NCBI GenBank assembly: GCA_001557505.1
Contig: LSAX01000001.1
Span: 930,001 to 994,000 of the forward strand
Reading direction: 5' to 3'
Origin: Reticulascus tulasneorum
Lineage: Eukaryota > Ascomycota > Sordariomycetes > Glomerellales > Reticulascaceae
DNA: 64,000 nucleotides
The position numbers and the translations under genes are program-made. The notes below the pieces were generated by a model. That model had not been told where the DNA came from, searched no databases, and worked only from the letters and a program-made list of their open reading frames with translations. Of this stretch, positions 1 to 64,000 are shown one piece after another. Position 1 is the first letter of the stretch; each line of letters starts with the position of its first letter.

Positions 1-1831
1 TTGCTCGAAACGAAGGTTTCTCTGTCCAGAGCTTTCCCACGACTCAATGCGCCAGCTCGAGCTCGAGGTCCAGATATTCTACCTTCCCGTATATCCGGCC
101 GAATCGGAGATCGAGCTACTTGGTCGTCCTGTGCTGTTTCGGTACTGGTCGCTGGGCCTGGTTCGTCCGGAGAGGGATGGGTCGGGGTTCGGAGTCGTTC
201 TTCAATCCGATCTACCGCCTCGAGAGCCGGCTCTAGATCCTTGCGTTGGTGGAATTTGTTGTGGAAATAGAGCTCCTCGGGTGAGGGGTGGAAGGCGTCT
301 TTTTCTGTATAGAATGCTTTGGTCAGGTTGTAGAAGTTGTGAATGTTCTTCGATGGAGGTTAGTGTGGTGCAATCCCAAAATTTTGGATGTGGAGAAATA
401 GATATTCCGGTTCAAGTCAACTACCTGACAGTGATTCTGGAAGCACTGCAATTTTAGCCCACGCAAAGGGCCTGCCATCTCACAATTGGCCGCCTCAAGG
501 GCATGGATAAGGTAGACAGAACGAAGGTCAATACTTGCCTCGTTATTTCCATATACGAGCACGCGTCCGTCATACTCTTCGCACTCAAAGAGCATCTCTC
601 TCGCTTTCCGCTCTTCTTCTGCCTGGTATAGCTTGGCCAAGCTTTTATTCGAACGACCGTCGGTAAGGATCGCCAAGATGTCGTGCCAAAACTCGACCTT
701 CATCGTGGGCGCAAGGCTCTCTACAAGCCATCCAAACTCTTTGGCTTTGGAGCTTCGTCGTAAGCTCTGGGCAAACACCTCCGGGCACTCCAGACCTTGG
801 AATTTGCGCTGCCATGCGCAACGGAGGTGCGGAGCCCAGTTTGCCTCGAGTCGAACTCCCTGCTTCCTGCGTTGCTGGAGGTCATCGGGGAAGTCGTTAG
901 GGTTTCTCGGGTCGAACGCTAGGATGGAAATGATCATCTCCAGGACGTCGGGTAGGATGATGACTCGAAGTCGAGCCATGTACTGCCGCTGATTGCGAGG
1001 GACTTGTCCTTCGTACTTGAAGCACTTGGGGTCACTGCCGTGCAAACGAGGATTGCTGACATGTTTGAAGATGTAGTCTCCGCCTTGGTGTCCCAGGTAA
1101 TGCCTGGTGAAAGCGAGAGAAACGGGGACGAAGAGCCGCTTACCTTTCCCCATGTCGACGACTATCTTGGGAGGCGGCTCAAGGTTGTCCATATGTTTCT
1201 TATCTTGCTCGAGTTTGTTCCGCCGGCACACAATCTTGGTAGCTGTATCGAGTAAAAGGTTTTCATCCTCGTCGTATTGAGACCTCTTTCCGGCTGGCTT
1301 GCGACACTGGATGGCATCGACAGCGTCGATGATGGCATCTTCGTCGTCTCGCCTTTCCATCTCCTGATCTCCGATCTGTGCACGCACACTGGCATACTTG
1401 GCTGTCTCGTCGGCGTGAGAGTCGCGCCATGCTTCGGTAAACTGATGGCGTTCGAGGAATTGCATCCATTGTCTGTGGACGACAGGAAGGTTCGTGTATG
1501 GATCCATCGTTTCCAAGCTGGGTACTTTAACGCTTGCCAGGGCTGATCCATCTATCACGACGGAAAGACCAGCTTGCCGTTGTTGGGATCTTTGCCATCG
1601 TTTTTGTACCAAGAGCCAAAGTGATTTAGATTCCTTTCTCCGAATCCCCAGATATCAACAGCCTCTACCAGACTTTAGTTCTGACTGGCAGAACCACTAA
1701 ACGAGTGATTTTGGTGGGCCGCGAATGAAGCTGCAAACTCACAGTTCTTGGATGTGTGCAGGGAACATAACCACTGCGTTTACTTTATTGATGATGAGGT
1801 CACCAGCTGGTGATATTCCATCACCTGACAT
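1..1831 (-). CDS. Hypothetical multi-exon protein, 3' end beyond the window
   Basis: I do not recognise the family. Proposed exons (minus strand): 1831-1743, 1672-1559, 1517-425, then 347 to the window edge. The large exon is open for over 360 codons and is rich in charged residues, with no signal peptide or membrane segment. Its open frame begins with TTG, not ATG, which suggests upstream exons. Upstream lie an ATG at 1831 and two short exons that join in frame (GTGAGT donor at 1742). The 348-424 intron has a CTAAC branch site; beyond it the frame stays open to base 1 and encodes a polar tail. The 1518-1558 intron would be only 41 nt (44 nt with an alternative donor), so that junction is the weakest. 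An alternative is a start at the ATG at 1507. The 1832-2519 gap is probably a shared promoter with the divergent gene at 2520. Confidence 0.6.
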
Positions 1832-2519
1832 TGTGTTTTCGGACCTTTCTTCTGGTCGCTACGAGTATCGACAATTGTGCCTGGCGTACTGGGCTGGAAG
1901 TTTATGAATAACCACGGCGAAGCTACTTATCAAACGAACGACAAACCTCTCCCATAGTCTTAATGATTGTAAATGGCCAGTTTTCGGCATTCAACTACAC
2001 TATAATTCGCAGCTAGAAATAGAAGAACACAATCAGGCTGACTTGTCTATTTTGTTCCATTCCATGCGCATATCCCAGCTATCGTTTCCCAGTGAAAATA
2101 TGTCTAAATTCCGCGATGGCAATTCTCGTTCCCAAAACTTTCCATCGACAAGGCCCATCATACAATGGCTTCTTGATTTGGATAAATCCTGGCCACCTTC
2201 CAAACTGGCAGTAGTAGCCGTGACGACATGCGGCTTGCTGTCCCAAGCGAATGATAATCCCGCCCGGCATGCACGTTGCTGCGATCTGCACCGTTACATC
2301 GGCCCCATGGCCTACCATCCAATCGACTCCAAATGCCGGTTTTCTCCCCATCCATGGCATTGGCGCCGGGTTATATAGTCTGGTCTAGGTTCCGCTATCC
2401 ACTCCTACATAGCCTGACACCGGCATTCGTCTTCAATCTCGATTCAAAGATCCTGTCGAAGTTTTCGGCTACTCCTGCTCCACCAACTGGGTTAGACAGC
2501 ACTAGTCGGCCATTGGAAG
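1832..2519. other. Intergenic, divergent promoter region
   Basis: This stretch separates two divergently oriented genes. The open frames in it are short, overlap on both strands and have no splice logic or recognisable domains, so I call no gene here. Confidence 0.5.
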
Positions 2520-3453
2520 ATGGCTCCTCTTGACCTCAAATTCCAGCCGGACAGCGCCGACTTCGACGATGGACGCGTCTTTGTAACCATAAAAGACTTA
2601 CTCGAGCATGGCAGCAAGCATAGCATTGAGGAGTCGGCGACAACGATCACGAGTCTTTTACCAGGGCCGCCGGCCAGTGAAGGCTCAGACGAAGTCTGGT
2701 CGCTATGGAACCTCTTTATTGCCGTGGCCAAACAGATACCGTTCAACGCAGTGGCCATGCTCAAGCTTGTCCGACTTCTCGACGTCCTCTCCAAGTCGCC
2801 CAATACCACAGCCGTTGTAACGAGTCCAGTACGTGTAACCAGGCTGTGGGTCTCCGAAGAGCAAGTGCTAACATAGTCTAGAGTGGGTACAAGACTGCGA
2901 GCCGGTTACACGGCCTTGGTTGGAACCTTAGGGACATGCTCTCATGTACGTGTCATGCAGTCGTTGCAATTCGTATCAAAAGCTCACGAGAAAAGCAGTA
3001 ACTCCATATCAAGACAAGGAGAGCTCAACCCCGGAAGCCGCGGCTGGGTGGCTCAACCTCAACGGCTTTATGGCCCTCTTGTTCACTTACAATCTCGTCG
3101 ACTCCCGCCACTTTGCACTCTGGCAGCTAAGAGACGCATTCGAGACCGAGGCACAGAGCCCAGAAGACTTCGAAAGCCGCGTGCGGGTAGCGGCGGTATG
3201 GATCCTGCGTGCTGGACAAGTGATCGTCAACCTGGTGGACGAACAGGGCGATCTGGCCCCGGAGGATGAGCGAAGCATGAAGGCGGGTCCGTTGTTCGCG
3301 GACGGTCAATGGGGCTTCAACTCTTCCCGATGGGACTGGTGGAAGCAAGAACTCAAGAAGGCAGTTGAGAAGTTCGAGGACGGTGACACGAAGAAGCTGG
3401 TTGCAAATGCTGCGGCCTTCATGGATGCGCTGGAGGGGACTAGGCCAGTGTGA
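2520..3453 (+). CDS. DUF3632-like fungal protein
   Basis: Three exons: 2520-2828, 2882-2945 and 2999-3453, giving 275 aa. The first intron starts GTACGT and has a GCTAAC branch site eight bases before its TAG end; the second is 53 nt. Both junctions keep the frame. The protein has the layout of the fungal DUF3632 family: an N-terminal helical part with LWNLFIAVAKQIPF, a GWNLRDML segment built across intron 1, then a W-L-N-L-N-x-F start of the core and FALWQLRDAFE followed by an AAVWILRAGQVIV helix. No catalytic motif is visible and the function of this family is not known to me. It is probably cytosolic, as there is no signal peptide. Family assignment is from motif memory only. Confidence 0.78.
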
Positions 3454-4186
3454 AGAAGCTCTTAACATCTACAAATCTAAAGTAGGCTTATCGCAAACTC
3501 ACTTGCGAAATCAGAGACATTGTAAACGCGGGGAGACAGATCTGCCTGCATGCCAACAGAGTCAATAGGCTCAGCATAACATCATGCTAATGCTACTATC
3601 TACTTGTGCGCTCAACCATGCCAACATTCTCGCGTGCAAACTGCTCCAGATTACAGGCTTCGCAGTCAATAAAAGGTCCAAGATTGAACGTTGGCAAACG
3701 CCCTTTCCCCAGGGAATACCGTTCACTGTACTAGGCCTCCAATCACTCAGTGTGTTTACTTTTTTTTGTCAGATACGTATGAGACTGTGGTTGTGAATGA
3801 GAGGCGCAAACGTGACTTCATGTGATAAGGGGTTCAGCTGCCCGAGCTAAACCCTCGGTGGGCAAGCCACAACGCCCATGCAATCTTAAATCTTGCACGT
3901 AGGCGGAATGCCGCACGCAATTCTGCCTCTTGCGCTGCAGGATTCACGATGATAGGGATAGCAGTAGGGCTGTGTGGTCTTGATGTTGTCCCCTGGCTTG
4001 GAAACCAAATTGGCACATCCTGTTCAAGTGAGCAGCGCCAGACATCCAACGATGCTTTCTACTTTCCAGTCCTCCTCATGATACCCCTCCACCATCTCGT
4101 CGCTCTCTCATCCCTTTTCTCGCAATCCCCCAGTTGAGGGACCACACTCGTTTCTTATCCCAAGGGATAGCCTCCAAGCCTTCAAG
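3454..4186. other. Intergenic, no gene seen
   Basis: Contains the 3' flank of the DUF3632-like gene and the promoter and leader of the next gene. A pyrimidine-rich stretch lies just before the ATG at 4187. No open frame here looks coding. Confidence 0.5.
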
Positions 4187-5310
4187 ATGAAGACCAGAAC
4201 GGTAGCAACAGCGCTGCTGCTATCGGTGCCGGCGCTCGTACGAGCCAGCGAACTATGCTACTATCCCGACGGCCTGCTCGCGCGAGACTACACCTGGGTG
4301 CCGTGCAACTCTACGACCACCGGCTTCTCCTCCTGCTGCGTCCCCAGTGAGGGCGACATTTGCCTGGAAAACGGACTGTGCGACTGGCCGGGACATGCGG
4401 TTTATCGCGGGACTTGCACGGACCAGAGCTGGGAGGATGGGAGCTGTGCGAATTTCTGCCCTGGATGTAAGTCCGTACCTGGTGTGGGATGATCACGCAC
4501 AAGTGATGAGCTGGATAGAGGTGCTGGACTTGTTTTTGTGGAGGATTTTGCTCTTTGGGGTGGTTGCTGATGATGGCAGTGACAACAAATTCGTATCTTT
4601 CGCTCAAGCAATGCACCACATCCCAGTACTGCTGCCCCGTCGACACCTCGACGGACTGCTGTCTCGATGGCTCGGAGCTCTTCAGCATCGACGGACCACC
4701 CCCAGGAGCATCATCCACTTCGTCCGCCGTGCCCACTGCGACATCCACGCCGGCCGGCACAAGCACATCCAACCCATCCGCCTCCTCAAGCACCACGGGC
4801 ACGGCAGCAGCGGCAACTTCGTCTTCCAAAGCGGCGGGAACCAGCAACCTGGTGATATGCATAGCAGCCGCTGTCGCGGGCCTGGTCCTCGTTCTCCTCA
4901 TCGCTGGGATCGCGTATTTCTGCTGGCGGCGTAAGAAGCGCCAGTCTTTGAAGCACGAGCGTCCCACGACAGGTCGCAGTGAGCTCGTGCAGGCTGGAGG
5001 GTTCCCGCCGCAGTCTCCGCAGAACCCGTCGATTGAGATGACAAAGGTCCAGCACCCGTACGCCCCGCCGCCGGCATACCAGTCGCCGGTGCAGGCCCAG
5101 GCCCAGGCCCAGGCTCAGGGATGGCCGTTTCCTGACGCCGCTTCGGAAAAGAACAGTTATCAGGGATATCACCCCGATGCCCAGGCTGGAAGAGGGCATG
5201 GACAGGAGAACGGCGCGTTTGTTTCGAACTATCACGAGCCGCCGCGGAAGCATGCGGTCGAGTCTGACTCTAGGCCAGTCAATAGGCCGGTGTTCGAGAT
5301 GGCGGGATGA
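4187..5310 (+). CDS. Cys-rich single-pass membrane protein (Mid2-like layout)
   Basis: Two exons, 4187-4466 and 4580-5310, joined through a 113-nt intron (GTAAGT donor, GGCAG acceptor), give 336 aa. The N-terminus is a signal peptide (MKTRTVATALLLSVPALVRA). An extracellular domain follows with many cysteines, including SSCCVPSEGDIC, a CTDQSW motif and, after the intron, QYCCPVDTSTDCC. Next come a Ser/Thr/Ala-rich, probably O-glycosylated stalk, one membrane helix (LVICIAAAVAGLVLVLLIAG), a basic stop-transfer (CWRRKKR) and a Pro/Gln-rich cytosolic tail with a QA repeat. This layout is shared by fungal cell-surface proteins and Mid2-type wall sensors, but the exact role is not known. Secretion and topology are firm; function is inference. 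Confidence 0.82.
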
Positions 5311-5642
5311 ACTACCAGACATATACATTCACTGTAGATATTCAATGATAAACTGAGGAAAGGACAACCCGAGCGACTGGTTTGACGCATTTAGCATTTA
5401 ATTCATAATGTTATATACAGTTTCAGAACATCCCTAGTCACTTTTTTACCAGATTCCTCCAGCCAACTCAAACTTAACCACCAATGCTGCGATGCAGATT
5501 CGAACGCACTTTTTGTAAGCCGCATTCTGTTGCCAAAGCCCAGAACGTTTTAAGTCTCCAATGAGATATTAGGAGTTGGTATAGGACACGCCACAAGCAA
5601 ATACGCCACCGCCAAAGATGATGTCAAGGTCAATACGCGCGA

Positions 5643-6029
5643 CTATTCGCCGTGGAGGCCGCATGTCCTCTGTTGCATGATCTTGCGTCGTTCTTTATCC
5701 TTCCCCGTATGATTGTTAGTCGTGCGTCATTGACCAGGACCTGGGACTGCTAACCTCCGTCAAATGTCAAGAACTCATGGAGCGCTGATCCTGCTGGTAC
5801 CATTGACAGGACGAGCACCTTCTTGTCTGTAACGACCTCTAGAAGAGCTGGGCCGTCAGTGTTGATGAGCCACGTCAGGGCATCGACAACCTCATCCGGC
5901 TTAATGACTCTCCTGTGCTGGATACCCATCGCATCTGCCAGCTTCATGAAGTCGGGGTTCGTCTGGCGAGTATGCGCATAACGATCCTCGTAGAACAGGT
6001 TCTGCCACTGCGTGACCATACCCTGTTCG
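5643..6029 (-). pseudogene. ILV2: 3' fragment of acetolactate synthase catalytic subunit gene
   Basis: The minus strand encodes the last part of acetohydroxyacid synthase: EQGMVTQWQNLFYEDRYAH, then NPDFMKLADAMGIQHRR, LINTDGPALLEVVTDKKV and VPAGSALHEFLTFD. The next block, after an intron-like gap (about 5701-5754, with an ACTAAC branch), reads DKERRKIMQQRTCGLHGE and a stop at 5643-5645, which is the usual ILV2 C-terminus. Homology stops abruptly at the E of EQG; sequence upstream does not resemble ILV2 and there is no ATG to serve it. The acceptor that would restore the frame reads GG rather than AG, and two conserved prolines after DKKV are Leu and Ser. The fragment keeps its intron, so it came by DNA duplication rather than retrotransposition. 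The enzyme itself would be mitochondrial and act in Val/Ile/Leu synthesis. Confidence 0.8.
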
Positions 6030-7659
6030 GGCTGGCGGACCATCGTCCCTTTTCCAAGTGGCGATATCGGCCCAATGAAGAGTGCCGATTGGTCAGTCAG
6101 GCTGACGCCCCCAAGTGCATCCTGATGGGCGCTCGCCGTCCGCAGAACGCAACTCACTCACTGACAGCTGATTCTGGACCTCTGGCGTCTGTCTGTCATC
6201 CAATATCAAGACGAAGCTAGACGACACTAAGGAAAATCTAGGTGCTTCCAGCTTCACGATCTTGCCTGATCTCGCCTGATCTCGCCTGTAAGCTTTCGTG
6301 GCCGAGACAGCGTTACTCCATTCAACTGTATGATCGTTTGAGTCCATCTGCAAAACTCCGTGACGCTTCTTCTTCGTGATTATTATGGACCGTTAAGTAG
6401 GCATGCGATGCTCAATCCTGAAGCTATCTGTTCTAGGGCTTCCAAATCCACTGCTGCTGAATATGGCACTTCAACCCCGGAATTGGTTTGTAGACAGCTG
6501 GTCGAAATCAGTCCAAGGCCGCAAGATGAAGTCCTTGTCCTTTCACGGGACCGTCGAAAATGGCAACCATAGTGGCGACACAAGTTGCAAGTGGATTGTC
6601 ACTAGGACAGACCGATGATGACGACGACATCAGTGGCACTGGCACGTCTCTACTGCGGTCGAGGTTTGGCTCTCCAGCGCCTGTCTTCATAGCACCAACC
6701 GAGGAGTGGATCATGCTAATGATGACTTCAAGCTTATATTACTTCAGCTAGTACAGTTCTGAGTAGATGTTTTTGGCCCGCCGCGATATATATTCAGCTA
6801 TATATTTAGCTCGCCATGGCCTATGATCTACTCCTGTTTCAGATATCTAACCATGACTGGCGTATGCACGATCCCGAGCCACGTGGAAAGAGGCTACGTA
6901 GGTTGCGACAACGGTCTCTTTCTCGCTGGTTCAGGACAAGCACCTTTGATGACATTGGTCCTTACTCAACTGCCCACATAGTTGTGGTTGAAAATGATAC
7001 ACGTAAATTACCAGACAACTGGACCACCTCCACGCATATGCCTCTCCCCTCTTCCCTCGCCCGTGTTCTGTCCCTGTCACCCACTGTGGATTGTGATATG
7101 AGAGGCATCTGGCTCCATGTTCCTGAACGTTGGCCCAATAATGGTTCTCCAGGTCTCTGGTTTCTAACCAGAGTCAATCATAGCCAACTCGCCTGGAGAC
7201 TGCACCGTTTGAGATGACAATTAGAGAGATTGATGAAGAAGATCAAAGAACTATTTTTAATTCCACAATAAACATAACCTTGAATTTGGAATGAATAGAG
7301 GTTGTGGTTGATGATGTCAATCGTACAGTCGGGATTTGCAGGCTTGTTGCATATCCCGTATTTCCCCACTACGCGCATCCAGATATGTAGATTCGGCCAG
7401 ACAGTGCGGGGGTCCATCTGGAGTACAAGTTGCTCTGCTCCAAGTCCCAAGGTAAGTACACTTACACTTATTCCGTACGTCAATCAGCCACTGGCAACGA
7501 CGTCTCGTTGGGACATTCACGGTAACGTACCTCTTCTTCCAAAGTCCTGGCAAGCCGATCAGACAGTGCAAACACGCCTAGCTCGGTCGATTTGACCTGT
7601 ATAGCCGCAGCATCACAACTCCAGCCATTCCGTCGTATTGTTTTCCCTTTACCACCATG
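6030..7659. other. Intergenic, no supported gene
   Basis: Gene-free stretch between the ILV2 fragment and the HET gene. A short direct repeat with the unit TGATCTCGCCT lies near 6263-6291. The open frame at 6816-7217 (133 aa) has no recognisable domain and no splice partners. Some parts, such as the TATATATT-rich bases near 6788-6812, are visibly AT-rich. Confidence 0.45.
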
Positions 7660-9633
7660 TCAAACCAACGTCAAATACTCCGCTGCAATGCCCATTTGTT
7701 GCAGCGCCTCGACGCTGATACTAACCAATATATCTCTCCCGTTCGCCCAACCTTCGCGATAGTCCGATACGTCGATTGGAAATCTAGAAATCTTTGGATC
7801 TTCCAAGCGGACCTCGTCCGCGACATTATCGTGGTACCACGTGTGGAAACTCTGGGTTGTCTCGTTGTACATGTCAACCAACCTGTAATCACAAGCCCCC
7901 GCAGATCCAAGTATTGCCTCGCCACCGTTGAGTCCCGGGATGTACGCCTCCCCCACAATCTGGTAGGCGTCCTTTTCCTTCATCGGACGGATGATCATGG
8001 CCGAGTATGAGCCTAGAAACACGGCAACCTCGTCGCCAGCCTGCACGAAGACCGGGCCCAACCCCACGTGGCCCTGATCCGTTACGAAAAAGAACGTGCG
8101 GTGGCATTGCGCTCGGACGGTCATCTGAAAGTCGGCCCAGTGACCTGAAAGATGTGTCTCGCACGCGAGGCCGGGCCCCACGCTCCTTCCCGGATCCATG
8201 AGCCTCTCCTCGAGAGCCTCTCTGCACTTCTCAAAGTTCGGGAGACGCTTGTCCAAGGGCACTTGTGATCCTTCAAAGTATCCGCCCCCGAGGATGTCGC
8301 AGAGCGCGTCTAATAGCTTGGTGGTGGAAACGGGCGCATGATTCGAAATGTTGACTTGGTAGGCCATGTCCCATAGGGCTCGAATGCATTGTTCCGTCTC
8401 AATGACTGTCGAGTAGGCTCCCGGGGGCGACAGCTTATCCCCGAGGGTAAGAGCTGGCCGTGCGGCAGACACCCGGCCGGCTCTCACGCCCCCCAGCCTT
8501 AGCTTTCCCGGCTCAGGCGACTCGATAGCCCCTACAAGGTTGCTGCTGGCTCTCGTCGGCCCGAAACGGTTGGTTCTGGATACCTTCTCCGTAGACCAGT
8601 CTGGTACCCAAGATGGAAGGTTGGGGGTCAGAGGATGTCTGGATAGTTCGCATTGCATCAGAACGCGGGGCGTTCTGAAGGTGGTCATGTATCGAATCGC
8701 CAGGTCCTCATATACTTGGGCGGTCGAGAGTGCGTAGTTTGGGACGATACCCGCCTCGTCAGTTCCTAGAAGCAGCGGTAGGATCCCGTAAATCCTGTCC
8801 CTCGGATCCGAACACTCTACTTTTGCGAGCCGGGTCTGTATCTCGTCTATATGAATGTAGGACGGCCTACACAGCTCCCATATGAGCTCCAGACGCACAG
8901 GCCACGCCCTCTGGTCCTTCAAGTCAGGTAAATATGCGCCCCAGTTCCGGATAGCCCCGATAACGTTTTTGAATACAGACCATGCCAGAGTTCGGCTGCC
9001 GCACAGGACCAGTGCATCTTTGGCGAGTAGAACCTCCTGCCTGACCCAGAGACGCCCAAACCATGGCCTACTGAATAGTTTTTCCATTGCCAGATCCTCC
9101 CTTTTACCTCTAGAAGCTCGCAGCAACTCATTTGAATCTTTCACCACCAGCTTAAGTGTGTTAAAGTCAAATGAGGCAATATTGGAGCCGAGAACCTCAA
9201 TAATATCGAAAGCACATGAGCTGTCATCCTCCTCAGGCCCCAGCCATATGAGCACTCTTCGCGCTCCGCGGAAGATGCTGCCCATTTGAGCAACTTGGAC
9301 GCCACGCTCCTCTAAATTTGACTGGTCGATACAGATGGAGTCGATCCATAGCAAACGAGTCGAGGTGGGCAGTCGAAGATGAAGGAGGGCCTCGTGCAGA
9401 ATTTGCGAGACAACCAGCTGGCCGATTCCTGATCCACCGACGGTCACCGACATCTTATCCGCAGTCGAACCCCAAGTGTAGGACAGGGCCTCATAGTCCG
9501 GCGGAGGCTGCCCATCCAGACAGACCATGCCCAAGTCGATGTGCACCGGCTCGTTCGAGAGACCTGGGTGGAGAGTCAGGAGCCTCGACACTTGGCCCTC
9601 TCCGCAAAGCTTGGGGTATTGATAGGGGTGCAT
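7660..9633 (-). CDS. HET-domain (heterokaryon incompatibility) protein
   Basis: Single exon, ATG at 9633, 657 aa. The N-terminal part carries the HET domain (Pfam HET family): YEALSYTWGS near residue 48, then LLWIDSICIDQSN followed by ERGVQVAQMGSIF and ARRVLIWLG, and a RPWFGRLWVRQEV block near residue 190. The C-terminal two thirds are less conserved and have no NACHT, WD or ankyrin repeats, so this is the common HET-only type. Such proteins trigger cell death on fusion of genetically different hyphae when partnered with a matching gene; most family members, and this one, have no tested role. The frame is intact and no intron is needed. It sits in a region with an ILV2 relic, which fits the often variable setting of HET genes. 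Confidence 0.92.
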   Translation of the reverse strand: MHPYQYPKLCGEGQVSRLLTLHPGLSNEPVHIDLGMVCLDGQPPPDYEALSYTWGSTADKMSVTVGGSGIGQLVVSQILHEALLHLRLPTSTRLLWIDSICIDQSNLEERGVQVAQMGSIFRGARRVLIWLGPEEDDSSCAFDIIEVLGSNIASFDFNTLKLVVKDSNELLRASRGKREDLAMEKLFSRPWFGRLWVRQEVLLAKDALVLCGSRTLAWSVFKNVIGAIRNWGAYLPDLKDQRAWPVRLELIWELCRPSYIHIDEIQTRLAKVECSDPRDRIYGILPLLLGTDEAGIVPNYALSTAQVYEDLAIRYMTTFRTPRVLMQCELSRHPLTPNLPSWVPDWSTEKVSRTNRFGPTRASSNLVGAIESPEPGKLRLGGVRAGRVSAARPALTLGDKLSPPGAYSTVIETEQCIRALWDMAYQVNISNHAPVSTTKLLDALCDILGGGYFEGSQVPLDKRLPNFEKCREALEERLMDPGRSVGPGLACETHLSGHWADFQMTVRAQCHRTFFFVTDQGHVGLGPVFVQAGDEVAVFLGSYSAMIIRPMKEKDAYQIVGEAYIPGLNGGEAILGSAGACDYRLVDMYNETTQSFHTWYHDNVADEVRLEDPKISRFPIDVSDYREGWANGRDILVSISVEALQQMGIAAEYLTLV

Positions 9634-10684
9634 CTCAAGGGCAGAATACCGATTTCCGTCGTATTCGGCGATGGTTATTTAGCCTTAGATTCAGAACTGG
9701 AGACGGAGACGGTAACATTAATGTGTCGAGTAAGGCTGCGCCCAAGGCTGCTGGACCGGGTCTGGCCCAAGTTGACCAGAGCCTACCAGAGCCTACCAGA
9801 GCAAAGCAAGCAACGTTGTTGTTGAAGTATCATGTGCACAGAAGTCTCAATACGCACTGTCTGGACATGCCTGTTCCCGACAATCATTTTCCACGAGTTA
9901 GGCACAGCAGCAGGACACCGCTGGACATACTTCAAACATACGCTGCTGAACTTTTTCTAACCTGGGCTACGTGCTAGACTGTTAGATCCGACAGCGGATT
10001 TCGACTCTCGGTGCTCTAGGCTCCTTTTCCCGCTTAGCGTTCCCACTCGCTGGGACCATCTTCGTGGCCCGGCGAAAGGTATTAAGAGCTCTTGGAGGCT
10101 TTTATAGATCTGCACAGCTCATCCTAAACATCCTTTACTGTATATTCCATATCCCACTCACATGCAGGTGCAGTACAACAACAGGGGGCGGACCATAGAC
10201 AGACTACCACGGCACATACAGTAACGCCCCGAGATCTCAATAAGATCTTAAGTTGGTAGATCTGCTGATTAGTATGCTTTCAACTATCACTAGCATCCGG
10301 GATATGAGCCGCCAATCTGGTTGCTCCATCGCCTCGCAGCAAGGCGACTCTACGGCCGGAATTAGCCCGGAGCTGAGCTTACACCAACTAAGAAGTGAGT
10401 CAGTCCCGACAGGCGGGCATTATATCTGCATGGTATTTCGGGATTCTCGATGTAGATAACCATGGAATTGTCATGCATTGTTCCTGAGCACGGGAATTGC
10501 ATTAATGACGAGGCGTCCTGGACGACCAAGGGGTGGGAAACGGGGATTTGTGATCATGGTCTTGAGACTATAAAGAACGGTCCATCCAGCAGGATGAGAT
10601 GGTTTGTTTCTCCATCAGTAACACAACACAGAGTATACTTCCCCAAAGCTAAACATCATCACTTACCGCCCGCCGTTCTTAAAT
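9634..10684. other. Intergenic between HET gene and HD-domain gene
   Basis: Divergent promoter region. A small direct repeat with unit CAGAGCCTAC lies near 9778-9805. No open frame here has coding character. Confidence 0.45.
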
Positions 10685-11431
10685 ATGTCGACGACAGAGT
10701 CCTTCCCCGACCTCGCGCAAATCGGCCTCACGGTCCCTACCACTCCGCTACTCCTCTCCGCCCTCTCCACCGTTAGAGAACACACCAGTCCCTCGACGGC
10801 GAACCACGTCATCCGCAGCGCCTACTTCGCCCTGATCCTCGCAAAGAAACATCCCCTATTCGTCAACGTGTCTCTGAACGTCGAGGCGGTCATCTTCTCC
10901 GCCCTGATGCACGATATGGGTTGGGCAACGACAAAGTACCTCCTCTCAGCAGACAAGCGATTCGAAGTCGACGGCGCGAACTTCGCGCGGGGTTACTTGG
11001 AGAGTTATCAGGGAGAAGGGGAGAAATGGGACAAGCACAGCATCCAGCTCGTCTGGGACTCCATCGCCTTGCACACCACTCCGTCAATAGCAGCGTATAA
11101 GGAGTCAGAGGTGAACCTGGTGCGGCTGGGCGTCGAGGCCGACTTCCTAGGACCGAGGTTCCCCGACGGCTTGATCACGGTGGAGGAGTACAAGGCTGTG
11201 ATCGGGGCGTTCCCGCGACTGTCTTTCACGGAGAACTTGGTGGAGGTTCTCTGTGGGCTGGTTCGCGACAAGCCAGCAACAAGCTACGACAACTTCCTCA
11301 GCAGCTTTGGTTTGGTGTATGGAACTGATGGGAAGGGCGGAGGAAAGGAGGAGTACGAAGCTGAATGGAAGAAGGAGCTGCTCATGCCCAAGTTGTTTGG
11401 CGTTCTGGATGCCAATGCTGAGTACGAATAG
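10685..11431 (+). CDS. HD-domain hydrolase, cyanamide-hydratase-like
   Basis: Single exon of 248 aa with a clear ATG at 10685. The metal-binding pattern of the HD superfamily is visible: a first His at residue 41 (NHVIRSAYFALILA), the His-Asp pair at 76-77 (LMHDMGW), and a later His in SIALHTTPS, followed by VEADFLG. The overall length and the order H...HD...H fit small fungal HD proteins such as yeast cyanamide hydratase (about 225 aa), but the surrounding residues differ, so the substrate is unknown. No signal peptide; probably cytosolic. The tail includes a Gly/Lys-rich stretch. Confidence 0.85.
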   Translation: MSTTESFPDLAQIGLTVPTTPLLLSALSTVREHTSPSTANHVIRSAYFALILAKKHPLFVNVSLNVEAVIFSALMHDMGWATTKYLLSADKRFEVDGANFARGYLESYQGEGEKWDKHSIQLVWDSIALHTTPSIAAYKESEVNLVRLGVEADFLGPRFPDGLITVEEYKAVIGAFPRLSFTENLVEVLCGLVRDKPATSYDNFLSSFGLVYGTDGKGGGKEEYEAEWKKELLMPKLFGVLDANAEYE

Positions 11432-14290
11432 GGGTTGGGTCGGATCACGGGTTGAGGTTGATGCATGGACTTGGAGACGCTCTGTATGATAGGTAGTTCG
11501 GTATTGCTAGTATTGATGTAGAAATGCTATCGGGAACGAGTCAGCTTGGTATGTCTGGCTTGGAATGCCTTGCTGTATTGATGCTGAAGCCGCAACGACC
11601 ATGATAGGCGTGAAGACTCTACCTGAAGCCATTCTAAAGGCCAGAGGCGAGCCCACCTCGGTCAGGATAATCTTCCTTCACTACTGTCGGGTATCTTGCT
11701 CGCTCTGTACTGTGTGAGCCATCTCTCTATCTCCGAGCCCCCCGTGGTTCGCCCGGAGTTGGAAAGCCTTCAAACAACCTGTTTTTGCACGAACAAGACA
11801 ATACAAGCCGCAGCACGGAGGCGAAGTGGCATCCAGCAGAGGTATTTTGCCCCGTTCCTATCGCTGGCGCTTCGTAAAGGCCATCCTGGAAGGAAGGAAG
11901 ACGTGGTCTCCAGGCGGACAGAGTGAGGTGAGTTGGCATGCTCATCCCCTGTCACTCACACCAAGGGAAGCTTCGCCCTGCTGGTTTGCGGCTTTGGTGT
12001 GCCTTCTGAGCATGCCCCCAGTAGATCGAGTGACAAAAAAACAGAGAATGCAGAACTTGAAGCAGTGAAGGCATCATGCCCGGCGGAAATACCATATCCT
12101 CGCGTGCGGATACCACATCGAGTTCCCTTAGGCGACACAACGTCCAGTGAAGTAAAGCCAGATGGACAGGGAGGTCAGACAGGAGGGCCAGTGAACTTGC
12201 ATGTCGAATTCCGCTGGGTCTGACAAGGAGGCGAGCGGAATACCGCCTATGTACGCGAGAGTTGGATGCACTGGAGCGTCCAACTGCCGTGTCTGCCAGA
12301 GAGTCGTACGCAAGATTCTGACTGCAGCTATAGATAGCGTTACCGCCCTAGCTCACCAGGGTCTGGACCTATCTATCTGATGGCCATAACATAAGCCCAT
12401 TCAATGAAGAAACGTGGAGACGTTTCGTTTGGGATTCGGATTCCTGGCCAGGCACAGATGAGGCAATCTGCTTCTCGGGAAGTTGCCCGAACATCCTCCG
12501 AGAGTTGGTGTGTGTGTGTGTGGGCATGGGTGCGGGTGCGAATCGACACGAAGAGGAAGCTGGCAAACCCGTAAATCGTTAAAGTGACATATCACAGATC
12601 TACGGCGACTGCAGACCAATTCGTCCCGGTCGCTCACGGTGGATGCTACACTACACTTAAAATTCTCTGGTGCCGGAGGATCTGGATGCTACCCAAACAC
12701 CCACGCCAGTTCTTGTACTGACTGTTGAGGCGGATTGAGCGTACTCGCAGACAGAGCCAAAGCTCGGACTCGGTCAGCGAAGCGCTGCGATGGATGCCCC
12801 GGAGACCCGGATGGGCATGATCCTTTGAATCCCACGACTGCGATAAAATGGGACCCATTTCAAGACGTCAGTAGGTTTCTGGGGTGCGGCTGGCCAGAAC
12901 TCGCCGTCTACATGGGTTTACGGTGGCAGTGGCAACCTGAAGTCCTGTCGTCTGAACTTAGGGGTACCTAACCCTGGACCATTCACCGGGAATGTGATGT
13001 TGGAGCCCGAAGATGGCCGGCGTCCCATGCAACCGGGAGTTTATTAGTCGGCGATCATTGTTACATGCTGCTGGAGGGCACGGAGGGTACAACGCATTGT
13101 CTGTTGGTTCATCCGTCTGTCTATATGCATACATAGGGTTGAGGGTAGGGCAAATGTCAATCACTCATCTCCTTCTCCACAGACTATCATGCGGCCCAGA
13201 CCAGACCGAGTACTAGTATTTGTATTTGCCCTGTGCTGCACCTCAGGCGACAAGGCGGCCAGGCACACGGGGGCAGGCATCGATAGCTTCGAAAGCTCGA
13301 TGCGCGCTCCCCCTTTCGTCCAGGCTAGCGAAGCACGTGATAGTCGGAGGATCAAATGAGGTGCATGAATTCATCATGCCTTGATCTCCACCCGGATCAG
13401 CCAATAATTCGTCACTTTCGATCCCCGCCGAAATTACAAAGTACCCAGAATTCTACCAGGGTCCAGAACACACCCCCGCCCTAGGAGTACCAATTGAGTA
13501 ATCCATCGTCGTAAGAGCGGAGGGACACGGCGCGCGGGTTGCGTGGTTTTGTGCAGGCCGGGGGAGGGCCAAGGGAAATAAAGACAGCTTTGCGTCATTC
13601 CGAGCCTGTCGATATGTTTTGGGCTTTGTCTTCCCTGGAACAGGAGGACCTGCAAGCCACCATCCGCCCAGAGTGTGATGTCAGCGCGTATTGAAAGAGG
13701 TGGCTCTCCCGACGTCGAAAGGCAAGCCAGGCGTGCGTGCCCAGAAAGTGCCAGGCAAGGGCAAGGGGGGCAGGACAAGTTGGTTCACGGGACAGTCGAA
13801 CGGAACCAGAGGATGAAACGGGATAGGCGGTAGAAGGTGATTAAGCGACCTTCTAGAAGCCTGCCGTGTGTGGCACAAATATAACTCTAGTTCTTATCCG
13901 GGGGCTGTCAGTGGCTGCAGTCGATGAAATTTGAACGAGGGAAACAATTGCGTTGGGGGCGCGGGGCTGTGTTTCAACTTGCATGGACTCGCTCAAGGGG
14001 ACTGATGAGGGGACAAGGACCTTTTCATTGATGCGAAACTCCGCTTTGCATTAATTACCTTGCAGTCAGATTGTGACGTAAATAGAGATTCCCGACAAAG
14101 AAGACATGGGGGGCAATAGCCATCATCATGGCAGGGTTGGATGGGATGCACACGAACCTTTTCGGACGGACGAGGAGGTTTGACTTACACATGATGCAGT
14201 GCGCTGATAAGTTGGATGCCAAACCGAAACATGAACCACTTTGGCTACAGCAGGTACGTATGTACAAAGAAAGATTGAAAGAAAGACAGG

Positions 14291-14291
14291 C

Positions 14292-14364
<73 letters not shown>

Positions 14365-14365
14365 C
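14291..14365. repeat. GACA tetranucleotide microsatellite
   Basis: About 18 near-perfect copies of GACA (read CAGA/GACA) run without interruption. A shorter run of the same unit lies near 14664-14680. Confidence 0.95.
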
Positions 14366-15782
14366 GCAGCCAGAACCCTCCAACTCCCAGAGCGCTCTAG
14401 TCCCATCAGTCCTGTCGCTCGGTCTTTTTCTCTGCATCGTATTTTACCTACCCGCCCCTGCATGGGCTCATGAACTTGACTGGTGATATGCCACGGCGGC
14501 GTGCTGATCTCTGCAGCATGAATGAAACACCGTACTCTCCTCTGTCTCTCTCTCTCTCTCTCTTCTCATCAATCTCTCCAGCCCGTTTCGCGGCGTAGAC
14601 CTGTCTGTGAGTATGGATTTGGATGTACGTCCGTATTGACGTCCATACTAACGGACGTATGTACAGACAGACAGACAGGTGGAGCCTGCCAATAAGCAGC
14701 CACAGCTTATGCGGATCGACCCTATTTTCGAACGAGACCCTATCGCAAGGTTACCACGATTAAAAGTGACCTACAGCAGAAACAACCCTACTGTCATACA
14801 TATGTATGTCGATCCGAGTGAGGCTGTATTTAACGACCTGACATCGAGTACCTCTGGTTTGAAAAGCACCCTTGCCTTGCCTTACCTTGTCTCTCGCCTT
14901 GCAAACTGCACCACGCCCCCCCAGAGACGGCATTTTCTCCCCTTTGAAAAAGGTCAGGTACCGGAGCCACCTTCCATTTCCGTGCAAAGCCCTGGGATCA
15001 TGGAGATTATTTCCAGCGGCACAGTTGCCGCCATTCTGGGGCTTTTAGGTTTTCATGTTCTGGTACGGACGGGGGTATAACGCGATTCTCTGCGCATCCC
15101 GCCCCAGCAGCATTGAATGTGGGTTTAATGGCCACCGCGCTCAGAGTACGTCGCATTTCGCATGACCTCCAATGTTGGGACGAACGGAGGAAACGTACCT
15201 TTAAAGGAATGGTATTGGTTTGTAAGAATAAGATGCAGCAGGTGACGAGCCCACAGCGAGGTGGCCAAGTGGGTATGCCAGGCCCTGCGCCTCGCTTGAT
15301 ATCTCGTGAGACCAGTTTCTGGAAATAGTTCCTTCGACAGAGAATTCATTACGGTTTTTCATTCCGACTCTCGTCAAGAATAGAAGGGCTTCGGGGGGGT
15401 AGTCAGACAAGGACAAGGACAAGGACAGGGGGCGAGGGGAGACTGATGGACAGTGCGCGAAGAGAGAAACTTGGGGCAATTCCGTAACCCCTCCTATCAC
15501 AGTGGTCTTCCCCGTCTGATGTGTGTCTCTCTCTCTCTCTGGGGCTTTCGCGCCTCTTTTACGCGAATCGACGAGTAAACCACTTCTGTCTGTTGCGGCA
15601 AATTCTGGGCTCTCGAGGGGAGGGCTTCTCAGGTGATACCCATAGGTAAGGTCGTCTTGGACAACCTCCCGTGCCGTGCACTAAATACGGGAATAACTTA
15701 ATCACGTAGGGTACATCCGTACCTTACCCACCTCTATTATACAATTTGGACCTCAACCCCCCACGCCAGCGTGCTTCCACCA

Positions 15783-15804
15783 CCCCCCCCCCCCCCCCCC
15801 CCCC
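15783..15804. repeat. 22-base C homopolymer
   Basis: Uninterrupted run of C on the + strand (G on the - strand), flanked by CA and GAAATC. It could form a quadruplex on the G strand; it is also a typical place for sequencing length errors. Confidence 0.9.
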
Positions 15805-17512
15805 GAAATCCCTCCCAGGGTTTCCCTCCACTCACGACCCATCAACCAGGAGTCCCCTCTGCCCAATTTCTCGTTCATTTCTGTGACACAACAGGATCGA
15901 AACTCTCTCACACTCATCACTCAAAAGCCTCTAGCACTGGAAGTGCAGCCACTCCACACGCCTGCGGTATATTCATAGGCGTATAGCTACTTTTACCAAC
16001 GCCTGCGTCGTGAACTAGTCACGACGGACAGTAATAATAACAACCATGACTGGCTCCCACCCCCCGTCGATGAGAAATATCATCAGGTCATCTGCACGGA
16101 CCGGCACACTGTACGTTCCACGTTTTTGTTTCAAGCAGCTAACGTAGTATGTCTCTCCTTCCGCGTAGCCGTCCTGTCCTGTCCAGACTTGTCTTGTCTG
16201 GCCGTCGTTCGGGTTTCAGCTGGCCCAGGACGACGATGGGCCACCGCACCGACGGGCAGATGCCACCGTACGTGATGGCTCCCTCTCGATGCGACCCTTT
16301 CCCACCCAGCCTAACCCGACACGTAGGTAGCTGCCTGCTATACGTACAGATTACAGTGTTGTGCATATCAGATGAAGAGGTTGAAGGCTGGCTCCGGTGC
16401 TCGGATCTGTCACAAGGGGGGCACTTTTGTTTGCCCACTGCCGACTTCTGTCAGATCTTGGCTGTGGTTTTTTCTCAGAGATTGCAGGGCAAGGCCTCGC
16501 GCGAGTGACGAGACAGGACAGCCATCTCAGCTTCTTCACACTACTGCGAGGCAGTGGTAAAGGGCCGGTTCGAGAGACGGCTCAGCTCCTACAGTGTAAG
16601 AATGAAGACATACATTACACCTACGTACGTAATTACTCACATTACATACACACATACTTTTTGCATACACTCATACACTCATACATATGGGACAGCTGTG
16701 CATTCCATTCGCTACATGTACGTGAATTACGTCGTACCTGCCTGCTCCTGACATTCGCGACGGCCCAAAAGGGGTTCCATCGCATCATCTCACCACTGAT
16801 CAACGTCAGGGAACTCCGTCGAGAACCACAGATGAATGGCATTATGTATGTAGGGATGATGGCGGGAACCGAGATGGGGAGGGGGGAGGGAACACCACAT
16901 AACTTAGCTGGGGCTAGTCCCCCTCTCGTCCAGCGCGCCAGTGCAGGGTTGATAGTGTTTGCCCTCCTGCAACTCTCACTGGTCACGCAGCCCTCCTCTT
17001 TTCATGTAAGTTATGACTTGGGGACGAAGCAAGTCCACTTTCGTGTCGACTTTTCCTGTGTGGTTTCTCGGCTCACGGAGACATTTCTACATGAGGTACT
17101 GTACATAACCTACATACCTCGTACAGCCAGGACTATGGGGGGAACTTTGGCAACCAGTATTTTGCCCTATTTCTTTCCTTCAACCACTGCACACCTCTTT
17201 TTCCCTTTTTTTTATCTTTTCCTTTTTCTTCTCTCTCCTTCTCCATCGCCCTTATCATGCTGGCAAGACTGTTCGAACACAGTGGCGTGTGGCGCTAGAC
17301 CTCACTTGTCCACGCCGTCGATGGGCAGCCCCCCCAAAACCTATCGAACATCCGGAATCGCCGCCCAGGATGTGTACAACTCCCGTGCCCTGAAGCCTCT
17401 GACTGGCTGATGACCGCAAAAACTACCCCCTGGACTTTCCATCTGGGCTTCCATCGCAGAGCCGTGGCTGATACAGCCCATGACCGCCAACCAAGCCTGA
17501 TCCCACTCTCCG

Positions 17513-17538
17513 CCCCCCCCCCCCCCCCCCCCCCCCCC
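17513..17538. repeat. 26-base C homopolymer
   Basis: Second and longest uninterrupted C run in the region, 1.7 kb from the first and in the same orientation. Confidence 0.9.
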
Positions 17539-17737
17539 AGGCCAGGGTCGGTGGCTCGCTTTTTTGCATAGATTTGGGGGGTTCCTAGCACACACCCAGG
17601 AAAGTATTTGCATTTTGTGCCAGGATGAGCGCTGCTCCCTTTTTCCCTGGATGTGCGCCATCCCCTCCCTCTCCACTGCCTAGGTATCATGGCAACCCCA
17701 GCAGCCAGGAGAAGGGGAGAGAGAGAGAGGAGAGGAA

Positions 17738-17771
<34 letters not shown>

Positions 17772-18867
17772 CAAGAAGCAAGAACTGGGCAAATAGCTTA
17801 AACTGCGTGAACTACTAGGTAGACTAGGTAGACAAGAGCATGAGCAGAGAAAAATCCTCCAGCGAACCCGTTCGTTTTCGCAGTTATCCGTCGCATCCCC
17901 CGTCGCATCCACTTACTGCCTTGCCCCCCCTTCTCGCCCCCCTCTGTAATCCAATCGATCTCCATCCCATCACGTCGAGTCTCCGACGGCGAAAAGGCAA
18001 TCTGCCATTTGGTCTTTGGCAGGTTCGGGGCTCTCGACGACAAAGAACAAAGACGTAAAGCGGGCTCATCACTTGGACAGCAGCAGGAGCAGCAGCAGCC
18101 CGCACGGGATCCTAGCCGAACTCCGAGGACCACGACCCAGCCCCCAGCTCGTTGTACCACTGTCACCCTGCGGACGGATAAGTCAAACGTATTAACTGAA
18201 CTACCCTACCATACGAAGTGCATAATTACTGTATGTACGAGTGAGTGTACACAGGGCCTTTCTTCATTACTGCTAGGCAGTTGGGAGAACGGAGGCGGAA
18301 GGCCAAACGCTCTGCCGTTTCTCTCACTCCCTCTCACTCTCTCCTCTCCCCCTCCCACCCCCCCAAAACCGATTAGTTACATACATACACATACATACAT
18401 ACCTGCCCAGTTTCCTGGGTTCGAGATTCGAGGTCGAACGCGACATTTGACCCAGAAAATCTCGGTTCCCTGACCTGACGCCTCCCCTCCACCCTCCACC
18501 ACCCCCAACCCACATCCAGCCCGCGGTGCCAGGCTCTTGGTGCGCAATTTTCCGTCAAAACGCAAATCCATCACCACATCATATCCCCACGCAATCGCTC
18601 TTCTTAACCCAGCTCTTATTCATTTTTTCCCCCCTACGTCTCCTTCTGCCGCAAGGCTCGACCTCCAGTTCTTGCACGCCCGCACTAGTGATAGATCCCG
18701 CATCGGATTAGCTACCTGGATGCAGGTCCAGTCGACGAGCCTCTCCTTAAGGCCCTGATAGCTGCTGATAATACGTCGGGGCGTCCCCAAATACATACAT
18801 ACCTTGCCCTTCGCTTTTTTATCTATCCTGAGCCGATACATACTTGGCTACGCTAGATCCTCACACG

Positions 18868-18880
18868 CCCCCCCCCCCCC
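18868..18880. repeat. 13-base C homopolymer
   Basis: Third C run, about 330 bases before the start codon at 19208, probably within the promoter or leader of that gene. Confidence 0.85.
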
Positions 18881-19207
18881 TCGTTATCGTTCAGTCTCAT
18901 CTTGTCGTCCTCTCTCCTCTCCTCTCGATCCCGCCGTCGCGCCATATCCCAGGGCCCCCAGTCGCCCTGGTATCCATTTACTATCGTCTCACCCACCACC
19001 GAACCCCCGACTGGCCTTACAATACGCTCCTTTTCCCCTTCCCACTCTTTCGCGCAAACCTGACGCTGCCTCTCTCTTTCGCCACCACCCAAACGTTCTT
19101 TACCCCCTTCGAATCCGGCTGAGGTCCAGTCTCATCAACTTCCCGCTGCCAATTCATCTCGTGATAGTCTACGATTCTAGACGACCTCGACAGAACTTGG
19201 CCGGGAA

Positions 19208-21061
19208 ATGTCGGCAAATCCATGGCCTGGGGCCGACGGCTCCTCGCAGCCGCCGCCACCACCGCCGATGGTTCAGGACACGGCTCTCGATCGGCAAATG
19301 ATCAATCATCTCGTGAACCGATACACACCCGACCAGCTCGCGCGTCTATTACAGGAGGCTCGCACCCCTCGTGAGTATTTTAGCTCGAAGTCTCGGCCGC
19401 TTCCTAACTCCAGACCAGAATCAGATGCCGCATCCATCGTGTCGTCGGCGCAATCCTCGGTTATTTCTGATGACCCAGCCAGCGTCTGGGACACGCAGAG
19501 TGTGCGATCTTTCTCTGATACGACTTCGATCACCGGCAGCATCATCTCAAATGTCTCTAGAGGGACTGCAAAATTACTGAGTCGGCGGAATGGGAGCAGT
19601 AGTACGGCTGCGGCCCAGGCACAGGCGTCGCAGCAAGTGTCGCAGGTAGAGCAAGAGACGCAGTCGTGGAATGGTATTGATGTCGCCACCCAGCCGAACC
19701 CAGCACCCGACGCGGCTTCGACAACCTCAGGCGCTTCCAAGCAAAAGGGCGCTTTCATGTGTGGATTCTGCAAGGAGGAGGAGATCTTGAAGACCTGCAC
19801 GAGGAAGAACGACTTGAAGCGCCACATCGAGGATTTCCACAACGTCAACGCGCAATGGTTCTGCCGCCACCGAGGATGCCAGATGGTTTTCGACTGGCAA
19901 GGTGCGTACAAGACGCATCTGAAGCAGGCACACGGTGGCTCGAGGATGTCGTTGGATGAGGCCAAAGTCAACCTGTGTCCGCAGGTCGTCTTCGCCTGTG
20001 GGTTCGAGAACTGCCTTCAAGTCTTTGAAGCACCTGGTGATGCCGACGCCCAGTCGACATTCAAGGAATATGTCAGCCATGTCGTGAAGCACTTTGACGA
20101 GGGTTCCAACAGCGGCGATTGGTCGTACTCGGCTAGGATACGAAACCTGTTGCGACAAACTCAGATCCACGCCTCGTGGACCGAGTCGATATGGAACGAA
20201 GCGGCTCGAGACCACCTGCGATGGAATCCACAGAACACGGGCATTCTGAGGAAGAGGCTAGAATGCCGCCACGTTGGCGATATAAAGCTGCTAATACAGT
20301 ACGCGTTTATACTCGGCTCTGAACCGACCGGCATCAGAAAGTTCAGAGAAGACTTCATAACGCCTATCGCGGATACGTGCACCATGAATATGCCGGGCCA
20401 CAAAACTCGCCATCAACCGGTAGCGGCACAGGAAGTAGGGGACCCCTTCTCCTTCAGGATATCGCGCGGCACGAATCCCGCCCTCGCCGCATACCTCGCC
20501 TCGCAGCGAAAGGTATATGTACCGCGGCAGAAGCCCATACGTCCCCCGCAGCTCCATCAAACGAGAGCACCCCCGCCGACGTCGAACCCAATGGCCAGCC
20601 ATAATACGCTGGCCCACTCACAAACTTATCCACACGGGCAACAGCACCAACAGCACCAACATGTCCAATCTCACACTCAACATCACCATCAACATCAACA
20701 ACACTCTCAACCGCACTCGCATAATCCCACGCAAGGCCACTTCTTCGCCAGCATCCCGGAGGTACCACCGTCGTCGCCACTATACGAGCACAACGGGGCC
20801 CAGCCATTCAGCCCTACGAACAGCATTCTTCATCAGAACGGAATCATCGCCGATGACCTCCAGAGCTTGAGGACAATGGCCAGCGGGACACCAGAGCCGT
20901 CGGATGTCGAGATGCACGACACGGGCATGATGCCGGATTTCTCTGCCTCGTACCCAACACAAAGTCTGCACTCTCCCGCACATTCGAACATGGGCAGCCC
21001 TTCCATGTCCGAACACCCGAACCCCTTCTACCACGATGATCAAGCCCCTCACGCCTACTGA
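19208..21061 (+). CDS. C2H2 zinc-finger protein, paralogue A
   Basis: ATG at 19208; the frame is open to 21061 (617 aa unspliced). Bases 19371-19418 look like a 48-nt phase-1 intron (GTGAGT donor, CTAAC branch, CAG end) whose removal gives 601 aa. In unspliced numbering the finger block spans about residues 185-242: C185-x2-C188 with H206 and H211, then C219-x4-C224 with H237 and H242. It is followed by CPQVVFACGFENCLQVFEA and a helical block with LLRQTQIHASW and LECRHVGDIK. The N-terminus is Pro- and Ser-rich; the C-terminus is low-complexity with a His/Gln tract, as in many fungal regulators. Likely nuclear and DNA-binding. It is paralogous to the gene at 25530. Targets are unknown. Confidence 0.9.
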   Translation: MSANPWPGADGSSQPPPPPPMVQDTALDRQMINHLVNRYTPDQLARLLQEARTPREYFSSKSRPLPNSRPESDAASIVSSAQSSVISDDPASVWDTQSVRSFSDTTSITGSIISNVSRGTAKLLSRRNGSSSTAAAQAQASQQVSQVEQETQSWNGIDVATQPNPAPDAASTTSGASKQKGAFMCGFCKEEEILKTCTRKNDLKRHIEDFHNVNAQWFCRHRGCQMVFDWQGAYKTHLKQAHGGSRMSLDEAKVNLCPQVVFACGFENCLQVFEAPGDADAQSTFKEYVSHVVKHFDEGSNSGDWSYSARIRNLLRQTQIHASWTESIWNEAARDHLRWNPQNTGILRKRLECRHVGDIKLLIQYAFILGSEPTGIRKFREDFITPIADTCTMNMPGHKTRHQPVAAQEVGDPFSFRISRGTNPALAAYLASQRKVYVPRQKPIRPPQLHQTRAPPPTSNPMASHNTLAHSQTYPHGQQHQQHQHVQSHTQHHHQHQQHSQPHSHNPTQGHFFASIPEVPPSSPLYEHNGAQPFSPTNSILHQNGIIADDLQSLRTMASGTPEPSDVEMHDTGMMPDFSASYPTQSLHSPAHSNMGSPSMSEHPNPFYHDDQAPHAY

Positions 21062-24000
21062 TCCGCATTCATCCAATATCACACCACACCGAAGCCCGAT
21101 CATCGTGCCCTAATCTGTATTATTAATGTATCAACACAAACCCAAAAAAGCCAACAGCTAGTCTCGCACAAGAGATATATTCTTTCACATTTATTCCCTT
21201 ACCTATACGAACACATATATACCCGACAATAAAATATCGACGGCAATTTCTTCTTTCCTTTGGAAATCCCTTTTTTTTTCCTTCTTCTTTTTCATTCTTT
21301 AACTTACCAACCTTACGAGTCTCATGAAGGGACGGACGGAAGACGAACGGAAGGCGAACAAGGCCTTGTAACATTACGGCGGGACATCTCCTCGGCAGGA
21401 GATAGGCCTGGGTAGGCACAATCGGAGGGTGGAACGGGAGGAAAAGAAAGGGAAGAGATCTGGGGAGAAGAAGGGGTTACAGGATCTCTGGGCGTTATGT
21501 ACTCTACATTACGCATTATACCCATTTGGTGAAATAGAGCGGGCGTGTTCCTGGTGCAGTCTTGTTCAGAGTTGTGATTGATAAACGATGACCGCCATCC
21601 CACCAAGTGATGACTGAGAGCGATACAAAGCATGATACTACTCAACCAGCTGCTGGATGGCACACTTATAGGACTCATCAATGTCAAGGTACATGGGTTT
21701 CGCGTTTGTCAATGGTGGCCCTGGATTCGCTGTGTTCAAACACACAGCGATATCTTGCCGACTTGGTTCAACTGCGTCAGGAACAGTGAAGCGGGATGCA
21801 TCCCGCTTCCTATTCTCCTGGATGGCACTACTTACGACGTCCTCAACACCGGTTCGAAAGACGACGATGCATATCACGAAGCTCTGGGCACTGCATGGGC
21901 TGTCTGATGCTACAAAGTTGCACGCACACCAGCACCACGAGTCCTCGAGTGGCGGATCACGCCATGGCCGCTTCGCGGCACCAGCCCTATCTGCCTTACA
22001 TCTACGCCCACTTTGACAAATCAGGAATGTTTTCGATATCAAGGAGACCTAAAGCCGACTGGATCAGACAAGGCTGTGTGCCGCTGCACGGGTATTCTTG
22101 GGTGGTGGTGTGTGGGTTGATTGGCAGGTAGCGACGGATCTGAGGGCCAGCTGAGCTGACCAAAGTTTTGTTTCGGAAGGTAGCATCGGCCGGCTGGACG
22201 GTTTACAGTCGAGGACGTTGAAAGGCAATATGTTGCTCTTACCCTTATTGTATTATGGTGACCTGGAATGGCTAAGCCCAGGAGTCTCGCTCATGGTCTA
22301 GTCTGTTGTCTGCTTACATATCTGCACCACCCCCCATCTCGCAGCTCCAGCGGATACCTAACTGTGGGCTGCCTCTTGTCCGCTTGAACTTTCCATTCTT
22401 CTGCAAGAGCCCTCTCGCTGTCTGTTCCATTGATGAAGTATTCTGGGACTAATGGCCGCAGCGAAAAGTTCCCCCATACTGGTAGTGGCGGCTAGACTTC
22501 AAGCATGGCCGGCCCAAACAATCGAGGATCCTCCGCTAGCTAGCGACGACTGCAGTGATCTGTGTGACAGACCGTGATGTCTTGGTTTTTCTTGGCCATT
22601 TCCAAGATGCCCAGAGTCTGGCCAAGCTAAGAAGCGTTGCCAAGAGACAAGGCCCAGAGAACAGACGGCACGGAACCGATGCACAAGTCGCACTCTGATA
22701 CTCAACACCAAACCCGTTGGACAAAAATGGCTTGTTCGCTTTATCAGCTCGTTTACCTAGCTACGGACGGCACTCGCCAATTAGGGGGGCATTTTTCATT
22801 TGCCCGTGGGCTACTACGGAAGGATCAGCAAAGACAGCGACGATTGTTTAGGTTTCTATCCAGATCTGGAGTGTCCTCCGACGTGAGATATCAGCTAAGG
22901 CAGAAACTCCTGCCTCCCCTACTGCAGAGCACGAAGGTGGAATGACGACATGAATAGTCTCAACAAAACTGCAAGGTGCGAACGACGCGGAACATGACCC
23001 CAGGCCGCGGGGATCAACCAGGATCCTTGCTTCTCGAATGTTTGTAGAAGATTAGACCTCTCCGGGGAAGCGGTGTGGACACGTCTCAAGCCCATGCAAT
23101 GAGGGGGTGCAGCTGTCGAAGATCTCCGTCTCAAGGCGCCCACCACGTGGCACCGTCACCCCCAATTTTTATCCCGCCCTGCAGACGGGTCTGGGACATT
23201 GTCTCTAGCGGTTAGAGATGAGATTCGCAAATCTGATTGAGGTTACGTTCGAGGTCGCGGGAGACGGAGCTGTGGACCCGCCTATCTCTAGCTGCTTCAA
23301 ACGCTGCTGTAAGGACGGGGTTGTAGACCTTTCTGGGGTGGTATTGTGGGAGGGGAGGAGACTCTGTCTCTCTCGCGCTTTCTTAGGGCCTATGCGCCAG
23401 ATTCGATGACGAGATTGGTTGTTCGCTTGTGTTGTCGCTGGTGGTGATCGGGGAATCTGGCATCACTGGTAAGGCTGCCGTGGCCTAGTTTCCCCACGAG
23501 CTCCCATTTAGCGGGTGGTTAGGTGTACCTTTACGAGGGATACGTCTCTCTTCCGGTGAATACGAATCCTTCCTTAAATGCCTGTGATAACGCTGGATCT
23601 CAGCGTGCACAATGTCTCGATTGCGTAAAAACTTTCCGTGTTCACCCCCCGGGAGTACGGTGATACAAAGTGATGGCAGGGAAGCCTTCCAGGGAGGGAG
23701 ACAGCCTTCAGGTCGGAGGACAGCCCGTTCAGGTCGGATGTCAGCCACTTCAGGTTGGAGGAGAGCACAGCTGTTCGCTCTGGGATGGACACATCCATAC
23801 GTAAGACGTCCAAGTCGCATGCCTCATGTCGTCCAAAGGGGGTCATCTCAGGATAGATTAGTGGATGTTACAGCGCTGCTAAGGTCGGGACGGCGCCTCG
23901 GGTCCGGCTCGCCTGCCTATTTCAGTGGGTCTTTCCGCTGTAATCTGTTCCAACAAAGGGGATGATCCCGCACTGACCCCTGCTGAAAACAGAGGACGGG

Positions 24001-25529
24001 GATCCCTACAGATCTGCCACTTTTAACTCTGTAATACCATACACATTAATTACACATCACACACATCACACATCGCATCTCGGACGAAACGCAAACACCG
24101 TGGCCACCACCCACCCTTCGAACTGGGAAGCCCGTGTCCCTGCTGAGCACTGAGCTGGTCCTTTGGTTCTTGGGTTTTGATTCGTTCGATGCGTGAACCG
24201 TTCGAAGCCATCATCGATAAACACTTTCCCCGATGTTGGTATCCCCCGTGCAAGCCTCTCCGGCCATGTCCAGAGATAGCATCTTTGCCGTTCCTGCGTT
24301 GTTTCGAAAGGCTACTGGATTTTCGGGGTGGACGTCGAAGTCAGCAGGAGACCGACCCGTTCTGCGAATGCAATGGTTAAAACATAATTGACCCGGACTG
24401 GATTACGAACAGCACAGTACAGGCGTCAGCACAATCTGTGACTCGACATGCCCGAGATGTCCGCGTCAGCTTGGCGTCCCAGGGTCACAGTTCGGCCACA
24501 GCGAGTGAGCGAGGACACTCCCGGACCTGGTTCTGCCAGACACAGCCTTGGCGAGCGTCAGTGTGACCTCGAAGGGCTTACGGAGTACTGGAAGCTTAAA
24601 TTGATCGGCTTCCTTTGTTCTAGCGGCTTTCTAGAAGGTCTCTAGTGGAGATTCCTTCTTCGCTAGTGCCGCCCTGGCATTCTTTCTCGTCACTCGTCAC
24701 GCACCGTTGCGGGCGTGCGTCGAAGAAATGGTTCGTCGACGGCAATTCCAGTCACCAATCCCCCATTAAACTATCCCTGTCGGGCGTCGCAACTGCGCAA
24801 CTGTGGCGCGTCGGCAGGCAGATCTTGTGCCTGACCTTTGGACTGCTGAGAGCCTTCTTCTCCCTGCAGCGAGAGCGACACCTCGTCTCCCCATCCCATT
24901 CCGACCGGGGGTGTTCTCAGACCCGGTCGGCCTGTCCTGTCAGTCACGACAAGATGAAACCTTGACATCAAGTGCAACCCTCAACGCGCCTGCAATCCCT
25001 GTGGCATCTGCAGAGGTTCGTCGATTGAAAACGTTTTCGTAGCCTGCCTTCTGTCACTCTGCTCTAGCACCCGTCGAGCGTTCCCCCCTCCAGCGGCCTC
25101 AAGGCTGAGGCCTGCGCCCGCGCTAATGCAAAGGGTGTGTGAGACAGGATGGGGTGCTTGCAACACCACCAGATCTCTGTGAGCAGAAGTCTTGCCACAC
25201 GGAGCCCTCATTGGCCCAACCGCCAAACCCAACTATTAAATATACAAAACCCTTATGGTTCTTTGGTTTGTTGGGCTTGACTCGTTCCGACTCGTTCAGT
25301 CCTACGTGTGGTCATTGCTTTACACATATAGCTACTCATATTCCGAACCTCGATTCGCCACCTTTTGGCCTTGTCTCTTGTTCGACCAGACTTATAACCA
25401 CACTTGTCAGTGTCGTCTTCGACTGCCTCGCTATTCACCTATGCCTGAACAATTTTCTTTTTCTTTTTCCCTTCACTCGCCCAGTCTCAACACATAGTAA
25501 GAGAAGCGAGCACCAACACCGCGCTCAAT
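21062..25529. other. 4.5-kb gene-free region between zinc-finger paralogues
   Basis: No supported coding gene. The last few hundred bases before 25530 are TATA/pyrimidine-rich and are probably the promoter and leader of paralogue B. A threefold minisatellite lies at 23702-23762 and a CACAT-rich patch at about 24050-24075. Confidence 0.5.
23702..23762. repeat. Three-copy, 19-21-bp minisatellite
   Basis: Three imperfect adjacent units of the form CAGCC(x)TTCAGGTCGGAGGA, 19, 21 and 21 bases long. Confidence 0.85.
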
Positions 25530-27326
25530 ATGTTTCCGAACCAGTGGCCAGATGGCGGCCCACTGCAAGGCGTGACTGCTGAGGATTTACAAACACTCCG
25601 TATTCTTGCCCAACGATATGGCACGAGGAAGATAATCACTACTGTCCAGCTTCTAGAGGTATCATGTGAGTTAGGGTCAGTGATTATCGGCCGGCCGGAT
25701 CTAACACCTGTAGCACGCAACTCATCCATGTCGACGTTCTCAAACGGTCGAATGGCACCTTCAATAACTCCATCGACTCTTTGGGGCAGCTCCAACAGTT
25801 CAGTCTGCGCCTCCGATGCAGCATCAATCAATGGCAGCTTTCTGTCCCAGACTTCCTGGTCGGACTCGATCACAGATCCATCTGGGTTCCTAGCTTCGGA
25901 TACCGTGTCACTGGCAGGGTCGGATTGGCAAGACTCCATGACTGCATCAATGTCTCCGCTTCCTGAATCCAGTCCGGCAAGCACAGCGAAATCGCCACCA
26001 GCTAATGGGAAAAAACCAATCGAATGTCCCATGTGTGCCGTGTATGGGTTGGAAGTTGGCTTTGGAAGGAAAAGCGACTTCAAAAAGCATCTCCAAAACT
26101 TTCACAACAGCGACTGCCTCTGGGTGTGCCCTCACCCGGCATGCAAAATGATCTTCGACTTTGAGAAGGCTTATGCCAACCACGCCAAAGTTGACCACCA
26201 GGAACAGGCCGTCTCATCAGAGGCAGCCAAGGTCCACATGTGTCCGCAGGTTGTATTTGCATGCGGCTTCCTCAACTGCAAGGAGGTGTTCGAAGCAGCG
26301 AATGACACCGAGTCCAGTTCCGTTGTCGAGAAGTATTTCGAGCATATTGGCAATCACTTCGACAAGAAAGCCCAAGGCTCGGACTGGGCCTACTACGCAC
26401 AGATGCAGAACCTCCTCCGTCAACGAGCACTGAAGCAGCAGTGGAAATCGGGGCTTTGGCTCAAGGATGCACGCAACAAGCTTCGATGGCAGCCGCGCTC
26501 TTCCGGCGATCTGAAGAAACTCCTGGAATGCCGCCATCTCGATGATATCCCAAAGATTCTCAATGCCGCCTTTACTCTTGGTTCGACCTGCTTCACATCC
26601 CCAAATCAGCCACCACCAACCTACCCCGGCGAGTCTACGCGGCCGCTACGGAACAAATGCCAAATGGCACAGGGCGGGCATGCCGAGTTCCACATTTCTC
26701 ACCAGAGGCACTCCGGCCCTCATACGGTATTAGCACTCCGCCGCGGACTCTTATCCTCAAGAGTACCTATCAACACGCAACCAACACCACGGTCAATCCC
26801 GGAAGAACCTTCTAGCGTTGATCACCCCCACCCCGGCACGCTATTCGAAGTCCCCGAAGAGGCATCCTGGGGTTCCGATATGCCAACCTTCGGGCCCGAC
26901 GAGGATGAACATCTATTCGACCCGTCACATCTTGCTCATCAGCAGGCAGGGCCCATGAGCCCTTCTCAGCATCCTCTGGGCCACTGGCCGGGAATCGACT
27001 CACTTGGGGCGTACCCATCCATTCATGACTACATGGTCAAGCCGCATGATCACATGGCACAAGCACTCCAGAGCTCTATCCCGCCCAAGACCCCGAAACG
27101 CCACCTCTCTCTGTGCCGGAAGAGCTTCGAGAACCTAAGACATAAGCGTCGCGGCGGACCGATCTCAGAGCCAGAGATTGCAGATGCGCCACCAATGCCT
27201 CACAGCTTTTCGTCGTCGCCCACGTCCGCCGTCTTCCAGCTTCCGAGTCGCCCGGGAACGAGTCTCTCCTCCGTCTCCATGCCCGACCAAGCGGGATTCT
27301 ACCGCGACCACACTCAAACCCACTGA
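25530..27326 (+). CDS. C2H2 zinc-finger protein, paralogue B
   Basis: ATG at 25530, open to 27326 (598 aa unspliced). Bases 25666-25713 form a 48-nt phase-1 intron (GTGAGT donor, ATCTAACACC branch, GTAG end); spliced length is 582 aa. The finger block starts at C166/C169 (ECPMC), continues with DFKKHLQNFH, then VCPHPACKMIFDF and ANHAKVDH, and CPQVVFACGFLNCKEVFEA. LLRQRALKQQW, DARNKLRWQP and LECRHLDDIPK match paralogue A position by position, while N- and C-termini differ in sequence but are both Ser/Pro-rich. This is an old same-strand duplication. Probably a nuclear regulator; targets unknown. A basic patch (HLSLCRKSFENLRHKRR) near residue 535 could be a nuclear signal. Confidence 0.9.
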   Translation: MFPNQWPDGGPLQGVTAEDLQTLRILAQRYGTRKIITTVQLLEVSCELGSVIIGRPDLTPVARNSSMSTFSNGRMAPSITPSTLWGSSNSSVCASDAASINGSFLSQTSWSDSITDPSGFLASDTVSLAGSDWQDSMTASMSPLPESSPASTAKSPPANGKKPIECPMCAVYGLEVGFGRKSDFKKHLQNFHNSDCLWVCPHPACKMIFDFEKAYANHAKVDHQEQAVSSEAAKVHMCPQVVFACGFLNCKEVFEAANDTESSSVVEKYFEHIGNHFDKKAQGSDWAYYAQMQNLLRQRALKQQWKSGLWLKDARNKLRWQPRSSGDLKKLLECRHLDDIPKILNAAFTLGSTCFTSPNQPPPTYPGESTRPLRNKCQMAQGGHAEFHISHQRHSGPHTVLALRRGLLSSRVPINTQPTPRSIPEEPSSVDHPHPGTLFEVPEEASWGSDMPTFGPDEDEHLFDPSHLAHQQAGPMSPSQHPLGHWPGIDSLGAYPSIHDYMVKPHDHMAQALQSSIPPKTPKRHLSLCRKSFENLRHKRRGGPISEPEIADAPPMPHSFSSSPTSAVFQLPSRPGTSLSSVSMPDQAGFYRDHTQTH

Positions 27327-27814
27327 ACGGCGCGAGCTTTACGGAGCCAGGGCCATTTCGCTTTTTCTTTTTCTGTAACAGTACTGTACTATATACCCCA
27401 TACTTCGAGTTCCAGGCATCTTTTCCCCGCTTATAGATTTCTGTCCATGGCCGGCTTTGTCTTTCAATGATACCACCTTTGCGTTTTATCCTCCATGATT
27501 GCGGCGGCCTCATTTTCCCTTCCTTATCCTGTATTACTAGACACGCTTCCTTCGCATTTTGGATGATATAACGGCCGGGACACACATTTTTGGATTTTAC
27601 ATGATACCATAGAATAAGGTGGATGTTCGTCGATGAGCCAACAATATCATCGAGTGAACGCCCCGCCATTAAAATAAAGCTAAAATGCGTTACCACACAC
27701 ACACAAATTTCATGAGTTCATCAACATAGTATGGCATGGCGTTAGATTATCGTAATTTTTTTTTTTGGAGCAATGACTCCCACCCTAGGCCTGCACTTAC
27801 GCCCGGCCAGTCTG
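27327..27814. other. Intergenic between convergent 3' ends
   Basis: Carries the 3' flanks of paralogue B and galactokinase. A short CA run is at about 27694-27706 and a T run near 27757. No gene seen. Confidence 0.5.
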
Positions 27815-29473
27815 CTATACCTCAACACTGCCGTCCTTGACTACAAACACAGCACTCCCGATGCCAGGCCTGCTAACGACCACGGCTCCCTCTTTCATCT
27901 CCTCAGTAAGCTCCTTCTTCGAATAGTACTCCCTCTCCCACGCCTCTTTCACCGCATCAACCTTGTCAGCAGCAACGAGATGCACGCTGCACCCGCCCCA
28001 CCCCGCACCAGTCAACCGGCTACCATACGAGCCCGCCTTACGTGCAATGGCGCACAGCTCGTCAAGCTCCGGACAGCTGCACTCGTACAGGTCGCGGCAC
28101 GAGTCCTGCGTCGCGTTGAGGATGGCGCCGAGCTGCTGGTTGAAGGAGTCGGTGTTGGCTGAGTCCTTGGAAGACGACTCGAGGAGGGCCATGAACTTCA
28201 GGACGCGGATGGCCTCGGTGAAGACATGGAGAGCACGCTGCCGTAGCTTGAAGCGGTCGGCGCGGATGGGGAATTTGGTCATAAACTGCGATTCCAGCTC
28301 TGGGACGGAGAGGCCTAGAACCTTTGCGATTTCGTCACGAGTGTAGCCTTCTTCGCTACCCAGCTTCTCCTTTGTCAGGGCGACCAGCTCTTCCAATTGC
28401 GCCTCTGCGTCCCCGCTCGCCTTCCCACCTGCGCTATATTCCGATTCGCCTGCTGACTTGTGGTGGAAATACGTCTCATGCAGCCCGTGCAAGCTGATTT
28501 CCAACGGCCCTGCGTCGGAGGGGAGCTTGGTGCCGGGCGGGTTGAGCACGGCGTTTAGGTAGGCGGCGGCGAGACTGCACTCGACGACGCGGAGGTTGTA
28601 CTGTATTGGGCCGGTGACGTGTTTGTTGGCCGTGACGAAGGATTGGGCGATTACGAAGCAGAGCTCCGGGTTTGTGGGCGGGAAGAAGACGGGTTGGGCC
28701 GTAAGTGTTGGCGTGAAGGAGACGAAGAGTGCAGCACCTCGTTCTGAGAAGACGGAGGCGGATTGGTCCATTCTACACAGGTTCGGTTAGTCTTTGTACT
28801 TATAGAACGTAGAAAGGAACAACGGGAGAGGGACATACCCGCCAGAGTTGACGCCAACAGCTCGCTCGCTAACAATAGCCAACTCGGTCAACTCCTTCTT
28901 ATCAACCTCTTCCTCCCCATTCGCAACCATGACGGCCAGCGCAGAAGCACTAACAAAGGCGGCGCTCGAGCTCAACCCACCGCCTGCCGGCACCGTCCCG
29001 TCCATAAGCACCTTCATGCTCACCGGCCGGAAGCCGTCCCCCCTCTTCCGTCTCAGCAGCTCCAGCGCGCCCCTCAGCCCGCTCTTGAAGTAGTTGGTCC
29101 ACTCATGTACCTTGGCGTCGATCTCCACGTCCCCGTCCACGGGAACCTCGAACTCCCTAGTGGGGAACTTGTCGGCCTGTGTGTTTGCGACGTGGACCGT
29201 GAAGGTTTGGCTTGAGGCCGGGGTGGGCTCGACGGACACGGCGATGAGGGCGTCGGCGGTTATGGCCATGGGCAGCACGGAGTAGAGCGAGTAGTCGATG
29301 TGCTCGCCGATGATGTTCACGCGGCCGGGGGAGCGGGACACGAAGGCGGCAGGGTGGGAGTGGGCGGCTTCGAAGCTGGCGAGCAGGCTGCGCCATCGTT
29401 TGGTCTGGGAGGGGAGCGCATCTTCGGTGTAGATGTCTTTGAGGGAGCGGGCGTTCGGGACTGTGCCTGACAT
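27815..29473 (-). CDS. GAL1: Galactokinase
   Basis: Two exons, 29473-28839 and 28772-27815, joined by a 66-nt intron (GTATGT donor, GACTAAC branch), give 530 aa, close to yeast Gal1 (528). It phosphorylates galactose to galactose-1-phosphate in the cytosolic Leloir pathway. The galactokinase signature SPGRVNIIGEHIDYSLYSV, the ATP-binding GGGLSSSAAFV, the catalytic-base segment NSGGMDQSASVF (made across the splice) and the C-terminal LTGAGWGGCSVHL are all present. I start at the ATG at 29473 because it gives the usual fungal N-terminus; the frame stays open for 169 codons further upstream but contains no other ATG. That upstream stretch holds a repeated element. The gene is divergent from a secreted esterase 1.2 kb away. 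Confidence 0.96.
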
Positions 29474-29674
29474 GGTGACGGGCAATTCGGACCGTCGAGG
29501 CTGGGGTTTGAAGATGTTCCTTCCAATGGGCCCAGTGGCCGAGGCGTCGATATCCTGGACAGAAAGATGCCCCGCAATTCGTGCTTTTACAGCGGCCTTG
29601 CGGGAAGTTGAGGTACCCCGCAATTGCCCCTCGTGATCGTCGCCCTCAGAGGTTTTTTTCGACTTTTGTTGTCG

Positions 29675-29955
29675 CGATTTGATACTCGGCTGGGGGTTTC
29701 GAGACGAAGCAAGGTGACGCGACTGGGAATGTTGCCTTCCTTTCACGGTATGATGCTTGATTCGGCTTGTCACTTTTTTTTTCTTCGCGGTTCGACGGTC
29801 GACTGGGGTTTCGAGAAGTGAGGGAGAGGCTAAGTGATGCTTGCTACCTTGTTCTCGCGGTATAATACTCGATTGGGTTTCGACAAGAGATGAAGGACCG
29901 ATTGCTTCTGTTACCTTGTCTCGCGGTTTGAAGCTCGATTTGGGGTTTCGAGAAG
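29675..29955. repeat. Repeated inverted-repeat element upstream of galactokinase
   Basis: Four clear copies (29685-29703, 29799-29814, 29869-29883, 29934-29952) and one decayed copy near 29745-29765. On the + strand each reads roughly TCGCGGT..GA..CTCGATTGGGGTTTCGAG. The TCGA...TCGA or CTCG...CGAG arms around a T/G-rich loop are conserved as inverted repeats. Spacing between neighbouring copies is near 70 bp for most. The copies lie 200-480 bases before the galactokinase ATG, in leader or promoter DNA. Confidence 0.75.
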
Positions 29956-30717
29956 AAGCGAGGGAGCGGCTGGAAGACAAGAAGGAAATTTCGACTAAAT
30001 ATTTGCAGGTCTGTCGGCTTTTGAACTCTCCGGGGACAGCTATCCCGCTATCCGAGAGCTCTGGAGTCAGCTTTCTCTAGCTCATGCGATCAATGGGGTT
30101 TTCGTCTGTCGTGCTAGTAGTAGTAATAGTATAGTAGTTGGGCTCCGGGAATATGTCGGAACCGCCGAGACTTCCGCCGGCCGGACGTTCCATCTGCCTT
30201 GTCATGTCATTGCATTTTCCATTTACATCTGGATGCAGTCCGGAATGGGATCTCGATTGGCTAATCCAACTCACAAAAACTGTACATATGGATGCTCGCT
30301 GGCTTACCCCATTCAATGCCACGATTCTTTGACATATAAGCTAGGCTCTTCTTATGATATCTGCATGGGCCCTGCCTCTGGCCAGGGTAACATCGGTCCC
30401 CCGGTTAAGTGCTATGGCTGGACTCGGTCCGTTGCATCTCTTCATATGGGTTTCCATTTACCAGCACACCGCTCCTGCGCCGGACTGACAGCCCCATCAT
30501 TTGCCAATTCCCTGTCCGCGCCAACGGTACGGCTAAATGAGCCGCCATCTAATAGGCCGCGTCCGGGACTGCCAAAAGTAACGATCATCCGTTGCGAGTG
30601 TAACTTGCGAACGCGACTGTGCCGCGAGGTTCTGGCTATTAAAGATGGCCTGCCGCGGTGCGAGGCCACGGGTTGTGGGTGGGAGTCGGACCTCAACCCA
30701 GCCTCTCGTAATCGAAT
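29956..30717. other. Promoter region between divergent galactokinase and esterase
   Basis: No gene supported. Together with the repeat block it forms a 1.2-kb divergent intergenic region. Small open frames here overlap on several frames and lack domains. Confidence 0.5.
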
Positions 30718-32976
30718 ATGGCCCCGACCATGTTGCGTCGTACATTTGTCGTCCTCGGCGCAATTTTGTCGCAAGGCGTCCTGCCCGTCGAGTCGTCGTG
30801 CCAGCAAGAGACACAGATGTACTCGAGCGGCGACGTGACGATCCTTACGTACAATGACCTCGACAGTAAGTTTGTCCGGTGCTGGGGATCATCGAGAACT
30901 CAGGTTTGCTGACATTTGCAGACACCCCGGACCCGGGGACAGCAGCTATTCTTGTCCACCAGCCCCTGACGTTCTCGGCAGCCGAGTTCACCTGCGATCT
31001 CCTACACGAGACGTTGTGGGCGTCGCCGGAAGCCGATACCTTCTTTACCGGAGGCTTGAACAGCTCCTTGTCGTACCAGATTTACCTCGAAAACTTCCCC
31101 AGTGACCAGGTCTTCTGGATTGCCAAAGCCGAACCCGATAGCCCGACATGCCGGGCCATCGACATCAAGGGCGGAGTATCCAATGCAGACTGCGAGACGC
31201 AGCTCCCGACACTCTGCACGCAGAGCGCGCCTGTTTCCACACAAGACACCAAGAACACCTCCGCGGTATATCAGGTGGATCAGCCCGTCAAAGACTTGGG
31301 ACTTTTCAGAGGGTACCGAGATTTCTTCGTCTGGAAGTTCCACGGCATTCGATATGCGACTCCGCCAGAGCGCTTCTCGTACGCCAAGGTCTACGAGGAG
31401 ACCAGAGACATTGTCAAAGGGGGCGGGGAGGTCGTCCCTGCCTTCAACCAAGGAGCAGACTGCCTGCAGCCAATCGGTGAAGTAAAATCAGGCGCGAGCG
31501 AGGATTGTCTTTTTCTCAACATCTGGACACCTTGGCTACCTCCTACGGATACCTCCAACGTCCCAAAAGAGAAGTTGAAGCCTGTGATGTTTTACATCTA
31601 TGGCGGTGGATTCCGTACTGGGTCGGGAAAGAACCCAAACACGGACGGGACCATGATCTCTTCTCGAGGTGACGTCGTGGCTGTTTCCGTCAACTACCGG
31701 GTCGGTGCTATGGGTTTCCTCGCCTTCAATGACGGGGTCCATAAGGGCAACTACGGACTGGCGGATATCGTCACCGCGTTGGAGTGGGTGTCCAAACACA
31801 TCAAGGCTTTCGGCGGTGACCCCGACCGCGTGACGATCTATGGTGGGTCTGCGGGAGCCATTGCGGTCCGCGCACTCCTGGGGTCCCCGAAAGCCAAAGG
31901 ACTATTTTCGAACGCTATCAGCCTGTCCGGCCCGATAGGCTGGTCGACTGTAGCGCTTTCTGACAACAGTGAGGCCCTGGCGAACCTCACCCTGGCCCAG
32001 ATACTGGACGAGACGGGATGCGCGACCGCCGCGGATCAGTTTGAATGCCTCAAGACCATAAATGGCACCGAACTCGTGAACACCCCAACAGCAGCAACGT
32101 TCGTGTCCTCTCCTCCCCTAGATTTTCTCATGTTGCCTGAACTAACTAGCAAACAGCACTCCTGTATTTGACGGCACGTACCTCTTGGCCGACTCCCTCT
32201 CTCCCGGCGCTGGAGGCTACTCGAAAGATGTGGCCGTCATGACTGGCATAGGTCGGAACGAACACGCCATTGACATGGACATGCCCGAGACGGAAATCAG
32301 CGTACCGGACTTCTTCGCCCAGACCTTCGGCCCGGCTCCTTGGGTAAACGTGTCCGAGGTGCTGCGGTCCGGCAAGTTTGGGAACCCCAGCCCCGCAGAT
32401 CTGGCAGATGTTTTCAATGCGACCGAACGAATCAAAACGGACGGCGAGTATACCTGTCTCGAAGCAGCCACGGCCTACTCGGCAGTGAAGCACGAGGCTT
32501 TCCTTTCCTTCCACTCCTTCCTGTTCAATAGGACATACAGCCCTACCGGCTACACCAAGCCACACTGCGGACCCGCAAAGACAGCAGACCGCCCGAATGG
32601 CGATCCGGATCTGGAGTACTACAAGTGCCATGCGGGCGATCAGATGATCGTGTTTGGGACAGTCAGGCGAGACCTGCTACCAGATCGTGACGGGCTTGAT
32701 GTGCCGTTCATGCAACTGATCATCGATTACTGGACATCGTTTGCAAGGACGCGGAACCCAAATCCTAGCAAGGCGTATCTGGTCGCGAGGGATTATTGGG
32801 GCACGCTTGCGCAGATTGAAGCTGTAGGCGAGTGGAAGCCGGTCAGCTTGGAGAAGCCGGAGCAGAGGTTGCTGCAGTGGAATGGAAGGCAGGCTGCGTT
32901 CTCTGAGAGGGAGCAGTGCGACGTTCTCGGGTTCCCGATCGATTTCTTTGAGTCTGGAGGTTTCGGAACTGTATGA
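30718..32976 (+). CDS. Secreted type-B carboxylesterase/lipase
   Basis: Three exons, 30718-30865, 30922-32098 and 32157-32976, give 714 aa. An N-terminal signal peptide (about residues 1-27) is followed by a roughly 120-residue Cys-containing domain, then the alpha/beta-hydrolase fold of the carboxylesterase type-B family: EDCLFLNIWTP, the oxyanion loop YIYGGGFRTGSG, and the nucleophile Ser359 in YGGSAGA. Acid Glu477 (GRNEHA) and His600 (YKCHAGD, followed by VFGT) complete the triad with family-like spacing. The Glu usually found just before the nucleophile (GESAG) is Gly here. N-glycosylation sequons are frequent, fitting export. It probably cleaves esters outside the cell; the substrate is unknown. 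Intron 2 uses a GTTCGT donor, chosen because only it keeps the frame. Confidence 0.9.
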
Positions 32977-34662
32977 TAGTCGTGTCTGGCCAGTATAAAA
33001 AGAAGGGTACTACCTGCAAGGACATCGTGATCTTGTGTCGCGGTCGTCACCCGTTGTTTTTTGAGCGAGAATATCTACGACCACTACACTTCCCTGAGAC
33101 AAGCATGCAGAGACACACGACGGGTTCTAGAATGCATAAGGCGGACCTCTGGGCTAGATCACTCACAGCTGAATCAAAGGTGGAACCGCCCAAGGCACCC
33201 GACAGTAAATGCAGGCCATCTCTACAGCCCAAGGCATGCGCACGCGCGGGCCGTTCCTGGAATGCGGCAGCCCGGAGCGTTTACGAACTCATGTGCTTCG
33301 GGAAAGCCAATGCTCAAGAGCGGCGGTAGCTAGAGATTCCCGCATGTTGTGAAACTCTGTTCGAGTTCTCCGCACGCCAGCGTTGGCCAGTGTCGCAGCC
33401 GTGAGCAAGAATGAGCAAATTTCAGCCCCCCGGCTGCGGAGAAGGCCGCGAAACCAGCTCGAATATAAGCAGCGTCGAGACCGGCCCGCGAGCACGATTG
33501 AGCGACAAGGAAATCTCCATCGTCCAATCTCGAGAAAGATGGCGGAAGAGATGATGCCGAGTGTTTGATGCCGGCAGTCTCGTCCTCGAGCTGGCTCTCG
33601 GTCGTTGCGCGCCTTCCGCTTCAGCATACATCGCCATGCAGCGTGCAAACTTGCTCCTCCTTCGACGCGGTGATCATCGTCATGGCTATAGTGATTGTGT
33701 TAATCTGCGCAACATGTTCGGACAGGTTTAGTGTGGCTCTCTGAAGAGTGGCGAGACCCAGTGCCAGACGGTGGGGACGAGGCTAGACCACGAGAACTAT
33801 CATTTGACACAGGTAGGAATCCAAGTTACGGTCACTGCTATGCGATTCATCATCATCGACCCTCTCTACGTTATGTGTTCCTTTCCAGATCCCGAGAGTC
33901 AGGATCCAGCTAACCGTGTCCCCGAACCAGAGTCACCGACTCGAACCACGAACTTCGTATACAACCCTCTCCATCACCAACTTATCAGCTTCGTCCCCTC
34001 GATCACCCTAGCGGCTATCTTCAGACAGGTACATTACATCACCGAGAATCAAGCCTTGTCGGTTCATCTGGGGTTCGTTGGCAATGGTGGACAAGCAACT
34101 GGCGAGCCGCCGCTTAACAATATCCCTCTCCACTGGTCGTGTACCATCCAGTTGGGTCAACAATCTGGAAATGTGACACGAGCCAGGAGTATAAGATGTT
34201 TAAATCGTCCTTAACATCGATTTGACGATGAAACTCTTGTTGAGCCTGTTGTGAAAGCAATAAGAGAACGTGGTCACGAAATCTGTAAGGACAATCGGAG
34301 GCAACCATAGCTGACGATAGCATCAGGAGGCAAGACTTCCTATTAAGCAAGACACACAAAACACAGTGGACTTCGGGTCGTAAGGAGAGGTTGTGAACAT
34401 TGTCCATGCAGCGCAGTCTAACACCAGTCACGTTTGCACATATCGTGGTAGGGTGGCAAATAAGTCAATTTCCATTCCCAACTATCATCCTTGTAGCCGT
34501 AGTGAATAAGATAAGACTCTCCGGCAGGCGGAACCAAGGTACTAAAGCCTAGCACGTCCCAGTCGTTGATAGCCATGGTCATCGTGCCATTCCATTCCTC
34601 CAAAACGCGTGGACTCAACAATCAATTCCCAACCGAGTTGAGCAGGACCATCCGCAGATGAT
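32977..34662. other. Intergenic, no supported gene
   Basis: Open frames here (up to 147 aa at 33771-34214) have no domain, no signal peptide and no consistent splice partners. The right end is the 3' flank of the metallothionein gene. Confidence 0.45.
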
Positions 34663-34798
34663 TTATTTGTGCTATACAGTGTTAGAGTCATTGCTACGGA
34701 GTGGAAAGATGGGTTCAACATACAGGGCATCCGGAGCAGGTGCAGCTAGAGCCGCAATTGCAAGAGCCAGAGGTGGCACATCCGCATCCGTCAGCCAT
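34663..34798 (-). CDS. Copper-type metallothionein, 27 aa
   Basis: Exon 1 runs 34798-34724 (25 codons) and exon 2 is 34671-34663 (His, Lys, stop), joined by a 52-nt intron with GTATGT donor, CTCTAAC branch and ATAG end. The product has seven Cys at residues 5, 7, 13, 15, 19, 21 and 24, i.e. C-x-C-x5-C-x-C-x3-C-x-C-x2-C, the same spacing as Neurospora crassa copper metallothionein, with Gly/Ser between and a C-terminal Lys. No aromatic residues except the His in the penultimate position. It would bind Cu(I) through cysteine thiolates in the cytosol and protect against copper or cadmium. The leader before the ATG is CA-rich, as in strongly expressed fungal genes. An HMT1-like metal transporter lies 7 kb away. 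Confidence 0.93.
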
Positions 34799-35988
34799 GA
34801 TGATTGCTTGGGGTGGTTGGTGGTTGGTTGTGGAAGGTTTTGTATGTTTGGTATGGGCAGTGAATTGTTGCAGTGTCTGAGCCTGATTTGCTTGATGGTG
34901 TAGGGAGTATGTAGGAAGGATGGAATACTCTGGGCAGGATGAGGCACTTAAGTAGGCAGTCTTCTCGGATTATCTAATAAGATATACCAACCAAGGTACT
35001 AAGGTAACAAAGCGGCAGCTACGACTTGAGACAAGCGAGTGTTAGTGACGGGCAGCTGGGGTGGCGAATGACGTTGGAGGGGGTGCAAGCGTCTTGACTC
35101 GAGCGAAGGCGGGCCTGTGACCTGTGACCCTGGCTTGCCGCTTTGGGTAGCCGACTGCAACCAATCATCTTGGGAAAGCCTGGAATGTTCTCGGTGGGTT
35201 TCCGTGGTGCAGATCTTGGAAATCAGGGTCTTCTTTCTTGGGCGTGGTGCTTGCATTGCGCATTTTGCTAAGCCTAGGTAGTACCGACTCACGATGTCAC
35301 GCGCTCACTCACTCACGGTTCCTGGGAATGTGTGTTATGGGGTGCTGATTACATTTTGAGCTACCTGTGTTTAAAGCTGCCCAATGCCAACCTCACCCCG
35401 TTTTTCAGTGTTTGCAATGTTCCCTTGACTCCCTTATTATGGAGGTCGAAGTCCTTATGCTCCACTTGTGTAAGCGGATGCCGAGCCCTGACCCTCCTGA
35501 TATGTAGTGCAGTCGAAGAAGATAAGAGATCTTAGTGCTGATCCGGACAGCAGCCGGGAAGCCTGACTTGCGCCATGCCATCCCGCTAGCCATGCTCGGG
35601 CCACACGCTCTCTAATGTCCTCTTTGCTCATTAAGAATGCTGCCAAAAGAAACCAGTCGAAAAAAAGAAATCCTGTAAGAAAGCCGCCCAGAGATGAAGT
35701 CGTGTGCGCACTGGTGTGAAGTTAGCTACATGACATACAAAGGATCGGCAGTGCTAATCGCTCACGTATTCGTTGTTGAATCGCTCAAACTTAGTAGAGA
35801 AACTTCAACTGAAGCTGCAAGGTCTTCGATCCCGTCGTGTCCAACAATCATAACCCTCTCCAAGTCCATTTCTTCACCACACCTTCCCAAACCTGAGTCA
35901 AACCAAGAAATATCAGTTTGAATACCTTGCCGGGTCGTGTTGTCGTAGATGATGGTCTCGCGAAAGGGTCTGCGTGACCCGAGGGGCT
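34799..35988. other. Metallothionein promoter and intergenic DNA
   Basis: The first 130 bases on the minus strand are the CA-rich leader of the metallothionein gene. No gene is supported in the rest. I could not pick out a copper-response element with confidence. Confidence 0.5.
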
Positions 35989-36696
35989 CTATGGGACGTA
36001 GCAAAAGGTGACTGCCAATGGAGATGTGATGACGGGTCGGGGCTTCAGATCAACTAAAGCTGTTGGAGCTGCCTGGTAGGCAAACCGGACAATGTGGGCA
36101 GCGTAAGCGCCGAGAGTGAGCTGGTTGCGAGTGGCATCCTCCGCACGCATCACTCGCACCAAGGCGTATCTGATGTGATGGTAGACCTTCATAGCCCAGA
36201 GGAAGCTTCTGCGGGCGGCCTGGGCCACATACTCGCTCATGTAGTCGATGTAATAAGTCGCCAGGTCAATCAGTTCGCGTGGGACCTTGAGCACACGGAC
36301 CAATCCGACAACTTGACTTAGATTGCGGATGTTCACGTTCTCGAGTCGGTCGTAGATGTATCTAGGTGGGAGTTTCTGGATAGTCTGGAGACGATACAGA
36401 ATACCAGAACGCTCTTTATTATGCCAATAGATGTCCCAGTGGAACTCCTCTGCGAAGTCACCATACTCCACGCCAGCTTCGTAGCATGCAGGGTCTACAC
36501 CCTCTGGAATATCAGTAGAGTAGCTATAGTCTTCTGCACCGATAAAGATCGGAAGAGGAATCGAGATGAGGATGTAGAGACAGCCAACGTCAAGTCTGTT
36601 TGTGGTTACCACTGGGAGATCTGGAACGGGCCAGGGCACCCCACCAAACCAAGGTGCTCCGATATTCACGAGGCCATATGGCTGTTGGTCTGCCAT
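35989..36696 (-). CDS. Hypothetical protein, 235 aa
   Basis: Intact frame from an ATG at 36696. I do not recognise the family. The N-terminus is Pro/Trp-rich (NIGAPWFGGVPWPVP), followed by a hydrophobic stretch LYILISIPLPIFIGA that may be a membrane segment. The rest is helical and aromatic-rich (DLATYYIDYMSEYVAQAARR, MKVYHHIRYALVRVM). No signal peptide is obvious. The frame length and amino-acid use favour a real gene, but no splice or domain evidence backs it, and the true ends could differ. It sits between metallothionein and a RING-CH gene. Confidence 0.55.
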   Translation of the reverse strand: MADQQPYGLVNIGAPWFGGVPWPVPDLPVVTTNRLDVGCLYILISIPLPIFIGAEDYSYSTDIPEGVDPACYEAGVEYGDFAEEFHWDIYWHNKERSGILYRLQTIQKLPPRYIYDRLENVNIRNLSQVVGLVRVLKVPRELIDLATYYIDYMSEYVAQAARRSFLWAMKVYHHIRYALVRVMRAEDATRNQLTLGAYAAHIVRFAYQAAPTALVDLKPRPVITSPLAVTFCYVP

Positions 36697-37716
36697 GGTG
36701 TACTAGATCGCGTGATGGTGAGTTATGGTGTCGTTGTGTTGGAATCGCGCGTTTCTGGACTGGAAGTCGCGCGTTCTGACTGTTGTTGGTGAGATGTGGC
36801 AGGAGTTGAGATCGTAACACTCGCCAGTTCGGCAGTCATGATGCTGTGAGGGCGGTGTAAACCACGTTCAAAAAAGGGAACTTCAGAACATGTTGAGGTT
36901 CTCGTCACAATCTTTTCACCTTGCACGGACATCCATCTCGTACCTCCTATGCCATGATGACAACCAGCACTTCCGGCACCATCAAAGACTGGGTATGTTG
37001 GAAAAGAGGACTTTCACATATAGTTAGTCGTAGATCTACTCGGGCAGACCGTAGATAAAGGGGAGTAAACACAAATCCTGCTAAGTTTCTGCAAAGAGGA
37101 TACCATTACCACGAGTTTCCATGCGACTTCACGGGGGGCATGGAGGCTTCTCCGTAACTGAGACATCATAGGCTTATGAAAGAGATTGAATATCTGGGTC
37201 TGATATATTTGATACTTTTTCCAATTGCAGAGGAGTTTAAAATTGTAGATTGATTGTTTTACTAGAAGCTTTTGATCATGATTCAGGATGTTGAGCATGA
37301 AGGAGTTGACGTGAGGTCGAACAAGACGGGATGCTACAGGGGGTTATGTAAGTGATGTTGCCCCTGTGGATGCACGAGCCACAGTGGCACGGTTGCCCCG
37401 CCCTGCGCGATTGGCTGCTGCGACAGGTGATCGTATCTTGCCTGGGCTGGAAATTGATGTCACCAGCCGCTCTGTTTAGCCATCACGAGAACGTGCACTT
37501 TTTCAGCCTTGGTTTACTTTACCTTGCGATATCAGGCGTATACGCTTGTCTGCCGTCACAAAGTCTCCGACAGCAGCATACTGCTAATAATGGTTTAACT
37601 GCTGAACGGAGCTTCCCGCAACTCCAGCAGTCGTCCTTTGCACTCCAGAGCTGTGTCAGCCAGTCTGACCCGGCCCCTCCAAGCCATCAACCTCCCCATA
37701 CATTCCGATCGCGACC
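36697..37716. other. Intergenic, divergent promoter region
   Basis: No gene supported. The middle, about 37000-37330, is AT-rich by eye. Confidence 0.45.
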
Positions 37717-39237
37717 ATGGCTTCCTCTGCTGAAACGACGTCGGTTTCTCCAGAGACCTCAGCTGTCTTGATACCCCCCGATAGCGCCCGCCGCTGCTTC
37801 ATCTGCCTCATGGACGAAGACGAGACCGGATCATCCACGTCGGAATGGGTCGACCCATGCCCGTGCACATTGGAAGCTCACCAAGACTGCATCATGGACT
37901 GGGTCACCAATCTAGAGAACGAGAAAAAGGACATCAAGTGTCCCGTTTGCAAGGCAGATATCCAAGTATCTGGGCCTTGGGACCCAACCGTCGCTCTGAG
38001 CGACAAGCTCAACGACGGGCTGACTCGGATATCACCATACGTTATCGCGGGGAGCTTGGCGACCGGCACCTGGATAGGTCTGGCCTCGTACGGAAATTTC
38101 GCGGTGCGTATATTTGCAGGCCCAGAGGCGACGTTCAGATTCTTCTTCAGCGGCACGGGTACCGTTGGCGGTGTTCCACGGTTCAACTGGCTCCACGTTG
38201 CGACTTTACCGCTCATCGCCCCGGCTCTGATCGTGGGCCAGTCCTTCCCGGTATTTGGGAACGTGATATTCATGCCAGGCGCAGCGTTGGTAAGTGCACT
38301 TTCCTCCACAATACAAATGAACACTGCTGACGGTCCTCAGTATGGAGTATTTCACGCCGCTCGAGACGACCACTTCCTCACCTGGCCGCCCTCGCCACAG
38401 CTGGCCGTCGCCGTTTTCCCATACATGCGAGCGATATACCAAAACCTATACCACGAGTTCGTTTGCCCGATCGAGAAGAGGCTGGAGAGAAGAATATTAG
38501 GCCAGCCAGAGCCAGAGCCTGAACCCGAACCTGCACAAGCGCCGGCGAGGCAACAAAACAGGATCGCGGCAGCGGAGGGGAATGGTAACCGAGACGGTAT
38601 TCTCGTTGGGATGCTCGATGCTGTGATACGGCTCCTGGATATACCTGATGTGGATGTGGACCTCCAGGTGGATGTCGCTATCGACGCGGAGCGGGCTGAG
38701 GATGGAGCGGCTATCGAGATTGTGCTTGAGGAATTTGAAGAGTTCGATGCTGAAGCGCAAGTGGTGCTCGATGATACCCAAGAAGGAAGAGAGCTAGACC
38801 CGAATGCTCCACAGGCTTTGGGTGATGGACAGGAGCAACAGCCGCCACCTGGAGTACAGGCGCAAATACCAGAAAACCAACCTGCGCAGCAAGAGTTTGC
38901 ACCTGCTGTGGCTAATAACCGACGGCCCATCCAAACTAGTCTACGAGATGCTACGAACGCCATAGCGAGCGCGATGCTTCTACCCGTCTTCTCAGCTGGC
39001 ATGGGCGAGCTACTCCATTTCGCGCTCCCCAAGAGTTGGACCACCCCAGCACAGTTCGGTCGTCTCAGAGTGCGGACAGGCCTGCTACAAGAGCCTTGGG
39101 GTCGGAGTCTCGTTGGCGGTTGCATGTACATAGTGCTTCGGGATGCCTTCAGGCTCTATACCAAGTATCGAAAGGCCGTGAATAAGCCCTTGCGGAAAGT
39201 CAAGAACGTGGAGAGAAGGAGGAACAAGGCAGCATAG
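37717..39237 (+). CDS. RING-CH (MARCH5-like) membrane ubiquitin ligase
   Basis: ATG at 37717; 506 aa if read straight, 489 aa if the 51-nt phase-0 intron 38290-38340 (GTAAGT...CTCAG) is removed. An N-terminal RING-CH finger of the C4HC3 type is clear: CFIC, then DPCPC, HQDC and CPVC. Two hydrophobic segments follow (about residues 108-135 and 165-192), a middle acidic and Pro/Gln-rich region, and a C-terminal hydrophobic part (NAIASAMLLPVFSAGMGELL, LVGGCMYIVLRDAF) with a basic tail. The finger and first membrane part resemble animal MARCH5, a mitochondrial outer-membrane E3 ligase, so a membrane E3 role is likely; the organelle is inference. It lies 0.4 kb upstream of SGT2 on the same strand. 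Confidence 0.88.
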   Translation: MASSAETTSVSPETSAVLIPPDSARRCFICLMDEDETGSSTSEWVDPCPCTLEAHQDCIMDWVTNLENEKKDIKCPVCKADIQVSGPWDPTVALSDKLNDGLTRISPYVIAGSLATGTWIGLASYGNFAVRIFAGPEATFRFFFSGTGTVGGVPRFNWLHVATLPLIAPALIVGQSFPVFGNVIFMPGAALVSALSSTIQMNTADGPQYGVFHAARDDHFLTWPPSPQLAVAVFPYMRAIYQNLYHEFVCPIEKRLERRILGQPEPEPEPEPAQAPARQQNRIAAAEGNGNRDGILVGMLDAVIRLLDIPDVDVDLQVDVAIDAERAEDGAAIEIVLEEFEEFDAEAQVVLDDTQEGRELDPNAPQALGDGQEQQPPPGVQAQIPENQPAQQEFAPAVANNRRPIQTSLRDATNAIASAMLLPVFSAGMGELLHFALPKSWTTPAQFGRLRVRTGLLQEPWGRSLVGGCMYIVLRDAFRLYTKYRKAVNKPLRKVKNVERRRNKAA

Positions 39238-39624
39238 GGACGGTACAAGGGGAATCATAACTATGGCCAGTCTGTATAATTAGAATTGATTAGGGCTTGA
39301 ATCTCAGATGCCTCACTACATAGATCATCCCTGGTCAGAAATACCACTTTGACGATTATTGTACATGGTCCTCACTGCACCAAGACCAATGCTTCACAAT
39401 GACCTCGCTTATTGCATGTAGGAGTAAATTTAATTATGGAATACGTGGGGTTGACCCCACCTTCATTCGACCTGGAATCTTCCAGCCCGACAGTCGACTT
39501 TCCTTGACCGAGACATCCTGAACCGTTCAGGACAGCTAAACACGCGGCAAACACAGATTGACTTGACCATTCTACGTACCAGTTAGATATTCCGTGTTGC
39601 AGGATCCCAGATAACGTCGTGAAA
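39238..39624. other. Short intergenic region before SGT2
   Basis: Holds the 3' end of the RING-CH gene and the promoter and leader of SGT2. No other gene seen. Confidence 0.5.
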
Positions 39625-40870
39625 ATGGTAAGGATTGGACCAAAGTTGCTCTCCGGCACTCCATATCTCTATCGGCCAGAGCCAGCCTTGCTAACATTGT
39701 ACACGCAATACAGGCTACAACATCCAAGCAGCGCCTCGCGCTCGCAATCTGCGACTTCCTCTCCACATCCCTCACGGACGGTACGCTCCCAGCCGACGAC
39801 AAAGACTCCATCGACGTAGCTATAAACTGCATCGCCGAGTCCTTCAAGGTCGACCCCAGCGACACCAAGGCCGTCTCCGAAGCAGTCGGCACTCAGAACC
39901 TGCTACAGGTCTACTCCGTGTACGAGAAGCTCAAGAACGCTTCCAAGACGGCGACCGGATCGTCTGCCACCTCGGGACTGCCGACTGAGGCCCAGAAGAA
40001 GGAAGCGGAGACACTAAAGTCTCGCGGCAATGCCGCCATGGCCACGAAGGACTACCCCTCCGCCATCGACTTGTACACACAGGCCCTCGCCTTGAACCCA
40101 GGCAACGCCGTTTTCTTGAGCAACCGTGCGGCCGCGCACAGCGCTGCCAAGGACCACGAGTCTGCCAAGGCCGACGCCGAAGCCGCTGTCGCCATCGACC
40201 CAGCATATACCAAGGCCTGGTCACGGCTTGGACTCGCTCGCTTCGCACTTGGCGACGCAAAGGGGGCAATGGAGGCTTACGGCAAGGGCATTGAGTACGA
40301 GGGCAACGGCGGCAGCGAGGCCATGAAGAAGGGATTCGAGACAGCGAGGCGCCGCGTTGAGGAGAGCGAGGTCGAGGAGACGGACTTGCCACGTGGCTCC
40401 CCTGGTCTCGGCGGAGGTGCAGGTGGCATGCCTGACCTCGGAAGCTTGGCTAGCATGCTAGGTGGAGGCGGCGGCGGCGGCGGCGCTGGTGGGATGCCGG
40501 ATTTCAGCCAGATCATGAACAACCCCATGTTTGCGTCGATGGCCCAGAATCTGATGAGCAACCCGGACCTGATGGGCAACCTAATGAGTAACCCGCGGCT
40601 GAGAGAGATGGCAAACCAGTTTGGAGGCGGCGGTGCCCCTGGTGGTGCTCCAGGTGGCGGCGGTGGCATGCCCGACTTGCAGAGCTTGATGTCGGATCCG
40701 AGCATCGCGGAGATGTGAGTATCATCCCATCCTCTTCCACTTATCCGCAAGGGCCAGCTGCTTACCAACACAAACTTAGGGCACGATCAATGATGGGCGG
40801 TGGCGCTCCCGGTGGACCCCCTGGAGCAGGTCGAGGAGCAGGAGGACCTCCTGGCTCGGGCGGTCAATGA
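39625..40870 (+). CDS. SGT2: SGT2/SGTA-like TPR co-chaperone
   Basis: Three coding exons: 39625-39627 (only the ATG), 39714-40714 and 40780-40870; introns of 86 and 65 nt. The product is 364 aa. The N-terminal 70 residues match the SGTA dimerisation domain (KQRLALAICDFLSTSL...DSIDVAINCIAESF), which binds Get4-Get5. Three TPR repeats lie at about residues 100-185 (SRGNAAMATKDYPSAIDLYTQ, SNRAAAHSAAKDHESA, KAWSRLGLARFALGDAKGAM) and bind Hsp70/Hsp90 tails. The Gly/Met/Asn-rich C-terminus, with MNNPMFASMAQNLMSNPDLM, binds hydrophobic tail anchors. It acts in the cytosol in the GET pathway, handing tail-anchored proteins to Get3. A first coding exon of just ATG is easy to miss; I chose it because the frame runs cleanly from it. 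Confidence 0.94.
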
Positions 40871-41679
40871 TCGTGGTGGCATGAGATGAGGAAGTGCCGT
40901 AGAGTGATGGCAGGGAATGTCTCATTACAATTTATTATACGCGCTGCGCTTGGACTGGAACTGCAACATAGATATATGCACATGGCTGATGAAACACTGA
41001 CGTTCAAAATAGACAGCGAGTTACCCAGGACATGACTTGTTCACTAGTTGACGCCAACGATTGATGTTAAAGCCAGAAGCAAAAGATTTGATTATTCGGA
41101 GGAGACTCTATCATACGGTGTACCTTTGTGTCCCAAACCAGAGCAACATATCTATCGTGACGTGCCAATAAAGCCAATAGCAATGCAAGTAGGTCATGGG
41201 TTGTGTACAAGTTTTAAACCACAGCCCCCACGGAAATAGAAATTTTTGATCTGGAACCACGCCATACAATGCCCCGTCTACTCATATAGAACATACCATC
41301 TAATAAAAAGAAAAGCTTCGAAAGGGTGCAGAGGAAATCTACTTTTTGGAACAACATGGGGAAACTCCAGACGCCGACGGGAGTGCCGTCTCCGTACAAA
41401 TGCCTGCAGACCAAAAGCGCAGAAATAGTCATTATGTGGTCTTGGCCACGTTCGTTGAGACTTCTTCATGATTTTGCGAAGAGGATGTGGTGCCGGAGGA
41501 CTGAAAGACAAAATTATCGTATGGCTTAGAGACGAAACAAACGGCTAGCGAGAAAGGTTTGGTGGGGAGACAGGAGTGCCGCATTTTGGGTGATCGAGAT
41601 TGTTGGCTAATGAAGTATCACCAGATCCACTGGGGTTGGCGTGTCGACCGCCAACCTTACGGTTTCGATAGTGACCCCT
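40871..41679. other. 3' flanks of convergent SGT2 and ABC transporter genes
   Basis: The part next to 41680 remains open in the transporter frame from 41679 to a stop at 41545-41547 and may be a further exon. The rest shows no gene. Confidence 0.5.
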
Positions 41680-44600
41680 CTAAGGCTTGCCTCGAGAAGC
41701 GCGATTCTGGATTGGTTGGTGTGGTTTAGCCACAGATCCTGTAGGATTGTTCTGTGGCTTGTTCTCATTAACAGACTCGGAGGAAGATTTCGGGACAGCA
41801 GCTACAGGAGTGGGAATGTGTGACGGCGGATTTACAGAGTTTGAGGTGCGCAAGGTCTTACTCGGCTGGTTGGCGGCAGACGAAGCAGAGGTGTTGGATC
41901 GGGGTTCTGGAGCAGTTGGAGGTGCTGGCGCGTTGTCCGAGGAAGTCTTCGTCACAGGAGCAGAAACACGACGTGATGACTGGCAGGTCATTAGCGAAGA
42001 TCCTCCTTGAGAGACCCTCACAAACCGATTGCTTACAAGATTGCTTTCAGCCGGGGCTTCCTCTATCTCTTCATACTCGGTATCCGCCGTGTCATAATCT
42101 CCCGAGGAAGTTGTGGATGGTTCACTCTTTGAATTAACTCGACGAGAATACCGAGGATACTTCAAGGTGGTGGCTGGAAGATTCACCACTTGATCCCGGG
42201 ACTCGTCCTCCGCAAGCCCCACACTGTCACTGCTGTCGGGCTGGGGTCCGACCCGGAATGGGGTTGGACTAGCCCATTCAACTGTCTTCTGCGACCCGTC
42301 CTCCGGCATATCCGCTGAGTCTGACCCTACTTGATGCTGGTTTGTCACCAGACGGTTTGGCGCTGCCAAGGATCGAGGGGTAAACTCTTGGGCCACAGGA
42401 TTCAGCTTGGATCCCTACAATCAAAGATCAGAATCAGCCAAAGAAGCCGTGGATTCTTCAACAGACTCTACCTCTTTCTTGTGCCCCGACGGAGTTTTAG
42501 CCCCCTGACCCTCTTGAGCTGGCGTGGGTTTGGACGCGGTCTTGCCATTTTCATTCGGCGGCGCTGCTGTCTCGGTTTTGGCGAGCTCGCTCTTCGTCTG
42601 CGTCGGTGTGAGATCATTGATGAGGGTCGTTTTCTGCACGGTCATCGCAGCCATTTTCTGATCAGCGTCCTTGGGCTTGACAAAGGTCTGCTTCGACCAA
42701 AGATCTGCATATCGACCATTTGCGACGATGAGCTCACTGTGGCTACCCTGCTCAATGACCTCTCCGTTCTCAACAACGACGATTCGATCGGCGTTCATAA
42801 TCGTCGACAAGCGGTGCCTGGATGTCTATCAGCAATGCGATGCAACATTCTTTGCGGTCAATAAACTTACGCAACGATGAAAGTGGTCCGGCCCTTGCAA
42901 AGTCGAAGAAAAGACTCCTGGATCTTCTGCTCGGTATCGGTGTCGACGGAGCTGGTGGCCTCATCCAATAGAACAATGTCGGGCTGCTTCAGAATTGCTC
43001 GGGCAATTGCGACTCGCTGCAATTCACCACCCGAAAGTTTACTGCAAAAATGTTAGCTTCTTTCTCAATTCGAGACCGTGGACAACACTTACATTCCTCT
43101 CTCTCCAACTCGAGTATTGTATTCTGGTTCAAGTTAGCTACCAACCTTGAAGAGGTTTGATATGATGCCTTACTATCAGTAAAACCCATGATCTTATCAT
43201 GGATACATGCAGCTTTACAAGCTTCCCAAACTTCTTCGTCTGAAGCAGTGATTTTTGCGTATCTGACATTGTTCAAGATTGTGTCGTCAAAGAGGATCGG
43301 GTTTTGCGGGACAAGGCCGATCCTGTCTCGAAGGCTGGGAAAGTGTAAGCAATTGTTAGATCTGTTACGATGGCATCGACCAACCTGGAGAGATCGACAT
43401 CCCGGACATCTTGTCCGTCAATACGAATCGAGCCATCCGTCACATCGTAGAAACGATTCAGCAGCTTTAGCAGCGTGGACTTCCCGGCACCAGTAGCACC
43501 GACAAAGGCCACGGTCTGACCTCCTGGCACGGACAAGTCGATCTTCTTTATGATTCCCTTCTTGTTGTCGTAGCTGAAGGAAACCCCTTCAAAGTCGACA
43601 TCCCCCGACACAAACTTGATCGGCCTCGCCCCCTTTTTATTGACGATGGTAGGCTTTTGCTTCATAATGTCCAGAATTCTTTCGGCATCGACGAGATCGC
43701 TGCTCAATTTCTTGCCGAGGCTTGCCATAAATCGGAGCGGCGAAGTAAGCTGAGCCCAATACATCAGGAGCATGGTGAGATCACCCGGCGTCGCCTTGCC
43801 GCTCCTGATTCGAAAGACAGCTAGAAATGCGCCTGCCAACAACCCGCACAAGAGGACCAGAGACTGAATTGCGTTGGCGCCGAGCCAAGTAAAGCGAATA
43901 CCTTGAGACAAGGAGACGCGAGTATGTACGGCTGTTGCATATCGGTTGTCTTCGTATCCAGTCTGGTTGAAAGATGCAACTGTATGCCATCCTTGAACGC
44001 CCGTCTGGCGAACGTAATACTCGGAGTATACGGCGTTTACATGGCGCCGTCGAGCTTCTTTCATGCCAGATATCATCCTGGAAGCCGTGTATAGGAACAA
44101 TATGCCCGTTGCGATGGTGATCAAACCTTCATAGGACCCGAAGGTCAGGGAGAGGTAAACCACGGCGACGACGAGATCGATCAACATGGGAAGTGCCTGG
44201 AAGCATACCGACTCTAATATGTCCGAGATGCTCTGGCCGCCATACAAGGCCATTATGATATCGGAGGTGCTCTTCGAGTCGTGAAAGTCCGCGGACAGAT
44301 GTAAGATGTGAGAATACGCCGCAGTACTGAGCGCCTCATCCGTATAGAACTCGATTGGCATATATAGCCACTGCCGCAAGAAGTCAATACCGCTTTCGGA
44401 GGCGGCAACACGAAGAACACCATAAACAATGACGCCAATCCAAGCGCCATTGAAATCCCGGTCCTTCAAATCATCTACTACAAGACCAAACTGACGAGGA
44501 ATAAGCAGATTGAGGGCGTTGCGAGCAAGGAGGCATAATCCGACAAGCACGAGGCGTAATTGAAGGGACTTGCGGCCGACAGGCCAAAAGTATGGGAAGA

Positions 44601-45461
44601 GTATCTTGAAAATGTTAGCTATGACAATGCAGAAGACGAGCGCAGAATTGTACGCGGCAAACTTACCGAAAACCCTTTGATGTAGGTCAGCCAGTTTCCC
44701 TCCGCTTGTAGTCGCTTCTCCATTTCCTCCCTAGCCTTCCGTTCTCGCTCTTCCCAGCGGGATTCGGTAGTGGTGGATTGAGTTTTGTTCTGTTCCTCCT
44801 CGCCTTGAGATGTGGAACCATAACTGGTGCTCTCGCTGGTTTCCGACTCGGTTTCCGAAGTGCTGCTGAGGGGACTCTTGGGGTCCTTTGGAAGGAGGGA
44901 TTGGCGTTCCTCGTCCGATGCTGGCTCAGTCTTGGAAAGCCACCGTTGGGCAAAGTATGTCCCAAGGATTGCGAGAACCGAACAGTATCGTAGGGCAATA
45001 ATTATGGCGTGAGACAGTTGGAAGGGATCCAATGACGCTGGATGCGAGGAAACAATCTGCGGAACCCCGATGATGGGCTCGAAGACGAGTGCCAGAAGCC
45101 ATGAGCCGTAATACGGATACCACACGGGATGCTCGGTATCCGATAGATAGGCAGCTTCAATTCCAAAGACGAGGATGGAAGACAGAGTACCAATTACGAT
45201 ATCTTCCTGGCCAACCCAGTCCTTCTGGATGATAGACTGAATGGCAATGATCAGGAACTGCGCGACATAGCTTAGGACAAAGAACAGAAGCAGATTGACG
45301 ATCAGTCGTCGCCGGATATGCTGGTTTTCCGGTTGAGCAGATGCCTTGAGGGTCTGGAGGGTGCAGACTGCCACAGTGAACGAGAGGATGAAGTAGACGA
45401 AGACAGTCGCAGGGTAGATGTAGCGCAGGCTCGCAACGAGCGTCTCGAGAAATGGTGACAT
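41680..45461 (-). CDS. HMT1-like vacuolar ABC transporter with PAM2-bearing tail
   Basis: Seven exons: 45461-44667, 44604-43385, 43334-43174, 43123-43093, 43041-42871, 42817-42472 and 42414-41680; introns 49-62 nt; 1152 aa. All junctions keep the frame. The layout is that of the HMT1/ABCB6 family of half transporters that move phytochelatin- or glutathione-bound metals into the vacuole: an N-terminal five-helix domain, an acidic linker, a six-helix core, then Walker [10 protein letters not shown] (about residue 634), signature LSGGE, Walker [10 protein letters not shown] and H-loop AHRLST. After the last intron the tail begins [12 protein letters not shown], a PAM2 motif, then about 230 Ser/Pro-rich residues. 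If the last intron stays in, the protein ends 16 residues later without PAM2. Start is the first ATG; the frame upstream has only TTG. Confidence 0.9.
42376..42411 (-). other. PAM2 motif coding segment
   Basis: Encodes [12 protein letters not shown], residues 910-921 of the spliced transporter, matching the consensus x-x-L-N-x-x-A-x-E-F-x-P that binds the MLLE domain of poly(A)-binding protein. Confidence 0.85.
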
Positions 45462-48400
45462 CGTGGTCTGAAGCCTCTCGGCGTGGGGTCGACTGCCGCC
45501 CTTGATGTAAGCGGACCGGTGAGACTGCTCCTGGTCGGCGCAGCACAATGTTGCCGGAGCTTGCGATCCTAGCCTTTGATGGGAGCTGTAGAATCAGATT
45601 CCAAGCGGTGTCAAGGCTGATGGATGGAGGTATCTATGGTTGGAGGGGACAGATGATGGAGCGTCCAGGTGGGAATGGTGAAATGAAATAGGGAAGGAAG
45701 GAAGAGAGGGAGGCCTTCCGATGTTTAATTTTTTTTTTCTCCTCCAGGTGACGTATGGACGGGTCGTTGTAGTCCTGGGCGCAAGTCCGACCTGGATGAC
45801 TCCACGATAAAAAAAGGATGCGTAACTTCTGTTTCTCTTGAACGTCCTCAAGCCGACTCCAAGCGAGACTCTCCTTGCTTCCCTCCTCGCATTCCCAATT
45901 CCTAAATAAGGAAGTGTGATAGGGGCAAGATCTATCGAATAGAAGCCTTGGGGATAAGGCACCTGAGGTAAGGTAGGCACAAAAGTAACAGCCGCAGCCA
46001 GTCACGCCAAGGGAGAAGGGAAGGGAGGGGAGCTATTTGGGAAATCAGGCAGTCGTCTAGGCACGTAAAGGTACGAGATGATGAATGTTCCAGATATCGC
46101 CACTCTCCCTTCACCGCCAATACGTATTTCTTCCACTTTAGTAGGCACTTTGGGGTTTGTCTTGTTTTTCTCTGACAAAGCTTGTGGTCCGCTTCTTCTC
46201 AGGCTCTCCGCCCCTGGAAAGACCCTCCCGCAATGGGTTTCCTCAGATCCTGCGAAGCTGTGACAAGCGAAGTGACGAGTCAGAAAAAAAACTTGTGATA
46301 GGCTGATTTCGAGACACCACACACACCTTTCAGCCCTATTAGGCATACGAATGCGCCACGTTTGTTCGGCTATTCTGTAGTTCGGTCGGGGGTGGAGGCA
46401 GCCCAGCAGAGCCTCCAAGTCCTCAAATGATGAGTTGGGGAAGCTCCAGATTTGGTAATGGAAGGATTCTTTCAGCTGGAGATCCGCAAATTGCCGCCCA
46501 ATTCCCGAAAGTCGGCGTAAAAAAAAATAAAAAAAAGGAGGCAACAGAGCGGTGCTGATATTGGGGACCCGCGTGCTTGCTCTGTATCTGACTGACGCTG
46601 GGGGTTTCTTCCGTAGAAGAGGACGAGATCGTTGTCGCGTGGAACAGGAATGGTTTGCGCGCCTTTATGCCGGACTTGTCAGATGTCCATCAAGGTTCCA
46701 GACGGAAAGGTGCAGCCGGCTGGTTTGCTCAACGGCTTTCTACTCCACACAAACAAAGCGCAGAACTGTCAGACCCGTCAGCGAAGCAATTACCCTGCCC
46801 CTCTCTCTCTCTCTCTCTCTCTATCGCTGTCGATTGACAGCGTCGTTAATGCTGTTGCCTGTTCGCGGAGAATCTTTGGAAATACAAGTGAAACAACACC
46901 CGTGGTGACTGACGGTGCAAAAATGTGACGACGATTACGGGTGATTCGTCCACGGTCGAACATGATGGGACATCGTCACGGCTTTAAAAGGGCACCCAAC
47001 AGAGAGCTCCTCCTCCTCTCCTCCCCTCAATTGAGCACTCTAGTGCACCCACAAACACCGATTGTGACAATGCAGGAGCTCTGACATGATCCTTAGCGTG
47101 TCCACCGGCAGATGTTCAACGGTTCCCATCGCCACATCCGGTGTGGAATGCAGGTGTACACCGTCACCGCTAAGCGTTTGCCCGTCAGACCGCCTCTCCA
47201 ATCTCCCCCATCTCGGCGTGAATCTCTTCACATGCCGGGTGAGCCGGGTTGCAATATGTTCCTGCCTGGCAAATTGCTCTGCCCGAAAGAGCGCCTTGCC
47301 GTTGAGGACTGTATCTGGATCTGGATACGGGGCGTTGCTCGCTGAACAGAGCCGAACAGAGCCGTATCTTAGTGGCGGGGCGCAGAGAAGTTGGCTCACC
47401 GCGTGTCGGATTGGTGATGAGGAAACAAGGTGAAGAAATTCTAGAGGCCGTCCAGGGTTTAATCACCAAATGGCACCGCATGCTGTGTCACGATACCATC
47501 CATAGCTGCCGAGGACCCTCGACAAAGAGAGCTGTCCGTGTCGCCTATCTGGCCCCAGGATGCGGGTGAATCCCTTAGTGGTTAACTGAACTTTAGTGGA
47601 CTGGCACGGGTGGGCCCATGACGCCGCAGCTGCAAGCCACCCCAGATCATCCCAACCACGACCGATAGCCTTTATTACTGGTAAGCACACTGATACGGCA
47701 GAATTTCGTTGAGGAGACCTGCATGTGAGGCTACCTACCTTGTGAAAGTGCGGTCAGGCAACCGACCGACCGACAAGCAAGCAAGCAAGCACGACAGAAG
47801 CGGAAACCCTGTGCCTGATCTCGTGATGGGCAAGTTCTGTCGGTCTGGCCAGCATACCCTTGTCGTGTTCGTGATGCGGTCGGCCACACCTGCCAGGCAC
47901 CCAATGAACATGCCCCCTAATTACCGGCCAAGCGATAGGTACCATCTGAACTAACGGGGCTGCAAGTTGCTTACCATTTTGGACGTTTCAGTGCATATCA
48001 ATATGTACTAAGTTACATGCTGCACCGGCACCCTGATAGCCAACACCGCGTCGTCTACACTTGCCCGGGGTCGGTCAATATGTCTGTTTTTAGAACTCGC
48101 TTCGCTCGGAATCGCCTGTTTTATGTTCCTAGGGCTCACTTGCTTCCGGAACCCGACGCGTTTGAATGTGACTCTGGCATGGCGAGTTCATCAAGAGGCG
48201 CGACGGGATAGGATATTTCTTGGTGAGGCAGAGAGGAGGGTGGTTCATGACTCCCTCGTGAAAACGAGTCAAGCTACCTACTGGTAATAGATGTAACTTA
48301 GCTCACGGCTGCACATTTAATAACCTTAACTACCTAATGACCCGCCTTTGCATCATGTTCATCTCATGTTGGCAACACCCGCGCGCCATTCGCGTCCCCT

Positions 48401-49889
48401 CCACAACATTTTCTCGTGCATCTGCGGGTGCCATCTCTATCGCCATTCCGTCCAATGGCGTCTTTTCATGTCGCTCGTGCATCGGAATATTGCTTTCACC
48501 GCTGATGTAGGTGCCTCTGCCAACGCCCGCATGACGGAGTCAACATCCCGCATGGGCTTTCCGAATTCGATCATGGCAAAGCCTTGAGGATCCGCTACTT
48601 TATCGGGATGGAGAGAGAGAATCGGCCATCCACCAACTCTCGAAATTTGTCGCCCTCCCACAGCATCCTGCCCGCAAAATATTTGAGCGTCTTCGGCTAC
48701 CCTTGTTTTGTCGAGAAAAGATGCTATCTATTCACAACGTGGTATGAGGAGGATTCTGGCACGGCCTGCTGTCATGAGGTTACCCGATGCTACCACGGCT
48801 TCTGCCTGGCTTGGGTTTAACGAGTGACCAATATGGTGTTCACCTTGAGTCATCTTTGGACACTCACAAGATTCCTCCGAAGATGTCTATCTAGACTGCA
48901 TGCACAAAGCTGATTCACGGTGATTCACGCTGAATCTACACACAAGCTCCCTCCAATCGAACAACGACCAGCCAGATAGGCAGGAAGTCCATCGACCGAA
49001 TCATCAGCAAAGACAGGCGCACTCGGCGCACCAAGATAGTGGCAATGTCGGAATCTCATGTTTGAGTGGAAGCCTGAGCTCAGCTCAGCTCACTCCGGGC
49101 CAAGTGGCATTCCATCATTGCATCAGTCCCGAGACAAGGAGCTTGGGACGTGGTGTGCTCGCTATCTTCCACGAAAAGCTCGACCGCACGATCTTGTTAT
49201 GCGATTCAGACGTCATCTTTCACTCTCTTGTGGCTCGCCCAGTCGCAGTTAGACGCCAAGTTTACCAGCGACTACCAGTGTTGGCGCCAACCAGCCGAGC
49301 CACTCTCGGATGCGCGTCGTCTAGAACAGCTACACAACAAGTTATTTGCCCTTCGTCGAGCCAATGACATGAGGTTCAGACTGAGAACCACTGGTCTTGG
49401 AAATTCTCAGCCTTGACATTTGCTGGTGTCAGCCAGAGCAATTGCCCTTAAGAAGCAAGGCAGCCCCCGCTATCTGACACATCAGCTCGCATCAATTTGG
49501 GCTGTTCAGTCGAAAACCAAGATGCGCCGGCCCGTAGCGCAAGGGCAACTGGAGTCCTTTTGCGTCACGGGGCTTGAAATTGAGGTGTCGGTCTATTTTC
49601 GATAGGTGCTAGGTTATTGGGTCGACCGTTCATCCAACCATGCGTTGTTGCCAAGTCAAGCATCATCCATGGCCAGCTTTTTAGAACTTGGCAAATGACT
49701 CGCTGCCAACTCATCGCCTCGTTTCAACTTGTGAACAGCCTGAAATTGCGCAAATAGGAGACATTCAATGCCCGCTTCTTCTACCAGATCCGTATTTGAA
49801 GCTGTAGTCCCCACGATGTTGTCCCCTTCCATCATCGTTGGGTCTGCATGTGGATCATCCGCCTTGAGCCATCTCAGATCTAACAGAGA
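45462..49889. other. 4.4-kb gene-poor region
   Basis: Begins with the leader and promoter of the ABC transporter. A CT dinucleotide run lies at about 46799-46822. Open frames are short and conflicting; none shows a domain, signal peptide or splice pattern. Confidence 0.5.
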
Positions 49890-51215
49890 ATGAAGGGACG
49901 GCAATGGAGCCCGCGAGGCATACGACGCCGTCGCTTCATGACAGTCTTACCCAGGTTGCTCCTTCGACTGACGATTGTTGGCCTGATCGTTATGGCTTAT
50001 CATCTGGGAGACCTCCATCTGCGTTACCGTGAGGATATGCGACTAAAGTATTTGCCAACGGTCTTCAACAAGTTCTTGTCTAAAGACGCGCAGCTTCTTA
50101 GTAGCTCGGTGCTGCAACCGTTTGGTGAAGCGCCAGACTCCCAGCGAACGACTCTCTGGAAGCATCGAGAGCAATGGAAGAAATTAGGGGCTGGTCGCGA
50201 AGGCGAGACCTTTGTCTTCGGCGACTCCGTCATCAAGGTCTATCATCAGGAGTCAAGTCCCTTCAGGAACTGCTTTCCAGGCATTGCAGCTGGACCGATG
50301 TCCAGGTGGCCTAGCGAAATCCCGGCGTCTCTGCTCCTTGGAGGATTATTGGATGACAGATTATCGGAGCACCATAATCTCAGCGTTTCAGACTCACGCA
50401 GGAACTTCCTGCCAGTGAGAGATTACTTCTTCGCTCATCTGGATCCCTTGAAGCCACCGAGATGGCATCTAATCACGCCGTTTCTTCCCTCTGGCACGCT
50501 GAAGACTTTGGCACGGAAGCTTCGATCTTCTTCGACCCCTCGGTCATATCGGGAGCTGGACAGGGAATTCCGCCCTGCGTTTGAGGACCTCCTTTCCGCT
50601 CTCCGCGATCTTCACAGCATGCACAATCTCTGTCACGACGATATAAAGCTCGAAAACATCTTCGTCGGCTCAGTCTCGGACTCTTCGAGGTGGATTCTTG
50701 GAGATTTAGGGAATGCGCGTCAACGGGAACACCCGTATCATACAACTGGACTGTGGTCGGCAGACACAGTACAGCATCCTGACTGCCGAGTCAACGACGC
50801 TGCTCGCCTGACTCGATCATATCTGCAATTCCTCCGTGGAGCCAGCGCTGATCTTGCCGCCTTTGACGAGGCGCTCTTCGGCGGCTCGGAGTCAATAAGT
50901 AGATTGTATTGGAGCGTTGCCCGGATGCCTGGGTCTCCAGCAGACATCTTGGAGCGATCAACAACCTACCTACCGCTGGAAGACGATCGACCATTGCTGC
51001 AAACTGGAGTGGTACAGATAGTGAGGGCCAAGAATGCGATGCTGCCTCGGTTGGGAGTTTGGGACTCGATCTTGAGTCTCTTTAGCGGGCGCAAAGCAGC
51101 TTTGGCAAATGCAGCCAAACGGGAGTTAAGGGTTAGTGCCAGCGAGAGATGGGGACAAATCTATGGGTTGACGTATTTCCTTGGAATTCCACAGGGTGCT
51201 TGCGGAGCGAGCTGA
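49890..51215 (+). CDS. Membrane-anchored divergent protein kinase
   Basis: Single exon, 441 aa. A basic N-terminus (RGIRRRRF) and one hydrophobic helix (LLLRLTIVGLIVMAYHLG) predict a signal-anchor, probably type II. A kinase-like domain follows: a glycine loop LGAGREGETFVFG, the strand-3 lysine in SVIKVY, the catalytic loop LCHDDIKLENIFV (HDD instead of HRD, but the catalytic Asp, Lys and Asn are kept) and the metal-binding ILGDLGNAR (DLG instead of DFG). All residues needed for ATP binding and catalysis seem present, so it may be active. The C-terminal lobe is short and divergent. Such lone kinase-like proteins are numerous in filamentous fungi; substrate unknown. If type II, the kinase domain would face the secretory lumen. 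Confidence 0.8.
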   Translation: MKGRQWSPRGIRRRRFMTVLPRLLLRLTIVGLIVMAYHLGDLHLRYREDMRLKYLPTVFNKFLSKDAQLLSSSVLQPFGEAPDSQRTTLWKHREQWKKLGAGREGETFVFGDSVIKVYHQESSPFRNCFPGIAAGPMSRWPSEIPASLLLGGLLDDRLSEHHNLSVSDSRRNFLPVRDYFFAHLDPLKPPRWHLITPFLPSGTLKTLARKLRSSSTPRSYRELDREFRPAFEDLLSALRDLHSMHNLCHDDIKLENIFVGSVSDSSRWILGDLGNARQREHPYHTTGLWSADTVQHPDCRVNDAARLTRSYLQFLRGASADLAAFDEALFGGSESISRLYWSVARMPGSPADILERSTTYLPLEDDRPLLQTGVVQIVRAKNAMLPRLGVWDSILSLFSGRKAALANAAKRELRVSASERWGQIYGLTYFLGIPQGACGAS

Positions 51216-51393
51216 CACGCATGGACGTTGGAAGATGGGCTTGACGAAATGAGTTTATAATCTGTACGGCCGTTTATGATACCCAATACTAGATAATACT
51301 ATGAAATCAAGAATTGACAAGAAATTTCTCACGAGAAGAACTGCACCGACAAGGAGGTGCGAGACGCCGCCGTACCCCGGACCACAATGACCG

Positions 51394-52140
51394 TCACGTC
51401 CTGGGCAGTCTCTTCATGGTGCGAAACACATAGTGGCCCCAGACAGCGCCCTCGCCCTCCTCCGCCGGCGGCGGCGCGGGAGCATACTCGTCTAGATCGA
51501 CGTCCAGCGTACCAACCACCTCGAACCCATGCTTCGCGTACATCTTCCACGCGCCGTCTGACGAATGCACCCATGCATATACCCCGAACCGATCCATGAC
51601 TTCCGTGCCCCATTTCAGCAGCGCGCTACCCACGCCTCGGGATTGAGCGGCCGGCGCCACGACGAGCGATACGACGACCATGCATTTCGAGCCGGGGGGC
51701 ATGAGGGTCTCTGACCAGTGCTCCATGTCCGCGCCGGTCATGGTGTTGAGGCGCTCAATGCTGTCGGGCTCCTCCGCGGTCCCGATCTGCTCCGCGGCCT
51801 CCTTGTCCTCGGCGGCGTCTGCGCCGGCAGGCGGTTCGGGCTTCACTCCTGGGTCGCTTCTCGGGACCTCGCCTGGCGGGAAGCCGACGAAGGCCCAGCA
51901 GCACCAGCCCACCGGGTTGCCGGTGGCGTCGTCGATGGCCTTCAGGCAGGCGACACGCTCGCTGGAGAGCCAGCTCGTGAGGCACTCGAGCATCGTGTCC
52001 TCATGCGAGTAGGGCTTCTTGCCGAGGGCTTTCATCTGGGTCTGCCGGTCCGCAAGGAAGGACTCATGGCTGAGTTTGGCGAGGAGGGGGATGTCCGCGA
52101 AAGTGGCTGGGGAAATGGAGATCGGTAGTGGAGAGGCCAT
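51394..52140 (-). CDS. GNAT-family N-acetyltransferase
   Basis: Single exon, ATG at 52140, 248 aa. The acetyl-CoA binding motif A is clear: VVSLVVAPAAQSRGVGSALL (Q-x-x-G-x-G/A pattern), followed by the motif B part AWKMYAKHGFEVVGTLDVDL. An insert rich in Glu/Ala/Pro lies between the N-terminal half (PVGWCCWAFVGFPPG) and motif A, which is common in fungal members. The substrate cannot be told. It ends 178 bases from the stop of the convergent kinase gene. No signal peptide, so probably cytosolic or nuclear. Confidence 0.88.
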   Translation of the reverse strand: MASPLPISISPATFADIPLLAKLSHESFLADRQTQMKALGKKPYSHEDTMLECLTSWLSSERVACLKAIDDATGNPVGWCCWAFVGFPPGEVPRSDPGVKPEPPAGADAAEDKEAAEQIGTAEEPDSIERLNTMTGADMEHWSETLMPPGSKCMVVVSLVVAPAAQSRGVGSALLKWGTEVMDRFGVYAWVHSSDGAWKMYAKHGFEVVGTLDVDLDEYAPAPPPAEEGEGAVWGHYVFRTMKRLPRT

Positions 52141-52526
52141 TGTTGCGGCACGGCGGTTCGAGGACTTGCTGAGTTGCTCTATGGCGATGGGGAACGGAGG
52201 GCCCGGTGGACTTTATATCCGGGGGAAGTTGGGACTATCGGAGCGGATTCATCGCGCATCGCGGAGGGAGGGAAGAGCCCGACCGCCGGTCCGGCGAGTG
52301 AGTCATCATGCAGGTAGTAAGATCCTCTGAATTTGAGTGGGTATTCTACATAAATTGACAGTTTTTGGAGGGCCGGGGTAGTAAGTACTATTTGAAAACA
52401 AACGACACCGAAAAGCGTGGAAGTTGATACAGCACCCCAGAAAATAAAAAACCCAGGTCTCCCTACCGACCGCTTCGTTAATTCGTTCGCCCACACACCC
52501 CAAGTACAAAGCTCAGCTTCCTCAAC
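52141..52526. other. Promoter of the GNAT gene
   Basis: Separates the GNAT gene start from the 3' end of the rhodopsin-like gene on the same strand. No gene seen. Confidence 0.5.
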
Positions 52527-53961
52527 TTAATGGGCAGCACCGCGTCGTGGAGGAACCGTGCTGTTCGTCACGACGAAGTTGCTCGTCTGCAGGATGCCAT
52601 CATCGCTCCCGTCGCGATGGTTGCTCTGGGTCCGCTCAATGGTGGTCTTGGGGCCCCCGTTCGTGCCCATGATGTTGAGCACGACTGAGCTGTCGTCGTT
52701 CTCCGTCGACCGCGAGCTCGGGGCCTTGGTCTCGTTGCCTCGTGTCTGGTCGCGGCTGTGATATTGGTATCCGCTTCGCTTGCTGTTCCTGCCTGCTGCT
52801 TCCTTCAATGCCGACGGGGTAAACAGGGGCTTCAGGGCTGGGACGGAAGCGCAGACGATTCCGACGTTGATTTCGATGACGGACCAGAGGTTGACCTGCA
52901 GCACATAATGTTAGAGGACAATAGATTCGAAGAGCAGAGGATACCAGGCCAACGTACCAAGATGGCGTCTCTGAATGGGTCCACGGCCAAGGTGTATGTG
53001 TAGATCGTGTGCAATCGGATGATGGAGGTGATGGTGGCGAAAGTTCCAACGGTGAAGATGACGACGAGCGCGATCTTCTCCTTCTGCGGTCGGTTGATGC
53101 CGAGGAGAGTCTTGATCGGGAGGCCAAGAATCCAGCAATCAGTGATGATGTTCAAGCCCGAGGTAACTGCGAAGCAGAGTTAGATCAAGCTCGAGAATTG
53201 GCCGGCGGCCACAGCGAATTCTCTTGAACTTACAGTAGAAGAACGCGGTCGTGTTGACGCAGGTCCCCTGGACGGTCCCCAGCATATCCCACATCTTGTG
53301 CAGCGGTGTGCATTGCGCGAGCGTTACGGCCACGCACACAACGAGGAAGAGGGCGTGAAATACGATCGTGTAGATGACGATCTGGCGGAAGGTTTTGGAG
53401 ATTGCTGGAATCAGCTCGTTAGTATGGAACAGGCAGGGCACATGGAGATCAAGAATTGGCGGGGCAGCGTACCGAATCTGAGGTACATGAACAGGATGGA
53501 GATCTTGATGCTGGAGACGCAGACATAGTATGTCACTTGGATCGCCAATGTTGCCTTGAGGATAGCAACCATGTTATCGAGCGACAGCGTCTTCCCTGGG
53601 AATCCAACATGATGGGCCTTGGCAACGTAGACTTCTGCCATGTACCCGATGCTCATAGTCTTGATTGATGGGTCAGCAAAAGTGCCATGGGAACAGCGAA
53701 GCTAGGGCTCCTGCGTACCAGCGCCAAAAGTATCATGAAGTCGTCCATGCCCGGCTTCTTGATGATGAAGAACCGGAGAACGCTGCGGACGAGAACGGCA
53801 ATGACTGTGTTGGATCAACAATTAGCACACAGAGCCCGAGAACTGAGGACACTGTTCGTCCAATTGGGTCCGACAATGGGAGCGGAGCGCATACTCGAGA
53901 TGACCGTGAAGACGGTGCAGGTGATCACCAACGTGTCCTGTCTCTCCTGATCGGTTGCCAT
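52527..53961 (-). CDS. Fungal rhodopsin-like (Pth11-related) seven-helix membrane protein
   Basis: Six exons: 53961-53895, 53804-53719, 53659-53473, 53404-53234, 53166-52958, 52895-52527; introns 59-90 nt; 362 aa. Every join keeps the frame. Seven hydrophobic helices are visible, among them VTYYVCVSSIKISILFMYLR, VIYTIVFHALFLVVCVAVTL and LNIITDCWILGLPIKTLLG. They carry hallmarks of the fungal integral-membrane/rhodopsin family: AQCTPLHKMWD, GTCVNTTAFFY, TDCWILGLPI and NLWSVIEINVGIVCASVPALKP. There is no N-terminal CFEM domain. The C-terminal tail is polar and Ser/Asn-rich. Related proteins such as Pth11 act as surface sensors in plant-pathogenic fungi; whether this one signals is not known. 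Probably plasma membrane. Confidence 0.92.
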
Positions 53962-56900
53962 ACTTGCGGCTTGGTGATCAATTGATCCTCAATAGCTAAG
54001 CAGCGACTGTTGTGTTTGCGAAAGGATTGCCGTTTCGATCAGGGAAGCCCCAGAGTTACACCCCACCCAGTTTTTCGGTTGCGGAAATGGTATCCTCTTA
54101 TATTTCGAAAGTGGCCCGGCTGCTGGTGGTGGTTTGACCCCAAAGGCAAAAGTAGGTTCTGCCCCTAGCAGGCATATACCATGCCCGCAATAGGAACCGA
54201 TGAACGGTTCCTCGACCCTGAACGTCAGACCCTCCCAGACGGTAAAAGTAAGGGTGGCCTCGCTTGGGGGAGAAAAGCGTGTTGGGGCAAGGTGTCTGGT
54301 TAACCTAGATGACCGGAAGCGAATGTAACGAATCAGGACCCCGGCCACCAGTACGATTGCGGACGGAATGTGGGGATATCATGGCCTTGGAACCCTGGGC
54401 CTGGACTGGGGGGGAGGGTATTGCTGTGACGCAGCGGCACCGGCCTGCCGTTTCCGCGTCCCGCGCTTTTATTGTTGTAAGCTGGGTCCGAGCGAAATGA
54501 TGGCAAGCCCTCGACGATGCCTGGGGTTATTCCGTCCCCAGGCTGGCGCCAACCAAGCCCTCATGTCTGTGCTCTTTGGGAGCGCCCCAGCAGACACCTG
54601 TCACCCGCTCCATGATGGAGGGTGAGCCATTCACTAAGGTGGGCAGGTCGGTTCTAGTGCGAAGTAGTGTCCTGGCAAGAGAAGGGCTCCAAACACACCA
54701 GCAGGGACAAGGCAGGACCATCAAGGAATCGCCCCCGGTGGTGGACGATCTGTGCGTATGCAAAGATAGACCAGAGTGAAAGAGCTATGACCTACGGGCA
54801 CATGTTGATGTAGGACGAATCACTCATATATCGGTATCGCTTCGATTGCTTCGCTGCCGGTGCAGTTTCCGCATTTGGTCCATACATTCGCTCGGCCAGT
54901 CCCCGTGTGCCCCGACTGCCGGTAGTTCGCCCTCTCATGTGAGCGGAGCAGCAGGACGGAAGATAATTCCAGTGAGCTTGCCGCAGAGTAATAAGCCAAC
55001 CCAGCCCAGCCCCCGCGCGAAGGACGTCTGTGGTCGTTGAACTTCGCATTACGTAGCATGGAGTTATTTGCTATGCAGAGCTTGTTGCAGTTGTGGTCAG
55101 TCCTCGCTGCATCATGGCGCAATATTCCCTGCAGGGATCTGCAATCAGTCCTCCACCCGACTATGGCATGCAAGCGAGGTTCCCTTCAGCAAGCAAAGGC
55201 AACACACCGAAGAAGGCTGACAGGCCGTGTTCTCGGACCCTCCTCTGGATGGGGCATGCCAGTAAAGCCAGCGGGGGGGATTTCACCTTCGACTGTGGCA
55301 AGGCGTCGGCGCCGAAGGTTGGGCCTGTCTTCCCCCACTCCCTTTAGGTTTAGGTGGTGGTTCGTGGGTAGACAGAGGGAGGAGGATGTGTTGGGGCACG
55401 CAGGCAGGGTAATCTGTACGTACAGATGTGCATGTGGAAGGATTGAATGGTTGTTCGTCCTTGGCCACCTTCTGGCCCATGTTGGCAATGGTATGTATGT
55501 GTGGTGATGAAATGGGGGTCAAAGCGCTGCTGGGTACAGTATGTACGTAGTACTATGACATGAGCAGCCCCCCTCCCGGCTGATATCCGATGCAACAGAA
55601 AAGCAAGCATTCCCGAGCACCGAAAGTTCCCAGGTCGCTATGGCTCATCATTTTTCTCTTTTGGCGATCGATCATATCATCCAAGATCTCGCACAAGATG
55701 GTCACAAGGGTTTTTCTCTCCCCAGCACGTAGTTTCACACGTTCCCCAGACGCTAGTTCTGGCCCAGCGATTGTATTGTATTCGTAGTGCGCCGCCCTCC
55801 CCCATTCCCCATCCCCCTCCCCCCCAATCCGACAAATGGCTAACGCCGCGAGCACATTTGATCCCGCTCAGACTTTCATTTTGTCAAACTCCCGCCAACA
55901 CGTGCCAAATTTTACAGTTCGATCTAGTAATTAGCTTTCGCAGGCAGTAGTCGAATGGCCTAGTGACGCACTAGGGGACTCCAGACGGAGAACAAAGACA
56001 ATGGTAGTTAGCCCTGCTGCTGGCCCCCTCCCTAGTGGCATGCCGGCTTCTCGTTCGTTTCGACTAAACAATCTTCCTATCCGCGCACACACTACATCGT
56101 ATGTACGGTATAGTATCTGCCTCAAAGATGCCTGCACGAACGAAATGCTTTCCGATTAAAGTTAGGCAGCTCCAGAAATTGTCAAGCTTTCCACACGACC
56201 GGGGATGCTTCAGGGGGGATGCGACGCCGGGTTACATAATTAGTGGTTCCCCGAGTCCTGCCCTTGCAAAACGCCAAATAAAAGCAAAAATCTTCAGGGC
56301 TGAACGCCCCATTCCTTCGTACAGTACCCTACATAAGTGCGGGCGGCCCAGCTGGTGCAAATGCCAACAAAGCCTATAAGATCGAATTAGTCGCCCCCGG
56401 CCGCAATTCTTCAAGCCAATTTCAGGGGAAATCTACCCGCAACACACCCCAAATGGGCCTTGGCTTGACGCCACACATGTCCCCTAGGCATGAGAACCAT
56501 GGAACTCTCCGGCTCTATTTTCTGTATGTATCTATGGCGCCACCACCGTCCATACATAATTATGTACGGACTACTTCGTTGCAGCTTCATATTCCTGGCT
56601 GGAAGTCTGGGGCTGCACCAGACCTGGAGTGCATTGATCATCATGCCATCAAGACGAACCTGGTGGGAGGAGATTCTGGGTGAGTAAATTTATCTGCATT
56701 CAAGCTGGGGTCGTCTAGCCCTGGACGTAGCCTCGGTTACACATGTAGCACGTTGTGAGTTACCCGAGAACCACGTACTATGTAGTAGTAGTCGACCACT
56801 CTCTGTCTCAAAATATTGACGCACGGTTGATACCATGTGGCGGAATAGCAAGCTAGACGTTGAAGACTTGTTCTACGAGCTAACCCAAGATCACTCCACC

Positions 56901-58998
56901 CTCTGGCCATGGTGGAAGAGACTTACAGTACCATCCCAGCATGGTGGCACTAGAGTAGAATAGACTCGCGGCTACGTACGGAGTAATCCTATCTCTCTGC
57001 AAGACCTGGTTCCCTGCAGTGCCTGCATCAACATGCACCGGGTATGTGCAAGTCCAGGCCGTCTGAGGAGACAATTCTCGCTGAACCCACACAAGTCCCA
57101 CCATTCACACCTTCTCTGCTCTGTCCCTTCAAGCCGAAGATATCGCTTGCTCAGATATCGCTTGCTCAGATATCGCTTGCTCAGTCCTTCATGAGCATTG
57201 ACCTCCTCTCCAGGTCTAGCCACTGCATATATCTTGGAAAGTTGGAGTCTTATGCTTGCTCGGATATTTCACCGGTGAGGAATCACCGTGTGCAAGTGAA
57301 TACGCAGTGCGGCTTCTGCGTTCACCTGCAAGAACGAGTGAGATAGGCTGATCAACGTGAATCGCAATAATGATGTCCAGGTGATCCTGGTCATCATTCA
57401 TCAAGCTCGTCCAACTCTGCGGGCGGCATCATGATCTCAATTTCCTATTGGACAATCTGACCAGATGAAAATTCGTCCCATACGGCCGGCAGTCTGCCCC
57501 ACAACGTTGTACCTTATGTATGTGTCGTACCCGAGCCTCAAACATAACAACCGTATTCCAGAAGTTCGTTTACAGGCATGTTATGGGCATTAATGTGTTG
57601 TCTGAAAAGGAAATTCTTGCCTCCTGCCACTGATTACCGGTGGGCGGTGCCCACGAAGCACACAGGAATACGAACGTATCGCGCTGTTTAAATCGGGAGG
57701 ACTGCATACCGAGACCAAGATACCGTTTTGTTTGGGAGAAGAATGCGAAGGATTGTCCTTGGCTGTCTGTGGGTTTGGCCGTTGAGTTGCCCGCTATGAC
57801 ATGCTCTTAGCTCTGCTGCAGCTTACGGCGACTTCGCGCCTCCTCGCTAATAAAACGCTGGCCAGTTAGGCAAGTACAGTAGTAGACATATCCACCAACA
57901 CTTGAGGCATATGAAGACCTTGACAGGCGGCTTCCAGAAGTTAGTATTGCCAACTTTACATATTTCAGGCCGAGCAAATACTCCAAGAGACCCTTCATTA
58001 TTCCTCGAATGTACTGCAGTATCTCAGCGGCCATATCGGCTCGTACGTCGGGCTGTTCGCAGTATTTCCTTGCCGACGTATTCCTCATAATGTCCTGGAA
58101 GTCGGCAACTTATGTACACAGCCGCGATGTTGAGCTGCGTAGACTCGGATAAGGAGACGGTGAGCATGCATCTATAGGGAAGGTGGATATTCATATTAAT
58201 CCCATATTACCGCGCATCAAATTGGCGCGCGCCGTGTACCGATAACCTCCTTAAATATATATCCTGTTGGGTCTGATCCCGAAAGCACTCGTGCACTGCA
58301 TCTACTTCCGCACTCCCTCCGCAAATCGCGTGTGCTTACCCGATGGCCATTTTTGCGAGGACTCGTAACGGAGGCCTGCGGGAAACTCTGACCTGATGTC
58401 GTAATAAGACGGCTTCTGCGTCGATGCTGCAGGAAGGGCTAGGAAGCGGAGAGCGTTGCCCAATGTTCTCATGCTCCGCAGCTCCGGTCCCGTTGTCTCT
58501 CCAGACCATGATACCAAGGAAGCTTAATCTCTACTACGTAGTAGACAGGATCACAAGCCAAAGTGAAGTACATTTTCGATGTCTATGCAAACCTCTTGTC
58601 ACTTATCCATGCACAGTTCCGCACCCATCATCTGCCACCTCCAGAGCTTATTGTTCGCACTGTCCACCGACTACGCCTTACCTTTTCCAGTTCCCAGGTG
58701 CTAACATCGTTCTCCCATGTAGAAGCCCTGCAAAGGATGGAACCGCACCTGTCACGGGAAAGAGAAAGCCGAAGGGGAAAATTGTGTCTAAAGACAGAAT
58801 TCGGAGATGGTTATGCACAATGAATATCTGCATGTTTATACCGAGCTATGTAGAACGCCTAAGATAACAAATAATCCTGACCCATGACCAGACCCGTACC
58901 AAGCAAAAGCAAGCCTCACGCTAGCTATTCTTTCAACCGCAACCCCTAGTAGCTCCCTAAATCTGGCACCAGTTTTGGAACCGCTCAATTTGCCATTC
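53962..58998. other. 5-kb gene-poor region
   Basis: No supported gene. The part around 57.4-58.3 kb is AT-rich by eye. It holds the 15-bp tandem repeat at 57139. Open frames reach about 156 aa (55037-55507) but have no domain and conflict with frames on the other strand. Confidence 0.5.
57139..57183. repeat. Three perfect copies of a 15-bp unit
   Basis: Unit GATATCGCTTGCTCA, repeated three times without mismatch. Confidence 0.97.
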
Positions 58999-59697
58999 TT
59001 AGGCCAAGCGAACAGCTTGGACCTGGACGTTGACCAGGTTGTTGTTGCCGAGATCAATAGTATCCTGAATATTGGCGCCATTGATGTCGCTGTTGTCGAT
59101 CACCGAGCGTTGGATATTGGCTTGAGTGACTTGCAGATCGACCATGTTGACAAGAGTGAAGGCAGTAACAGCGAAGGCCGAGCCAGTCGCATTCGAGAAC
59201 TGGACGTTGGCGTTGTTGTAGTTGCCGCCATGGATTTCAACGTTCTGGAAGGCAACCAGCTGGCCGTTTCCATCAGTGATGGTGCCGACTTGCACGTTGA
59301 GGCCGTCCGCAGAGTTCTGGTTTAGGACCACATTCTGGAAGGTTGACTGAGTGATGATGGACTGAGAAATGGTCGAGTTCTGCGCCTGGGTAAGATCAAT
59401 CCGGGACCCCTGAATTGTCCCGCCCGTCACAGCGCTGAGGGTGATGGTCGAGACCTCAATGTTGGTGTTGACGAAGATGCTGTTGGTGATGGTGGATGCC
59501 TTGACAGTCGAGGCAATGATCAAGCAGCCATCAAGAACCTTGCCTTCGACGACTTGGCCGGTGATGACGCATGGTTCGGACTCGTAGTCAACAGCGGTCG
59601 CCTCCGAGCGGCGAGCACTTGGGCCGCCGGAGCGGGGAGCTGCGGAGACGGCAGTGGCAATGCTGCCGAGAGTGAACATGATGGCGGAGAAATGCAT
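58999..59697 (-). CDS. Secreted pentapeptide-repeat (beta-helix) protein
   Basis: Single exon, 232 aa, ATG at 59697. A signal peptide (MHFSAIMFTLGSIATAVSAA) is followed by a short Arg-containing stretch that may be a pro-region. From residue 45 to 210 every fifth residue is hydrophobic or Ala (I45, V50, L55, I60, V65, I70, F75, I80 and so on) with one exception, Gly145: 34 pentads in one register. The residue two before each is mostly Ser, Thr, Ala, Gly or Cys, as in the pentapeptide-repeat pattern A-(D/N)-L-x-x. This predicts a right-handed square beta-helix of about eight turns. Other positions are Asn/Gln/Thr-rich. Two Cys (43, 58) could pair. It is probably exported. The function is unknown; wall or host-surface binding is speculation. 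Confidence 0.85.
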   Translation of the reverse strand: MHFSAIMFTLGSIATAVSAAPRSGGPSARRSEATAVDYESEPCVITGQVVEGKVLDGCLIIASTVKASTITNSIFVNTNIEVSTITLSAVTGGTIQGSRIDLTQAQNSTISQSIITQSTFQNVVLNQNSADGLNVQVGTITDGNGQLVAFQNVEIHGGNYNNANVQFSNATGSAFAVTAFTLVNMVDLQVTQANIQRSVIDNSDINGANIQDTIDLGNNNLVNVQVQAVRLA

Positions 59698-60698
59698 TTT
59701 GGATGGTTTTGGTTTTCTTGAAAAAGAAGAAGTGTATAGAAATGCAGGAAATCTTTTATGAAGAAAAACTTAAACCACAAAGGAAATAAGGAAATCCGAC
59801 AAAAGGAAAGAAAAGAGATGAGAAAAGCTGCTTGGTTGAGTTGATTGTTGGTGATGATGGGAAAGAGAACATCTCAACACCGCGAGCTGCTCAGTTATAT
59901 AGATTTCGGCCAGGGAAGCTTCACGCCTCCAGTTTCTATGCTTTAAACTTCTTACGCAGTTTCATGGCAATTCATCACAAAGCAATGGTACAGCACCGGA
60001 AAGCTAATTGTCAGCCCTAGCATAGAGGCTGAGATCAGAAATCCACGTTGTCGGGAAAGTCCTCCAAACACAAGCTCTCGGGGGACCAGTGCTCCGGCTG
60101 AGAGGCGTGACTTGTTTGTCCCGGCAAACAGCGTTACCAATGATTCTAAGCCTCGAACCTCTTGGCATTGGTCAGCGTTCTTAATACCAGCGGCCGACTG
60201 TGTTATTCTTTAGTGTGCTGACGGTGTCAGCTTGCTGGCCGGGGGGTCTCGTTCGTTATTTGTGAACGAATGGCGCTGAGTGGCGCAGCTATGTGCGGAA
60301 GCAGTGCCCCCCATTTAGTAGACCTTGATCGTGGAATTCCACTCTATGGACATCTCATCGAAGCGGCTGTTGAATCGTATGGTCTTACTCGGCCAAGACA
60401 GCGGTAACTGTAGGCGCGGAATACCGCCAATACTCGACCCGGCGTCCAAACGCCGCCCGGAAGTCATCAATGTATCCCAGTCGTTTTTGGTGCAATTACG
60501 GACGTACTCTCTGCCGATTACACTTTTCAACTAAATTTAATAAATGCTTTGTCAAGATGCTCATTCATCACCTCTCAAGTTTACTTAAAGACCTGACTCG
60601 CCACAACTGCAGATGAAGGCAATGGCGAAGACTAAGGCACGCGGACTTTGTGGGTATGATATTTGTGCAAACTTCAAACAACTTATAACTCATTTAAT
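59698..60698. other. Promoter of the repeat protein and intergenic DNA
   Basis: No gene supported. The first 130 bases (minus strand) are a purine/pyrimidine-skewed leader of the gene ending at 58999. Confidence 0.45.
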
Positions 60699-61310
60699 TT
60701 ACACCTTCACAAAACTGAATTCCGAAGACACCGACACGATATCCCACTCGTCGTCTTTCGGTACACCGCGCCGTTTCCGTGCGAGCGGCCGGAAGGTAAA
60801 TGTCGGCTCAGGCTGAGGAATTGAGTCGAGAGAAAACGCAGCATCATGGGCGACGCCATCCTCCACCGCTGTGACATCGCCGTCTAACTCGTCGTCGCAG
60901 TCATCGTTATGCTCGCCATCAGCCTTCGGTAACGTAGCGCCTCTCATTGGTCTTGGAAGGCCATTTTTGCCATCATAGGGAAGTACGATCTCCGTCCTTG
61001 CCAGGTCCTCTCCATCTTCAATGGCGAGCTTGATTGAAGGGTTCTTCCCTCGGCCTGGCTTCAAAATCAATCTCTGTGGGCCTTTCTGACTGTGCATGTA
61101 CATTGGCACTATCGTTCGTTGGCATCGCAAACATTCGTTGCCACGCGAACTGATGGGGACCCGATACCCAGGCCAGACTTTACCAGGTCGTGCAAAGTTG
61201 GCGTGAAATTTTGGTTCCATCAAGCCACCGCCAGTGTAGTGTAAGGATCGACGGTAGGTCGACTTGCAGAGCAGCCAACTCTCTTTGGGCTTGGGTTTAT
61301 CGCCTTTCAT
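60699..61310 (-). CDS. Hypothetical protein, 203 aa
   Basis: I do not recognise the family. I start at the ATG at 61310 (MKGDKPKPKESW), which has a good context (ACACAATGA); the frame also has an ATG at 61472, but the sequence between looks like a leader. The protein has WLLCKSTYRRSLHYTGGG and a single C-x-x-C (NECLRCQRTIVP) near residue 60, basic segments (GPQRLILKPGRGKNPSIKL), then an acidic Asp/Glu-rich stretch and a C-terminal basic RPLARKRRGVPKDDEWD. No signal peptide or membrane helix. The one C-x-x-C is too little for a zinc site unless it dimerises. Confidence 0.6.
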   Translation of the reverse strand: MKGDKPKPKESWLLCKSTYRRSLHYTGGGLMEPKFHANFARPGKVWPGYRVPISSRGNECLRCQRTIVPMYMHSQKGPQRLILKPGRGKNPSIKLAIEDGEDLARTEIVLPYDGKNGLPRPMRGATLPKADGEHNDDCDDELDGDVTAVEDGVAHDAAFSLDSIPQPEPTFTFRPLARKRRGVPKDDEWDIVSVSSEFSFVKV

Positions 61311-62606
61311 TGTGTTATTTCGGGAGGCACAGGCTCTTGTTGGTTGACCGGATGCGGAGAAAGGATCTCGGAGGTCGATGAGCAATCGGTTGCGAACCGA
61401 CTGAAGGAAAGAGAATACAAACAGTGATGAGTGTTGCAAAGTATTAAGTGCTAGTTCATGCGTATGAATCATCTACTTATAAGTCATTGAACTCATTTGT
61501 GAGTCACTGGTCGAGAGCGGGAGTCCTCTGCACGGGCGGCGCAGGCACAGCCCACCTTACCCGCCATGGTCAGAGAAATGACACTCATCAATAAGCTAAT
61601 TTGTAGCAAACATGGGCAAGGATGCTGTTCAAGTAATCAGTATGTTAAAAATAATTATCCACTTCGCAGTATCGCATTTGAGTTTCCGTATGCTTCGCAA
61701 ATGACCTGTCCAATTCGAGTTCACCAACTGCACGTCCTGCAAAGTACTTAACTTGGTCTTATTCTTGCACTTGGGGATAGCGCTGATGACTGATAAGGTG
61801 ATGAAACAAGCTTTTCACCCGACATCATAGTCATTGGCGACTATGAGCCATGCCTCGATGTCTTACATCTATGGTAGTTTTGTAGCTGTAGCTTGCTGCA
61901 TGACTCACTGATAGCGAACCCCAAGATTGGGTGTTAAAGTGAAACTTACCACCGTCTAGCTAACGTAAGCTTGTTCCAGGCGATATGCCATTGGCTTGCA
62001 TAGAGTATCACGCGGCTTATCTCGTTTTTGTGTTTATGCACAAAGAGAAGAGGCTACAGTAGGCCAACAGTCGATAAAAACCACTAGTACTACAGGGACA
62101 TCAGCAATCCTCATGCCTTTCTTTACAGAAATAGACTCTATGACTACTACACACTCCAGAGCGCCTTTGGTACTGGTCAAAGAGTACGATTTATATGTGA
62201 ATATGCTTGCCTGCTGGGACGAAAAGCTAAGTAATAGGGGTGAGGTAATCATTCCCGGCCCGTGGTGTCTCGATCAGTAGTCAACGTAAGTTGACGAAAT
62301 CAACGACCACGGGATTCAGAATCTTAGCCACTCCCCGACCAGGCTTTTATCCTGATAGATTTCGTCTTCATAATACAAGGAGACATAATCCATGCTTAAA
62401 ACACTGAAATCATGACAATAATAAACTTAAAACTGTTCTGCAGGTGCTCGACGGGGATAAAGAGTCGGGGTACAAACTATACACAGTTACCCGATAATAC
62501 AAGAGCTCCAAATCTAAGACATTTCTGACAAGAGTTGCAACATGCCGCGGAGACTGAGATTATACGATTTACCTTCCCAATACATGTCTATATAACGTGC
62601 AAGGAG
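61311..62606. other. AT-rich intergenic DNA
   Basis: No gene supported. The stretch is visibly richer in A and T than the left part of the window and has only short open frames. Confidence 0.45.
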
Positions 62607-63973
62607 CTAGTAGAATGCATTGTCGAAAACGAATATCTCTCCTTGATTTCCAAAGTCCAAATTGCACAACGTTTCAAACGACAGCAGATCAGTGTCAGCA
62701 TGCTGAGCAGGCTCGGCAGTGGTTTCTTGAACATGGGATTGAACTTGCTGTCGAGCTTCATCCCGCAGCTGGTTGTCCAGCAATTGCTCGGTTCTCGTGC
62801 TTTGCGACGAGCTGCCCTCCAATGACTCGCTAGGGGGAGGTTTGGACGGGGAAACGCCATTACCCGCAAACGATGTAGCCGGAGACACCCTCTGAGCTGA
62901 ATTTTCGTTGCTACCACGCTGTTCAGACGAAGACGCCGAGACCGAGGGCTGCACCCGTGAGCGGGATTGTTGACTCCAAGACCAGCCTAAGAATATGGAA
63001 GCAAACACACGGTCAATGGTGGCACGAAGATTTGACTGTTGAAAATTGTTTGTTGGCGATCTGGTACGTAGCAACCCGGTTGCCTCTAATTAGCGCTTCC
63101 ACCATGGTATTTGCTCCATGGCTGCGACAGTGTTCCTGGAAAGCGTTCATTTCCTCTGACTGCAAGTCCTTGTAAGCCGACTGAGGAGATTCGCTATAGG
63201 GAAATAGGATCTCCCATATCGCAAACCACTTTTCCTCCTCAGACAGTCTGGACTTTGACTTTAGGTGCAGTCTTTGGCCCTGGTTATATGTGATCCCTTC
63301 TAGTCTTGCTCTCGGCTCTCTGCTCTCTCGAACAAATATCACCGTTGACGCGGGTAACGTGGGCATTATGAGTTACCTCGTCTGCAAATATCTTTAAGCA
63401 GCACTGACAGTAATACTCAGGAGTATGGGTGCGGCGGAGATGGTACTTAACATCGCAAATTCTCCTTAATCTCTTGGACGAGCAACGACTGTGCTTGTTA
63501 GAATCGAGTTTCCAATATGGGCAAGCAAAGAGCTTCGGAAGTATTGCATCCTGCTTTTTTCTTTTCCTTTTGGGGTGCCGTGAAGTTTCATCGTCATCAG
63601 ACAGGCCATCATCGTTGCCCTCACGAGTTCTTTTCGTGGGGTTAAATGTTGCCTGGGAGGTCAAGTTCGTTACCGTATTCCATTGTACTCCTGACTGTGA
63701 GGGAGTATTGCCAGACTCTCCTCTGTTTTGGAATAAGTTTCTGAAGGACATTAATAGGCGATGAATCGTGTCGCGGAATAGAGAAGAATGCTCCATGATC
63801 TGGTATGGAAGTGGGACTTCTTCGGCTATATCGGACATTAATGGTGCTTCTGAGCTCATTGAGTCTGTTGCAGAGTATATGTCATTCGTTGAAAGCTCAT
63901 CTGTCTCGGACACATGGTTGGAGGATAGCTTGGTACTCATACGATCAGTCGTGTATTTCGAGAACCCACGCAT
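62607..63973 (-). CDS. C2H2-like zinc-finger protein, exon joins partly uncertain
   Basis: Exon 1 runs 63973-63377 (the open frame upstream of this ATG starts with GTG) and encodes a Ser-rich N-terminus, a basic patch (HPKRKRKKQ), and a finger block: LFACPYWKLD, CDVKYHLRRTHTPEYYCQCC and LKIFADE. A GTAACT donor at 63376 leads to an exon at about 63324 that continues in frame with EGITYNQGQRLH and EEKWFAIWEILFPYSESPQS, the usual next block of a fungal C2H2-type family. That frame stops at 63013. A third frame to 62607 encodes a Gln/Ser-rich, coding-looking tail (DNQLRDEARQQVQ); joining it needs an intron whose best frame-keeping choices are only 40 or 67 nt. Either a short intron or a frameshift is present. 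Likely nuclear; function unknown. Confidence 0.7.
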
Positions 63974-64000
63974 CCGCACATATTTATCAATTGATGTGGA

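What the first reader, a model, noticed from the sequence alone, without database searches (positions are those of the whole stretch)
41680..42472. HMT1-like ABC transporter carries a PAM2 motif, switched by its last intron
Seen: a 57-nt intron (42415-42471) separates the ABC domain from a tail whose first residues are [13 protein letters not shown]. This fits the PAM2 consensus L-N-x-x-A-x-E-F-x-P at every fixed position. If the intron is retained, translation ends after 16 residues at a TGA just before the acceptor, so splicing decides whether the motif is made. Known: PAM2 binds the MLLE domain of poly(A)-binding protein; in Ustilago, PAM2 proteins such as Upa1 tie mRNA to endosomes. Inference: the transporter could anchor PABP or mRNPs on the vacuole membrane, or couple metal export to translation. 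I know of no description of this in an ABC transporter.
Basis: partly seen in the sequence, partly recalled or inferred. Interest (0 to 1): 0.8.

Follow-up and report, generated by a model that had tools for sequence, protein, structure and literature searches.

The report
Metal transporter tail carrying PABP-binding motif
A fungal ABC transporter of the vacuolar heavy-metal type ends in a floppy tail with a conserved motif of the kind that grips poly(A)-binding protein, hinting that a membrane pump may also hold messenger RNAs; binding itself has not been tested.

Summary
The - strand gene (7 exons, 45461-41680, 1152 aa) is an HMT1/ABCB6-type half-transporter. Its last intron (42471-42415, 57 nt, phase 0) is followed at once by [13 protein letters not shown], a full match to the PAM2 consensus; if the intron is retained, 16 residues and a TGA follow. 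The motif is not chance: of 131 fungal relatives retrieved, 78 carry L[ND]PxAxxFxP (38 of them with the consensus E) and 4, from three other classes, carry [FW][RK]P[DE]AP[DE]F[IV]P; 3 long models lack it, 37 are short (35 end at or just past the intron junction), 9 are fragments. The motif is conserved like the ATPase core inside a variable, predicted-disordered tail with two further islands and, in 51 of 81 long tails, an RG/RR-rich end. The only MLLE domain detected in the genome is in Pab1. My searches found no paper on PAM2 in an ABC transporter. Best reading: the spliced form displays a Pab1/mRNP-binding tail on an endolysosomal membrane. Binding, location and regulated splicing are inferred; the 'switch' rests on annotated models and one weak donor, not RNA data.

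The parts
41680..45461 (-). HMT1/ABCB6-type half ABC transporter gene, 7 exons (45461-44667, 44604-43385, 43334-43174, 43123-43093, 43041-42871, 42817-42472, 42414-41680), 1152 aa
   Evidence: gene model placed by me from splice sites and reading frame; Pfam ABC_membrane 80 bits and ABC_tran 114 bits
42415..42471 (-). last intron, 57 nt, phase 0, donor GAG|GTAGAG, acceptor TTGTAG; if retained adds [16 protein letters not shown] and a TGA
   Evidence: donor match to U1 consensus 5 of 9, other five introns 6-8 of 9
42376..42405 (-). PAM2 motif [10 protein letters not shown] (residues 912-921), right after the intron
42118..42156 (-). second conserved island [13 protein letters not shown] (residues 995-1007)
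41956..41973 (-). third conserved island RRVSAP (residues 1056-1061), a PKA/14-3-3-like site (motif names recalled)
41683..41706 (-). start of the RG-rich end (NRASRGKP) before the stop codon at 41682-41680
41548..41679 (-). 44 further codons in the same frame beyond the TAG (RGHYRNRKVGGRH...), aligning with the RG-rich end of Colletotrichum orthologues

Best explanation
The gene makes an ABCB6/HMT1-type vacuolar or endolysosomal half-transporter. In its spliced form the cytosolic ATPase domain is followed by a long disordered tail that works as a docking strip. Its first element is a true PAM2 motif that binds the MLLE domain of Pab1, the only MLLE protein detected in this genome, and so gathers Pab1-coated mRNAs, or Pab1 itself, at the transporter-bearing membrane. 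In many relatives an RG-rich end could add direct RNA contact, and conserved RRxSAP and SKSEP sites could regulate docking by phosphorylation. Shown here: the motif, its position, its deep conservation, the predicted disorder, and the presence of an MLLE partner. Inferred: binding, membrane location, mRNP tethering, and that retention of the last intron is used to make a tailless transporter.
For: Motif in 82 of 131 relatives, counting 4 variants; among the 81 retrieved models with at least 210 residues from DEATS/DEATA to the end it is in 78. PAM2 columns score 2.3-4.5 bits (one wobble position 1.6), like the ATPase core, while most flanking tail columns score 0.3-1.7. The whole tail of the C. 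musicola orthologue has pLDDT below 50 from residue 825, as expected of a linear motif outside folded domains. One Pab1 gene carries MLLE with KITGMLLE. In the same genome LNPNSHEFRP lies about 1.4 kb past the ataxin-2 LsmAD match and LNVDSPSFTP about 1.6 kb before the Pan3 kinase match, assigned to those genes by position. RG/RR-rich end in 51 of 81 long tails. Among half-transporters human ABCB6 matches best in sequence and it tops the fold list.
Against: No binding, localisation or RNA data. In Ustilago the PAM2 of Upa1 binds Pab1 only at 14.6 uM (PMC9249222, passages) and is dispensable for Upa1 function (PMC4466420, passages). Only 38 of the 78 canonical relatives keep the consensus E; LNPVAATFTP is in 17. 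Pfam's PAM2 model matches only 27 of 43 members of A1 even at E 0.1. P0128 (Leotiomycetes) keeps the other islands but lacks the motif. In the window the RG-rich end is cut by a TAG. The Pfam score on the full protein is below the curated cut-off.
Confidence: 0.6

Rival explanations
1. Splicing switch: retention of the last intron is regulated, so that the cell makes a short transporter without PAM2 and a long one with it.
For: Retention gives a clean short end in the window. 37 of 131 relatives are short models; 21 end in E-V and 14 continue a few residues past E-V, V being what a phase-0 GT donor reads as. Models named Fusarium oxysporum exist in three forms: short (P0048), with PAM2 (P0063), and long but skipping 42 residues with PAM2 (P0054). 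The window donor GAG|GTAGAG has the lowest U1 match of the six introns (5 of 9); in 13 of the 14 short models that continue, the residue after V is D or E, implying GTNGAN donors (read).
Against: Short models are just what gene finders produce when they miss an intron, and weak donors would bias the sample towards them. The retained peptide differs between groups. Two short models (P0047, P0086) end otherwise. No RNA-seq was available.
Confidence: 0.3
2. Pab1 docking serves the transporter itself rather than tethering other mRNAs: Pab1 on its own mRNA holds the polysome near the growing protein or the membrane (local translation, feedback), without a general mRNP-anchor role.
For: The same motif anatomy would do this; known PAM2 affinities are 0.2-40 uM (PMC9249222, passages), which would suit a local, high-concentration setting.
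Against: The tail is made last, after all membrane domains, and the motif is kept along with two other islands and often an RG-rich end, more than a self-docking role obviously needs. No direct test.
Confidence: 0.2
3. The tail docks stress granules or Pab1 condensates to the vacuole during metal stress, like a membrane-bound counterpart of ataxin-2, for storage or vacuolar degradation.
For: PAM2 plus RG-rich disordered sequence is the make-up of granule proteins (recalled); the motif assigned to the genome's ataxin-2, GGKLNPNSHEFRP, is close to [13 protein letters not shown].
Against: No data on granules; inference from composition only.
Confidence: 0.15
4. The match is a chance resemblance or serves another ligand.
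For: PAM2 is short; 40 of 78 canonical relatives lack the consensus E.
Against: 0 of 200,000 shuffles; conservation like the ATPase core; the only MLLE domain detected in this genome is that of Pab1.
Confidence: 0.07

Closest known systems
HMT1 / ABCB6 half ABC transporters (S. pombe Hmt1, human ABCB6)
   Same: One TMD and one ATPase domain with extra N-terminal membrane helices; best half-transporter match in the PDB by sequence is human ABCB6 (full-size ABCB proteins with two matching halves rank above it), and ABCB6 chains, one with Cd-phytochelatin, stand among the top fold matches together with Atm1-type exporters. S. pombe Hmt1 is vacuolar and moves Cd complexes (PMC2848647, passages).
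   Different: The ABCB6 match ends at residue 829-831 of the C. musicola orthologue; the roughly 300-residue tail with PAM2 has no counterpart in the matched ABCB6 chains.
Upa1 and Upa2, PAM2 proteins of endosomal mRNA transport in Ustilago maydis
   Same: PAM2 for the Pab1 MLLE on a membrane-associated protein (PMC4466420, PMC9249222, PMC12852828, passages).
   Different: Upa1 and Upa2 are adaptor or scaffold proteins that associate with endosomes; here the motif belongs to an integral membrane transporter. No Rrm4-type MLLE protein was detected in this genome.
Ataxin-2/Pbp1 and Pan3 PAM2 proteins
   Same: Same motif class; in this genome LNPNSHEFRP and LNVDSPSFTP, assigned to these genes by position.
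   Different: RNA-metabolism proteins, not transporters.

Membership tests
PAM2 motif | Consensus xxLNxxAxEFxP (as given in PMC9249222) | tested here: met
   [13 protein letters not shown]; Pfam 21.0 on the tail, 23.7 in the genome search, 18.7 on the whole protein against a cut-off of 20
PAM2 motif | Lies outside folded domains | tested here: met
   pLDDT below 50 for residues 825-1133 of orthologue P0001, PAM2 at 891
PAM2 motif | Conserved among orthologues | tested here: met
   78 canonical and 4 variant of 131 returned; 3 long models without it; 38 of 78 keep the E
PAM2 motif | An MLLE partner with an intact KITGMLLE helix in the same organism | tested here: met
   Pab1 at C32:1737923
PAM2 motif | Direct binding to MLLE | not testable with these tools
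   needs peptide binding assay
HMT1/ABCB6 half transporter | One ABC_membrane and one ABC_tran domain | tested here: met
   Pfam; ABCB6 matches
HMT1/ABCB6 half transporter | Extra N-terminal membrane domain | tested here: inconclusive
   five long helices predicted before the TMD in P0001 and a match of 805 columns to ABCB6 chain 7d7n_A, but Pfam's MTABC_N (five-TM region) matches only 1 of 43 members of A1
HMT1/ABCB6 half transporter | Vacuolar/endolysosomal location and metal-complex transport | not testable with these tools
   by homology only (PMC2848647, passages)
Regulated intron retention switch | Both spliced and retained mRNAs present and changing with condition | tested here: inconclusive
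   annotated models of both kinds in relatives; no RNA data
RGG/RG RNA-binding region | Cluster of RG/RGG repeats | tested here: inconclusive
   51 of 81 long tails (80 relatives and the window) have 3 or more RG/GR/RR pairs in the last 45 residues; the window's own protein has 1, with more RG only beyond an in-frame TAG

The most novel reading that the evidence does not exclude
Across much of the filamentous ascomycetes a vacuolar metal transporter doubles as an mRNP anchor: its spliced tail holds Pab1-bound mRNAs (PAM2) and RNA (RG-rich end) on the vacuole or endosome, with phosphorylation sites and last-intron splicing setting how much of the transporter carries the anchor, so that metal sequestration and local translation are coupled.
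Probability: 0.3. Interest if true: 0.9.

Novelty: new variant of a known kind. Interest (0 to 1): 0.75.

Why it matters
PAM2 motifs are best known from soluble or peripheral RNA-metabolism proteins (recalled, and PMC12852828 passages). A deeply conserved one on an integral membrane transporter, in a tail that often ends RG-rich, would give a direct physical link between the translation machinery and an endolysosomal transporter, and offers a ready test of how mRNAs are placed on vacuoles and endosomes in ascomycetes. No Rrm4-type MLLE protein was detected in this genome, so the Ustilago route may not operate there.

Tried and rejected
Chance resemblance: rejected. Another MLLE partner (a UBR5-like ligase or Rrm4): none detected in this genome; the two MLLE pieces found lie next to each other on C32 and read as two exons of Pab1; that search scores only its best candidates. 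PAM2 in other ABC half-transporters of this genome: the two nearest paralogues (35% identity, C3:1503042; 31%, C34:1303609) end without a PAM2-like match (both strands; one search had read one strand only, the wrong one for C34). Searching with the tail alone found nothing at E 0.001. A match of the tail to solved structures: none. Literature: no paper holds the terms together; some searches gave only other PAM2 proteins or unrelated papers among the listed rows (one search listed 30 of 50, all 14, all 5). Supplementary file 1 of PMC4466420, the list of 14 U. maydis PAM2 candidates, could not be read, so an ABC transporter in it cannot be excluded.

Samples: one search listed the best 120 of 260 hits, from the 7997 candidates it scored; one search listed all 11. 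A1 holds 43 of the 131, picked by me for diversity among long models. One search aligned 81 of 132 sequences (131 relatives and the window's protein): it left out those with fewer than 210 residues from the DEATS/DEATA motif to the end, and P0131; one search used the same 81. The named relatives are, by my knowledge of the genera, Sordariomycetes except five sequences from four other classes (looked up), and these five were reached through a length filter that keeps only proteins over about 1219 aa, so coverage of other classes is thin and biased to long models; several proteins are unnamed metagenome entries. I recognised no Eurotiomycetes, Dothideomycetes or basidiomycetes among the listed names. 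One search's first tally used a stricter anchor and left 30 sequences unplaced; one search replaced it and one search repeated it with the same counts.

Full report
What is there. On the - strand between 45461 and 41680 lies a gene of seven exons that codes for 1152 residues (the model is mine, from splice sites and reading frame). Pfam finds ABC_membrane (284-555) and ABC_tran (618-766), one each, so it is a half-transporter. Full-size ABCB proteins, with two matching halves, head the PDB sequence list for the orthologue P0001; among half-transporters human ABCB6 is best (E about 1e-126; 60 of 151 rows shown). ABCB6 also tops the fold list, with Atm1-type exporters close behind. The nearest relatives are Colletotrichum proteins named 'heavy metal tolerance protein' or 'ABC transporter' (63-65% over residues 1-620). 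The other Colletotrichum rows of A1 are 77-82% identical to P0001, so the window comes from a fungus near but probably not in that genus.

The intron and the motif. The last intron is 42471-42415, 57 nt, phase 0. Exon 7 starts [15 protein letters not shown]. Retention adds [16 protein letters not shown] and stops at TGA. The consensus printed in PMC9249222 (passages read) is xxLNxxAxEFxP; the match is complete. Pfam PAM2 gives 23.7 bits in the six-frame genome search, 21.0 on the tail and 18.7 on the whole protein (cut-off 20). Shuffling the tail 200,000 times gave the strict motif 0 times and the relaxed one 28 times.

Conservation. Two searches returned 131 relatives (the best 120 of 260; all 11); a third, with the tail alone, returned none. 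Sorting all 131 (repeated): 78 have L[ND]PxAxxFxP after the ATPase domain, 38 of them with the consensus E; 4 have [FW][RK]P[DE]AP[DE]F[IV]P; 3 are long without either; 37 are short; 9 are fragments. The canonical form is spread over named genera such as Colletotrichum, Fusarium, Trichoderma, Metarhizium, Ophiocordyceps, Neurospora, Sordaria, Podospora, Chaetomium, Sporothrix, Pestalotiopsis, Pyricularia and Zalerion (names). The variant is in Candelina and Candelaria (Candelariomycetes), Xylona (Xylonomycetes) and Wetmoreana (Lecanoromycetes). That the variant is PAM2-like is an inference, helped by a 1985-codon open frame in the window's own genome which holds SKLNVEAPEFKF, SRINAAAPAFSP and PKFRPDAPAFTP close together. 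The one leotiomycete, Stromatinia, lacks the motif in its model but keeps the two other islands. Pfam's PAM2 model matches 27 of the 43 members of A1 at E 0.1.

Strength of conservation. In an alignment of 81 long tails the motif columns carry 2.3-4.5 bits (one wobble position 1.6), level with the ATPase core DEATS (3.2-4.3), while most tail columns carry 0.3-1.7. Two further islands stand out: [13 protein letters not shown] (995-1007) and RRVSAP (1056-1061); by simple patterns they are found in 42 and 27 of the 81. A tryptophan at 955 is also kept. The end of the tail is RG/RR-rich in 51 of 81 long tails (3 or more RG, GR or RR pairs in the last 45 residues), for example RGGRRGRSPWYRGRRGRG in Fusarium. 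The window's own protein scores 1 there: an in-frame TAG cuts it at NRASRGKP, and the frame runs on for 44 codons (RGHYRNRKVGGRH...) that align with the RG-rich end of Colletotrichum. AlphaFold gives pLDDT below 50 for residues 825-1133 of P0001, the whole tail (mean pLDDT of the model 64.3).

The partner. Pfam MLLE finds one gene in the genome, Pab1, with KITGMLLE (the two matched pieces are adjacent and read as two exons). LNPNSHEFRP lies about 1.4 kb past the ataxin-2 LsmAD match and LNVDSPSFTP about 1.6 kb before the Pan3 kinase match; I assign them to those genes by position, without a gene model. So the organism seems to have a standard Pab1-PAM2 system, with both an E and a non-E motif, into which the transporter's motif fits. 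The two nearest half-transporter paralogues in the genome show no PAM2-like match.

The splicing switch. Of 37 short models, 21 end exactly in EV, 14 continue a few residues past EV, and 2 end otherwise. V is what a phase-0 GT donor reads as, so the intron position looks conserved and these models read into it. Models named Fusarium oxysporum are of three kinds: short (P0048), with PAM2 (P0063), and long with a downstream junction that skips 42 residues including PAM2 (P0054, which also lacks 10 residues at the third island); P0039, a Fusarium sp., is like P0054. The window's donor GAG|GTAGAG matches the U1 consensus at 5 of 9 positions against 6-8 for the other five introns, and 13 of the 14 short models that continue imply GTNGAN (read). 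This is suggestive. Missed introns in annotation would give the same picture, and no transcript data are held here.

How it most likely works. The transporter sits in the vacuolar or endolysosomal membrane, as S. pombe Hmt1 does (PMC2848647, passages), with the ATPase domain and tail in the cytosol. The tail binds Pab1 through PAM2 and so concentrates poly(A) mRNPs there. Steps shown: motif, place, conservation, predicted disorder, partner present. Steps inferred: binding, location, tethering, regulation. [quoted passage not shown] A conserved PAM2 thus need not be an essential anchor.

Novelty. No paper of the library holds PAM2 with ABC transporter and MLLE or with ABC transporter and 'poly A binding', or HMT1 with PAM2, or ABCB6 with the motif's full name. 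The library misses most subscription papers, and the U. maydis candidate list was not readable. PAM2 and HMT1 are both known kinds; their union in a conserved tail, often RG-ended, is to my knowledge new.

Noticed in passing
window 41548-41682 (- strand): An in-frame TAG cuts the RG-rich end of the transporter; the frame stays open for 44 more codons that align with Colletotrichum tails. Either this lineage lost the RG-rich end or the stop is read through.
   Followed up: partly
window 42118-42156 and 41956-41973 (- strand): Two more conserved islands in the disordered tail, SRRVxSKSEP and RRxSAP, kept even where PAM2 is absent (Stromatinia) or variant (Candelina, Candelaria). The second looks like a PKA or 14-3-3 site (recalled).
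   Followed up: partly
L002 229-3039 (G000 C25:2357293): A 1985-codon open frame with three PAM2-like motifs within about 100 residues (SKLNVEAPEFKF, SRINAAAPAFSP, PKFRPDAPAFTP): a multi-PAM2 protein, possibly a counterpart of Upa2.
   Followed up: no
P0039, P0054 (Fusarium models): Long gene models that omit 42 residues with the PAM2 motif, and 10 residues at the RRxxxP island, while keeping the rest of the tail.
   Followed up: partly
window 42583-42621 (- strand), residues 859-871: A conserved segment in the linker before the last intron ([13 protein letters not shown] in the window, VNDLSxExTxxEL-like in many orthologues) of unknown role.
   Followed up: no
window 39615-40870 (+ strand): Neighbouring gene that looks like an Sgt2-type TPR co-chaperone (recognised from memory, not searched).
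   Followed up: no
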